Shown: in pieces, positions 1 to 36,836 of the stretch
Position numbering within the stretch: position 1 is the first letter of the stretch
How the letters are laid out: every line of letters starts with the position of its first letter
Made by a program: the position numbers and the translations under genes
Notes under the pieces: generated by a model
Told to the model about the DNA's origin: nothing
What the model saw: only the letters and a program-made list of their open reading frames with translations
Database searches by the model: none
Source of the DNA: a virus
Reading direction: 5' to 3' (one strand)
IMG/VR virus record: IMGVR_UViG_3300036885_000544
Coordinates: 1 to 36,836 of that record
DNA length: 36,836 nt

Positions 1-151
1 GACGAGCACCATTTCACCATCCTTTGGGCGATCAAGGTGTGGATAGCGCCAAGGAAGCTTATCAAGATTGATCTGGTACTCGTCTTCGTCTATTTCCATT
101 TGCTCATCCCGTGATTCATGAATGCCTATGCGAAAAATAGCAATGCCATAG
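1..151. repeat. Terminal overlap, left copy (circular join)
   Basis: Bases 1-151 are repeated at 36686-36836 with one mismatch (T at 127, A at 36812). This is what an assembler leaves when it closes a circular or circularly permuted genome, so the unique length would be about 36,685 bp. The left copy contains the first 99 coding bases (minus strand) of the gene at 36500-36784, so that gene is not truly truncated here. Confidence 0.9.
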
Positions 152-179
152 GATATTGCTCAATCTCAAAGTTTGCGCG

Positions 180-464
180 CTAGGAGAAGTCATCTTCTTC
201 ATCCTGGTCTGTGTATGAGCTTGTTTGCTTTTTCAGTTTCCTCACTTTTTCGATAGATTTCCGATGGGAGATCTTCAATTCCTGGAGTAATTCCTCGACA
301 AATGAAATTGTGTCTTTTTCCATATCAAGAGTGACGCCATTAAGATAAAATCTTTCTGCAATTATATTGACGAGGGCTACAATTGTATCGGCGTGAGACA
401 TAATGATGTTTTCGTTATAGATCGCATCCATGATGTGTACCTGCAAAATCGTCGACCGATTCAT
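180..464 (-). CDS. Small helical protein, first gene of the minus operon (paralogue family)
   Basis: This encodes 94 residues with no recognised domain. A hydrophobic helix (about residues 25-40) is followed by an acidic turn and a charged amphipathic helix, ending in a lysine-rich stretch and an acidic tail. The order matches the small proteins at 33874-36561, of which it seems a diverged member. The start has GGAG seven bases upstream. On the circular map it is the promoter-proximal gene of the minus operon that continues across the join into 36784 and downward. Function unknown. It could be cytoplasmic with a buried helix or weakly membrane associated. Confidence 0.65.
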   Translation of the reverse strand: MNRSTILQVHIMDAIYNENIIMSHADTIVALVNIIAERFYLNGVTLDMEKDTISFVEELLQELKISHRKSIEKVRKLKKQTSSYTDQDEEDDFS

Positions 465-531
465 TTTTATTCTCCATATGTTTTTGTTGTGAACACCCCC
501 ATGCTAAGGGCATTTGGTTACTTATGAACAC

Positions 532-592
532 TTCCACACTGCCTGAAGAAGAGGAGTATATATATACTTCTTCTTCCTCAGACACTGTGGAA
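532..592. repeat. 61-bp imperfect inverted repeat with TA-alternating centre
   Basis: The outer arms TTCCAC (532-537) and GTGGAA (587-592) match exactly. Most of the intervening 17-18 bases of each arm also pair, and the middle is the palindrome AGTATATATATACT (555-568). The position between divergent operons suggests an operator or DNA-bending site. No gene runs into it, so a terminator is unlikely. Confidence 0.7.
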
Positions 593-657
593 ACTGTCAG
601 CATTTCTCGTACCGTGCCCAAGCGATTGAATTTTTTCAACACAAAAATTCTCAATCT

Positions 658-687
658 TTGAAGAAAAATCCCCTAAGCTTGTATTGT
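658..687 (+). promoter_or_regulatory. Candidate promoter for portal operon
   Basis: TTGAAG (658-663), an 18-base spacer, then TATTGT (682-687) followed by AAAG. The same TATTGTAAAG block forms the -10 region of the fibre-operon promoter at 19693-19721, which suggests a shared late-promoter type. Confidence 0.5.
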
Positions 688-715
688 AAAGAAAATAATT
701 AAAATAGAAGGGATT

Positions 716-2797
716 ATGACTCTATTTCCTCAGCTCTCAGATACATATTATGTAGATAATGACCACAACATCCTCAAGATGATGGACAACACATATGCCA
801 AGTACATAACAATTAACCAGTCGTTTTGGTCAGAGGCAGATATTGACCATCGCTTCGCCGCTGGGGATCAGTCAATTTATAATGATATTTATGGGAACCT
901 CCCAGCATTTAGGCGGAGGCAATTCAGCTTCAACCGCATTCGTCGCGTCATCAACATGGTCTCTGGATATCAGCGGCAGCACAGGAAGTCGACAATGGTC
1001 ATTCCTGTTGAAACAGCCGCCCAGGAAACGAGCGATCAGTTCACAAAGCTACTCTACCACGTCAACACTCATGGAAATGTCCTGGAGACGATTTCTGAGG
1101 CTTTTGAAGGGGCTTTGATTGGAGGGATGAACCTCCTGTCGACGTACATTGACTACACCCGCGATTGTGTAAATGGGGACCTCAAGGTCGACAATGTAGG
1201 TTATAACTCTTATCTCATAGATCCTTACTTCAAGAAGAAAGACCTGAGTGACTGCAACTCTCTCTGGACAAGGAAATATCTTACGCGCAACCAGATTATG
1301 TCATTGCTTCCTGGCCGGGAAGATGAAATCAAAGGGCTGGCGGGCTGGGGAAATCGCGATGGAAAATTTCAATTCATGCCGGAGAGTTATGCTTATGGGC
1401 AGCAAGATTTAGTTTTATACGATGAATTTTGGTACATGTCCACGCGGTCGCAGAAGGTAATATGCGATACAGAGACAGGGGAGACAATTGAGTGGAAAGG
1501 GCAAGATGACGATCTTGGCGAGTTTCTCAAACAGTATCCTCAAACTGTTGTTTTGAATAACGAGATACCATCAGTCAAATTAGCTATTGTCGTTCAGGGC
1601 AAAGTCATGTATCACGGGCCAAATCCTATGGGCATTGATTGCTACCCCTTCGTTCCTGTCTGGGCCTACTACATGCCTGAAATCCCCTATTTCCCATGGC
1701 GAGTGCAAGGAGTAGTGAGAGGAATTAGAGACGCTCAATACCTTTACAATCGTCGTGTGATAACCGCTCTAGACATATTGGAGAGCCAGATCACGTCTGG
1801 TTGGAAATACAAAGAAAATGCCTTGGTCAATCCAAAAGATGTCTTTCTACAAGGACAGGGGAGAGGATTGGCATTGAAGGCTGAGGCTATGATGACAGAT
1901 GCTGAGCAAATTCAGCCTCCACAGATCCCTCCCAGCATGCTTCAGCTCTCAGAGATGCTTGGCAATGAAATAAATCAGATCTCTGGGGTATCAGAAGAGT
2001 TGCTTGGAAGCGCCACCGATGAGAAGGCTGGAATCTTGTCCATGTTGCGACAAGGGGCAGGACTAGTAACGCTTCAGGGATTGTTTGACAATCTAGATCA
2101 ATCGCAAAGGTTGCTTGGCAAGCTCCACCTTGAAATGATGCAGGCGAATTGGACGCCAGGGAAAGTATCTAGAATTTTAAATGAGGAGCCCACACAAGAG
2201 TTTTACAACCGAGCGTTCAGCAAATATGACGCGATCGTTGAAGAGGCTCCTTTGACATCAACTCAGAAGCAGTTGGCGCTGCAACAGGCCTTGTACCTCA
2301 AAGAAATGGGCCTTCCGATTCCGACACCGTACATCCTCGAGAACATGCAGCTTCCGAAGAAGAACGAGCTCATGCAGCAGATTCAAAAGGCTGAGGAGCA
2401 ACAGGCGCAGCAAGAGCAACAGATGGCTCAGATGCAGATGCAGAATATGCGGGTCGACAATGAAACCAAGTTGGGATTCGCTGATGCACAACACGCACAG
2501 GCGCAGGAGCGATTGAATAAGATCAGGTTGGATCAGGCCGCTACGATAGAGAAACTGGACAATGCTGATATAGCGAAGATTGATGGTGTACTAAAATTGA
2601 TTCTTGCTGCTAAAGAGATTCAGGGGATAGATATAGAACAGGTAGGAAAAGTGTTGTCGATGGTGCAGGTTCAGGATCAGATGCAGCAAGCTAAGATCTT
2701 AGCAAGTCAGCAAGTTCCTCAGGCAGGAAGTCAGATGCTACAACAGACACAACAGGGGCAGCAACCACAGCAGCCACAGGTGAACAATGCTATGTGA
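716..2797 (+). CDS. Portal protein (P22-like)
   Basis: The 693-residue product would form the ring at the capsid vertex through which DNA enters and leaves. P22 portal is 725 residues. The similarity lies in the overall plan: an N-terminal region rich in aromatic and basic residues, a central clip/stem part, and from about residue 550 a long helical tail very rich in glutamine and methionine, as in the P22 barrel. AAGGG lies just upstream of the ATG. It is the first gene of the + virion operon, where a portal is expected when terminase genes lie elsewhere. I judged this by sequence pattern, not by a profile search. Confidence 0.85.
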   Translation: MTLFPQLSDTYYVDNDHNILKMMDNTYAKYITINQSFWSEADIDHRFAAGDQSIYNDIYGNLPAFRRRQFSFNRIRRVINMVSGYQRQHRKSTMVIPVETAAQETSDQFTKLLYHVNTHGNVLETISEAFEGALIGGMNLLSTYIDYTRDCVNGDLKVDNVGYNSYLIDPYFKKKDLSDCNSLWTRKYLTRNQIMSLLPGREDEIKGLAGWGNRDGKFQFMPESYAYGQQDLVLYDEFWYMSTRSQKVICDTETGETIEWKGQDDDLGEFLKQYPQTVVLNNEIPSVKLAIVVQGKVMYHGPNPMGIDCYPFVPVWAYYMPEIPYFPWRVQGVVRGIRDAQYLYNRRVITALDILESQITSGWKYKENALVNPKDVFLQGQGRGLALKAEAMMTDAEQIQPPQIPPSMLQLSEMLGNEINQISGVSEELLGSATDEKAGILSMLRQGAGLVTLQGLFDNLDQSQRLLGKLHLEMMQANWTPGKVSRILNEEPTQEFYNRAFSKYDAIVEEAPLTSTQKQLALQQALYLKEMGLPIPTPYILENMQLPKKNELMQQIQKAEEQQAQQEQQMAQMQMQNMRVDNETKLGFADAQHAQAQERLNKIRLDQAATIEKLDNADIAKIDGVLKLILAAKEIQGIDIEQVGKVLSMVQVQDQMQQAKILASQQVPQAGSQMLQQTQQGQQPQQPQVNNAM

Positions 2798-2999
2798 TAT
2801 ATGCGTAGAAAAGATTATCAAGCAATTGCAGTTCGAGGCCGACTGTCCCACTGATATGATGTGGCGTGAATGTGAACGCAAAGGATGCAAGAGGGATTAC
2901 GAGCGGATGCTCTCCTTCATCCATAAATTTACTCTCCCTGACAAGACTGCCAAGAATGCCTACTCATGTCTCCAGGACATATCGGCGAAGAAGTTATAG
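2787..2999 (+). CDS. Small cysteine-rich protein
   Basis: This encodes 70 residues. The start lies inside the end of the portal gene (11-base overlap in another frame), indicating translational coupling. A CxxC pair at residues 3-6 and further cysteines near 20, 29 and 34 suggest a zinc-binding fold; the rest is charged and helical. Function unknown. It could be a head-assembly helper given its place after the portal. Confidence 0.6.
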   Translation: MLCDICVEKIIKQLQFEADCPTDMMWRECERKGCKRDYERMLSFIHKFTLPDKTAKNAYSCLQDISAKKL

Positions 3000-3068
3000 T
3001 GCTTTTGCATTATAACCCTTATAACTTCACTTTTGCCACTTGCCAATTTTAAATCATTCACTTAAATG

Positions 3069-3101
3069 AAAAAGGCCAAGAGCGAGGTAATTCTCTTGGC
3101 C
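3069..3101 (-). terminator. Intrinsic terminator facing the minus direction
   Basis: A 9-bp perfect stem, GGCCAAGAG (3074-3082) with CTCTTGGCC (3093-3101), and a 10-base loop. Five A's precede it on +, so on the minus strand the stem is followed by TTTTT. It would stop the transcript of the minus-strand HNH gene (3783-4376). Confidence 0.65.
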
Positions 3102-3208
3102 CAGTCTTATTCACAAGAATCAGGTATTGCGCCTGACATCCTCATTCTATCTCAAGAAAAGTTTGTGTCAACTCAAATGTGACAGTTTTTTTATGTTCAA
3201 AAAAATCT

Positions 3209-3217
3209 TGCTATAAT
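3209..3217 (+). promoter_or_regulatory. Extended -10 promoter
   Basis: TGCTATAAT is a perfect -10 hexamer with the TGn extension; no good -35 lies upstream. It would serve the small-protein genes starting at 3263. Confidence 0.6.
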
Positions 3218-3241
3218 AGACTGCGGATTGTAAATAAAAAT

Positions 3242-3259
3242 TATTCCTTAGGAGGAATA
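3242..3259 (+). promoter_or_regulatory. Hairpin enclosing a ribosome binding site
   Basis: TATTCCT (3242-3248) pairs with AGGAATA (3253-3259) around the loop TAGG, so the strong AGGAGG of the gene at 3263 lies within a 7-bp hairpin. This may limit translation initiation. Confidence 0.5.
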
Positions 3260-3262
3260 GCT

Positions 3263-3457
3263 ATGGCAAAGAAAACTATGAAAGATTTTGGACATGACAA
3301 GACGTCATTCGCAAATATGCCCCAAGAAGTACATATGAGCCAATATCCAAAACAAGCTAATTATGGCGAAGAGCTCGATGACACCATGACGGGGATTGAC
3401 GAAGTAGTCGATCACGGCAAAGGGAAAATCAAGAAACATCTTTCAAACCAAAAGTAG
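3263..3457 (+). CDS. Conserved-type small phage protein
   Basis: This encodes 64 residues. The start is set by AGGAGG at the right distance; an upstream in-frame extension has no such site. The sequence is polar with charged ends and resembles, as I remember it, small proteins found between portal and capsid genes in related podoviruses. No domain, signal or membrane segment is visible. It opens a run of short, lysine-rich proteins (3263-4582) interrupted by an HNH gene. Role unknown; a minor virion or assembly protein is plausible. Confidence 0.7.
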   Translation: MAKKTMKDFGHDKTSFANMPQEVHMSQYPKQANYGEELDDTMTGIDEVVDHGKGKIKKHLSNQK

Positions 3458-3460
3458 AAC

Positions 3461-3592
3461 ATGGTCATGATTCGGCCGGGTGGAAAGCCCCAAAAGATTG
3501 CTGAGAAGATCATGAAAAGTAAGGGCGTGAAGATTCCAAAGAAAAAGAAAATGGAAAAGACCGCCCTTACAGGCCCCTATTTACAACATTGA
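3461..3592 (+). CDS. Very short lysine-rich protein
   Basis: This encodes 43 residues and starts 3 bases after the preceding stop. It has a basic middle (KIPKKKK) and no cysteines. The ribosome binding site is weak; an in-frame second ATG at 3467 is an alternative start. It is placed here because it fills the space between two better supported genes on the same strand. Function unknown. Confidence 0.45.
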   Translation: MVMIRPGGKPQKIAEKIMKSKGVKIPKKKKMEKTALTGPYLQH

Positions 3593-3599
3593 GGCAAAT

Positions 3600-3779
3600 A
3601 TGCGCGGACATTCTGATGAAGCTGCTGACAAGAAGCTTTTTAGCAAGATGCTGAAGAAGGCGATGCCAGTCAAGAAAGTAGCAACTCATCTCAAACATGA
3701 CATCGGCGAACAGAAGAAGGGCATCGCTTCTGATAAAAAGTTGATGAAGACGATGAAGAAGGGCAAGAGAGGCTATTAA
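3600..3779 (+). CDS. Small basic protein
   Basis: This encodes 59 residues, about a third lysine, with GAGG upstream of the ATG. The segment HLKHDIGEQKKGIASDKKLM has the pattern of a short basic helix seen in small phage proteins of this position. It may bind nucleic acid or capsid, but nothing proves this. Its stop lies only 3 bases from the end of the convergent HNH gene. Confidence 0.6.
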   Translation: MRGHSDEAADKKLFSKMLKKAMPVKKVATHLKHDIGEQKKGIASDKKLMKTMKKGKRGY

Positions 3780-3782
3780 TGG

Positions 3783-4376
3783 CTAAGCGTTTCTTTTCAC
3801 AGAAGAAATCTTTTTATTGTCGATAAGGTTAAGATGTCGAATGGCATGGCAGTTATGACAAATAGGAATGAGATTTTCTATGAGACCGTTTTTCCTGTTT
3901 CCATCAATATGGTGGATCAAAAGAACTCTCTCATCTTTAATTCCGCAATCATAACAACGCTTTTCAAAAATCTTCCAAGCATTTTGTCTATAACTTCCCG
4001 GGCATTGTGCATTTATGGAATTTCTATTCCATTTTTCCAGAAGACATTTTCTCGAACAAAAAGTGCCTCTACCGGATCCTTCAGCAAGTCTAAATGGTGT
4101 TATGTAAAAGATTTTTTTACATTCATGGCAAGTTCTTTCAATAGTTTTTTTCTTTACTTCAGCACAACATTGTCGCGAACAGAATTTTTGTGGACTAGTT
4201 GGACTTTTTTTAGAGATAAATTCTTTTTTGCAAGAAAAACATATATTTTTTATGGTTGGTTTTCGTCTCAATTTTCCTGCGCATACATATCCACATGTAA
4301 TATGTCTGTTGCTATGACAAAATGGTACAGAAAATTCTTTAGAACAGATCGGACATGTCTTAGATATTTTTTTCAT
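3783..4376 (-). CDS. HNH endonuclease with repeated zinc fingers (free-standing homing type)
   Basis: This encodes 197 residues from the ATG at 4376; a longer frame would run through the start of the next gene. At least four CxxC modules (CPIC, CFSC, CHEC, CYDC) lead into an HNH core with HHIDGNRKNG, a following N and CHNC. Such proteins make site-specific DNA cuts and spread as selfish genes. It sits alone on the minus strand in a tight + gene run, 3 bases from one neighbour's stop and 14 from the next start, and it is richer in A/T than its neighbours, all signs of insertion. It may also act on the introns in the nearby capsid gene (inference). Confidence 0.85.
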   Translation of the reverse strand: MKKISKTCPICSKEFSVPFCHSNRHITCGYVCAGKLRRKPTIKNICFSCKKEFISKKSPTSPQKFCSRQCCAEVKKKTIERTCHECKKIFYITPFRLAEGSGRGTFCSRKCLLEKWNRNSINAQCPGSYRQNAWKIFEKRCYDCGIKDERVLLIHHIDGNRKNGLIENLIPICHNCHAIRHLNLIDNKKISSVKRNA

Positions 4377-4390
4377 AAGGACATCATAAC

Positions 4391-4582
4391 ATGACACAGA
4401 ATAAATGGATACAAAAAGCTCTTTCGAAACCAAAAAGTACCGGGGCATTACATAAAGAGCTCGGGGTAAAAATGGGAAAGAAGATCCCAGCAAAGAAACT
4501 TGCCACCGCCGCTAAGAAGAGTGGGACATTGGGCAAGCGTGCTCGTTTAGCTGAAACTTTGAAAGGTTTTCATCACAAATAA
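4391..4582 (+). CDS. Small basic protein
   Basis: This encodes 63 residues and is highly basic, with repeated KK motifs and a C-terminal RLAETLKGFHHK. The layout (an aromatic N terminus, GALHKELGV, basic middle, RLAxTLxGFH end) is one I associate with small conserved phage proteins near the capsid genes. AAGGA upstream lies within the start region of the divergent HNH gene, so the two compete for the same few bases. Function unknown. Confidence 0.65.
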   Translation: MTQNKWIQKALSKPKSTGALHKELGVKMGKKIPAKKLATAAKKSGTLGKRARLAETLKGFHHK

Positions 4583-4593
4583 GGTTTGGGCGC

Positions 4594-5100
4594 ATGTCTA
4601 AGGCCGATTCTAAGAAATACGAGTACAATCGCTTTGGCTCAAAAGGACAGAGGGTCGGTCAGGCTGTCTATGACATCCTTTCTGTTCCACAAGCAGTCCA
4701 AACTGTCGGGGATACATTAGACGCCTTCGGGCCTGATTTTGCAAAGCAGATAGAGAATTGCATCAATGAGAATCAGGCAAAGTATAAAAATCCATTTTAC
4801 ATCTTTGTTCTCACGAAGAAAGAATTCTGGGCCGCCAATGTGGTCAGGAATTGGTTTGTCGCGCGTCAGACACCACCTCACGCCTTTGATATGATGGAGC
4901 AATATTCCAATTATACCAAAACTTTATATTTAGTTGACAGCAATAAAGGGAATATCAAGCCGTTGTGGTCATTGCCTTCTTGGGATGATTGCATTTCTAT
5001 CGCCCGCACTCCATTAACATATGATCCTGAACTTGTAAAATGGGTCGAGCAATGCTTTACAAGGCAGTTAGATAAAGATTCTTATACATTTGACTCATGA
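4594..5100 (+). CDS. Conserved-type phage protein, unknown function
   Basis: This encodes 168 residues with no signal peptide or membrane segment. It is rich in tryptophan, tyrosine and phenylalanine (FWAANVVRNWFVARQTPPH; LWSLPSWDD), giving the look of a compact globular protein. It ends with a short helix and an acidic tail. It starts 11 bases after the preceding basic protein and is the last gene before a terminator-bearing gap. I do not recognise a catalytic motif. Confidence 0.65.
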   Translation: MSKADSKKYEYNRFGSKGQRVGQAVYDILSVPQAVQTVGDTLDAFGPDFAKQIENCINENQAKYKNPFYIFVLTKKEFWAANVVRNWFVARQTPPHAFDMMEQYSNYTKTLYLVDSNKGNIKPLWSLPSWDDCISIARTPLTYDPELVKWVEQCFTRQLDKDSYTFDS

Positions 5101-5278
5101 GAGAGAAGCCAAAGAGTTGGAGGCAGGCAAAAAACGCCAGGTCTGAGGAATAGTATAAAGAATACTCAGCAAAAGAAGGTGTGACTCCTTCCTCTCTCCG
5201 TTCTAGTTATCTTTTCAACTCTTCTCCTACACACGAAAACCAGATTTCTTGTGTACGTTGTCATCTCGTAAACAATAT

Positions 5279-5307
5279 TTGACAAAATTCTCCTCTTCGT
5301 CTATCAA
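5279..5307 (+). promoter_or_regulatory. Candidate promoter ahead of the scaffold gene
   Basis: A perfect TTGACA (5279-5284), a 17-base spacer, then TATCAA (5302-5307). The start point, about 5314, falls only a few bases before a terminator-like hairpin, so its product may be a very short RNA unless read-through occurs. Confidence 0.5.
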
Positions 5308-5316
5308 CAAAATTGT

Positions 5317-5366
5317 TGAGTCATAAACATGTCGCTGACCACGTAATGGTCTGACTCAGCTTTTTT
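5317..5366 (+). terminator. Terminator-like hairpin upstream of scaffold
   Basis: The outer arms TGAGTC (5317-5322) and GACTCA (5353-5358) enclose GACCA (5337-5341) and TGGTC (5347-5351). Six T's follow at 5361-5366. GCTGA/TCAGC is an alternative outer pairing. It would end the 716-5100 transcript, or attenuate the one from 5279. The rest of the 5101-5407 gap shows no convincing gene. Confidence 0.6.
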
Positions 5367-5407
5367 AAATAGGCGTAACGGGGCAATCGCAAGCCCAAGG
5401 AATGTTG

Positions 5408-6127
5408 ATGGCTGATGAAGTAGAACAGAGCGTGAATCAAGCGGAAGTCGCTCCCCCCACGAATTCAGAAGAACAGCAGGACTCCCCGCAGGAGACGGCT
5501 CAGGAAGTTCAGGATCCTCCGATCAAGGATCAGGAATATAACTGGCGTGAAGCCCGCAGGAAGATTGATGAGTTAGAATATCGTGCAAGAGAACAGCAAG
5601 AAGTAATTTCAAGGCTCCAGAATCAAAAATCTGTCGCTCCTCAAGAGGATGACCTAGCAAAACTGGCAGAAGATGACATTATTACTGTCAAACAGGCCAA
5701 GAATATAGGCCAAAAAATGGCCAGAGAAGTTGCTGAACAGGTCATGCGAGAAAGAGAGGCGGCGACCGTTGACGAACGAGTCAAGAACCGATTCCCTGAT
5801 TTCTACGATGTTGTAACAAAAGATAATTTTGATGTTTTACAACAACAAGACCCTGAACTTGCGCAGTCCATCTTAGTCATGGCGCATGATCCATATGCCC
5901 AAGCAGTTGCAGCCTATAAATTGCTCAAAAAACAAGGTTTAGGAGACATGGCGAAAAATCAGCCTCAGAAAGCAAAAGCAATCGAAAACTCCAAAAAGCC
6001 TGTTTCAGTCCAGTCGGTGACGAAAAGCTCAGCAATCGGCGATGTGCACAAATTTGACAATGGATTAACTCCAGAATTGAAAAAACAACTTTGGAGTGAA
6101 ATGCAACAGGCGATGAAAGGCGCATAA
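5408..6127 (+). CDS. Scaffolding protein
   Basis: This encodes 239 residues from the second ATG, which has AAGGA six bases upstream; the ATG at 5402 is too close. An acidic, proline- and glutamine-rich N terminus leads into predicted coiled coil (about residues 40-75) and long amphipathic helices (85-180), ending in a short basic helix. This is the composition of internal scaffolds that guide capsid assembly. The position directly before the capsid gene supports it. Scaffolds diverge quickly, so the call rests on composition and place. Confidence 0.8.
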   Translation: MADEVEQSVNQAEVAPPTNSEEQQDSPQETAQEVQDPPIKDQEYNWREARRKIDELEYRAREQQEVISRLQNQKSVAPQEDDLAKLAEDDIITVKQAKNIGQKMAREVAEQVMREREAATVDERVKNRFPDFYDVVTKDNFDVLQQQDPELAQSILVMAHDPYAQAVAAYKLLKKQGLGDMAKNQPQKAKAIENSKKPVSVQSVTKSSAIGDVHKFDNGLTPELKKQLWSEMQQAMKGA

Positions 6128-6160
6128 GCAGGGCCTTTTTTTAAAGGCTTAATTAAAAAA

Positions 6161-6502
6161 ATGAGTATAACAACTACTGCAACGCTCCCCGCTCCCATCC
6201 AGCAGAGCTTCAGTTTTAAGTTACTTTCAGTTCCTGTGCCGTACATGATCCACAAGATCCCGGCAGATCTGAAAGCAATGCCACGTAATGGTGGTACGAC
6301 CCTTAGAATGCGACGGTATAATGCCCTCGCAACCGCGCCAGCGCCTCTTGGCAATACTGGTATAACGCCAGCGCCACAGAATCTCACAGCGTTGAATATC
6401 GACGCTCAGATGGATTTCTATGGAACGTATGTGCTTCTAAACGAGCAAGTTACGTTGCAAAACCAAGACCCTGTATTAAACGAAGCGGCCCAAAGGCTCG
6501 GT
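6161..6502 (+). CDS. Major capsid protein, exon 1
   Basis: This holds 114 codons, ending in arginine-leucine-glycine. The last six bases, CTCGGT, pair with the guide sequence GCCGAG at 6512-6517, with the final U opposite G as in group I splice sites. Reading on into the intron gives 19 more codons and then TAA. Confidence 0.85.
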
Positions 6503-8175
6503 AGAAAGTATGCCGAGGATAAACTTTCTCTGATTGACTTGGAACTCCTTGAAGCTGCATAAGCAGAAAAAAGGAAAACAGGGGGCAAGTATGGATAGTG
6601 AATGTAGCAGGTGTAAAGATAAATTGTCTTTCACAGCAGGCGAAAGAATTATATTTTGCTTTACGCTTTGCGATAAGTGTAATAAAAAATATAGCAAAAA
6701 GCTTTTGAAAGGAATGAAAGCACACATAAACAAATTCCTACAGATGAAGGACATCGGGGGGAAAGCATGAAAAAGAAATGTGATATCTGTAAAGATCAAG
6801 AAGCAGAGTTTGAGAATTTCATGCATCACGAAGACGGAAAGAAAAAGAATTTCTGTGTCTCGTGCTATTTATACAATGCTTTTGCTTTTCAGTGCATTCT
6901 AGCCAGAAACATGACTCGTTTAGCGGAATATTATCAAACGCTTTGTGTCACATCTGGAATCATACAGCCTGAACGACTAAGTGAGAAAGGCTCGATGAAA
7001 GAAAAAAGGTCTAATCTGCGTAAAGCAAATGAAAAACTTATTAGACAGTCTCGAGTATGCGATAGTCTGAACAGCGACCATAAATAAAATCGCTGAGAAT
7101 AGGCCGAAGAGCCTGTTCCGCCTAGGAAACTAGGTCAGAAAAGTAACAGAATGGTATCGTTAAGACAGACAGAAGACCAGTTGATGAGAGACATGCTCGC
7201 GTCAACTGCAACTTTTATAAATTGCATTGGTGGTTCTGACGGTAGAAAAAATAGGGTTGTTGCCGTCATTAAATCTTCTTTAATTGACTTGGAACTCCTC
7301 GCGGCGTAGGCCTAGGACAACAAGGGGCAAGATATGAGAAAAGAAAAAGTCTGCATTATAGACAAAGAAAAAATATATTGTTCTTCAAGAATGAAAGACA
7401 ATTTTATGATCTATTGTTTTCACAATGATTTAGACAAAAAACTTTATCTTTGTGCGAGACAAAAATCATCAGAAGGTCAGTGTTTTTTCGGAATAGACTT
7501 TGAGCCAGATTTCTGTCCATTCTGTGGATTTTCATATCAGCCTGACAGACTAAATAAGAAGACCTCGGAAGAGGATGCGATAGTCGAGACTTATGGGCAA
7601 CCATAAGAGATGGCAGAAATGACCATCCGCCTAGAAATAGGTTAACAAGTAATAGATAGGATAACCCAACAGAAATCACCCGCAGTGACGTCGACTTTGT
7701 GGTCAGAACGCTGAGGGGCAACAATGCCTACAGCTATCTGTCAGGGGTCGAGGGGGAAAATCGTTTTGGAACAGCTCCAGTACGTGATGCCTATTTTGGG
7801 CTTGCTCACACTGATCTAATCGGTCAGCTTGACAACGTAAATGGATTTATCCAGAAATGGAACTATCCCAATCAACAGTCCACGCTTGATGCGGAATGGG
7901 GAACTGTCGCCAATATTAGATTCTTACTATCTAGCATTGGATCAGTAACGCCAAATGCATCCTTGCTTGGTGCAAATGTGTATAATTGTTTTGTATGTGG
8001 CCGCGAGGCATTCGCAGCTATCGAGCAAGACGGGTACAGCGCACAATTTCTTTACCGTCCGCCAATTTATGATGGTCCACTGGCTCTAAACGCATCTGTG
8101 GGCTATAAATTTGCAGAAGTACCGAAGATACAGAACGATACTTGGCTGTTAAATCTTAGAATGACATTGGCATAA
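6161..8175 (+). CDS. Major capsid protein, split by two group I introns
   Basis: Joining 6161-6502, 7154-7243 and 7660-8175 gives one 315-residue frame. All three parts follow each other in the order expected for an N4-gp56-type capsid protein, with the 30-residue middle piece (VSLRQTEDQLMRDMLASTAT) fitting between the ends. Without splicing, translation from the ATG stops after 133 residues. Both junctions fall between codons, after a glycine codon GGT. The gene follows the scaffold, as expected for the main shell protein. The family assignment is from remembered sequence pattern; the joined frame is seen directly. Virion yield should depend on splicing of both introns. Confidence 0.88.
6591..6770 (+). 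CDS. Intron 1 protein A, small zinc-ribbon type
   Basis: This encodes 59 residues with CSRC (5-8) and CDKC (27-30), a likely zinc ribbon, followed by a lysine-rich helix. The ATG follows GGGGGCAAGT, so the ribosome binding site is also part of the intron core, and folding and translation would compete. No HNH, GIY-YIG or LAGLIDADG motif is present. It overlaps the next gene by 4 bases. It could be a DNA- or RNA-binding helper of the intron (inference). Confidence 0.65.
   Translation: MDSECSRCKDKLSFTAGERIIFCFTLCDKCNKKYSKKLLKGMKAHINKFLQMKDIGGKA
6767..7087 (+). CDS. Intron 1 protein B, cysteine-rich
   Basis: This encodes 106 residues, coupled to the preceding gene by ATGA. CDIC (5-8) and CVSC (30-33) form a second likely zinc ribbon, followed by helices rich in arginine and lysine. 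The 3' end of the frame runs through the R element, P3' and the S element of the intron, so codons there are constrained by RNA structure. No homing-endonuclease motif is visible. It may be a maturase-like or regulatory factor, or a decayed endonuclease that kept only its zinc modules. Confidence 0.6.
   Translation: MKKKCDICKDQEAEFENFMHHEDGKKKNFCVSCYLYNAFAFQCILARNMTRLAEYYQTLCVTSGIIQPERLSEKGSMKEKRSNLRKANEKLIRQSRVCDSLNSDHK
7154..7243 (+). CDS. Major capsid protein, exon 2
   Basis: This holds 30 codons (VSLRQTEDQL...GGSDG) lying between the two introns. It ends in GACGGT, which pairs with GCCGTC at 7262-7267 for the second splice site. Reading on into intron 2 ends at TAG (7307-7309). Confidence 0.85.
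7244..7659 (+). ncRNA. Group I intron 2 in the capsid gene
   Basis: This is a 416-nt intron related to intron 1. P1 is exon GACGGT (7238-7243) with GCCGTC (7262-7267), ending in U.G. P3 is TCTTCTT (7274-7280) with AAGAAGA (7556-7562). P7 is GACTA (7548-7552) with TAGTC (7581-7585). P8 is CCTC-GGAA-GAGG (7563-7574). P9 is CCTA-GAAA-TAGG (7630-7641). The last base is G (7659). It shares with intron 1 the 17-base block (7283-7299) and a GGGGCAAG block just before the internal ATG. The guide sequence differs in step with its own exon, so each intron is adapted to its site. Confidence 0.9.
7334..7606 (+). CDS. Intron 2 protein, zinc-ribbon type
   Basis: This encodes 90 residues with scattered cysteines and a clear CPFCG knuckle near residue 61. 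The ribosome binding site GGGG is again part of the intron core. The last 25 codons cover R, P3', P8 and S of the intron. It is not obviously alike in sequence to the intron 1 proteins, yet shares their size class and metal-binding look, and it lacks endonuclease motifs. Function unknown. Confidence 0.6.
   Translation: MRKEKVCIIDKEKIYCSSRMKDNFMIYCFHNDLDKKLYLCARQKSSEGQCFFGIDFEPDFCPFCGFSYQPDRLNKKTSEEDAIVETYGQP
7660..8175 (+). CDS. Major capsid protein, exon 3
   Basis: This holds 171 codons plus stop, beginning with aspartate-asparagine-proline-threonine-glutamate. It carries the C-terminal half of the shell protein (GENRFGTAPVRDAYFGLAHT; NLRMTLA end). A GTG at 7699 could start a shorter product, but no ribosome binding site precedes it. 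Confidence 0.85.
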   Translation, partial: DNPTEITRSDVDFVVRTLRGNNAYSYLSGVEGENRFGTAPVRDAYFGLAHTDLIGQLDNVNGFIQKWNYPNQQSTLDAEWGTVANIRFLLSSIGSVTPNASLLGANVYNCFVCGREAFAAIEQDGYSAQFLYRPPIYDGPLALNASVGYKFAEVPKIQNDTWLLNLRMTLA

Positions 8176-8188
8176 GGAGTAAAAAAAT

Positions 8189-9169
8189 ATGTCTACACCG
8201 ATACATGCGATGCTTAATGGCACGTTTAGCACAGGTGCAACGTTGGCTCCTGTCAATATCAGCCTTCCTTCAGGCTATGATTATTTCCAATTCTGGAATA
8301 TCACTGACTGGGGATCTACGGCTGGGGATACGAGGATCATGGGTGCAGAAAGCTGGTCATACATGCCCGCTGGATACGCTCTGACGCATCCTAAGACAAA
8401 TGGGGCTGCAACATTAGGGCCTCAGGGGATTATCACGACAGGTGGTCTCACCTTCCTCGCTGATAGTGGGAATCAAACTCCAGGCGCTGCAGTAACGAAC
8501 ATCACGAGCATCACGGCTGTAAATCATGCCGTTGCTGCGACGATTACGCCTGCGGCTGTTGGTTCAATTGTTCGCGTTTATAACAGCGTGAACATGTACC
8601 AAATTGCTGGGTGGGATTTCACCATCACGGCTGTCACGCCAACGACGAACATGACGCTAGGATACCTCGATGCGTCAGGGTTTGCTGCTCCAGGCACCAC
8701 GGCATCATTTAGGGTCATCCCTTTTGATGCACGATTCTATCCTCGCAATCGCAGGATTACTAGCATCACACAGGCGACCTCGGCTGTGATTACGATGTCT
8801 GTAGTCCATGGATTCACTGTTGGGCAACAGGTTCGTATGACTGTGCCCGCAGGGTGGGGAATGGTTGAGATGAATGGTCTCCTTGGAACCATCACGGCTG
8901 TCACGACAAGTGCAACTGTAAACTCAATCACGGTCAACATTGATTCCTCTGGCTTCACTGCCTTCGCCTTCCCGACGAGTGCAGTTGCAGCCCTTGGGAT
9001 TGGAGTGCCAGAAGTAACCCCAGTAGGGGAAGCTGCTGCATCTCCATATCAAAACCTCCTTGACGATGCGACGAGAAACGTATCGATCACTGGGGTTTCG
9101 ATTGATCCCACGGTCTTGATTGCAAGCAAAACGTATGGATGGATTGCTCGAAAGGGTATGACAATCTAA
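8189..9169 (+). CDS. Virion structural protein, capsid-associated
   Basis: This encodes 326 residues, rich in threonine, serine, glycine and valine with few charges, typical of beta-sheet virion proteins. Two repeats of a beta domain appear (about residues 100-170 and 190-255), each with the pattern ITxxTxAxxxxVHGFxVGQxVRM...NG...ITA...IDSSGFTAF, which resembles the E1_FCCH-type domain found in podovirus structural proteins. It starts 13 bases after the capsid gene with AGGAG upstream and is followed by a terminator. It may decorate the head or be a minor capsid component. Confidence 0.7.
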   Translation: MSTPIHAMLNGTFSTGATLAPVNISLPSGYDYFQFWNITDWGSTAGDTRIMGAESWSYMPAGYALTHPKTNGAATLGPQGIITTGGLTFLADSGNQTPGAAVTNITSITAVNHAVAATITPAAVGSIVRVYNSVNMYQIAGWDFTITAVTPTTNMTLGYLDASGFAAPGTTASFRVIPFDARFYPRNRRITSITQATSAVITMSVVHGFTVGQQVRMTVPAGWGMVEMNGLLGTITAVTTSATVNSITVNIDSSGFTAFAFPTSAVAALGIGVPEVTPVGEAAASPYQNLLDDATRNVSITGVSIDPTVLIASKTYGWIARKGMTI

Positions 9170-9183
9170 GTTTTGTAACTTTG

Positions 9184-9206
9184 GGGCCTCTCGTTCTGAG
9201 AGGCCC
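9184..9206 (+). terminator. Intrinsic-type terminator after capsid genes
   Basis: A 9-bp perfect stem, GGGCCTCTC (9184-9192) with GAGAGGCCC (9198-9206), a 5-base loop, then TTCCTT. The T run is broken, so termination may be partial, setting a step-down in transcription after the highly expressed capsid genes. Confidence 0.65.
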
Positions 9207-9287
9207 TTCCTTGTCAAATAAAATTTTCCTTTATCAAATATTAAATATTTGAAATATTGCGCATGAAACCCAACAAAGGAGTGTTTC

Positions 9288-9809
9288 ATGTCGCGACCCA
9301 AAAAAAATGTATTAGAAGAAGAGCCAGAACAAAAAGTATCAACTGAAGAAAATTCAGGAACATCGGGAACAAAGGAAGAGTTAATCATTGTAGCTCCTCC
9401 ATCACAAAAGCAACTTTCGAAAGAAAAGCTCAACAAATTCATTGCAGAAGAGACAAAACTAGTCAAAGGCCGATTCAAATGCTACGAACATCCTGGGGGA
9501 GATGTAAAGATTATTGTAAGAAAATACCCAGGAATCCAGCCATTTGATAAAGTAATGATTGATAATGAAATATATGAGATTCCCCTTTATGTGGCACGCC
9601 ACCTCAATGGCCTGGATGTTACCTCTGGTTCTGGCAATCCGAGGATCAATACATGCGCTTGGCCAACTCATGGTTACAAATGGGCAGGTAAGGACGGTGA
9701 AGGGAAGGGTAGGCAGGACGGTGATGGCATTGCAGTCCCGATCCTTGGCGTTGCGAAATGGAATCGTAGATATGGGTTCGAATCTTTGGAATTTGATACA
9801 GGAATGTAA
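9288..9809 (+). CDS. Virion-associated protein
   Basis: This encodes 173 residues. A charged, disordered N terminus (1-55, rich in E, K, S, P) is followed by a compact domain with HPGGDVKIIVRKYPG, an ARHLNG motif and a glycine- and lysine-rich loop near 130. AGGAG lies at a good distance. Its place between capsid and head-tail genes suggests a head-completion or minor virion protein. No family recognised. Confidence 0.65.
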   Translation: MSRPKKNVLEEEPEQKVSTEENSGTSGTKEELIIVAPPSQKQLSKEKLNKFIAEETKLVKGRFKCYEHPGGDVKIIVRKYPGIQPFDKVMIDNEIYEIPLYVARHLNGLDVTSGSGNPRINTCAWPTHGYKWAGKDGEGKGRQDGDGIAVPILGVAKWNRRYGFESLEFDTGM

Positions 9810-9815
9810 AAAGAT

Positions 9816-10232
9816 ATGACTGCCCCTAATTATTATGTACCAAGCCAGCAAGTCATTGTAGACATAATTAAGGGGCTATCGACGAATATAATTACAGAAA
9901 ATCCTCACGGATACCTCTCTGGGCAGACCGTGAGGATTGATATTCCCACAATAACATATGACAACACCATAGATAAAAATCCTTTGAACGTTGGGATGCA
10001 GCAACTGAATGGGTATTTGGGGGAAATCGAGGTGATCGATAATTACACGTTTTCCTTGGAAGTAGATTCCAGAGGATACGACGATTACATAGGATTTCTC
10101 ACACCCATCACAGCCACGTCTATTGGTCAGGCCATTCCTGTTTCTGAGCCCGCCGATACACTCGATGGCGCTACTAAAAATAATAATAATATTCTTCCTG
10201 AGATCTTCGGAAGCATACTCATAACCCCTTAG
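9816..10232 (+). CDS. Small virion protein with FCCH-like beta domain
   Basis: This encodes 138 residues. The stretch ITENPHGYLSGQTVRIDIP followed by MQQLNGYLGEI and TFSLEVDSRGY has the pattern of the beta domain seen twice in the 8189-9169 product, pointing to domain sharing among structural proteins. The C-terminal 25 residues are polar and flexible. It starts 6 bases after the preceding stop with only a weak ribosome binding site, so coupling is likely. Confidence 0.65.
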   Translation: MTAPNYYVPSQQVIVDIIKGLSTNIITENPHGYLSGQTVRIDIPTITYDNTIDKNPLNVGMQQLNGYLGEIEVIDNYTFSLEVDSRGYDDYIGFLTPITATSIGQAIPVSEPADTLDGATKNNNNILPEIFGSILITP

Positions 10233-10238
10233 GCATGT

Positions 10239-11321
10239 ATGTCAGGACCTAGCACGCTTGTTGATATAAGAAATAAAGTGAGGAGAATAACGGGAAGACC
10301 GAGTGCTTCACAGATCACCGACCCACAGATCAACGACTATATCAATACTTTTTACCTCAATGACATGCCTGAGCATCTGAGGCTTGAATCTCTTCGTGTA
10401 AATTTTCAGTTTGTTACGAATGCGAATCAACCTGTCTATGATTTTCCTCGAGATTTTTACCTCGACAATATGCCTCCCGTATACATCGGCGGGTATCAAT
10501 CCTACATGACGCAGAGTAGGGAAAATTTCTTCAGAATCAATCCCCAGTTGAATTTACTTCAACAGGTGGCGACGGGGAATGGAACGGTAGGACCATATGT
10601 GTTCACCTTAACGAACACCCCCATCACTCCAGGGTTCAAACCCAACCCTCCTGGCGCCTATTCCACCTCTATAATCAATACGTCCTCTGATATCGTGCCC
10701 GCTCAAATCAATTGGAACGTATTGATTTCTGGTGTTAATGGACTTAATCAATCAATTTGTTTAGTAGATGATGGTCAGGGAAATTTATTCGACATAAATG
10801 ACTTTTCATCTGATCCAATTCCCGACCCAGCGCATTTTCCTACACCATGGCATGGTGCTCTAGGTTCAATTAATTATCTCACCGGCGCAGTGACCGCGAC
10901 ATTTTCTCAGGCTATCGCTGTTGGCGCGAACATCAGCGCTCAATATATCCCATACGTCGCCAGTCGCCCTCAGAGTTGCGCTTTCTATCAGGACCAGTTC
11001 TACCTATACCCTGTTCCATCACAAGCCTTTACGGTCAGTTTTGAGGCCTTTAAATACCCAACAGCTTTGGCTGCAGATACTGATAAGCCACAATTGAGGG
11101 AATGGTGGCAAATGCTCGCCTACGGGGCAGCAGACAAGATTTTTGCTGACAATGGCGATATAGAGAACTTACAGAAGTTTCGTCCATTATTAGAAGAACA
11201 AATTAAATTAGTCCAGAGAAGAACCATTGTTCAATATACTTCAGAGAGAACGGCAAGTATCTATACTGAACAAACAGGGTATCCGCAGTACCCATTTGGC
11301 AACATCTTTTCAGGTTTTTAA
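10239..11321 (+). CDS. Head-to-tail adaptor-like protein
   Basis: This encodes 360 residues. The N terminus (DIRNKVRRITGRPSASQITD) and C terminus (LREWWQMLAYGAADKIFADN, a helical end) have the layout of podovirus adaptor or tubular proteins (P22 gp4, T7 gp11 type), which join portal to tail. Between about residues 105 and 240 lies a serine/threonine-rich insert that looks like an added beta domain and makes it about twice the usual size. The place before the large tail protein supports the call. Confidence 0.7.
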   Translation: MSGPSTLVDIRNKVRRITGRPSASQITDPQINDYINTFYLNDMPEHLRLESLRVNFQFVTNANQPVYDFPRDFYLDNMPPVYIGGYQSYMTQSRENFFRINPQLNLLQQVATGNGTVGPYVFTLTNTPITPGFKPNPPGAYSTSIINTSSDIVPAQINWNVLISGVNGLNQSICLVDDGQGNLFDINDFSSDPIPDPAHFPTPWHGALGSINYLTGAVTATFSQAIAVGANISAQYIPYVASRPQSCAFYQDQFYLYPVPSQAFTVSFEAFKYPTALAADTDKPQLREWWQMLAYGAADKIFADNGDIENLQKFRPLLEEQIKLVQRRTIVQYTSERTASIYTEQTGYPQYPFGNIFSGF

Positions 11322-11333
11322 CATAGGAAAAAT

Positions 11334-11945
11334 ATGACATACGACCCAGCGATTCCTCTTGCGTCAGACATACCTTCGCAATCGCAGCACCAGATTTATG
11401 ACAATTTTGGGCAGCTCAACACGCAAATTGGGACTGAGCATACTGCGCTCAATGCTGCCACAGGGAATGGAAAGCATAAATACATCACATTGATACAGAA
11501 CCCTGTTGCCCCTGCTCCTATAGGGACAGACTTGCTCATGAAGCAAGTCTCAGCCGCCAGCACGAATGACGTTGAGTTTCTTGATGTCTCTGGCAATAGG
11601 TGGTATGTGCCACTTCGCCGTCTATTTATTACTATTAATATTCCTGTCGGTTCAAACACCATAACGCTTGTGAATTTCGCGACTATAGCATTAGGGAATC
11701 GAATTTCTGGAACATTACATATTTATGACGACAACAGTCTTTCAAGGTCAATATTTACGACATTTGTTTATATAGCTCCAGGCCTTGGAGTTCCAGGTAC
11801 AATCGCAGGTAGTTGGGCTGGACAATTAATTTCTGGAACGAAATTTACTAATTTTCAGACAACTGGCACTGTTCTGCAAATGAAAACAACAGGTATCGCG
11901 GTTGCCACAACGGCGACCTTAATCATAACTGAGTCGAGAACATGA
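11334..11945 (+). CDS. Structural protein, likely tail component
   Basis: This encodes 203 residues. A short helical start (about 1-45, with HQIYDNFGQLNTQIGTEHTA) is followed by a beta-rich body with many T, I and G residues. Such an N-terminal helix plus beta body is common in small tail appendage proteins. AGGA precedes the ATG, and the stop overlaps the start of the tail hub gene by 4 bases. I cannot assign a family. Confidence 0.65.
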   Translation: MTYDPAIPLASDIPSQSQHQIYDNFGQLNTQIGTEHTALNAATGNGKHKYITLIQNPVAPAPIGTDLLMKQVSAASTNDVEFLDVSGNRWYVPLRRLFITINIPVGSNTITLVNFATIALGNRISGTLHIYDDNSLSRSIFTTFVYIAPGLGVPGTIAGSWAGQLISGTKFTNFQTTGTVLQMKTTGIAVATTATLIITESRT

Positions 11946-14290
11946 GCTTCCAGCCACACTATATTGCGTCTTTTGAAAATGATAGTGGCCTTTTCACATA
12001 CATGGAGCCCTTCCTTATTCCTGAGAAAGCCTTCCCTGTATTGGAAGATGCGTATTGCTGGAGGGGAAGAATACTCAGGAGAGAGGGTTTTGAGCTTCTA
12101 GGAAGATTGCGAAGAATATTGAAAATTGTCTCGATAGGAAATATCTCAGATACCGATGTAGTTGTCCATATCTTCACCAGAATGGGAATCAATACGAAGC
12201 AGCCATTAGCGCAACTTCAGCCTGGAACTGTCACGAATCCTCTCGTTATCACCATAGGCGCTCCTATCAGTCAGGTTTTAACCGATACAACTGGTACGGG
12301 CACATTGTCGATAGCGCCAGCTGGTGTCATTACGGCGGCGTCGATCAACTACAACACAGGCGATCTGACACTAACATTCTCTGGGGCTGCTGCAGCTTCA
12401 GCTGCCACTATCACAGGAGCGTATTATCCTGGGCTTCCTGTTATGGGACTGCGCACGCGAGAACATCCAGAGGTCAATAATGAATCAGTGGTGGAGTTCG
12501 ATACGATCTATGCCTATCAATTCAACGCAACGACGCAGCAATTTGAAGAGTTGCCATCTACTGTTGCCAAAACATGGAATGGAGTAAATTCAGATTTCTT
12601 TTGGTCGACGAATTATTATTACGATACGACGACTGATAAAGAACTATTTTGGGCTTCTAATGACAACATGGCGACAGCGACAAGAGATCCTATCCGCTAT
12701 TACAATGGTACCACGTGGACGGACTTTGCGCCCGCTATAACGACTATTATTACGCAAACAACCCTTTATAATGCTCGTATCATTTTGCCCTATAAAGATA
12801 GACTTTTATTTTTAAACACATGGGAGGGAAAAACAGCAGATCATATTGGGCTAGCGACAAATTTTCCACAGAGGATTAGATGGAGTCAAAACGGGAATCC
12901 ATTGGAAGTTAATGCATTTTATGATGATGTTGTTGGAAAGGGTGCTTATGCAGAAATTCCTACGAATGAGATAATAATTTCTGCCGAGTTTGTTAAAGAC
13001 ACGTTACTTGTCAAATGCGAACGATCATCATGGAAATTAGTTTACACAGGAAATCAAACATTCCCGTTTGTAATACAACGAATTAATGTAGAGTTAGGAT
13101 CAGAAAGTACATTTTCTCTTGTTCCGTTCGACCGAGGTGTCTTTTCTGTTGGCAATGTGGCCATCACCACTGACGATAGTGTGAACGTTGAAAGGATCGA
13201 CGTACAGATTCCGAATACGATATTCGAATTCAATAATGATAATGAAGGGGCTAAGAGAGTCTATGGGATAAGGGATTACTACAACGAATTGGTTTATTGG
13301 ACGTATCCTGATTCTGCCCAGAACCCTACATATCCCAACAAAGTTTTGGTATTTAATTACAGAAACAACACATATGCAACATATACAGATAGTTTCACAT
13401 GCTATGGATATTTTCAGAGAGCTCAGGACCTGACATGGGCCCAGCTTCCCTACTTATCTTGGAATGATTGGATCAAGGCGTGGAACTCTGGGGTGGATCA
13501 GAGTTTATTTCCCAATGTTGTCGCTGGCAATCAACATGGATTCGTGGAGATTGTAGCTCAAAAAACATTGAATGATTCATCTCTTTTCATTTACGGGATA
13601 GACTTTACCCTTCCCGCGCCATATTTTGTTGTGGTTTTCAATGTTCCCAATCACAATTTGCAGACAGGGGAAATTGTTCAAATAAACAATATCATCGGTG
13701 GTGGGACGATTAATCCTTCCTCGTTAAACGCCAAGAATTATAAAGTCATCAGACTAGATAAAGACAATATTCAATTACTCTATTTCAATCCTATTACTCA
13801 ACAATTCGTCGACATCATCACTGCTGGATTAGTGGATGGGGGCAGTCTGTATTTTGGCAATGGAGTTTTATCAAAATTCAACAACTTTAACATCTCAACT
13901 AAAATCTTCGCCCCATTTTATGAACAAGGGACGCAATGTCGAGTGGGATATGTTGATTATTTGATTGACACAACAGACAATGGAGAATTGACCGGCACTG
14001 TTTACATCAATGAAGATAACACTGACTCCCTGTCTGACATCGTTGCCAATCCGTCACTCATGGGCAGTAATGCCATTCTCACAAAGCCAGAATCTTTAAC
14101 CCTCATCCCCATGCAGGGCAATCAGAAAAAAATCTGGCATAGGCAGTTTGTGCAAGCGATTGCGCAGAACTTTCAAATTATTTTATCATTGAGCGATATC
14201 CAAAACGCTACACAGGCAATTGTGAGTGAAGAATTCGTTCTGCATGCCATGACCTTCCATCTCTCTCCGAATGCTAGGATGACGCAATGA
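11942..14290 (+). CDS. Tail hub / nozzle protein (T7 gp12 or P22 gp10-like role)
   Basis: This encodes 782 residues, the size of T7 gp12 (794). It begins with a segment typical of these proteins (LIPEKAFPVLEDAYCWRGRI, residues about 25-44) and continues as a long beta-rich chain consistent with a propeller, rich in Y, W, N and T. An inserted serine/alanine-rich beta domain lies near 90-155, and a further FCCH-like domain near 565-640. It would close the portal channel and hold the fibres. It is coupled by 4-base overlaps on both sides. Confidence 0.75.
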   Translation: MSFQPHYIASFENDSGLFTYMEPFLIPEKAFPVLEDAYCWRGRILRREGFELLGRLRRILKIVSIGNISDTDVVVHIFTRMGINTKQPLAQLQPGTVTNPLVITIGAPISQVLTDTTGTGTLSIAPAGVITAASINYNTGDLTLTFSGAAAASAATITGAYYPGLPVMGLRTREHPEVNNESVVEFDTIYAYQFNATTQQFEELPSTVAKTWNGVNSDFFWSTNYYYDTTTDKELFWASNDNMATATRDPIRYYNGTTWTDFAPAITTIITQTTLYNARIILPYKDRLLFLNTWEGKTADHIGLATNFPQRIRWSQNGNPLEVNAFYDDVVGKGAYAEIPTNEIIISAEFVKDTLLVKCERSSWKLVYTGNQTFPFVIQRINVELGSESTFSLVPFDRGVFSVGNVAITTDDSVNVERIDVQIPNTIFEFNNDNEGAKRVYGIRDYYNELVYWTYPDSAQNPTYPNKVLVFNYRNNTYATYTDSFTCYGYFQRAQDLTWAQLPYLSWNDWIKAWNSGVDQSLFPNVVAGNQHGFVEIVAQKTLNDSSLFIYGIDFTLPAPYFVVVFNVPNHNLQTGEIVQINNIIGGGTINPSSLNAKNYKVIRLDKDNIQLLYFNPITQQFVDIITAGLVDGGSLYFGNGVLSKFNNFNISTKIFAPFYEQGTQCRVGYVDYLIDTTDNGELTGTVYINEDNTDSLSDIVANPSLMGSNAILTKPESLTLIPMQGNQKKIWHRQFVQAIAQNFQIILSLSDIQNATQAIVSEEFVLHAMTFHLSPNARMTQ

Positions 14291-14769
14291 CATTTAAGCC
14301 CGACAATACCCAAAATTCTTTTCTCACTACTGCTGAGACGTTTCCGGAGGATGATAGTCAATTCCTCATTAAACTCACCAGTCTCTACACAGACATAGCC
14401 AATGCAGTTAATATTAGAGAGATTGCACAATATGAGAATGCTGAGGTGCTGACAGGGCAGCAGTACTTCACTCAAGGAAATAATCAAACCAAGCGATATG
14501 TCTTCAGGAAGGTTTTTTCAATTGGTGCTATCGCATCAGGCGCAACTTCCACGGTGGCGCATGGAATCGCTGGGCTAGTGCTTCCTGTGCATATTTATGG
14601 TGTTGCCACGACAGACGTTGTGGATTGGCGACCAATCCCCTGCCCTGATACTGTGGGCAATAATTTCATTTTTGTCAAGGTCGATGGGACGAATTATGTA
14701 ATCATCAATGGGGCCGGTAGTCCCAACATCACTGGTGGCACCCTCGTTATCGAATATTTAAAAAATTAA
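14287..14769 (+). CDS. Small structural protein
   Basis: This encodes 160 residues. A helical N-terminal part (about 20-60) is followed by a beta domain with TSTVAHGIAGL and a C-terminal NITGGTLVIEYLKN strand. This C-terminal pattern recurs in phage receptor-binding or tail-tip proteins, but the match is weak. It overlaps the hub gene by 4 bases, so it is probably made with it. Confidence 0.6.
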   Translation: MTFKPDNTQNSFLTTAETFPEDDSQFLIKLTSLYTDIANAVNIREIAQYENAEVLTGQQYFTQGNNQTKRYVFRKVFSIGAIASGATSTVAHGIAGLVLPVHIYGVATTDVVDWRPIPCPDTVGNNFIFVKVDGTNYVIINGAGSPNITGGTLVIEYLKN

Positions 14770-14815
14770 TTGTCATATGCTAAGATGCAGAAAACTATTC
14801 CAATAAGGAAATAAT

Positions 14816-15709
14816 ATGGCACAAGACACCTCCGCAACAAAGATCAAAGCCGGACATAAATACGGGCGAGTTCAGCGATACGAAACCCTATCCAAACAAC
14901 AAAAACATGTCCTAAAAGATTTGGAAAAATCTGCCAGGCCTGGGAAATTCAAAATGCCTGAGACCATGAGGCAGGGTTTGGATTTCCTGCAAAGAGGGAT
15001 AACGCAAGGGCCGCAAGTTTCTCCTATGGAACAAGCTGGTGGGGGCTTTTTACAGAATTTGCTCTCTCGTACTCCTGAGCAACAATATCAAACATTCGCT
15101 CAGCCCTTTATGAGACAATTTAGAGAACAAACTATTCCTGAATTAGCGGAGAGGTTTACCGCTATGGGAGGCCAACGATCTTCTGCCTTTCAACAGGCCT
15201 TGGGCGCTGCGGGAGCAGGTTTGTCGGAAAATCTTGCATCATTGAAGGGTAATTTGATCAATCAATTGCTCGGGCAGCAGATACAGGGCGCCAATGTTGG
15301 GCTGGGATATGCTCAAATGCCAGGTCAACGATTCAATCAGCAAATGCAAGCAGCACAAATGGGGATAAATTCCAGCCTGCTGCCAGAAGAAATACAGAAT
15401 CGACAGAGAATGGCGATTCTTAACACACAGCCATGGGGATCTACTATGGTGGCGCCACAAGAACGAGATAAGGGATTTTGGGGAACATTTGGACCACAGG
15501 CTGCTGGGGCTTTAGGCGGAGCTGCATTTGGATCTATGTTTGGCTCACCAAGCGATGCATTAAAAGGAGCGCTAGGTGGCGCACAAATTGGATTGGGTGC
15601 GATGTCGGGAAATCCTTGGTTAATGGCGTCTGGTTTTAATTCTTTCGGCGGTGGAGGTGGTGGTACGCAAAGATCGTACGAATCCCCACAAATGGCTGGT
15701 GGATTCTAA
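14816..15709 (+). CDS. Internal virion (ejection-type) protein
   Basis: This encodes 297 residues. A glutamine-rich helical middle contains TIPELAERFTAMGGQRSSAF and GLSENLASLKGNL, a pattern I associate with injected proteins of podoviruses. Near the C terminus a glycine-zipper stretch (about 230-265, GALGGAAFGSMFG and repeats) could insert into membrane. The tail is glycine rich. It opens a three-gene set after the tail genes, the place of P22 gp7/gp20/gp16 equivalents. A role in passing DNA through the cell envelope is inferred. Confidence 0.65.
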   Translation: MAQDTSATKIKAGHKYGRVQRYETLSKQQKHVLKDLEKSARPGKFKMPETMRQGLDFLQRGITQGPQVSPMEQAGGGFLQNLLSRTPEQQYQTFAQPFMRQFREQTIPELAERFTAMGGQRSSAFQQALGAAGAGLSENLASLKGNLINQLLGQQIQGANVGLGYAQMPGQRFNQQMQAAQMGINSSLLPEEIQNRQRMAILNTQPWGSTMVAPQERDKGFWGTFGPQAAGALGGAAFGSMFGSPSDALKGALGGAQIGLGAMSGNPWLMASGFNSFGGGGGGTQRSYESPQMAGGF

Positions 15710-15725
15710 TTTATAGGAAATTAAT

Positions 15726-17132
15726 ATGTCAATTCAATTTATACCGCCAGAATACACGCGGCGCCCACAAAGCACGAGTAGCAAGGTAGGACAGAAATTA
15801 GGGGAACTTGCTGAAGGGGCGAGCAAGCTTTATCTGCAGAAGAAGATTGAGGGGTATTTTGATCGTCAAAAATCAGATGCATTTGCAGAAAAACTTGGAG
15901 AAATGACTGGTCATAAAGAATGGATCGAACCGTTAAAGGCTTTAGGAAATACAAAAGATCAATTATTGGCAGTAAAAGAAATAATGATGGAATTGGGAGC
16001 TCCGAATGATCCATTTTTTCGTGGCTCAACGGAAACTCCTAAACAACCTTCTCAAGATCAAAATCTTCCATCTGAACAAAACATAAAATCTGATTTGGGC
16101 ATGCCATCGCCTGAATTCAATCCTTTATTGCAAATGCAATATCAACCAGGAGCTCAACAAGCCGCCGGAAATGCTCCAATCAATCAACAACCTACAGTCT
16201 CCCAACCGGCTATTGCTCCAACTAATGCGCCGCAAACGATATTACCAACGATCGAGCCTAAACCTTCGGAAGAAGAGTTTCTTCGACGGTATAATTCTGC
16301 TCCTAAATCCCAACGGCCGGGGATTTTAAGTGCTTATAATGCTGCCAAAAATTCTAACCTCAAATCTATTGAAGTCTACAATAAGGGTGTCAAAGAAAAG
16401 ACAAGAATTGCTGAGAAAATTTCTGAAGAAGGACGAACTAATAGTGGAAAGTTCATGCAAGCATTAGATAAGGAAAACGAACAACTAATTATTGCAGACA
16501 ATGCGATTCAACAGGCAGAAAATGCTGTAAAAACTGGTGATGTATCAAGCTTACGAAACATCGCAGCAAATGCCTTTCATATGCCATGGATGCAGACTGC
16601 ATCGGCAGCACAATTTGCATACGGCATCAAAACAGCATACGTTAATGCCTTAGGTAAGTTTACTAGACCAAACATGTTTCTTGAACAATATTATTCCAAT
16701 GTTTATCCCAGTATAGGTAAAACAACTGAAGCTAACATGGCAACTATTCAGCCTATAAAATATGAAAACGCTTTGAATAGACATAAACAAGAGTTTGCCA
16801 GAAGAAAAGCTGATGAATACGAAGAAAAGCTTGGTTATATTCCAGGAAAGATTTCCAGAGAGACAAACAATGAGTTGATACGATTCTCCAAACTATTAAA
16901 TAAGCAGATGGCATACAATGTCCAGGAAATTCATGAAAATGAACTCTCTGATTACCAACTTAGGGCTATAGAAAAGGCATACGTTGAGCAAGTCCCGTTG
17001 ACATTACGAATGTATAGAATTCTATTGGACAAGAACGATGGTAATGAATCCAAAGCGTTAGGAGAAGCCAAAAAAATGGGATATGATGTAAATATCCCCG
17101 ATCAAATCCTTGAACATGAGTATATGAAATGA
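15726..17132 (+). CDS. Internal virion protein
   Basis: This encodes 468 residues. The N terminus carries a helical segment (about 20-80), then a proline/glutamine-rich flexible region (100-180), then long helices rich in E, K, N and A to the end. There is no signal peptide. Large, mostly helical, low-cysteine proteins in this position are usually packed in the head and ejected with DNA. It overlaps the next gene by 4 bases. The assignment rests on composition and place. Confidence 0.6.
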   Translation: MSIQFIPPEYTRRPQSTSSKVGQKLGELAEGASKLYLQKKIEGYFDRQKSDAFAEKLGEMTGHKEWIEPLKALGNTKDQLLAVKEIMMELGAPNDPFFRGSTETPKQPSQDQNLPSEQNIKSDLGMPSPEFNPLLQMQYQPGAQQAAGNAPINQQPTVSQPAIAPTNAPQTILPTIEPKPSEEEFLRRYNSAPKSQRPGILSAYNAAKNSNLKSIEVYNKGVKEKTRIAEKISEEGRTNSGKFMQALDKENEQLIIADNAIQQAENAVKTGDVSSLRNIAANAFHMPWMQTASAAQFAYGIKTAYVNALGKFTRPNMFLEQYYSNVYPSIGKTTEANMATIQPIKYENALNRHKQEFARRKADEYEEKLGYIPGKISRETNNELIRFSKLLNKQMAYNVQEIHENELSDYQLRAIEKAYVEQVPLTLRMYRILLDKNDGNESKALGEAKKMGYDVNIPDQILEHEYMK

Positions 17133-18814
17133 GCGCCTATTCAAGAGTTATAGCAAAAAGCGATCTGTCGAACCAAGATTTTGAATCACCAATCGATCAA
17201 ACTGGATATGGACGAGTAATAAGTACGCCAGAAGGCCAAATGGCTGCAAACGCTCAACCAAGGCAGCAAGAAGAAGGAATGATGAAGAGCGGATTGCGCA
17301 CAGTGCTACAGATACCAAAAGGCCTGGCGGCATCAGCCACTCCCGTTACTCAAACGTTACTTAACGTTTCCGCTGGGAGCGCCAAAAGAGAAACATTGAA
17401 CGAACTTGAAGATCTCAAAGATCGTGGCCTTATCACACCTGAGAAATATCAAGAATCGATCAAAAAAGTTGAGAAACAGCAGCCCGAAACCTTCTCGCCA
17501 ACGCTCGAAAATCTTTCTAAATTGATCGAACATGTCACTGGATTGCCAATGGAAGCCAAGACGAAGTTTCAAAAAGATTTGAATTTACTGGCTAATGCTT
17601 ATGGTTTTTCTGATCCCACGAAATCTATTGCAACTCGTTTGTTGACGGCTGGAACTGCTCCTGCCTTATCTGAAGCTCAACAAGCCATGGGCGTTCCAGA
17701 ATCTGTGGCAGAAAACATTTCTCTTTTGGGACCTAATGTTGCAAAAGGTGCAGTGGAAAAGGTTGGAAGACCTCAGAAACCATCAGGTTTGACAACACGA
17801 GGCTACGAGTCGCTTGAAAAACCTAGATCTGTAACTCCAGGAAAACTGGCACATGTTCACGAAAAAGTTGAAAATGAATTTAAAGAAATAAGTAACGAGA
17901 TTTTTAAGGGCAATCAAACTGCGACAGAAATGTCCGAAGACTTTCCAGGATTTCAAAAGAAATTGACGGAAGGATTTAAAAAGGTTGAGAATTTGGCCAA
18001 GAATATACCCGGCAGAATCTCTGGTGGAAAGTTGGCGACAAAAATTCTACAAACTTCATCTCGAAGGAATCGTAAGGGCATAATACCTAGTGAATACGAA
18101 AAAAAGCATGGCGAGTTAATAACACAAAAGATGCAGGATATACCCTATAATGAAGAATATGATACAAGCAAACTACTAGATCAATATAGAAAAGGGAATA
18201 CAGAGCTTGGTGAATATCTTGTGCCAGGCGAATCAACTGCAGCAAATAAAGCAAAACGAGATGCATTATTGGATGTCAATGACGCGATAGAAAGCGTTTT
18301 TGAGGATATGCATCCAAAATCAGAATTCACAGAATTATTCAAAAAAACCAATAAAGCTAATCATGATAAATTTAACATCATAGATATAAACGATTTCATC
18401 AAAGATGTCTCTGATGGAAAAATTGATTACAAATTAGCTAAGAAATATTTTGATGATCCTTCGGCTGTTGGCATTTCCTGGAAAATAAAAAATACATTTG
18501 GCAATGATGCGCAAGAAGATTTTTCCCAATTGTTAACCGATCTTATTTCTACAGAAAAAGGAATGGCGAATTTGAAGCCAACGACGAAAGAGATAAGTGA
18601 ATTGAAAGACGTCATTGATCTTGCTTCGCCTCGTTCATGGTGGAAATGGATAAAAAATACTAGAAACACTCTTTTGGATAAACCAGCTATCATGGTCGAA
18701 TGGAGTCAAGGGATTAAGGACTTGAAGCATAACCATATAGAAAAAGGCATAAATGAGTTAAAAAAGGTTAAAGAAAAATTGATAGCAAGTTCATTTGAAG
18801 AACCGAAAAAATAG
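17129..18814 (+). CDS. Large internal virion protein
   Basis: This encodes 561 residues, helical and lysine/glutamate rich, with a small-residue hydrophobic stretch near 60-85 (GLAASATPVTQTLLNVSAGS) and another near 170-200 that could interact with membrane. No lysozyme or transglycosylase motif is visible. It is the last gene of the left virion block, ending 2 bases before the convergent minus-strand genes with no clear terminator between. Probably ejected with DNA, by analogy. Confidence 0.6.
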   Translation: MSAYSRVIAKSDLSNQDFESPIDQTGYGRVISTPEGQMAANAQPRQQEEGMMKSGLRTVLQIPKGLAASATPVTQTLLNVSAGSAKRETLNELEDLKDRGLITPEKYQESIKKVEKQQPETFSPTLENLSKLIEHVTGLPMEAKTKFQKDLNLLANAYGFSDPTKSIATRLLTAGTAPALSEAQQAMGVPESVAENISLLGPNVAKGAVEKVGRPQKPSGLTTRGYESLEKPRSVTPGKLAHVHEKVENEFKEISNEIFKGNQTATEMSEDFPGFQKKLTEGFKKVENLAKNIPGRISGGKLATKILQTSSRRNRKGIIPSEYEKKHGELITQKMQDIPYNEEYDTSKLLDQYRKGNTELGEYLVPGESTAANKAKRDALLDVNDAIESVFEDMHPKSEFTELFKKTNKANHDKFNIIDINDFIKDVSDGKIDYKLAKKYFDDPSAVGISWKIKNTFGNDAQEDFSQLLTDLISTEKGMANLKPTTKEISELKDVIDLASPRSWWKWIKNTRNTLLDKPAIMVEWSQGIKDLKHNHIEKGINELKKVKEKLIASSFEEPKK

Positions 18815-18816
18815 GT

Positions 18817-18951
18817 TTATTTAAAATCCCAGTCAAAAATTCCTTTGTATGCACTATATAAAATGGCGAAAATATATGGGAATATGCCGAAGAAGGCATA
18901 AATAGAGACGCCAATTATTATATAGGACAAGAATCCAGTTAAAATAGACAT
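18817..18951 (-). CDS. Tiny membrane protein
   Basis: This encodes 44 residues from the ATG at 18951, chosen because GAGGAG lies just upstream; a longer frame has no site. Almost the whole chain is hydrophobic (about residues 4-38), enough for one long or two short membrane segments, ending in a charged tail. It is the last gene of a four-gene islet. It could be a holin-like or membrane-modifying protein, but nothing specific shows this. Confidence 0.65.
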   Translation of the reverse strand: MSILTGFLSYIIIGVSIYAFFGIFPYIFAILYSAYKGIFDWDFK

Positions 18952-18952
18952 A

Positions 18953-19171
18953 TTATTTCTCCTCAGCCATCTTCTTTCTTTCCTCGATAGCGCAGAGTCT
19001 ACCATGAAAATCTCTCATCTCAATATAGGTCTCTTGATGCATGGACGACAGCAATTCCTCTAATCGTCTGGCGTCGGCTCGTCCTTCTGACCTAGACCAA
19101 AAGAACATACCGCATATGGTGACCATAATTACTACCAGCTCTAGCACCTGAACCTTAATTTCTTCTTTCAT
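18953..19171 (-). CDS. Membrane-anchored coiled-coil protein (paralogue 1)
   Basis: This encodes 72 residues: a short charged start, a membrane segment (about 8-25) and a charged helix ending in DFHGRLCAIEERKKMAEEK. The C terminus is shared with the next gene, showing they are copies. The final codons also supply GAGGAG for the downstream start. The one-span-plus-coiled-coil plan is that of many small phage membrane proteins, including inner-membrane spanins, although this one is short for a spanin. Confidence 0.7.
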   Translation of the reverse strand: MKEEIKVQVLELVVIMVTICGMFFWSRSEGRADARRLEELLSSMHQETYIEMRDFHGRLCAIEERKKMAEEK

Positions 19172-19174
19172 CGC

Positions 19175-19399
19175 CTATTTCCCCTCAGCTAACTTTTTTC
19201 TCTCTTCAATGGCACAAAGCCTACCATGGAAGTCCTTCATTTCCTGAGCAATGGCGTCGATTTTTTTGTCAGTATGAAGGTAAAGGGTAGTCATTTCGTC
19301 CCTCATTTCCTGCATGGCCTTTTTGTTTGATGCGATACAGGCATAAATGAGGCCGATGTTTGCTGACACAATCGTGATTACAGAATAATCAATGTGCAT
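19175..19399 (-). CDS. Membrane-anchored coiled-coil protein (paralogue 2)
   Basis: This encodes 74 residues: a hydrophobic N-terminal segment (about 5-24), a polar helix, and the C-terminal DFHGRLCAIEERKKLAEGK that matches the neighbour at 14 residues in a row. The DNA of that block differs at many third positions, so the protein motif has been kept by selection. The end of the gene provides GAGGGG for the next start. Function unknown. Confidence 0.7.
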   Translation of the reverse strand: MHIDYSVITIVSANIGLIYACIASNKKAMQEMRDEMTTLYLHTDKKIDAIAQEMKDFHGRLCAIEERKKLAEGK

Positions 19400-19464
19400 T
19401 TATCGCTCCTTATTTCTAAGAATCAACGATAGCTTAAGGACCACTTAAGCGCAACAAGAATTTA

Positions 19465-19641
19465 TCAGCCCGAAACCTTCTCGATCTTTTTGCTGAGCAT
19501 CCTGATTTCTAGCTCGGTCATCCTCCTATGCTCTCTAAACTCCCTTTCCTCCTCGTGACAAAACCCCTTGAGAAAACAATATCCCCCATAAACACACCCT
19601 ATGTTCGCTGCAATGATGAGTAAAAATAATGATGAATCCAT
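19465..19641 (-). CDS. Small membrane-anchored protein
   Basis: This encodes 58 residues (starts MDSSLFLLIIAAN) with AGGAG upstream. One membrane segment (about 4-25) is followed by a highly charged helix rich in E, R and K. It has the same design as the two following minus-strand proteins but lacks their shared C-terminal motif. It is the promoter-proximal gene of this islet, opposite the fibre operon. Confidence 0.6.
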   Translation of the reverse strand: MDSSLFLLIIAANIGCVYGGYCFLKGFCHEEEREFREHRRMTELEIRMLSKKIEKVSG

Positions 19642-19692
19642 AAAATTTTGTCTCCTATTTCCATGTCTTTACGATACAGCAATAAAATATTT

Positions 19693-19721
19693 TTGACACA
19701 TCTTCGCATAAATGTTATTGT
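19693..19721 (+). promoter_or_regulatory. Promoter of the fibre operon
   Basis: A perfect TTGACA (19693-19698), a 17-base spacer, then TATTGT (19716-19721) followed by AAAGG. The leader then carries a small hairpin, CCCTC-GTTT-GAGGG (19741-19754), just before the ribosome binding site, which may stabilise the 5' end. Confidence 0.75.
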
Positions 19722-19772
19722 AAAGGAAATTTACCAAACCCCCTCGTTTGAGGGATAATAATAGGAGAAGGT

Positions 19773-20471
19773 ATGGCACGACATCTTAATCCCCAGGGCG
19801 AATCGCTTTATGGGCTTCCACAACCAATAGCAAATCAATTTCCAACCCCAATTCCAGCTAGGAGAGATCCCTCGACGTCTGATACGGGGTACATCATCGG
19901 GCAGGTTTGGGTGAATAAAGTCGCTGGCACCGTATGGGCCTTGGCGTCGAATAGTGGGGGAGTAGCCACCTGGCTGAGCCTTGGAGGCAGTTTAACTCCT
20001 ACTGTTGCGACGATCACCGCCACAACGTTCATCACTGCGACTGTTGGCACGTCGACCACGCTTAATGGGAATACCTGGGCCGCTGTTGGTACGAATGCCG
20101 CCATCAACCTTGTCCTAACGCCAAAGGGCACAGGAAATGTCACTGTCACCTCAGGGGATCTTGCGCTGAGTAATGGAAATGCTTTAATAAGCACAGCTGG
20201 CAAGGGCCTTGAAATCAAAGAGGGCGCTGGGGGAAGGATGGGGACATCTACTCTTATCGGCGGTGCGAAATCTATCGCAATCGCCTCTGTAGATGCATCT
20301 ACGAGGGTATTTCTCTCTCGATGTGGTCTTAATGCCTCGCCCGCTCTTGGTCATCTGATTTCTGACGTCTCTGTTCCAGGAACGCTGACGGTCACATCCT
20401 ATGACGCAACAGGCGTTGCAGTAGCCACAGATGTTTCGCAATTCAATTATCTCTGTGTAGAAGCTCTCTAA
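19773..20471 (+). CDS. Tail fibre-like protein
   Basis: This encodes 232 residues. An N-terminal module (about 1-72) has the pattern Y-x-x-G-x-x-W-x-N followed by a W-x-x-x-GG end, shared with the protein at 23580. A repetitive threonine/valine/alanine-rich beta stalk follows, and a C-terminal beta domain ends in FNYLCVEAL. This is the plan of slender attachment fibres. It is the first gene after a strong promoter. The module likely binds the tail hub. Confidence 0.7.
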   Translation: MARHLNPQGESLYGLPQPIANQFPTPIPARRDPSTSDTGYIIGQVWVNKVAGTVWALASNSGGVATWLSLGGSLTPTVATITATTFITATVGTSTTLNGNTWAAVGTNAAINLVLTPKGTGNVTVTSGDLALSNGNALISTAGKGLEIKEGAGGRMGTSTLIGGAKSIAIASVDASTRVFLSRCGLNASPALGHLISDVSVPGTLTVTSYDATGVAVATDVSQFNYLCVEAL

Positions 20472-20486
20472 CATTAAGGAGAAAAA

Positions 20487-20819
20487 ATGAGCTCATTAAG
20501 TGTTAGAGTTTTCTACGAAACTCTTAGATCAATTGACTCAGCTACATTCACAGGGTCGTATCAAGCTCTTGGTACGCCCCTTGCTCACAATCCTTTTTTG
20601 ATAAAAGTTGTTAATACTTCGACTGTGCCTGTCACAGTTTCGATTAATGGAACAACAGACCATGACATATGTCCAGCTGGATCATTTTTCCTTTATGACG
20701 AAACTGCAAATGCATCCCGTGAAGGTGGATTAACAGTTGCGAAGGGCACACAAGTTTGGGTGAAAGGGGCTGCAGGCGTAGGCACAGTCTATCTCGTCGC
20801 CCAATATGCAGGAGGCTAA
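20487..20819 (+). CDS. Small beta-structured virion protein
   Basis: This encodes 110 residues, all beta-type composition, with FLIKVVNTSTVPVTVSINGT and CPAGSFFLYDE in the middle and YLVAQYAGG at the end. Proteins of this pattern in fibre operons are often trimeric fibre tips or head decoration. AGGAG precedes the start. It ends 3 bases before the next gene. Confidence 0.65.
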   Translation: MSSLSVRVFYETLRSIDSATFTGSYQALGTPLAHNPFLIKVVNTSTVPVTVSINGTTDHDICPAGSFFLYDETANASREGGLTVAKGTQVWVKGAAGVGTVYLVAQYAGG

Positions 20820-20822
20820 GAC

Positions 20823-21338
20823 ATGTCACAAGCAGGACTTATAAATTCGTCTGGTTCTCCAGTAGTTCCAACAGTCTATGATGCAGATGTAGGAAGCGCT
20901 ACACCCGCTGCGAACGTTCTGAATATCGTCGGACTAAACGGGGTAACAACATTTGCATCAGGTAATACAGTCACCGTCACCCTTTCAGAACCTAAAATAA
21001 CAGGCACGGGAACGACCATAGGGGCTGTAACTGGGAATATCATCACCATCCCACTTGGCGCCACACCTGGGGTTTACACGTTTGACGCCCAGATCGCAGG
21101 ATTTGACGCCGCCAACAACCTTGGCATTGGTTACACGCTGGTGGGCTCGGTTAGGACGACTGGCGCTGCCGCAGTCTTAATTCCTGGACAGGAATTAGAT
21201 CAATTCGAGGAGGCAGCATTGGTCGCTGCTGATGCAGAGATCGCAGTCGCAGCAAACACCGCCATCTTTAGAGTAACGGGAGTAGCGGCCCATACGATCG
21301 ACTGGAAAGTTGTCACTGAATATGTATTTGTAGGTTAG
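20823..21338 (+). CDS. Fibre-associated structural protein
   Basis: This encodes 171 residues, with a repetitive G/T/V/A stalk-like N half and a C-terminal domain of alternating hydrophobic residues (IAVAANTAIFRVTGVAAHTI) ending in TEYVFVG. It sits between two fibre genes and is probably part of the same appendage. No catalytic residues are recognisable. Confidence 0.65.
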   Translation: MSQAGLINSSGSPVVPTVYDADVGSATPAANVLNIVGLNGVTTFASGNTVTVTLSEPKITGTGTTIGAVTGNIITIPLGATPGVYTFDAQIAGFDAANNLGIGYTLVGSVRTTGAAAVLIPGQELDQFEEAALVAADAEIAVAANTAIFRVTGVAAHTIDWKVVTEYVFVG

Positions 21339-21346
21339 GAGAAATT

Positions 21347-23569
21347 ATGCCCGCACAATCTGGTTTCGCAAATGATGTCATGTACGCCCAAAATGTTCGA
21401 TTCGATGGGGCTTCACATCCTGGGCAGGTTACCACAGATGGTCAATTGTTGATTGGAGCGACCGTTTCGCCCAACATTAGGGTGGGGACATTGTCCTCAA
21501 CAGATGGTAGTGTCGTTATTACCCCAGGCGCTGGAACGATTGACCTATCTGCAGCCGGCGTCAACGTACCAGAAGATCAAATCTTTTATGTTGGGAAGCA
21601 TGGTAATAACGCTAATGCAGGAACGAATATCAATACATCCGTATTGACATTCGGACAAGCATTGACTCTGGCCACTGCTGCTACTCCTTCTTCAACAAAT
21701 CGTTACGCGATTGTTTGCCTTGATGATGGAATTTATACAGAAAATCTTGTTTCTGTTCAATATGTTGACATTTACGCCCCCAATGCAAAAATCGTCGGAC
21801 AGATCCAAATTACTGATGATGTGCATATTCATTTGAGAGCACAAGATGTGGCCACAGGGCTCATTGGTGCTTACAAAAACTCTGGAACTGGGACGGCCAC
21901 ATATGACGTCGAAGATTTGACCTTGGCAGGAAGTGGAATTGGTATTTTGTCTCATTCTGGAAAACTCAATGTAAAATTCAAAACCTTGACTGTTGTAGAT
22001 GGAACAGGGATTGGGGATGTGACACTTACTCAAGCCGATGTTAATATCTCTGGCGGCGATATCTATATCACAGGCACGGGCAATGGAATAGCAAGAAATA
22101 GTAATGGATTTACTCTTGGACACGTTAATCGAATAATTAATCAAGGAGCAGGAGCCGGAAAGGCGTTTAATTTACCACGAGGTGATGGAGTATATATGTC
22201 TGTTGACTATATACATACAACAGATGCCTTGGTATTAAATTCAGACTTTTCTCCGCCATCATCTCTTTATCTTTATGCAGGATTTGTAAAAGGCGATGCA
22301 ATTGCGTATAATGTCGTAGATGCTAATTTATGGCTTTCTTATTTTCAATTGAGTGGAACGAGGTCTGATCCTAGTCTAGCAGCTTCAATCGCGCTTTCTG
22401 TTCCTCCTTTTGGTCCCCTTGTGGATGGACAACTTATAATTGGGGCCGGAGTTGGTTACAATGATCCACAAACAGGTAATTTGTTGAATGGAAATAACAT
22501 AAATATATCAAATGGTGCTGGTTCGATTACAGTTAATGTTACAGACAATATAAGCCTGCCCGCTTCTAATACCACGGCTACACAAGGTTTTATAAATTTA
22601 GGCACAGAACGATTTATTCATAACTATGGCGCAGGAGGAAATGCATCAGAGAATACTTTTGTTGGAAACAATGCCGGCAATTCAACACTTACAGGAACTG
22701 GCACAACAGGCATTGGGGGATACTCACTCTGGCAGGTAACGTCTGGAACGGCCAATACTTCTGTTGGTTATCATTCGATGTTGGGTTTATTGACTGGAAG
22801 CTATAACACAGCAATGGGTTGGTTTTCTTCAACTGCATTGACATCTGGAGATCAAAATACAGCGCTCGGCTTTCAATCTTTAGTCAATAATCAGACGGGA
22901 AGTTACAATACCTCGATTGGTTCAGGCGCTTCTAGTGCTTACACAACGTCCGAATCGTCAAATATAACGATTGGAAGCTCTGGCGTTGCAGCAGAAAGCA
23001 ATACAATTCGTATTGGAACTCAAGGATCTGGCGCAGGGCAACAAAACGCTTGTTACGTCGCGGGTATTAATGGAGTAACAATTGCTTCACCTAATCTTGT
23101 TACCATTAATACATCGACTAATCAATTGGGTTCACAATCACTATCCAGTCTATCTGTGCAATTAGCAAAAATTACTCTTACCTCTGCTCAAATAAAAGGA
23201 CTTTCCGTTTCTCCAGTAACACTTGTTCCGGCCCAAGGAGCAAACACAATCATCGTTCCTGTCAATGCTTCAGCAATTTATTCATATGGCGGAAATAACC
23301 CATTTACAGGAGGAAATACTGTAGAATTATGGTTTGCTTCTTCAGGTCAGGAAATCGTGGCAAATTTGATGAACATATCTGCAATGCAGGGAACGGCAAA
23401 TGCATATTCATATAATGCATTTAATGCAATTGGCGCACAATCTCAAGCTTCTGGCCAACTTGATAATTTAGATGTTCTTGTAGTCGCGCCAACTACCGCG
23501 TATACTGGAAATGCTTCTGACGACAATACTTTAACTATTAACTTTGCGTATTATGTAATTCACCTTTGA
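21347..23569 (+). CDS. Large tail fibre / adhesin with beta-helix and YadA-like repeats
   Basis: This encodes 740 residues. An N-terminal linker (1-80) is followed by a region of short repeating strands (about 80-350, starting FYVGKHGNNANAGTN) typical of a right-handed beta-helix. Then come head-type repeats of the trimeric adhesin class (about 435-545, four copies of N-T-x-x-G: NTSVG, NTAMG, NTALG, NTSIG), and a C-terminal beta domain (600-740). Phage fibres of this kind bind host surface sugars or proteins. The repeats resemble bacterial YadA heads, so exchange with host adhesins is possible. Confidence 0.75.
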   Translation: MPAQSGFANDVMYAQNVRFDGASHPGQVTTDGQLLIGATVSPNIRVGTLSSTDGSVVITPGAGTIDLSAAGVNVPEDQIFYVGKHGNNANAGTNINTSVLTFGQALTLATAATPSSTNRYAIVCLDDGIYTENLVSVQYVDIYAPNAKIVGQIQITDDVHIHLRAQDVATGLIGAYKNSGTGTATYDVEDLTLAGSGIGILSHSGKLNVKFKTLTVVDGTGIGDVTLTQADVNISGGDIYITGTGNGIARNSNGFTLGHVNRIINQGAGAGKAFNLPRGDGVYMSVDYIHTTDALVLNSDFSPPSSLYLYAGFVKGDAIAYNVVDANLWLSYFQLSGTRSDPSLAASIALSVPPFGPLVDGQLIIGAGVGYNDPQTGNLLNGNNINISNGAGSITVNVTDNISLPASNTTATQGFINLGTERFIHNYGAGGNASENTFVGNNAGNSTLTGTGTTGIGGYSLWQVTSGTANTSVGYHSMLGLLTGSYNTAMGWFSSTALTSGDQNTALGFQSLVNNQTGSYNTSIGSGASSAYTTSESSNITIGSSGVAAESNTIRIGTQGSGAGQQNACYVAGINGVTIASPNLVTINTSTNQLGSQSLSSLSVQLAKITLTSAQIKGLSVSPVTLVPAQGANTIIVPVNASAIYSYGGNNPFTGGNTVELWFASSGQEIVANLMNISAMQGTANAYSYNAFNAIGAQSQASGQLDNLDVLVVAPTTAYTGNASDDNTLTINFAYYVIHL

Positions 23570-23579
23570 GAAGATTTTT

Positions 23580-24656
23580 ATGAGCAGTCAACTTCCTTCA
23601 CGCAATCCCACAGCATATCTTGGAACAAGATCCACAAACCCTGGCCAGGTTTATTTCAAAACCCACGACCCTGTTTCAACTGTCGATTTTCGCCCATATT
23701 ATCCTGGCGACTGGTGGATCAATACGGCGAGCAATTCTGTCTGGAACCTCGTTAAAAAAACCACGACGTCAGGAACGTGGGTGGGATTTAGTGGTGGAAG
23801 TGGCGACATCGAGCAGATCACGCCATCGACAGGCGCGGCGATCATCCCGACAGGGAATAATGTCAATATCCTTGGCGATGCAGCATCGGGGGTTGACACT
23901 ACCAATACCGCTTCAGATACCATCACCATTTCAATAGATGATGCCACAACCACCTCAAAAGGGGTGTCTGAATACGACGCCTCTCTTTTCACGGTCACGG
24001 CAGGGGACGTCACTATAAAAGATTGCTCGACAACCACGAAGGGTGTAGCAGAATTCGATCCAACATATTTCTCTGTAACAGCTGGCGTAGCCACGCTTAA
24101 TGTGCCTGTGGCCATCACTGCAGGCGGTACGAACGCTGGGTCATTTTCGACCTCTACAGGGATCGTTAAGTATGACGGGACAAGATTGGTTTCGTCAACA
24201 ACAGCAACTCTGGATTCCTCAAATCGTTATGTCAATACAGCTCAGCCAATTTTCACTGCTCTGGCGCCTCTTCAAACAAACGCTACTGGAGACAACACTG
24301 ATTACACAGTTCAATTTACAACGGTGACGAAGAACGTTGGGGGCGCGTTCGATGGTACGTCTACATTCACTGCCCCAGTTACTGGGAACTATTCATTCAA
24401 CTACGTCATTACCACCAATGGATATCTGGCCGCCAATACCGCTTACAACGTTGCGTTCAAGGTCAACATGACTGACGTCGACATGATATTCTGTAACCCC
24501 TTCGTCTGCTCCTCTGGGGGCGTTTTAAGGACTTCTGGGTCACAAATTTTTAGCCTGAATGCTACAGACACGGTCATTGTATTGCTCACAGTCTCCAATG
24601 GGACAAAGGTCATCAATGTCACAGATGGTCGATTCCAGGGCTATTTACTTTTTTAA
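23580..24656 (+). CDS. Tail fibre with C1q-like tip
   Basis: This encodes 358 residues. The N-terminal module (about 1-75) matches that of the 19773 product (G-D-W-W-I-N, then W-x-x-FSGG). A stalk of T/S/V repeats with two STTKGV/TTSKGV motifs follows. The last 125 residues, with FDGTSTFTAPVTGNYSFNY and a final GRFQGYLLF strand, have the jelly-roll pattern of C1q/TNF-type trimer tips. Likely a receptor-binding fibre. The shared N-terminal module suggests both fibres dock at the same kind of site. Confidence 0.7.
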   Translation: MSSQLPSRNPTAYLGTRSTNPGQVYFKTHDPVSTVDFRPYYPGDWWINTASNSVWNLVKKTTTSGTWVGFSGGSGDIEQITPSTGAAIIPTGNNVNILGDAASGVDTTNTASDTITISIDDATTTSKGVSEYDASLFTVTAGDVTIKDCSTTTKGVAEFDPTYFSVTAGVATLNVPVAITAGGTNAGSFSTSTGIVKYDGTRLVSSTTATLDSSNRYVNTAQPIFTALAPLQTNATGDNTDYTVQFTTVTKNVGGAFDGTSTFTAPVTGNYSFNYVITTNGYLAANTAYNVAFKVNMTDVDMIFCNPFVCSSGGVLRTSGSQIFSLNATDTVIVLLTVSNGTKVINVTDGRFQGYLLF

Positions 24657-24662
24657 GGACAT

Positions 24663-24851
24663 ATGCTCATTTCCCTTATCATCATCTTCGTAGCCGCAGG
24701 GATAGGGATTGCAAGCTATTACCTACTTGGTAAAGACAATCCTGTCGAAGAATTCTGCGAAGACATTATCAAGGAAGAAACTGGAGAAAAGACAGACTTG
24801 ACGCCTAAGTCCCCAGATAAGAAAGACACAGGGAACAAGGCCGCCTCATAG
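24663..24851 (+). CDS. Small membrane protein
   Basis: This encodes 62 residues. A strongly hydrophobic N terminus (2-21) is followed by GKDNPVEEFCEDIIKEETG and a polar tail. The DNPVEE...IIKxxTG pattern resembles small proteins I have seen in other phages, of unknown role. AAGGA precedes the start. The 3' two thirds are overlapped by the opposite-strand gene ending at 24719. Confidence 0.65.
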   Translation: MLISLIIIFVAAGIGIASYYLLGKDNPVEEFCEDIIKEETGEKTDLTPKSPDKKDTGNKAAS

Positions 24852-25057
24852 TTCTTCATCGTGTCCTGCATCATGTTCACAGCATCTTTCAATTTTTCAA
24901 TCTCTTCCCTCGCTTCCTGATACTTCTTTTCAAGCTCATCATGCCTGCTAAACATGCCCCTACGCACGTTCCCCAGGCTCTTTTCTAAATCTCTTACCTC
25001 TGATCGTATTAGGTCTGCATCTGATCTTTCAAAAAGTTCAAGCTGAAGACATGACAT
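24719..25057 (-). CDS. Small coiled-coil protein overlapping its neighbour end to end
   Basis: This encodes 112 residues from an ATG with AGGAG upstream. Residues about 8-70 form a charged heptad-type helix (SDADLIRSEVRDLEKSLGNV; ARREEIEKLK-like repeats). The last ~40 residues lie antisense to the 24663-24851 gene and are serine-rich low-complexity, so the functional part is probably the first 70. Convergent overlap of 133 bases is unusual. Role unknown. Confidence 0.6.
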   Translation of the reverse strand: MSCLQLELFERSDADLIRSEVRDLEKSLGNVRRGMFSRHDELEKKYQEAREEIEKLKDAVNMMQDTMKNYEAALFPVSFLSGDLGVKSVFSPVSSLIMSSQNSSTGLSLPSR

Positions 25058-25088
25058 ATATTTTCTCCTATATTTGGTACGAAGGAAA

Positions 25089-25117
25089 AGAATAGGATTT
25101 CAGTCAATAAGAATCAA
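25089..25117 (-). promoter_or_regulatory. Candidate promoter for the minus coiled-coil gene
   Basis: Read on the minus strand: TTGATT (25117-25112), 17 bases, TATTCT (25094-25089), just upstream of the gene starting at 25057. Together with the promoter at 25230 it makes the 25058-25282 gap a divergent control region with no convincing gene. Confidence 0.45.
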
Positions 25118-25229
25118 TCGAAAAGACATGTCGCAAGCAAGAAAGCTTGAAACACCCCTTTCACGAGACAAAAGAAGCTCGGATGAAAAGAAAAGCCTTC
25201 ATTGCGAACACTCTTTTGTCGGCGCCCAC

Positions 25230-25258
25230 TTGACTTTTTCAATTGACCACGATATTAC
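25230..25258 (+). promoter_or_regulatory. Candidate promoter for the lipoprotein gene
   Basis: TTGACT (25230-25235), 17 bases, TATTAC (25253-25258), about 25 bases before the ATG at 25283. Confidence 0.5.
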
Positions 25259-25282
25259 GAGAAGAAAAGAAGGAAATGAGGA

Positions 25283-25453
25283 ATGACGAAAAATTTACTA
25301 TATGCTCTTTTGACATTATTTTTATTAACCGGATGTACCGTCGCTATCACCCTGACAGATACTCATGGGGTTTCTGATGACGTTGTCGACGAAACATCAT
25401 CTACTGATGCCAACGTCAAGGCTGATGCTTCAATACCCCTTAACCATGAATAG
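25283..25453 (+). CDS. Small lipoprotein
   Basis: This encodes 56 residues. A typical lipoprotein signal (positive start, hydrophobic 5-15, lipobox LTGC at 15-18) would leave a 39-residue mature chain with THGVSDDVVDETSS, anchored in the envelope of a Gram-negative host. Short phage lipoproteins serve as outer-membrane spanins or block superinfection. The D-V-V-D-E motif recalls other small phage lipoproteins of unknown role. It is followed 6 bases later by a membrane protein gene. Confidence 0.7.
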   Translation: MTKNLLYALLTLFLLTGCTVAITLTDTHGVSDDVVDETSSTDANVKADASIPLNHE

Positions 25454-25459
25454 GAATTT

Positions 25460-25636
25460 ATGGACATTGAGATACCGAAAATATCTTACGTGCTTACTGC
25501 TGTCTTTCTTGGTATTTGCCTGGTTCTTATCACTTTCATTTGCTATATGGCGAATAATACTGTTAAGCGCATGAAGGAAAAAGATCAAGACAACCTGAAG
25601 CACCTAACTGAACTTGATATTAGTATCCAACATTAG
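25460..25636 (+). CDS. Small membrane protein
   Basis: This encodes 58 residues with one membrane segment (about 10-29) and a charged C-terminal helix of about 28 residues. Paired with the lipoprotein just upstream it could be an inner/outer membrane pair such as a spanin, although both are short. Its stop overlaps the stop of the convergent terminase gene by 4 bases. Confidence 0.6.
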   Translation: MDIEIPKISYVLTAVFLGICLVLITFICYMANNTVKRMKEKDQDNLKHLTELDISIQH

Positions 25637-26922
25637 TACATCCCAAACCCTGATGGTATATCCCTGAAAGGCGCTGGGAGATCGCTTCCTCCCATCGCCT
25701 CCATGTAAAGCCTATCAAGATCTTGAGGCTTCATTCGAGACATCTCCTTACCAAAGAAATGCGAGTAGATGGCGTACCTAAGGGCGTCGACGGCATGATC
25801 TCGATCTTTCATGGGCTTGTCTTCTCCAGTTTTCTGGCACCGTGGATCCCACACATATCCCTGGATCTCCTTGATGAGCGCATCACATTTCCTGCAGACC
25901 TTAAGAGTTCCATTAGATAAGAACTTCGAAACCAATCTAATCCCATCTACGACTTCATTCTCTGCCTCGAATAAATTATGTACGTCTGATCTTGCTAGCT
26001 CCAGTTTAAATGAGGCCGCCGAAGGATCTATGTAAATGGCCTTTATGGCCCTTCCCTCTATAAACTTCTTCAGATCATCGGCATACTCTGAATCAGTTTT
26101 TTGTCTCTGTTTGACCTTACTATCCCAATAGTAGACATCTTCGACCCACATATTTGGATATCTGGACCTGTTTATCCCTATTAGGACAAAGGAACAGGGA
26201 TTGGTGGTCCCATAATCTACTCCGACGATATAAAACTCTGCAGAACCAGGAGGAAAGTCGATGGTATGAATTGAGGTGTCAAAGAAATCATAAATTGCTC
26301 CCTCAGCCTGCACCCACCGACCTTCAATAAACCTCTGAAACCATATCCCCTTGTATTGTCTTTTGAGATAGTCTTTCTCATCCTGGGTCAATTCAGGGTT
26401 GTCATCTAAAGTGAATTTCCAGCTTCGGACGTCTGGGTTATCAGTGAGGAAATCCTTCTTGAGCCAGTGATATGGGCTGTCTGGGTTGGTCGTGGCGAAA
26501 ATTTTCGCGCCCTTCATCGCGCACCTTGAGATCAGCATTCTAAATACTGACTCAGGGATAATAGTAGCTTCATCGACATAAGCGCCAGAGAATGTAGGGC
26601 CTCGAATCTTTGCCTCTGCCCTCTCATCATCTGCCCCTATGATGTGAATTGTCTTGTGGAAGATAATCATCTCCCTCTTCCCAGAATAGTATTTGACATC
26701 GCTGCCAATCATTCTGGTAAGCTGAGGAAGGAGATTTCTCTTGAAGCTGTCATATGTACGGGTGATGATGCAATACTCGCCTGGAGGGCCAAAGGTGAGT
26801 TCCTTGAGCCATCGCCATAAGCTTATGTAGGTCTTGCCAGATCGAACAGCCCCTTCCCAGATGTTTATGCGTGCATCAGATTCATGGAGGGAAACGAGCT
26901 GTTTGTCTGATAAAGATGTCAC
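25633..26922 (-). CDS. terL: Terminase large subunit
   Basis: This encodes 429 residues from a GTG that overlaps the upstream stop (GTGA). The N-terminal ATPase has Walker A GAVRSGKT (24-31), Walker B YVDEA (115-119) and the coupling motif TTNPDSP (144-150). The C-terminal RNase H-type nuclease has GVDYG (D236), YIDPSA (D299) and RDHAVDALRY (D375, D379). This motor cuts and pumps DNA into the head through the portal. Length and motifs fit the PBSX/SPP1-like group more than P22's longer enzyme. It is the last gene of a minus operon, far from the small subunit. Confidence 0.95.
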   Translation of the reverse strand: MTSLSDKQLVSLHESDARINIWEGAVRSGKTYISLWRWLKELTFGPPGEYCIITRTYDSFKRNLLPQLTRMIGSDVKYYSGKREMIIFHKTIHIIGADDERAEAKIRGPTFSGAYVDEATIIPESVFRMLISRCAMKGAKIFATTNPDSPYHWLKKDFLTDNPDVRSWKFTLDDNPELTQDEKDYLKRQYKGIWFQRFIEGRWVQAEGAIYDFFDTSIHTIDFPPGSAEFYIVGVDYGTTNPCSFVLIGINRSRYPNMWVEDVYYWDSKVKQRQKTDSEYADDLKKFIEGRAIKAIYIDPSAASFKLELARSDVHNLFEAENEVVDGIRLVSKFLSNGTLKVCRKCDALIKEIQGYVWDPRCQKTGEDKPMKDRDHAVDALRYAIYSHFFGKEMSRMKPQDLDRLYMEAMGGSDLPAPFRDIPSGFGMY

Positions 26923-27299
26923 AGAAAGATTCTTCTCAACCCAATCCCACTGTAGCTATCAATGCCATTGACTTTCGTATGGAAAACATTCTTTCTTCCT
27001 ATGTAGAAAATCAATTCTTTACAAAAGCAGGCTTTGGATTTTTTACTTACATCATTTGCTCCGCACCATTCGACGTATTCCAGATAGATCGTGGATATTC
27101 CTGTTATCCAACTATCATCAAGAATCAACCTTGATTTGATGAATTTATCCACATGGCCAGTGAATTTATGAGGAGCCGCTATTTTCCTCCTGGTAGTAGG
27201 CAAAAACTCTTTCTTTTTCTTCTTGACTTCGGGCACATGAAAACTTGGATCGCAGAAGAAATCATAAAATATTTGCTTCAAGAATTTGAAAATTCCCAT
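26919..27299 (-). CDS. Small protein with primase-C-terminal-like winged helix
   Basis: This encodes 126 residues. A basic N-terminal third (KKKKKEF) is followed by ISTIYLEYVEWCGANDVSKK and a glycine-isoleucine end. The Y-x-x-W-C-x-x-N pattern then a helix-turn-helix-like stretch resembles the C-terminal DNA-binding domain of phage D5-type primases, here free-standing. It overlaps terL by 4 bases, so it may help terminase or replication recognise DNA. Low similarity; inference. Confidence 0.55.
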   Translation of the reverse strand: MGIFKFLKQIFYDFFCDPSFHVPEVKKKKKEFLPTTRRKIAAPHKFTGHVDKFIKSRLILDDSWITGISTIYLEYVEWCGANDVSKKSKACFCKELIFYIGRKNVFHTKVNGIDSYSGIGLRRIFL

Positions 27300-27321
27300 A
27301 CTTTTCTTGTCCTTTTTTGAG

Positions 27322-27537
27322 TTAAAATGGGAGCTCTTCGTGAGCTTGTGTTTGTTGCTGTGGCATAGTTGTAGGGCATTTTGTGCCTTTGAATATCTCC
27401 ACGATCTTTCTGGCAGATTCTTCTAAAGACTTTAAGCTGGCATCAATCTTTTTAAGACTTTCATCTATGGACTTGATGTTCCAGGCCATGTATTTCTGAC
27501 TGAGCTCAACTGACTGTACAGGTTTTTCGTCTGGCAT
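27322..27537 (-). CDS. Small helical protein with SSB-like C-terminal tip
   Basis: This encodes 71 residues. A heptad-type helix (about 18-50: KSIDESLKKIDASLKSLEES) and a glutamine-rich linker end in HEELPF. Acidic residues followed by a hydrophobic-proline-phenylalanine end are the hallmark of the tail by which single-stranded DNA binding protein recruits replication and repair enzymes, but no OB fold is present. It lies in the RusA operon. It may recruit or distract host SSB partners (inference). Confidence 0.6.
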   Translation of the reverse strand: MPDEKPVQSVELSQKYMAWNIKSIDESLKKIDASLKSLEESARKIVEIFKGTKCPTTMPQQQTQAHEELPF

Positions 27538-27552
27538 AATTTCTCTCTTGTT

Positions 27553-27792
27553 TTACTTTTTTTTCTTTACGTTTTTGATTTTCTTTTCTTCTAACGACGC
27601 GATCTTCTTTCTCTTCTTGGCGAATGAGAAAGCTATTTTTGCCTCTCTGGCGCTATCCTCAGCCATTTCTGGCTTCTTCTCCCTCGTCTCTTCCTTCTCC
27701 TTCTTGAGGGCATATTTTCCCTCCTTTCTTGCGAGCGTGGAATACATCTTCTGCCGCTTGATTACGCCTCTGATGTCTGAATCCTTCCTCAT
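27553..27792 (-). CDS. Small highly charged protein
   Basis: This encodes 79 residues, over 40% lysine, arginine and glutamate, with predicted continuous helix and a lysine-rich end. The start overlaps the preceding stop (ATGA), and its ribosome binding site lies in a perfect hairpin (27799-27820). It probably binds nucleic acid. Codon composition is A-rich like its neighbours. Confidence 0.55.
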   Translation of the reverse strand: MRKDSDIRGVIKRQKMYSTLARKEGKYALKKEKEETREKKPEMAEDSAREAKIAFSFAKKRKKIASLEEKKIKNVKKKK

Positions 27793-27956
27793 TTCTTCTT
27801 CCCCTTCATATGAAGGGGAATAGGAATCTTCGCCCCAGCTTTCCTTGCCGTGCTCAGTGCGATGGCGACCGCCTGTTTCTGTGGCCTGCCAGCTTCCATT
27901 TCTGTGCGAATATTCTCGCTGATAGCTTTCTTGCTCTTACCTTTGTGTAGGGGCAT
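27789..27956 (-). CDS. Small conserved-type phage protein
   Basis: This encodes 55 residues starting MPLHKGKSKK. The start at 27956 was chosen over the ATG at 27962 because GGAG is 8 bases away and because relatives begin MPLxKGKS. The motif RPQKQAVAIALSTAR is well known from small proteins in many phages, of unknown function. It is basic, helical and likely nucleic-acid associated. It overlaps its upstream neighbour by 20 bases. Confidence 0.75.
   Translation of the reverse strand: MPLHKGKSKKAISENIRTEMEAGRPQKQAVAIALSTARKAGAKIPIPLHMKGKKK
27799..27820. repeat. 22-bp perfect palindrome over a ribosome binding site
   Basis: The arm TTCCCCTTCAT is followed directly by its exact reverse complement. 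On the minus transcript it forms a 9-bp stem that buries the GGGGAAG used by the gene starting at 27792. Ribosomes finishing the upstream gene would open it, so translation of the two is probably coupled. Confidence 0.6.
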
Positions 27957-28122
27957 TTTCATCACTCCGTATTGCTAGGCGCACGCCTATGTTAAAGATC
28001 TCTTCCTTCATCTCGAAAAGGGATGACACAACCTTTTTGTCCTGAATCAGTACCAGTTCCTTTTTGCTCAGGACTATCTCGATGTAGTTCTCCCCATCCA
28101 TCTTCTCTTGAATAATTTTCAT
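27937..28122 (-). CDS. Small protein overlapping RusA
   Basis: This encodes 61 residues (starts MKIIQEKMDGEN), alternating beta-type then helical, ending NAPTQR. It overlaps the last 131 bases of the RusA frame in another frame. Its regular hydrophobic pattern looks more like a real protein than does the overlapped RusA tail. Function unknown. Confidence 0.55.
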   Translation of the reverse strand: MKIIQEKMDGENYIEIVLSKKELVLIQDKKVVSSLFEMKEEIFNIGVRLAIRSDENAPTQR

Positions 28123-28588
28123 CTTCCTCTAGCTCTCTGATCTCATCGATCTCTTCTTTTTTAATATTAAATGTATATGGTCGTATCCTAATCAAAGTTG
28201 AAGGATGGATCGAATAAACCTTACGCAAATACAAGGTGCATATCTGAGAGTCATCATCGAAAATAAGCCCTGTCATAGTATCCAGGATGAACTTTGCTAA
28301 ATTGTCCACGTCAGGCCTCTTGAAATGATGGACCACTCCATTCAACATCTGAGTCCTTAGGGCTGCAGATGTGGATTTAGGAACGGCCATCCTAAAAGTG
28401 AGATCAATGAGCATTGGTGTGCTAATCTTCTCTTCCTTGAACTGGCCCTTTAGCTGCCACCTAACCATTTCTTTTTCTTTTTTCTGTTTGTCGTAGACTA
28501 TATTTATTTTTTTTCCATCTTGAGTGAGCAATCTGTGTCCCGGTCTCTGCCATGGTATGGGCTGTCCCTCAACTTCAAGAATTATCAT
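27992..28588 (-). CDS. rusA: RusA-type Holliday junction endonuclease
   Basis: This encodes 198 residues from the ATG at 28588 (GGAG six bases upstream; a TTG at 28600 is less likely). The RusA core spans about residues 1-140, with RPDVDNLAKFILDTMTGLIF then DDDSQI supplying the acidic residues that bind magnesium. The enzyme cuts four-way junctions from recombination or replication so DNA can be packaged. The last ~55 residues are charged and beyond the family's usual length (about 120); they overlap another gene. It is first in the minus operon ending in terL. Confidence 0.88.
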   Translation of the reverse strand: MIILEVEGQPIPWQRPGHRLLTQDGKKINIVYDKQKKEKEMVRWQLKGQFKEEKISTPMLIDLTFRMAVPKSTSAALRTQMLNGVVHHFKRPDVDNLAKFILDTMTGLIFDDDSQICTLYLRKVYSIHPSTLIRIRPYTFNIKKEEIDEIRELEEDENYSREDGWGELHRDSPEQKGTGTDSGQKGCVIPFRDEGRDL

Positions 28589-28665
28589 TCCATTCTCCAA
28601 CTTTATTTTTGCCTACACATATGACATAGATATATTTTCCACAACGAGTTTTTTTCTTTTGTTCG

Positions 28666-28695
28666 TTGCATTTAAATCGACCTATCGCATATGAT
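28666..28695 (+). promoter_or_regulatory. Promoter of the recombination operon (repeated element, copy 1)
   Basis: TTGCAT (28666-28671), an 18-base spacer, then TATGAT (28690-28695). The whole stretch including TTTAAAT and GACCT in the spacer recurs on the minus strand at 33119-33148 with the same spacing. A divergent minus promoter for rusA (TTGTGG at 28644-28639) is possible but weak. Confidence 0.7.
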
Positions 28696-28728
28696 TCTCG
28701 TGAGTCTAAATCATATCCATGAGGAAAA

Positions 28729-29322
28729 ATGGGAATGGAAGAGGAAATAAAACCTGGCTATACGAGGGTCACAGAGATTCTCAAGCCGTGGAATAACTTT
28801 GATGGTATTCCCAAAGACATCCTAGAAGCCAAAAGACAGATAGGGGTGAAGGTGCATGATGCCATCAGGACATATTATGATGGTTTCCCTGTGGAGCCTC
28901 TACAGAGTGACGTGGGGCCATATTTTGATAGCTTCCTGGAATGGCAAAACGCCACAAAAGGACGCACTGGAAGGATCGCCCCTGAAACGAGGTTTTATGA
29001 TGACAGTCTGATGATTACTGGGTCACCTGATGCGATATTGAGGATTCCAGATCGCGACAATCTTGTCATGGTCGATTGGAAAACTTCAGCATCGTATACC
29101 AAAAAGATGGGCACTACATGGTCGTTACAGGGCACCTTTTATCATCACCTGTTGCTTTACAATGAGGTCCCAAACGTTGACACAGTATTTTGGTTTATTC
29201 AACTCGACCCCCATGGCAAAATGCCTAAGGTTCGTGAGTTTGAATATACCACAGAAGGCATGACATCGTGCATTGCCGCGTTACATATGCATAAATTGTA
29301 CAATCCTAGGGAGGAAAAATGA
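28729..29322 (+). CDS. RecB-like PD-(D/E)XK nuclease
   Basis: This encodes 197 residues. Motifs in order: YTRVTEIL near the start, GVKVHDAI (H near 45), GSPDAIL (D near 104), VDWKTS (D and K near 117-119) and QGTFYHHLL (Q and Y near 133-137). These are the metal-binding and catalytic residues of the RecB/Cas4-type fold. Paired with the annealase downstream it is likely the exonuclease that makes single-stranded ends for recombination, like lambda exonuclease. A second ATG (28735) is an alternative start. Confidence 0.85.
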   Translation: MGMEEEIKPGYTRVTEILKPWNNFDGIPKDILEAKRQIGVKVHDAIRTYYDGFPVEPLQSDVGPYFDSFLEWQNATKGRTGRIAPETRFYDDSLMITGSPDAILRIPDRDNLVMVDWKTSASYTKKMGTTWSLQGTFYHHLLLYNEVPNVDTVFWFIQLDPHGKMPKVREFEYTTEGMTSCIAALHMHKLYNPREEK

Positions 29323-29516
29323 CTTTAATTAGAGTTAAAGCATCAGAGTATCAGGGCATGATGATCTACAAGTCTGATAGCCCGTTCACAGATATGCTCT
29401 GTGAGATAGCCATGAAGAAGAATATGAGTGTTACCCTACGAATGATCCGATGCCTACAGAAATATGGATATGAGGTAGAAGGATTATACGAGGAGCATTC
29501 TAAGCCCAAGAAATAA
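29319..29516 (+). CDS. Small protein of the recombination operon
   Basis: This encodes 65 residues, coupled to the nuclease gene by ATGA. Mixed helical with two cysteines and a basic end (SKPKK). No domain recognised. Its place between nuclease and annealase suggests a helper of either. A hairpin follows directly after the stop. Confidence 0.6.
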   Translation: MTLIRVKASEYQGMMIYKSDSPFTDMLCEIAMKKNMSVTLRMIRCLQKYGYEVEGLYEEHSKPKK

Positions 29517-29550
29517 AAAACCTCACAGGAGAGTTCGGTCCCCTGTGAGG
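29515..29550 (-). terminator. Intrinsic terminator facing the minus direction
   Basis: A 9-bp perfect stem, CCTCACAGG (29521-29529) with CCTGTGAGG (29542-29550), and a 12-base loop. Six A's precede it on +, which read as TTTTTT after the stem on the minus strand. In the + direction it could act as an RNA processing or stability hairpin within the operon. Confidence 0.6.
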
Positions 29551-29586
29551 AAACTTTGCAGACACCCACCAATTATGGAGATAAAA

Positions 29587-29751
29587 ATGGGATCGCCGCA
29601 CATCTTACCTGATACGTCATTTTCAGACATCGGAAATTTGCACGTAAAAATCTTTGGACTGAAAATGGACAAGCTGCAACTGCAGTTCGAAATTGAGCAG
29701 CTCAAGATTTTACTAGCCATGTATAAATCATTGTACCATAAGAAAATCTAA
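29587..29751 (+). CDS. Short helical protein
   Basis: This encodes 54 residues from the ATG with GGAG six bases upstream; earlier in-frame ATGs fall inside the hairpin. A leucine-rich helix (about 25-50: KMDKLQLQFEIEQLKILL) looks able to form a coiled coil. It lies 27 bases before the annealase gene. Function unknown. Confidence 0.5.
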   Translation: MGSPHILPDTSFSDIGNLHVKIFGLKMDKLQLQFEIEQLKILLAMYKSLYHKKI

Positions 29752-29778
29752 ACCTAAAATTTCCTGTAGGAGGAAAGT

Positions 29779-30612
29779 ATGACTTCAACTGCACTAGCAA
29801 TTATTGAAAAACAAGGATGGGATAGCAAACTTGTTGACTATATCAGGCAAACAGTTTTGCCCAATGTCAGCGACGAGGAGCTCCTGTTCTACTTCACTAT
29901 GCACAAAAAGCTTGGCCTCGATCCGTTCATGAAAAACATCTGGGTCATCAGGTATGGAGGGAAGAATCAATATGTCACCTCGATCAAGGCCTTGAGAACT
30001 TTAGCTGATCGAAGCGGGAAGTTCTTCCCATCGTCAAAAAAGACAGAGTTTGTCTATGACGAGAAAGGAAACTTGGTCAGTGCGACTAAATTTATCTGCA
30101 AGCTTACGCCGAATGGGGTGTTGGCCGAAGGATGTTCGACAGCGATGTGGGACAGCTTCGCCAAAGACGCAAGCGGCAAGCTCAAAGGGAGCTGCTGGAA
30201 AAGTCATCCTGAGTTAATGCTTGAGAAATGTGCTGAAGCTCGCTGTCTGAGGGAAAACTTTCCAGGAGAATGCGGCGACCTATATATCGCTGAGGAATTT
30301 AATGGAGAGGCTCAGGATGGTAAGATTATAGATGCCAAAATCCTTACTGAATCAGAAATCAAGGAGTTAAAGGCTCCTGAACTTACGAAGTTAGGAAGTG
30401 AAGAACTTAAGAAGTTAGCATTTAAGGTAGCTGACAGGATGATGGATGACAATGAGCTACAGTGCGTCATCTATCAATCTGATATGGTAAGATTTTTGGG
30501 AGAGTGGCAAGATAGGAAGCCCTTGCTCCCAACGATTGAAAACTACCTGTCCCAGAATCGCAAGGCATTGCTTGATGCTTATATGCGATGGCAAGAAAAG
30601 CATGCCGCCTAA
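29779..30612 (+). CDS. bet: Bet/RecT-type single-strand annealing recombinase
   Basis: This encodes 277 residues with AGGAGG upstream. The N half has KLGLDPFMKNIWVIRYGGKN and an ADRSGKFF segment, and the middle has CWKSHPELMLEKCAEARCLR with the W-x-x-HP...M...K...R signature of the lambda Bet family, then FPGECGDLY. It coats single strands and pairs complementary ends. With the upstream nuclease it forms a two-part recombination system that could also make concatemers for packaging. The C-terminal 90 residues are helical and less conserved. Confidence 0.92.
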   Translation: MTSTALAIIEKQGWDSKLVDYIRQTVLPNVSDEELLFYFTMHKKLGLDPFMKNIWVIRYGGKNQYVTSIKALRTLADRSGKFFPSSKKTEFVYDEKGNLVSATKFICKLTPNGVLAEGCSTAMWDSFAKDASGKLKGSCWKSHPELMLEKCAEARCLRENFPGECGDLYIAEEFNGEAQDGKIIDAKILTESEIKELKAPELTKLGSEELKKLAFKVADRMMDDNELQCVIYQSDMVRFLGEWQDRKPLLPTIENYLSQNRKALLDAYMRWQEKHAA

Positions 30613-30618
30613 CGCCTT

Positions 30619-30676
30619 GGCCATTTTTTCTGAACCTTCCCTCCGAATACGGGGTTTAGAGAGAGTGGCCTTTTTT
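30619..30676 (+). terminator. Terminator after the annealase gene
   Basis: GGCCA (30619-30623) pairs with TGGCC (30666-30670), closing a smaller CCG-AATA-CGG hairpin, and six T's follow (30671-30676). It ends the recombination operon. Confidence 0.5.
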
Positions 30677-30795
30677 AGCCTCTAATTCGCCCTGTATTCA
30701 ATTTTCTAGTTCAGCCGACTACCTATACCACCCATGCTGTGATCGTTCGTCCTGGCCCGATTCTGTGCGTCTGGATGGCATTCTTGATGTTCAAT

Positions 30796-30823
30796 AAAAA
30801 AGGCGAGGTCACACAACCTCGCC
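30796..30823 (-). terminator. Intrinsic terminator facing the minus direction
   Basis: GGCGAGGT (30802-30809) pairs with ACCTCGCC (30816-30823) around a 6-base loop. Six A's before it on + become TTTTTT on the minus strand. It would stop minus-strand transcripts coming from the 32347-33030 genes before they reach the recombination operon. Confidence 0.65.
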
Positions 30824-30834
30824 CAAATCCCACC

Positions 30835-30863
30835 TTGACACTCTTGCCACTGGATGCTATAAG
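30835..30863 (+). promoter_or_regulatory. Promoter of the initiator-like gene
   Basis: A perfect TTGACA (30835-30840), 17 bases, then TATAAG (30858-30863). Transcription would begin about 30870, leaving a leader of about 75 bases with structured repeats. Confidence 0.75.
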
Positions 30864-30876
30864 GTGGTAAATCTCA

Positions 30877-30944
30877 AAACCTGAGATAGGAAGTCTTGCT
30901 TGGCTGCGACTCTTCCTATCTCCCAAACCCCTATCTGGAGGTTT
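30877..30944 (+). promoter_or_regulatory. Leader RNA with two exclusive hairpins
   Basis: Hairpin A pairs GAGATAGGAAG (30883-30893) with CTTCCTATCTC (30912-30922). Hairpin B pairs AAACCT and AGATAGG (30877-30890) with CCTATCT and AGGTTT (30930-30944), burying the GGAGG ribosome binding site of the ATG at 30946. Both use 30883-30890, so they cannot form together. The repeated CCTATCT units could instead be DNA operators. Confidence 0.6.
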
Positions 30945-30945
30945 C

Positions 30946-31749
30946 ATGTCAGGCTACTATAGACTCATCCCGGAATATATTGCAACCCACAATTCTCTCT
31001 CTGCGGAAGAGAAATTGTTCTACAGCCTCATACACTCTCTCATCTCCAGGTTTGGATTCTGTTGGGCGTCTAACAAATACCTGTCTGAGTTGAGCAACTG
31101 CTCAGCGAGTACCATCCATCGGTACCTCAGAAAACTGGCTAAACACAATCTAATCGTCATTGAGGTTCAATACAACAATGAGCGAAAAATTTGGACTCCT
31201 GAAACCTGGGGCAATCGTGTCAACCTATTGAAGGCATATGGCGAGGAAATCGTCGGTTCTAGAGACAATTTAAATCAAAGATTTTATACCCATGTCACGG
31301 ATGACATGGGGGGGGTGTCATCCGTGACACCATATAATAAAGAGCTTACTAGAAAAGAGAAACACATAGAGGCCTGGCCGAAGCGCCTACCGCCTAAAAA
31401 GCCGCAGGCGGCCAGACCTTCAGAGCATTCTTCGAATGACAAAGACAGGGGCAAGGGCAAGGACAAGCAGCTGCTGTCAGCCTCGATGAAAGGAGCGGCT
31501 CCAACTCCTGGACCAAAAGCCATGGTGGAAGAGACGACTTCGATGCTCAAAGAAGTGCACAAGATAGGGTCCAAGTACTTCAAAATCCACCCCAATGACT
31601 ATAAATATTTCCTAGGCTTTTCGCCCTCAGTTCTCTCTGCTGCCATCTATCGGACCAACATGGCGTCACTGAATGGGAAAAGAATAGCGAACATTCCTGC
31701 ATACATTTTTGAACGATGCTGTGAGATTAGGAGAGAACAACAATCGTGA
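30946..31749 (+). CDS. Replication initiator-like protein with helix-turn-helix
   Basis: This encodes 267 residues. The N-terminal winged-helix domain (about 15-75: SAEEKLFYSLIHSLISRFGF, then CSASTIHRYLRKLAKHNLIV) is of the kind found in phage replication initiators such as HTH_36 proteins. A long lysine/proline-rich linker (130-190) follows, then a C-terminal helical domain that could recruit a helicase. An inverted-repeat cluster lies within the gene (31289-31331), the same arrangement as lambda O and its origin. No helicase or primase is encoded, so host enzymes would be used. Confidence 0.75.
   Translation: MSGYYRLIPEYIATHNSLSAEEKLFYSLIHSLISRFGFCWASNKYLSELSNCSASTIHRYLRKLAKHNLIVIEVQYNNERKIWTPETWGNRVNLLKAYGEEIVGSRDNLNQRFYTHVTDDMGGVSSVTPYNKELTRKEKHIEAWPKRLPPKKPQAARPSEHSSNDKDRGKGKDKQLLSASMKGAAPTPGPKAMVEETTSMLKEVHKIGSKYFKIHPNDYKYFLGFSPSVLSAAIYRTNMASLNGKRIANIPAYIFERCCEIRREQQS
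31289..31331. repeat. Origin-like inverted repeats inside the initiator gene
   Basis: Two hairpin units lie side by side: CCCATGTCA with TGACATGGG (31289-31310) and GGTGTCA with TGACACC (31314-31331). In addition TGTCACGGATGACA (31293-31306) and TGTCATCCGTGACA (31316-31329) are exact reverse complements across a T plus eight G's. A-T rich sequence flanks both sides. Confidence 0.7.
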
Positions 31750-31910
31750 AGAAAAAAAACTCTGCCGAGCTTGAGAAATTGGTCATGGAAACTGTCATCC
31801 GAAGGCTGGAAGATAGAATCAGGATGTGGCGGAAGTCGATGGAGGGCAAAAGTCTTGGCACCGCCCTCCCGCTGTATGTGTCTCTGTGGCCGGATGTTGA
31901 ATGTGCTTGA
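31746..31910 (+). CDS. Small basic protein after the initiator
   Basis: This encodes 54 residues from a GTG overlapping the previous stop (GTGA), with AGGAGA upstream. It starts with a lysine run, then a charged helix (LEKLVMETVIRRLEDRIRMW) and a short hydrophobic end with a cysteine. Coupled translation with the initiator gene suggests a replication accessory role. Not recognised. Confidence 0.5.
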   Translation: MKKKNSAELEKLVMETVIRRLEDRIRMWRKSMEGKSLGTALPLYVSLWPDVECA

Positions 31911-31975
31911 CGTAAATTCGCAGCTTTCATATTTTGTTCCATGTGAAAAAACTGTTTGTCATATGGAGGTACACA

Positions 31976-32194
31976 ATGAGCGAAATGGATGCGCAGGCAA
32001 AGAAAAACAAGGATGAATTAGATAAATTCTTTGAGCGGTATTTATCTGATAGTAAAAAATTGAGACAAGGCCAATTAGAAGATTCAAGAAAAGAGGAATA
32101 TGAAAAGATTTATACCATGGAAACGCCTCAGAAATATTATCCTCTTAGGTTGGTCGATGAGTTTGATCGCGAACTGCGCTCAACAGAATCCTAG
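31976..32194 (+). CDS. Small charged protein
   Basis: This encodes 72 residues from the ATG with GGAGG upstream. Two charged helices (K/D/E rich) and a YYPLRLVDEFDREL end. It overlaps the following lipoprotein frame by 95 bases. No domain or membrane segment. Confidence 0.55.
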   Translation: MSEMDAQAKKNKDELDKFFERYLSDSKKLRQGQLEDSRKEEYEKIYTMETPQKYYPLRLVDEFDRELRSTES

Positions 32195-32300
32195 CCCTCA
32201 AGAGCCAAGTGCCTCGCCTAATATCATCTTCGATGATGTTGAAAACGTGTATTATATTCTGACCCCCGAAGGATGGATCGTCATGGATGATAATACATAA
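32100..32300 (+). CDS. Small lipoprotein nested in its neighbour
   Basis: This encodes 66 residues. A basic start (KRFIPWKRLRN), a hydrophobic stretch (about 12-24) and a cysteine at 26 in LIANC suggest a lipoprotein signal, although asparagine before the cysteine is not usual. The mature chain begins with a proline/serine-rich stretch (QQNPSPQEPSASPN), as in Rz1-type outer-membrane spanins, and its 5' half overlaps the preceding gene out of frame, another Rz/Rz1-like trait. The overlapped partner, however, has no membrane segment. Confidence 0.5.
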   Translation: MKRFIPWKRLRNIILLGWSMSLIANCAQQNPSPQEPSASPNIIFDDVENVYYILTPEGWIVMDDNT

Positions 32301-32304
32301 ATTT

Positions 32305-32334
32305 GGAGAGGGGGTTTACTCCTTCCTCCTCTCC
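32305..32334. terminator. Hairpin between convergent genes
   Basis: GGAGAGG (32305-32311) pairs with CCTCTCC (32328-32334) with short A/T runs on both sides. It could end transcription from both directions, though T runs are poor. Confidence 0.4.
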
Positions 32335-32346
32335 ATTTATGCCATC

Positions 32347-32544
32347 TCATTCTTGGCTTGGTAAATCGAATTTGGATTTAATACATTTAAGATGACCGCA
32401 TTCTTTACATAACCATTCTACAACATCCTTTTTCTTATGAGTACATCTTACAAAAACATCAATACTAGCGGGTCTGTTTTGTAAATGATCGTTTAGTTTT
32501 TTACATTCATCACACATTTCTTCGTTTCCGATACTGTCGTTCAC
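32347..32544 (-). CDS. Small zinc-binding protein
   Basis: This encodes 65 residues. A GTG at 32544 with GAGG six bases upstream is preferred to a TTG at 32556. CDEC near the start, a C-T-H near 35 and CKECGHLKC near 47-55 make a probable zinc finger. Role unknown; nucleic-acid or protein binding is likely. Confidence 0.6.
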   Translation of the reverse strand: MNDSIGNEEMCDECKKLNDHLQNRPASIDVFVRCTHKKKDVVEWLCKECGHLKCIKSKFDLPSQE

Positions 32545-32575
32545 ATTGTACCTCAACTATAAGATGACTGCCCAG

Positions 32576-32788
32576 TTACGCCTGCAAATGCCCGCCAAAC
32601 ACCTCATCGCCATACGCAGTGAGATTAAACTCCTCTGGCGCGTCAATGGGATCTGGCATAGGACCAAACGCTGCAGGCTTCATTGGATGAAAGAATCCCC
32701 CCGTTTCATCGTCTTCCACCGGAGGCAAAAGAATGAAAAGGTTGGAGTTTTTGTGGGGATCGAATAGCCCGCCAATAGAGAAGCTCAT
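32576..32788 (-). CDS. Small proline-rich protein
   Basis: This encodes 70 residues with GGAGGG upstream, overlapping the previous gene by 4 bases. Mainly loop-forming residues (P, G, D, F), as in FILLPPVEDDETGGFFHP. No domain. Part of the minus operon driven from 33119-33148. Confidence 0.6.
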   Translation of the reverse strand: MSFSIGGLFDPHKNSNLFILLPPVEDDETGGFFHPMKPAAFGPMPDPIDAPEEFNLTAYGDEVFGGHLQA

Positions 32789-33030
32789 CTTGCCCTCCTT
32801 GCTACATTTCCCATTACATCACGCTCCATATAATTCCAGTCATTGATGATGACTACATCATGCCCAAGCTTCTCAAGCCATGCGAAAATTCGCTCCGCTT
32901 TTGGCTCGAACATTGAGTATGCTGTCTCGGTCCCTATGAAGTCCATGACTTCATCAGCGGCCTCGTTCGCGGGCTCATAGTATATTGCCCCGCTCTTACT
33001 AAATTCCTGCCTAAATTTGATTGGCTCCAT
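32785..33030 (-). CDS. Small protein, unknown
   Basis: This encodes 81 residues, mixed helix and strand (AERIFAWLEKLGHDVVIIND), with an arginine-rich end. It is the first gene after the repeated promoter element on this strand. GGAG lies at a good distance. No recognisable motif. Confidence 0.65.
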   Translation of the reverse strand: MEPIKFRQEFSKSGAIYYEPANEAADEVMDFIGTETAYSMFEPKAERIFAWLEKLGHDVVIINDWNYMERDVMGNVARRAR

Positions 33031-33118
33031 ATGCTCTCCATGCTTTTGGTTCTTATATCTGCAAAAAGTTTTTTTGGTCTAGCTCTTCCTTTGAGCTGTG
33101 TTATCCGACGCGACCTAG

Positions 33119-33148
33119 ATGATATGAAACAGGTCTATTTAAATGCAA
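33119..33148 (-). promoter_or_regulatory. Minus promoter (repeated element, copy 2)
   Basis: Read on the minus strand: TTGCAT (33148-33143), 18 bases, TATCAT (33124-33119). GTTGCATTTAAAT and GACCT match the promoter at 28666 exactly, with the same spacing. Confidence 0.7.
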
Positions 33149-33183
33149 CACACTCCTCACTTTTTCTCAATAAAAATAAATGA

Positions 33184-33211
33184 TTGACATAATTATGCTC
33201 TCATGTATCAT
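33184..33211 (+). promoter_or_regulatory. Promoter of the small terminase gene
   Basis: A perfect TTGACA (33184-33189), 16 bases, TATCAT (33206-33211), preceded on the same DNA by the divergent minus promoter. Confidence 0.65.
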
Positions 33212-33243
33212 GAAGAAAAACCCTCTGGAGGCAATGACGAAGA

Positions 33244-33633
33244 ATGGTAGGTGCTAGACCAAAGAAGGATCTTGACATCGAGCAAATTAAAGAGCTGGCG
33301 CACATCCAATGCACGATGACAGAGATCGCTGCTGTCATGCGATGTTCAGTCGATACGCTCGAGCGAAAGTATGCGGACGTCATCAAAGAAGGCAAGGAGA
33401 ATGGCAAGAAATCCCTTCGCAGGGCACAGTTTGCGAAGGCTTTGGAGGGCAATCCTGCCATGCTTATTTGGCTCGGGAAGTTTTACCTTGGCCAAAAGGA
33501 AGAGATCAATTTCACGAGCTCTGAGCCTGATGTAAGGGCATTGCTCGAGAGGTGGGAAGTCACGGCGAAGAAGAAGTCTGATTACTCAAGGATTGGGAAG
33601 CCTGACAAACCTACGGATGCAGTTTCCTCGTAG
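33244..33633 (+). CDS. terS: Terminase small subunit-like DNA-binding protein
   Basis: This encodes 129 residues. An N-terminal helix-turn-helix (about 25-45: MTEIAAVMRCSVDTLERKY) is followed by KKSLRRAQFAKALEGNPAML and WLGKFYLGQKEE, the pattern of phage small terminases that pick the DNA to be packaged. A short upstream frame overlaps the start and GGAGG is 12 bases away, so translation may be coupled or weak. It is on the opposite strand from, and over 6 kb away from, the large subunit, which is unusual. A transcription regulator is the alternative. Confidence 0.72.
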   Translation: MVGARPKKDLDIEQIKELAHIQCTMTEIAAVMRCSVDTLERKYADVIKEGKENGKKSLRRAQFAKALEGNPAMLIWLGKFYLGQKEEINFTSSEPDVRALLERWEVTAKKKSDYSRIGKPDKPTDAVSS

Positions 33634-33871
33634 CTTCTAAGTCAATCGTTTTTTTACATTCAGGGCATTTATGATGCGTTACTCTATCTTCGCCAATATC
33701 ATACATGCCAACTATTCTTGAAAACCTATGCCTGTCTTCTGTCGTCCACCCATAACCCTCAGCGAGCTCCAAGGCCTCCTCTTCACTCTTGCCCTCTTTC
33801 AAGAAGTGCTCATATATATCCCCGTCATCCAATAGGGCTTGGCAGTGAGGGCAATGGGCGGGGTATCGCAC
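33611..33871 (-). CDS. Small zinc-ribbon protein
   Basis: This encodes 86 residues from a GTG. CPHC (7-10) and CPEC near 69-72 with HH before it make a zinc ribbon around a helical middle. The 3' end overlaps the convergent small terminase gene by 23 bases. It is the last gene of the minus operon. Function unknown. Confidence 0.65.
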   Translation of the reverse strand: MRYPAHCPHCQALLDDGDIYEHFLKEGKSEEEALELAEGYGWTTEDRHRFSRIVGMYDIGEDRVTHHKCPECKKTIDLEATRKLHP

Positions 33872-33873
33872 GG

Positions 33874-34212
33874 CTATAACCCTGTAAATGATTCGAGAAG
33901 GCGCTTCATAAAAGAATCGCTTGACGCCTCTTCTTCGCCATTATGTTCTTCCAAAGCCTTTAACACCTTAAGCACAATACTTCTACTCGTATCCACAATC
34001 AGATCTCTAGACTCGTGCGGAAAGCCCGAATGAATAAGCACAGCCATAGACACTGAAAGAGCTGACACGAAACCTGGTACAAGAACGTCCATGTCTTTTT
34101 TGTCAAATTCGCGTACAGTTTCATTTATAAACACTGAAAGCTTTTCTAACACAAATTGCGACTTGTCCTTAATTCGAGAAAGCCTTTCTTGGACCTCTTC
34201 ATCTGTTCTCAT
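33874..34212 (-). CDS. Small helical protein (paralogue family)
   Basis: This encodes 112 residues: amphipathic helix (10-35), acidic linker, small-residue hydrophobic helix (43-62, with SALSVSMAVLI), an acidic turn (PHESRD), then helix 3 (70-88) and a polar tail. The same order recurs in seven other genes of this operon. Overlaps the upstream gene by 14 bases. Function unknown. Confidence 0.65.
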   Translation of the reverse strand: MRTDEEVQERLSRIKDKSQFVLEKLSVFINETVREFDKKDMDVLVPGFVSALSVSMAVLIHSGFPHESRDLIVDTSRSIVLKVLKALEEHNGEEEASSDSFMKRLLESFTGL

Positions 34213-34462
34213 TCAACTCAACCTTTTCAAGATCGTTAACAATGTTTGCAACAATATCGCGATAACAGCTCAAGGTATGTTCAAAATCTTCTTTGTCAAT
34301 ATTTGTGACGATTGCCGACGCAGCTAAAGTCGCTGACGCGGTCATAACGATTTTAAATACATCAACCAGATCAGGCGTGTGCTCAGGGAGAAATTCTATG
34401 ACTGCTTGAGAAAGCCTCACGGCCAATTCCTTCGATAAAGCAAGGATTTCTTTGTGTTCCAT
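34199..34462 (-). CDS. Small helical protein (paralogue family)
   Basis: This encodes 87 residues: helix 1 (5-25), linker PEHTPD, hydrophobic helix (34-54, TASATLAASAIV), turn DKEDFEH, helix 3 (60-80). AAGGAA precedes the start. It is close in plan to its downstream neighbour although residue identity is low. Confidence 0.65.
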   Translation of the reverse strand: MEHKEILALSKELAVRLSQAVIEFLPEHTPDLVDVFKIVMTASATLAASAIVTNIDKEDFEHTLSCYRDIVANIVNDLEKVELNENR

Positions 34463-34465
34463 TTG

Positions 34466-34741
34466 TTATTCCTTTAAAGGATTTTTGGGGATGGATTTTA
34501 ACCCAGCGTGGAACATGTTAATGAATCCATCTCGATCTCCACCAAACGATTCTGATGTTAACATGATTGAGGCAGCAATTTCGAGAACAGCAAACGTCAT
34601 TGCGGATAATTCCAACGAGTTGGGACGCAAATGATGTTGTTTCTGTACCATATCGAAGAAAGAATTACCAATCTCTGAGTACCTTCTTCTGAACTCTTCG
34701 GAATTTTCTTCCGATGCTTCGTGGTCAAGTTTATTTTCCAT
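34466..34741 (-). CDS. Small helical protein (paralogue family)
   Basis: This encodes 91 residues with AGGAG upstream. An acidic N-terminal tail, helix 1 (17-35), hydrophobic helix (45-62, AVLEIAASIML), turn FGGDRDGF and helix 3. It is the first protein gene after the two tRNAs on this strand. Confidence 0.65.
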   Translation of the reverse strand: MENKLDHEASEENSEEFRRRYSEIGNSFFDMVQKQHHLRPNSLELSAMTFAVLEIAASIMLTSESFGGDRDGFINMFHAGLKSIPKNPLKE

Positions 34742-34761
34742 GATTGCTCCTATCTTTGATT

Positions 34762-34834
34762 CTCCTGATGCATGAATCGAACATGCGACTCCCTCGTTAA
34801 CAGCGAGGTGCTCTACCAGCTGAGCTAATCAGGA
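34762..34834 (-). tRNA. tRNA-Asn (GTT)
   Basis: This is a 73-base cloverleaf. The acceptor arms TCCTGAT/ATCAGGA pair fully with discriminator G. The D arm is GCTC/GAGC; the anticodon stem CCTCG/CGAGG has loop CTGTTAA, anticodon GTT; the T arm is GCATG/CATGC with TTCGATT. No CCA is encoded. Confidence 0.93.
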
Positions 34835-34837
34835 ATA

Positions 34838-34910
34838 TGCCCGAAGTAGGATTCGAACCCACGGCCTACTGTTTACGATACAGTAGCTCTACCAGCTGAG
34901 CTATTCGGGC
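34838..34910 (-). tRNA. tRNA-Thr (CGT)
   Basis: This is a 73-base cloverleaf only 3 bases from the tRNA-Asn. The acceptor GCCCGAA/TTCGGGC pairs fully with discriminator A. The anticodon stem ACTGT/ACAGT has loop ATCGTAA, anticodon CGT, reading ACG. The T stem has one G.U pair. No CCA is encoded. Confidence 0.92.
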
Positions 34911-34916
34911 GTTGTG

Positions 34917-35189
34917 TTATGAAGCCAATGTTTCGTGTATCATTTCAGCAACAAATTCTTCCGCCAATTTGTAATAATTTTTATCAACCTTGTCAGATAT
35001 AAGCTGGCTTACCAATCCTACGGCGGCACCTATTAACAAATCGTTTCTTAATTCCTCGTCTCCCTTAAAAGTATTTTCGTTGATGGTTTGCATTAACAGA
35101 TTCATCCCTTTTTCAATAAAATCATTCATAAGATCGAGCTCATGAGCAGTTGGGAGTCGAGGTTCCCATTCTTTGTCATCACATGTCAT
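34917..35189 (-). CDS. Small helical protein (paralogue family)
   Basis: This encodes 90 residues: helix 1 (17-37), polar linker, hydrophobic helix (50-64, LLIGAAVGLVSQLI), turn SDKVDKNY, helix 3 (72-88). It overlaps the upstream gene by 4 bases. The hydrophobic helix with turn is closely alike to that of the upstream protein (LIGTGIGLLLVKFL, then SDKDEE). Confidence 0.68.
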   Translation of the reverse strand: MTCDDKEWEPRLPTAHELDLMNDFIEKGMNLLMQTINENTFKGDEELRNDLLIGAAVGLVSQLISDKVDKNYYKLAEEFVAEMIHETLAS

Positions 35190-35479
35190 GACTTATTCTC
35201 CATTTTCTTTTTTTCCAACAGCTGATTAAAGTTCATTCTTGAAGTTTCCATTATTCTTTCAAAAGATTCTAATTCCTCGTCTTTATCCGAGTATTCAATA
35301 AGAAACTTTACCAAAAGTAGGCCAATTCCGGTGCCTATTAATTGGACAGGAGACACAGACAGTTTTTCTTGTTCTTCTTCAGTAAATGTGTCGCGCATCA
35401 CTTCTTCACATTTGCATACGAATGCAAGAACAATTTTACCCTCGTGCGATTCGCTGCTAAATCTAACTATTTGAGTCAT
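35186..35479 (-). CDS. Small helical protein (paralogue family)
   Basis: This encodes 97 residues from the ATG with GAGGAAG upstream; an 11-residue longer frame lacks a site. Helix 1 (14-31), acidic linker, hydrophobic helix (45-62), acidic turn, helix 3 (68-92). Overlaps its upstream neighbour by 17 bases. Confidence 0.66.
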   Translation of the reverse strand: MTQIVRFSSESHEGKIVLAFVCKCEEVMRDTFTEEEQEKLSVSPVQLIGTGIGLLLVKFLIEYSDKDEELESFERIMETSRMNFNQLLEKKKMENKS

Positions 35480-35873
35480 CGTCTTCCTCTTTTTCTGGGT
35501 TGTCCAGTGCATGCCTAATGGCTTCGATTAGCTCGCCAGTGTTATTCATGCCCACTCGTCTTGTGTCTCCGTCACAGTAGGGGTAAACCTCCCAGTATGG
35601 TTCTCGCTTCCAACCAAGGTCATCATAGCAATCAAGATAGACGCTGACCCTGTGTGTCTCTCCTGCTTTGTTCACAATGAACCTTGCGATTGCCCCCGCA
35701 TAAGGAGGAATGACTCTCACTTCCCAATTGCTGTCAAATTTTAATGGAGGAATTTTGTCACACCACTTGTCCCATTCCATGTATTTTCCGATAACTTCGG
35801 ATAAAAAGAATGCCTGTGCACATCTTGTATGCGGTTGTCCGAAGGGGCCAAAAACATCACTTTCTTCCGTCAT
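35463..35873 (-). CDS. Globular phage protein, unknown
   Basis: This encodes 136 residues from an ATG with GGAGAGG upstream. It is not of the paralogue type: rich in W, Y and P (WDKWCDKIPPLKF; VRVIPPYAGAIARFI; PYWEVYPY), with an acidic tail of D and E. This looks like a single compact mixed fold; I have a faint memory of similar hypothetical proteins in other phages. Overlaps the upstream gene by 17 bases. Confidence 0.62.
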   Translation of the reverse strand: MTEESDVFGPFGQPHTRCAQAFFLSEVIGKYMEWDKWCDKIPPLKFDSNWEVRVIPPYAGAIARFIVNKAGETHRVSVYLDCYDDLGWKREPYWEVYPYCDGDTRRVGMNNTGELIEAIRHALDNPEKEEDDDSNS

Positions 35874-36135
35874 CTTCCTCTCCATTTTCAGCAAGCTCAG
35901 ACATAAACCAAGGGAACAATCGCTCAACCCTGCCTTTAAATCCTTGCCATATAGGTCTGACATCTTCCCCCTTTTCGGCTAAATCAGCCATCTCTTCAAC
36001 AAGCACAGCGACAAGTACAGTGAGTCTCATCGCCACTTCTGAATCCTCATCCTCGAGGCATTTTGTGTGGAATGCCGCTCTAATTTGCTGTATCAATTGG
36101 CGTTGTCTTGCAGTAAGTGTACACATCAGGGTCAT
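35857..36135 (-). CDS. Small helical protein (paralogue family)
   Basis: This encodes 92 residues from the ATG with GAGGTG upstream (a longer frame begins at 36201). Helix 1 (8-24), acidic linker CLEDEDSE, hydrophobic helix (34-50, RLTVLVAVLVEEM), turn EKGEDVRP, helix 3, acidic end. Confidence 0.62.
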   Translation of the reverse strand: MTLMCTLTARQRQLIQQIRAAFHTKCLEDEDSEVAMRLTVLVAVLVEEMADLAEKGEDVRPIWQGFKGRVERLFPWFMSELAENGEEDDGRK

Positions 36136-36207
36136 TCTTGTCACCTCGTTTTGGTCGAATCTAATACAAAAGAGCCTATCGGGTGTTGGATGGGGGATCA
36201 TGACGTC

Positions 36208-36561
36208 CTAACTTAAGCAGTCAGGGACTTCGGGCTTTGCGACATAATCTTCCAAGCTTGGAATATCATCGCCGAGGTCTTCAGCCATCCTTGCTATAGT
36301 TCCATCCACCCATTCGGCGTGATCGTTTAGGAGGATAAACAATTTCTTTTCATCCTCTAAAGCAATGGTGCCCAAAACAGACATGGTGATGGACCGAAGG
36401 GCTGCGATGATTGCTGTCGCCTCTATGTGCCCATCGAGATTTTCTTCAGCGGCCTTTATTGCAATATTTTTGAACTGCCCAAGGGAGGCTGTTGCATATT
36501 CAATAGATTTTGTTGAGCAATATTCCATTTGCTCCTGAGTGAGTTTCCTTTCCTCTTGCAT
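36208..36561 (-). CDS. Small helical protein (paralogue family)
   Basis: This encodes 117 residues if it starts at 36561, where GAGG is six bases upstream; ATGs at 36564 and 36573 are alternatives. Helix 1 (18-40), acidic linker, hydrophobic helix (48-67, TAIIAALRSITMSVLG), turn ALEDEKK, helix 3 and an acidic tail. The 5' end overlaps the upstream gene by about 60 bases. Confidence 0.6.
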   Translation of the reverse strand: MQEERKLTQEQMEYCSTKSIEYATASLGQFKNIAIKAAEENLDGHIEATAIIAALRSITMSVLGTIALEDEKKLFILLNDHAEWVDGTIARMAEDLGDDIPSLEDYVAKPEVPDCLS

Positions 36562-36784
36562 CATAAGCCTCATGTAGTTGTTTAAAATCTGTCTTGCACC
36601 ATTTCTGTACGTTGTCCCAGATGCTATCATTGGACACTATTCTGACAAAGCTGTAGACGAACTCATCATGAGCATATTTTATCTGGACGAGCACCATTTC
36701 ACCATCCTTTGGGCGATCAAGGTGTGGATAGCGCCAAGGAAGCTTATCAAGATTGATCTGGTACTCGTCTTCGTCTATTTCCAT
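36500..36784 (-). CDS. Small protein across the circular join, unknown
   Basis: This encodes 94 residues. A strand-rich middle (GEMVLVQIKYAHDEFVYSFV) and a W-containing helix (IWDNVQKWCKTDF) look like a small globular domain rather than the helical family. The first 99 bases are repeated at 1-99. On the circular map it is the second gene of the minus operon after 180-464. Confidence 0.6.
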   Translation of the reverse strand: MEIDEDEYQINLDKLPWRYPHLDRPKDGEMVLVQIKYAHDEFVYSFVRIVSNDSIWDNVQKWCKTDFKQLHEAYDARGKETHSGANGILLNKIY

Positions 36785-36836
36785 TTGCTCATCCCGTGAT
36801 TCATGAATGCCAATGCGAAAAATAGCAATGCCATAG
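36686..36836. repeat. Terminal overlap, right copy (circular join)
   Basis: This matches 1-151 with one difference (A here at 36812, T at 127). The difference falls upstream of the gene start at 36784 and may mark a variant in the sampled population or a sequencing error. Confidence 0.9.

What the first reader, a model, noticed from the sequence alone, without database searches (positions are those of the whole stretch)
6503..7659. Two group I introns 90 nt apart in the major capsid gene
Seen: the capsid frame is broken into three parts that join in frame between codons. Each gap starts after GGT, ends with G, and has P1 with a U.G splice pair (CTCGGT/GCCGAG; GACGGT/GCCGTC), P3, P7 (GACTA/TAGTC) and a GAAA-capped P9. 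Known: these are group I hallmarks. Capsid genes carrying two such introns so close together are, as far as I know, rare. The P1 guides differ to match their own exons while a 17-base core block is identical, which fits duplication followed by adaptation to a second site.
Basis: partly seen in the sequence, partly recalled or inferred. Interest (0 to 1): 0.9.

Follow-up and report, generated by a model that had tools for sequence, protein, structure and literature searches.

The report
Capsid gene split by two ribozyme introns
A virus of microbes carries two self-splicing RNA introns 90 bases apart in its main shell-protein gene, and the same gene in its relatives is riddled with such introns, including tiny 28-65-base ones that have lost their whole catalytic part and appear to be cut out by the neighbouring intron.

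Summary
The major capsid gene (6161-8175) is split by two introns, 6503-7153 (651 nt) and 7244-7659 (416 nt), around a 90-nt exon. Removing them gives a 315-codon frame that matches uninterrupted relatives with no gap. Both carry group I anatomy: P1 with a U.G splice pair, P10, P3-P8 and a terminal G. Rfam misses them, but a covariance model built here from 24 minimal relatives finds both, and only both, in the window.

The "duplication then adaptation" idea is not supported: each intron groups with same-site introns of other phages. Nor is the gene a rare case. In this uncultured clade it is a hot spot: 175 introns of one family at 42 sites, and about half of the relatives carry at least one.

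The surprise lies in relatives. 61 capsid genes carry a 28-65 nt insert after codon 88 with only a P1/P10 guide and splice sites, and no core. Every contig long enough has a full intron 26-86 nt downstream. The insert's 3' half pairs with the exon ending about 8 nt before that partner's 5' splice site, whichever site the partner uses, with compensatory changes. A second site shows the same design. These look like coreless group I introns spliced by a neighbour's core. No RNA evidence exists yet.

The parts
6161..6502 (+). capsid gene exon 1 (codons 1-114)
   Evidence: aligned without gap to uninterrupted relatives; PHROG 1357
6503..7153 (+). group I intron 1, 651 nt, insertion after codon 114
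   Evidence: spliced alignment, covariance model halves 6520-6637 and 6905-7070, same-site relatives L011, L041
7154..7243 (+). capsid gene exon 2 (30 codons, VSLRQTEDQLMRDMLASTATFINCIGGSDG)
   Evidence: tblastn and spliced alignment
7244..7659 (+). group I intron 2, 416 nt, insertion after codon 144
   Evidence: spliced alignment, covariance model halves 7270-7385 and 7462-7588, same-site relatives L109, L149, L071
7660..8175 (+). capsid gene exon 3 with stop
6497..6502 (+). intron 1 P1 exon strand CTCGGT, pairs with guide 6512-6517 GCCGAG (U.G at splice site)
6508..6517 (+). intron 1 internal guide: P10 guide GTAT (6508-6511, pairs 7154-7157) and P1 guide GCCGAG
6524..6530 (+). intron 1 P3 5' strand CTTTCTC, pairs 6983-6989 GAGAAAG
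   Evidence: family covariation
6538..6586 (+). intron 1 P4 (6538-6541/6579-6582), P5 and P6 5' strand GGGC 6583-6586 (3' strand GCCT 6967-6970)
   Evidence: family covariation
6975..6979 (+). intron 1 P7 5' strand GACTA, pairs 7063-7067 TAGTC
6991..7055 (+). intron 1 P8 with enlarged loop (CTCGA 6991-6995 / TCGAG 7051-7055)
6591..6770 (+). intron 1 small ORF, 59 aa, cysteine-rich, in the P6 loop
   Evidence: (weak zinc-finger-like matches below cut-off)
6767..7087 (+). intron 1 ORF, 106 aa, cysteine-rich start; its 3' part runs through P7, P3, P8
   Evidence: DUF7685 E 0.004, below cut-off
7238..7243 (+). intron 2 P1 exon strand GACGGT, pairs with guide 7262-7267 GCCGTC
7254..7267 (+). intron 2 internal guide: P10 guide GGGTTGTT (pairs 7660-7667) and P1 guide GCCGTC
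7274..7280 (+). intron 2 P3 5' strand TCTTCTT, pairs 7556-7562 AAGAAGA
7288..7328 (+). intron 2 P4 (7288-7291/7321-7324), P5 and P6 5' strand GGGC 7325-7328 (3' strand GCCT 7540-7543)
7548..7585 (+). intron 2 P7 (7548-7552/7581-7585), P3 3' strand (7556-7562) and P8 (7563-7566/7571-7574)
7334..7606 (+). intron 2 ORF, 90 aa, cysteine-rich, begins in the P6 loop and runs through P7-P8; no homing endonuclease domain

Best explanation
The window's capsid gene holds two complete, separately acquired members of one group I intron family that is specialised on this capsid gene. Each intron folds its own P3-P9 core, docks its own P1 (U.G splice pair), is cleaved by an external guanosine and ligates its exons aligned by P10 (inferred from group I biochemistry; RNA not shown). 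In relatives the same family has a reduced form: inserts of 28-65 nt after codon 88, and an independent set at a second site, that keep only the internal guide (P10+P1), a helix strand (called PX here) and the 3' splice G. They lack every core helix and sit just upstream of a complete intron. PX pairs with exon sequence ending about 8 nt before the partner's 5' splice site, so the composite reads P1-(3 nt)-PX-[partner P1]-P3..., with the middle exon in the PX loop. The likeliest mechanism is that the partner's single core first splices out the coreless insert, which destroys PX, and then splices its own intron. Two full introns a few dozen nt apart, as in this window and in L199 (26 nt apart), would be the precursor state.
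For: Window introns: joined frame equals uninterrupted relatives; P1, P10, P3, P4, P7, P8 present; family core on 24 minimal introns: 97.8% of cells paired, 24 of 30 pairs with compensatory change, 0/500 shuffles, slid controls at most 47.5%; model hits only these two introns in the window. Coreless inserts: 61 distinct, 28-65 nt, guide base opposite the exon U is G in 61/61. P1/P10/PX on 46 composites: 93.4% paired, every P10 and PX pair changed on both sides somewhere, 0/500 shuffles on cells paired, slid controls at most 41%. Best helix ends 6-11 nt before the partner 5' splice site in 39 of 43 (8.8% in shuffles); partner site predicted from complementarity 43 of 43. Minimum-energy folds form P1 and PX in 54 of 56 (PX in 23% of shuffled controls). 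Association in relatives not selected for the insert: 27 insert+partner, 0 insert alone, 21 downstream intron only, 81 neither, Fisher p 5e-15. Full introns at codon 88 exist in L302 and L199. The second site has the same design with its own compensatory changes.
Against: No RNA or splicing data for any of these. Rfam finds none of the introns, so assignment to a group I subgroup is not made. PX is weak or absent at the expected place in a few composites (L100, L119, L123, L132, L304). In the 116 class the exon strand never varies, so permutation is uninformative there (82/300). That the partner's core, rather than another ribozyme or protein, acts on the insert is inferred.
Confidence: 0.85

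Rival explanations
1. The two window introns arose by duplication within this phage, the copy then adapting its guide to a second site.
For: Shared 39-nt 5' block at 79% identity and a 17-mer identical.
Against: The shared block is conserved in the whole family. Each intron's nearest kin are same-site introns of other phages; the tree distance between the two is 1.66 against 0.34-0.38 to same-site kin; the nearest neighbour is in the same genome in only 2 of 100 cases.
Confidence: 0.06
2. The short codon-88 inserts are translational bypass elements (as in T4 gene 60) skipped by ribosomes, not introns.
For: Size (28-65 nt), in-frame stop in 46 of 47, location in an essential gene, take-off codon GGT.
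Against: The last codon is ATG, TTG, AAG, TAG, GTG, GAG or CTG, never a glycine codon matching the take-off codon. P10 and PX covariation with exons, and obligatory company of a downstream intron, are not expected of a bypass.
Confidence: 0.04
3. The short inserts are non-functional repair scars (inverted copies of exon sequence made by template switching at endonuclease cuts).
For: They contain near-inverted copies of neighbouring exon sequence.
Against: The copy always carries a G opposite the splice-site U, 61/61; they shift the frame or add stops in the capsid gene in every one of 47 cases checked; pairing is kept by compensatory changes; two independent sites share the same spacing.
Confidence: 0.04
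4. The short inserts are spliced in trans by some other group I ribozyme or a protein, and the downstream intron is only a genetic neighbour.
For: Group I cores can act in trans in engineered systems (PMC4094466).
Against: The insert's PX strand matches the exon next to its own partner, at the same distance for four different partner positions; no insert was found without a downstream intron in long enough contigs.
Confidence: 0.08
5. Insert, middle exon and partner are removed together (exon skipping), giving a shortened capsid.
For: Exon skipping between close group I introns is documented (PMC11878797, PMC10136302).
Against: The middle exon is 26, 50 or 86 nt in three of four classes, so skipping breaks the frame; the insert's P10 guide pairs with the start of the middle exon and covaries with it.
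Confidence: 0.06

Closest known systems
Phage group I introns with close spacing: Twort orf142, SIOphi terminase (PMC11878797, PMC10136302)
   Same: Several group I introns in one phage gene with very short exons between them; a downstream ribozyme can reach a distal 5' splice site.
   Different: All those introns keep their own cores; no coreless member and no exon tether helix is described in the passages read. Here the gene is the major capsid gene and 42 sites are used.
Small degenerate group I introns of Phialophora rRNA, 63-75 nt (PMC3160393)
   Same: Tiny introns with P1 (G.U), P10 and a pairing between mid-intron and 3' exon (PM), and loss of most core helices; long flanking RNA was needed for splicing in vitro.
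   Different: They are described as keeping their own P7 and splicing by themselves, with a terminal U. The phage inserts are as short as 28 nt, have no room for P7, end in G, always accompany a full intron and carry a partner-specific tether. The Phialophora case may deserve re-reading in this light (inference).
Spliceozymes, engineered Tetrahymena ribozymes (PMC4094466)
   Same: One group I core recognises both splice sites of a 64-100 nt coreless intron and excises it.
   Different: Engineered and in trans; here it would be natural, in cis, and the same core also removes its own intron.
Euglenid group III introns (from general knowledge; named in PMC4424553)
   Same: Reduced introns whose catalytic parts are supplied from elsewhere.
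   Different: Derived from group II introns; no group I counterpart found in the papers searched.
T4 gene 60 bypass element (from general knowledge)
   Same: Short insert of similar size in an essential phage gene.
   Different: Ribosome hop with matching take-off and landing glycine codons, which are absent here.

Membership tests
[quoted passage not shown]
Group I introns (window introns 1 and 2) | P10 pairing of the guide with the 3' exon | tested here: met
   intron 2 eight pairs; intron 1 four pairs, two of them G.U
Group I introns (window introns 1 and 2) | P3-P4-P5-P6-P7-P8 core with P3/P7 pseudoknot, supported by covariation | tested here: met
   on 24 family members; elements located in the window; model hits
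Group I introns (window introns 1 and 2) | match to Rfam Intron_gpI (RF00028) | tested here: not met
   This is a database model, not a biochemical definition; the structural features are met
Group I introns (window introns 1 and 2) | guanosine-dependent self-splicing | not testable with these tools
   needs RNA
Homing introns | encode a homing endonuclease | tested here: not met
   window ORFs have no such domain; LAGLIDADG genes, often on the opposite strand, are found in larger introns of relatives
Group I introns (28-65 nt coreless inserts of relatives) | P1 with U.G and P10 guide | tested here: met
Group I introns (28-65 nt coreless inserts of relatives) | own catalytic core P3-P8 | tested here: not met
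   28-65 nt fully read; the family core alone needs about 106 nt or more. They work like group I introns only with a core from elsewhere
T4-type translational bypass element | landing codon matching the take-off codon | tested here: not met

The most novel reading that the evidence does not exclude
Phage capsid genes contain naturally coreless group I introns that keep only guide and splice sites. They are spliced in cis by the catalytic core of a neighbouring complete intron, to which an exon-intron tether helix (PX) presents them, so one ribozyme removes two introns in order. This would be a group I counterpart of the proposed path from autonomous group II introns to core-dependent introns.
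Probability: 0.75. Interest if true: 0.93.

Novelty: new variant of a known kind. Interest (0 to 1): 0.78.

Why it matters
The window pair alone is a new member of a known kind, in an unusual host gene: published phage introns sit mostly in nucleotide-metabolism and DNA-handling genes (PMC11878797). The wider system matters more. It appears to hold all stages of intron reduction at one site: none, full (L302), two full introns 26 nt apart (L199), and coreless with a dependent tether. That would make the question of how an autonomous intron becomes dependent on another's catalytic core directly testable in small RNAs (a 28-nt insert with a 199-nt partner, L119). It also shows a capsid-specific intron family at 42 sites that Rfam does not detect, so capsid genes of such phages may be mis-annotated as broken.

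Tried and rejected
Rfam on the window, the interval and six relatives: no group I hit; weak hits to snoRNA and other families are chance. Pfam and PHROGs on the window's intron ORFs: nothing above cut-off. Nucleotide search of the gene in 50,697 phage records: no match; protein search: three capsid proteins at 26-28% identity. Bypass, repair scar, exon skipping and in-genome duplication were considered and set aside for the reasons given under rivals. Alignments of truncated contigs and of very divergent capsids produced spurious short gaps (for example L035, L167, L205); these were not counted, and only inserts with exact boundaries and a guide were used. Search patterns contain the P1 guide, so P1 in those loci is not independent evidence; P10 and PX of the codon-88 inserts were not in the patterns (the pattern for the second site does include the first bases of its PX strand). 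The variants GCCGAA and GCCATA were found without a P1 pattern. The spliced aligner gives a small bonus to exon-final T and intron-final G, so those two counts lean that way by construction, although the protein frame fixes the boundaries within a few bases.

Full report
What is in the window. The region 6161-8175 encodes a 315-residue major capsid protein in three pieces, 6161-6502, 7154-7243 and 7660-8175. A scan of IMG/VR with the third piece gave 298 relatives, of which 80 were fetched. In most of them the three pieces are contiguous with gap 0 at both junctions. An intron-aware alignment places the introns exactly at 6503-7153 and 7244-7659, between codons 114/115 and 144/145. Both capsid halves match PHROG 1357, major head protein.

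Are they group I introns? I therefore tested the structure directly. Twenty-four minimal introns of the same family from relatives were aligned. The structure P3, P4, P5, P6, P7, P8 was counted on them: 97.8% of cells pair, 24 of 30 base pairs have at least one compensatory double change, no shuffle of 500 reaches any of the five measures, and slid versions pair at most 47.5%. A covariance model from this alignment hits the window significantly in exactly four places, the two halves of each intron, E 1.1e-8 to 3.3e-4. The halves are separated by small ORFs in the P6 loop that run on into P7, P3 and P8. P1, P10, P3, P4, P7 and P8 were located base by base. Most family members end in GTAACAG or GTAATAG followed within a few bases by the final G. 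Splicing itself is not shown.

Origin of the pair. In a tree of 100 intron cores the site-114 intron of the window groups with site-114 introns (L041, L011, with L005 and L027), and the site-144 intron with L109 at the same site (support 0.98) and L149. The two window introns are far apart (1.66 substitutions per site against 0.34-0.38 to same-site kin). Nearest neighbours share the site in 60 of 100 cases (12 expected) and the genome in 2. So the pair is not a recent in-genome duplication. Among 129 distinct unselected relatives about 60 carry at least one full intron in this gene and about 21 two or more. Site 114 is occupied in 2 and site 144 in 10 of them. Over all fetched loci, 175 introns that pass a core-motif filter occupy 42 positions of this one gene. 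The larger introns carry LAGLIDADG endonuclease genes, often on the opposite strand; the window's introns carry only small cysteine-rich ORFs of unknown function.

The unexpected part. The same alignments showed, in relatives, inserts of 28-65 nt after codon 88. They are far too short for a core, contain stops or shift the frame (46 of 47 have an in-frame stop and none could be read through), and are flanked by exact exon boundaries. Pattern scans and further loci brought the total to 61 distinct inserts. Their anatomy is constant: a P1 loop, a guide of P10 plus P1 (TACGGT/GCCGTA with G opposite the last exon base in 61 of 61), three bases, a 9-base strand called PX here, and a 3' end in G. 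P1 varies in step with the exon where the exon varies (TTCGGT/GCCGAA, TATGGT/GCCATA). The P10 guide follows the third base of the next codon (ACC/GGT, ACG/CGT, ACA/TGT, ACT/AGT).

Partner dependence. In relatives that were not selected for the insert, 27 carry the insert and a full intron at codons 90-120, none carries the insert alone, 21 carry only the intron and 81 neither (Fisher p 5e-15). The partner sits at four different positions, 26, 48, 50 or 86 nt downstream. PX is complementary to the exon that ends about 8 nt before the partner's 5' splice site in each case. The best helix falls there in 39 of 43 (8.8% for shuffled strands). Comparing complementarity to the three candidate regions names the right partner in 43 of 43. 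Permuting PX strands within a class destroys pairing for classes 96 and 104 (0 of 300) but is uninformative for class 116, where the exon strand does not vary. In a fixed register, offset 3 and distance 8, 86-87% of cells pair against about 0.3-0.5 off the diagonal. On 46 composites P1, P10 and PX together pair in 93.4% of cells, and all four P10 and all nine PX pairs show double changes. Thermodynamic folding gives P1, three unpaired bases and PX in 54 of 56.

Evolutionary series and a second site. L302 has a complete 428-nt intron at codon 88. L199 has full-size introns at 88 and 96.2 with 26 nt between; its codon-88 intron contains a partial second copy of its own core. L262, L228 and L281 have the 96.2 intron without an insert. 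In divergent capsids a second set of inserts (35-48 nt) lies after ...NRVDVD. It has P1 GTCGAT/GTCGAC or GTGGAT/GTCCAC, P10 TGCA/TGCA, TGCC/GGCA, TGTA/TACA, and PX such as TTAGTGAT/ATCACTAA or TTTGTGATG/CATCACAAA ending 7 nt before a partner intron (15 loci, of which L253 has only a short PX, and three probably had the 3' splice site set too early by my search, giving an apparent 78-nt exon).

Mechanism. Shown: anatomy, covariation, association, spacing. Inferred: the partner's core docks the insert's P1, the insert is spliced out so that exon 1 joins the middle exon, PX disappears, and the partner then docks its own P1. Topologically the composite is a group I intron with P1-J-P2, where P2 is PX and the middle exon lies in its loop. 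Exon skipping is unlikely as the productive route because 26, 50 and 86 nt are not multiples of three. That a downstream group I ribozyme can use a distal 5' splice site in cells was proposed from experiments with engineered tandem introns (PMC10136302), and that one core can excise a coreless 64-100 nt intron is documented for spliceozymes (PMC4094466).

Comparison. The nearest natural case read is the 63-75 nt introns of Phialophora rRNA (PMC3160393), which have P1, P10 and a mid-intron/3' exon pairing but are reported to keep a P7 and to splice without another intron. Nothing like a partner-tethered coreless group I intron was found in eight literature searches of the open library. Most subscription papers are not in that library, so novelty is stated with that limit.

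Verdict. The coreless relatives make the system a new variant of group I introns, and if the inferred splicing is confirmed, an important one.

Noticed in passing
   Followed up: yes
L243, L253, L278, L332, L334-L339, L342, L344, L347, L348, L351: Second, independent site of coreless inserts after ...VDVD in divergent capsid genes, partner intron 66 nt downstream.
   Followed up: partly
L199, first intron of the capsid gene on the minus strand: Codon-88 intron that contains a partial tandem duplication of its own core, next to a second full intron 26 nt away.
   Followed up: partly
large introns of relatives, e.g. L081 c116.2, L149 c144.0, L093 c96.2: LAGLIDADG endonuclease genes encoded on the strand opposite to the intron and capsid gene.
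   Followed up: partly
window 6583-6591 and 7325-7334, and many relatives: Small ORFs in the P6 loop start a few bases after ACAAGGGGCAAG, a core strand that also looks like a ribosome-binding site, and end in a core-encoded tail (QPERL...); different small proteins sit in different introns, as if cargo.
   Followed up: no
L316-L319: Capsid relatives on 35-41 kb contigs binned in genomes of Simkaniaceae and Parachlamydia (Chlamydiota), Methanomicrobiales and Lokiarchaeota; a weak host hint, binning may be wrong.
   Followed up: no
about 33 of the loci it brought (e.g. L202, L206, L246, L275): The intron core sequence also occurs in viral contigs where no capsid relative was detected; the split genes there were not identified.
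   Followed up: no
window 34761-34910 (-): Two tRNA genes, Asn(GTT) and Thr(CGT); the weak YrlA hit overlapping them is explained by the tRNAs.
   Followed up: no
Rfam 15, Intron_gpI: A whole phage group I intron family with about 200-nt minimal members is invisible to the Rfam model even at permissive settings.
   Followed up: partly

Follow-up and report, generated by a model that had tools for sequence, protein, structure and literature searches.

The window, by which we mean the whole stretch of DNA analysed here (record IMGVR_UViG_3300036885_000544, 36,836 nt), is a complete tailed-phage record with a 151-bp terminal repeat that contains one mismatch. This repeat implies that 180-464 adjoins position 36836, so that the joining of 180-464 to the array at 33874-36561, proposed in the original prediction, is borne out. 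Apart from the portal and TerS genes, TerL, RusA, an exonuclease, RecT and a replication protein were identified. Megablast against GenBank phage DNA gave no match to the window, and the portal is only ~23-26% identical to those of phages of Burkholderia, Pseudomonas and others. Between TerS and portal lies a tightly packed minus-strand operon of small genes in the order H, Y, G, F, X, E, D, tRNA-Thr, tRNA-Asn, C, B, A, Z (Table 1). The eight small ORFs (A-H) that had been predicted are all present in this one operon on the minus strand, which also contains X and the tRNA pair as unrelated features, and Y and Z, which are not of the proposed protein type. B and A overlap by 14 bp, E and D share an ATGA, and C and B are separated by 3 bp. 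SD-like sequences precede several starts (AGGAG for C, AAGGA for B, GGAG for D), and E would be 108 aa long if started at an upstream ATG (35512). That the small genes are spurious ORFs was rejected in view of the context of their starts, their tight packing and the homologues found in other genomes. Portal and divergent operon are separated by a long inverted repeat at 532-592 with 24-nt arms (83% complementary), a 13-nt loop and an AT-rich centre; ORFs with similar acidic-YIY-poly-Ser palindromic coding lie upstream of the portal in two related loci, L005 and L060.

Table 1. Genes of the small-gene operon and the flanking TerS and portal genes. Positions refer to the window; KD, Kyte-Doolittle hydropathy.
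Feature	Position	Strand	Description
Portal	716-2797	opposite to small-gene operon	PHROG 156
TerS	33244-33633	opposite to small-gene operon	
Z	33611..33871	-	86 aa, GTG start; putative zinc-ribbon protein; operon end
Protein A	33874..34212	-	112 aa, acidic, pI 5.1, central KD 2.15; orphan
Protein B	34199..34462	-	87 aa; small family with L002:6035-6283
Protein C	34466..34741	-	91 aa; G-family member by iterated HMM and hhalign
tRNA-Asn (GTT)	34761..34835	-	within operon; ARAGORN
tRNA-Thr (CGT)	34838..34910	-	within operon; ARAGORN
Protein D	34917..35189	-	90 aa, pI 4.3; orphan
Protein E	35186..35479	-	97 aa from ATG behind SD-like AGAGGAAG; orphan
X	35463..35873	-	136 aa; outside three-helix plan
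Protein F	35857..36201	-	114 aa; own family of seven in relatives (HMM)
Protein G	36208..36561	-	117 aa; alternative upstream starts; founder of largest family
Y	36500..36784	-	94 aa; outside plan; 34% to L002
Protein H	180..464	-	94 aa; operon's first gene, across join; poorest plan fit

The eight proteins had been proposed to share one order of helices with a hydrophobic helix in the middle. All of them are acidic (pI 4.3-5.3) and each has one hydrophobic helix or stretch, with mean Kyte-Doolittle hydropathies of 1.37-2.15 over a segment of 17 residues. This segment is central in seven of the eight proteins, whereas in H it sits at a relative position of 0.29 along the chain. A strict rule ('amphipathic - hydrophobic - amphipathic, few P/G') was passed by five of the eight, where 1.3 were expected from shuffles, and, among the window's remaining 22 small genes, by one; as we chose the thresholds after viewing the proteins, the figure of five against 1.3 is indicative. 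The common order of helices is thus above chance; H fits it worst.

The low identity described in the original prediction is evident, as no pair among the eight stood clearly above shuffles and direct pairwise comparison gave no signal. Pairs within the eight scored 27.9, no better than the 31.8 reached with one sequence reversed. Profiles that included relatives from IMG/VR (80 of 363 portal-bearing contigs were kept) and a larger data set of 232 loci with 8,486 ORFs gave a different picture for part of the array. HMM iteration yielded a G family of 17-19 members, situated at the corresponding locus in relatives and including protein C of the window. C matched the G profile with an hhalign E of 2.7e-5 and a probability of 74%, against an E of 0.047 for the reversed control. 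This homology emerged only with the IMG/VR relatives added; the C-G pair alone scores 25 (z -0.1). Judged by these profiles, C and G are established as diverged copies within a single new family. F aligned with G in register (hhalign E 0.001; 0.007 in a second build) and is called a probable relative of the G family because reversed controls reach comparable scores. B belongs by phmmer to a second small family (35% identity to L002:6035-6283, E 3.6e-4, its sole relative found). Against the G profile, scores of A, B, D, E and H stayed within the range of reversed controls; nothing in the 232 loci was linked to A, D, E or H, and D had no relative in a single-protein IMG/VR scan either. Alignment A1 was too divergent for pattern scanning, which was done instead with alignments of TerS, of the portal and of sub-families. 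One family uniting all eight at profile level, as had been anticipated, is hence seen for C and G and is probable for F, but not for A, B, D, E and H. Eight paralogues are unproven, and the profiles point to at least two diverged copies of one family amid look-alikes.

One could take the locus for an island of ORFans, that is, unrelated small genes collected where insertion is tolerated, among which homology is limited to C, G and perhaps F, and with a common plan that is simply how any small helical protein looks. We consider this a serious possibility, at clearly less than an even chance. It agrees with the lack of homologues of A, D, E and H in the 232 loci and with the comparisons within the eight, in which neither pairwise nor profile scores beat reversed controls; likewise, across 252 profile pairs from the window's phage lineage, forward scores did not exceed reversed ones overall (p 0.10). 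Nevertheless, the architecture is enriched in the array compared with the window's other small genes and is seen again at the corresponding site in many relatives. Moreover, the kinship of C and G stayed hidden in the pairwise comparison and became visible only with relatives, so the remaining proteins could be hidden likewise.

Predicted folds cover G and B out of the eight proteins. AlphaFold modelled three main helices for G (129-aa construct; helices 21-51, 56-81 and 83-107; pLDDT 79, pTM 0.42) and, with low confidence and from two sequences only, helices 3-28, 32-53 and 57-86 for B (pLDDT 66, pTM 0.39). With pTM values this low the packing of the helices is unsettled in both models. Fold searches of PDB and BFVD gave no significant match; the best Foldseek match of the G model was a CsoR-type three-helix repressor (PDB 4m1p), which is alike in its three helices but not significant (E 2.5, Z 3.6). 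A majority pattern is present in the G family, consisting of an R in helix 1, an E at the start of helix 2, an A/S/I-rich helix 2 and L..H in helix 3. In the 19-row alignment of the family (A7), E59 occurs in at least 90% of rows, and several members have K, R, D, N or Q inside the middle helix. The conserved starting E and these internal polar or charged residues suggest that the middle helix is soluble and amphipathic. This bears on the idea that the proteins are single-pass membrane proteins (holin, spanin or membrane-targeted) whose hydrophobic helix is a transmembrane segment. While the central hydropathy windows attain values at which transmembrane segments are called, they are borderline, and charged or polar residues occur within the helix of the G family and of F (R, K, D, N, E), which is without flanking positive charge. 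Charged residues are found inside the helix of C and many relatives too, and AlphaFold places the hydrophobic helix of G between two amphipathic helices. As the middle helix carries charged residues in G, F, C and relatives, we regard a membrane role as improbable.

Comparison with related phages revealed how quickly the locus changes. In the nearest relative, L002, the portal is 91% and TerS 76% identical, and most backbone genes are at ~68-91%. By tblastn against L002, A-E, G and H were undetectable, and F, Y and Z were found at 34-52% (F at 36% over 33 aa). Z has homologues in L002, L003 and L007, and X has one in L004/L005 (52% over 103 aa, tblastn). The small-gene locus is the most variable stretch of the genome seen, which confirms rapid turnover. 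The adjacency and order of G and F are kept in L002, L004/L005, L011/L012, L035 and L130. Other small helical proteins, a zinc-ribbon gene and tRNA-Asn were found at the corresponding locus of relatives, the tRNA-Asn in L002, L012, L014, L035, L040, L058, L059 and L130 (ARAGORN). The search for copies in related genomes that the original prediction had suggested was successful: adjacent copies were present in L060 (7892/8432; 38% over 87 aa, E 2e-18) and in L059 (2177/2602; 24% over 98 aa, E 3e-12), and L003 and L007 have two G-family members apiece. Together with the common family of C and G, these copies support serial duplication as had been proposed, though not for A, B, D, E and H. In more distant phages whose portals are related, the corresponding site has other small proteins that resemble one another by eye, for example four in L184 and two each in L179, L024 and L022. 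Elsewhere in the window, three small membrane-anchored genes stand in tandem (18953-19171, 19175-19399 and 19465-19641); the first two have a common C-terminal motif, 'DFHGRLCAIEERKK', which is present in L022 too, and are another local duplication.

In many relatives the locus also contains an AAA_28 kinase, classified by PHROG as thymidylate kinase / NMN adenylyltransferase-like, and a 70-aa PnuC-like gene. The 70-aa protein of L035 is half-length and matches Pfam NMN_transporter above the cut-off. Half-length PnuC-like proteins of 70-80 aa lie at L035:8901-9116, L002:7959-8198, L009:8255-8473 and L055:8958-9170; they lie next to an AAA_28 kinase, with which they may possibly make up a pair of half-size transporter and NAD-salvage enzyme. 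The window itself is without a half-length PnuC-like gene. The presence of kinase and PnuC-like protein in relatives argues for an accessory, host-directed locus.

When the eight proteins were compared with Pfam, PHROGs, NCBIfam and PDB sequences, none reached a curated cut-off and the matches were weak and scattered. The statement that they belong to no described family is thus upheld within these four sources. Known anti-defence or takeover families did not match the eight proteins. With PADLOC, individual proteins matched Cas13d, BrxC and LmuA, but weakly and in a scattered way, and these matches were discarded. Small-gene accessory islands are a known kind of locus, and the protein families are new within the sources searched. 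As these families are absent from the libraries and the site next to TerS and portal is fixed and recognisable, many further genes of this type could be collected by way of it.

The position between TerS and portal would also suit virion or DNA-packaging accessory proteins, and similar-looking small proteins are found between terminase and portal in the more distant L032 and L067. However, the operon lies on the strand opposite to TerS and portal, and unlike structural parts its proteins differ in number and identity by genome, which makes a virion or packaging role hardly probable. We favour, at just short of an even chance, host takeover or anti-defence by an accessory operon that is hypervariable and encodes small, acidic and soluble proteins of three helices. 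At least G and C, and probably F, are diverged duplicates of one new family, and the remaining proteins, with the same architecture, may be more remote duplicates or separate recruits. Most likely, the proteins of the operon would be produced as one set during infection and would bind host proteins, with every copy adapted to another host target or to one that changes. The outcome would be host takeover or counter-defence, with host functions disabled or redirected. Small size, acidity, tight packing, duplication and fast change are consistent with binding to host targets, and small phage proteins binding host factors are a known class (PMC11323111; PMC6873191). The location next to packaging genes counts against the favoured reading, as do the lack of matches to known anti-defence or takeover families, the low pTM values and the finding of no excess similarity among the orphans in bulk controls. 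The step from a variable accessory operon to anti-defence is one that we infer and consider plausible.

The host-takeover module of Bacillus phage SPO1, a cluster of 26 genes, resembles the operon in that many small genes without database relatives are combined in a tailed phage, but it differs in genome position and host, and in the portion of the source consulted its genes are not described as a single three-helix family (PMC6873191). Phage anti-CRISPR and anti-defence clusters are similar as well, being single operons of small, acidic, fast-changing accessory genes, yet neither a known anti-defence protein nor an Aca regulator was identified.

The close portal relatives found by a pattern scan of GTDB genomes belong to two MAGs, one of Parachlamydia and one of Methanomicrobiales. 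Of 232 Chlamydiota genomes, 10 had a portal relative, in several cases on a contig of phage size (35-41 kb); among 295 genomes of the archaeal MAG's phylum there was one, namely that Methanomicrobiales MAG itself. The complete-size phage contig binned with the latter (L130, CAIYHQ010000095.1) was most likely placed there by a binning error. Loci bearing relatives of the window portal in Chlamydiota genomes are L131 and L133-L154. The occurrence in 10 of the 232 genomes suggests that Chlamydiota are the probable host, as inferred from the phage's relatives; the assignment is unproven because MAG binning can err and because the comparison covered Chlamydiota and the archaeal MAG's phylum. If it holds, the portal relatives represent a lineage of tailed phages of Chlamydiota, on which no paper was found in the open-access literature; this probable setting is new within the sources searched. 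Well-described phages of chlamydiae are, to our knowledge, small ssDNA microviruses. The operon would then encode accessory proteins of Chlamydiota tailed phages, and defence and counter-defence would become testable in an intracellular phylum. That the proteins form a new, tandem-expanding three-helix superfamily serving a widespread, undescribed lineage of such phages as a changeable counter-defence or takeover kit within an obligate intracellular bacterium seems rather unlikely to us.

The tRNA-Asn is ~75-89% similar to chlamydial tRNAs, often over part of its length, which is too low for a host assignment. The G-family profile gave only weak matches in the 232 Chlamydiota genomes, mostly inside longer frames, and thus no sign of an origin from the host chromosome. 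In one Chlamydiota genome, IS3-like transposase genes surround a portal fragment and an ORF resembling terminase (L154:10485-16443, on the 125-kb contig C1 of G157). Ordinary genes flank this region, which is probably a decayed chlamydial prophage of a distant lineage member.
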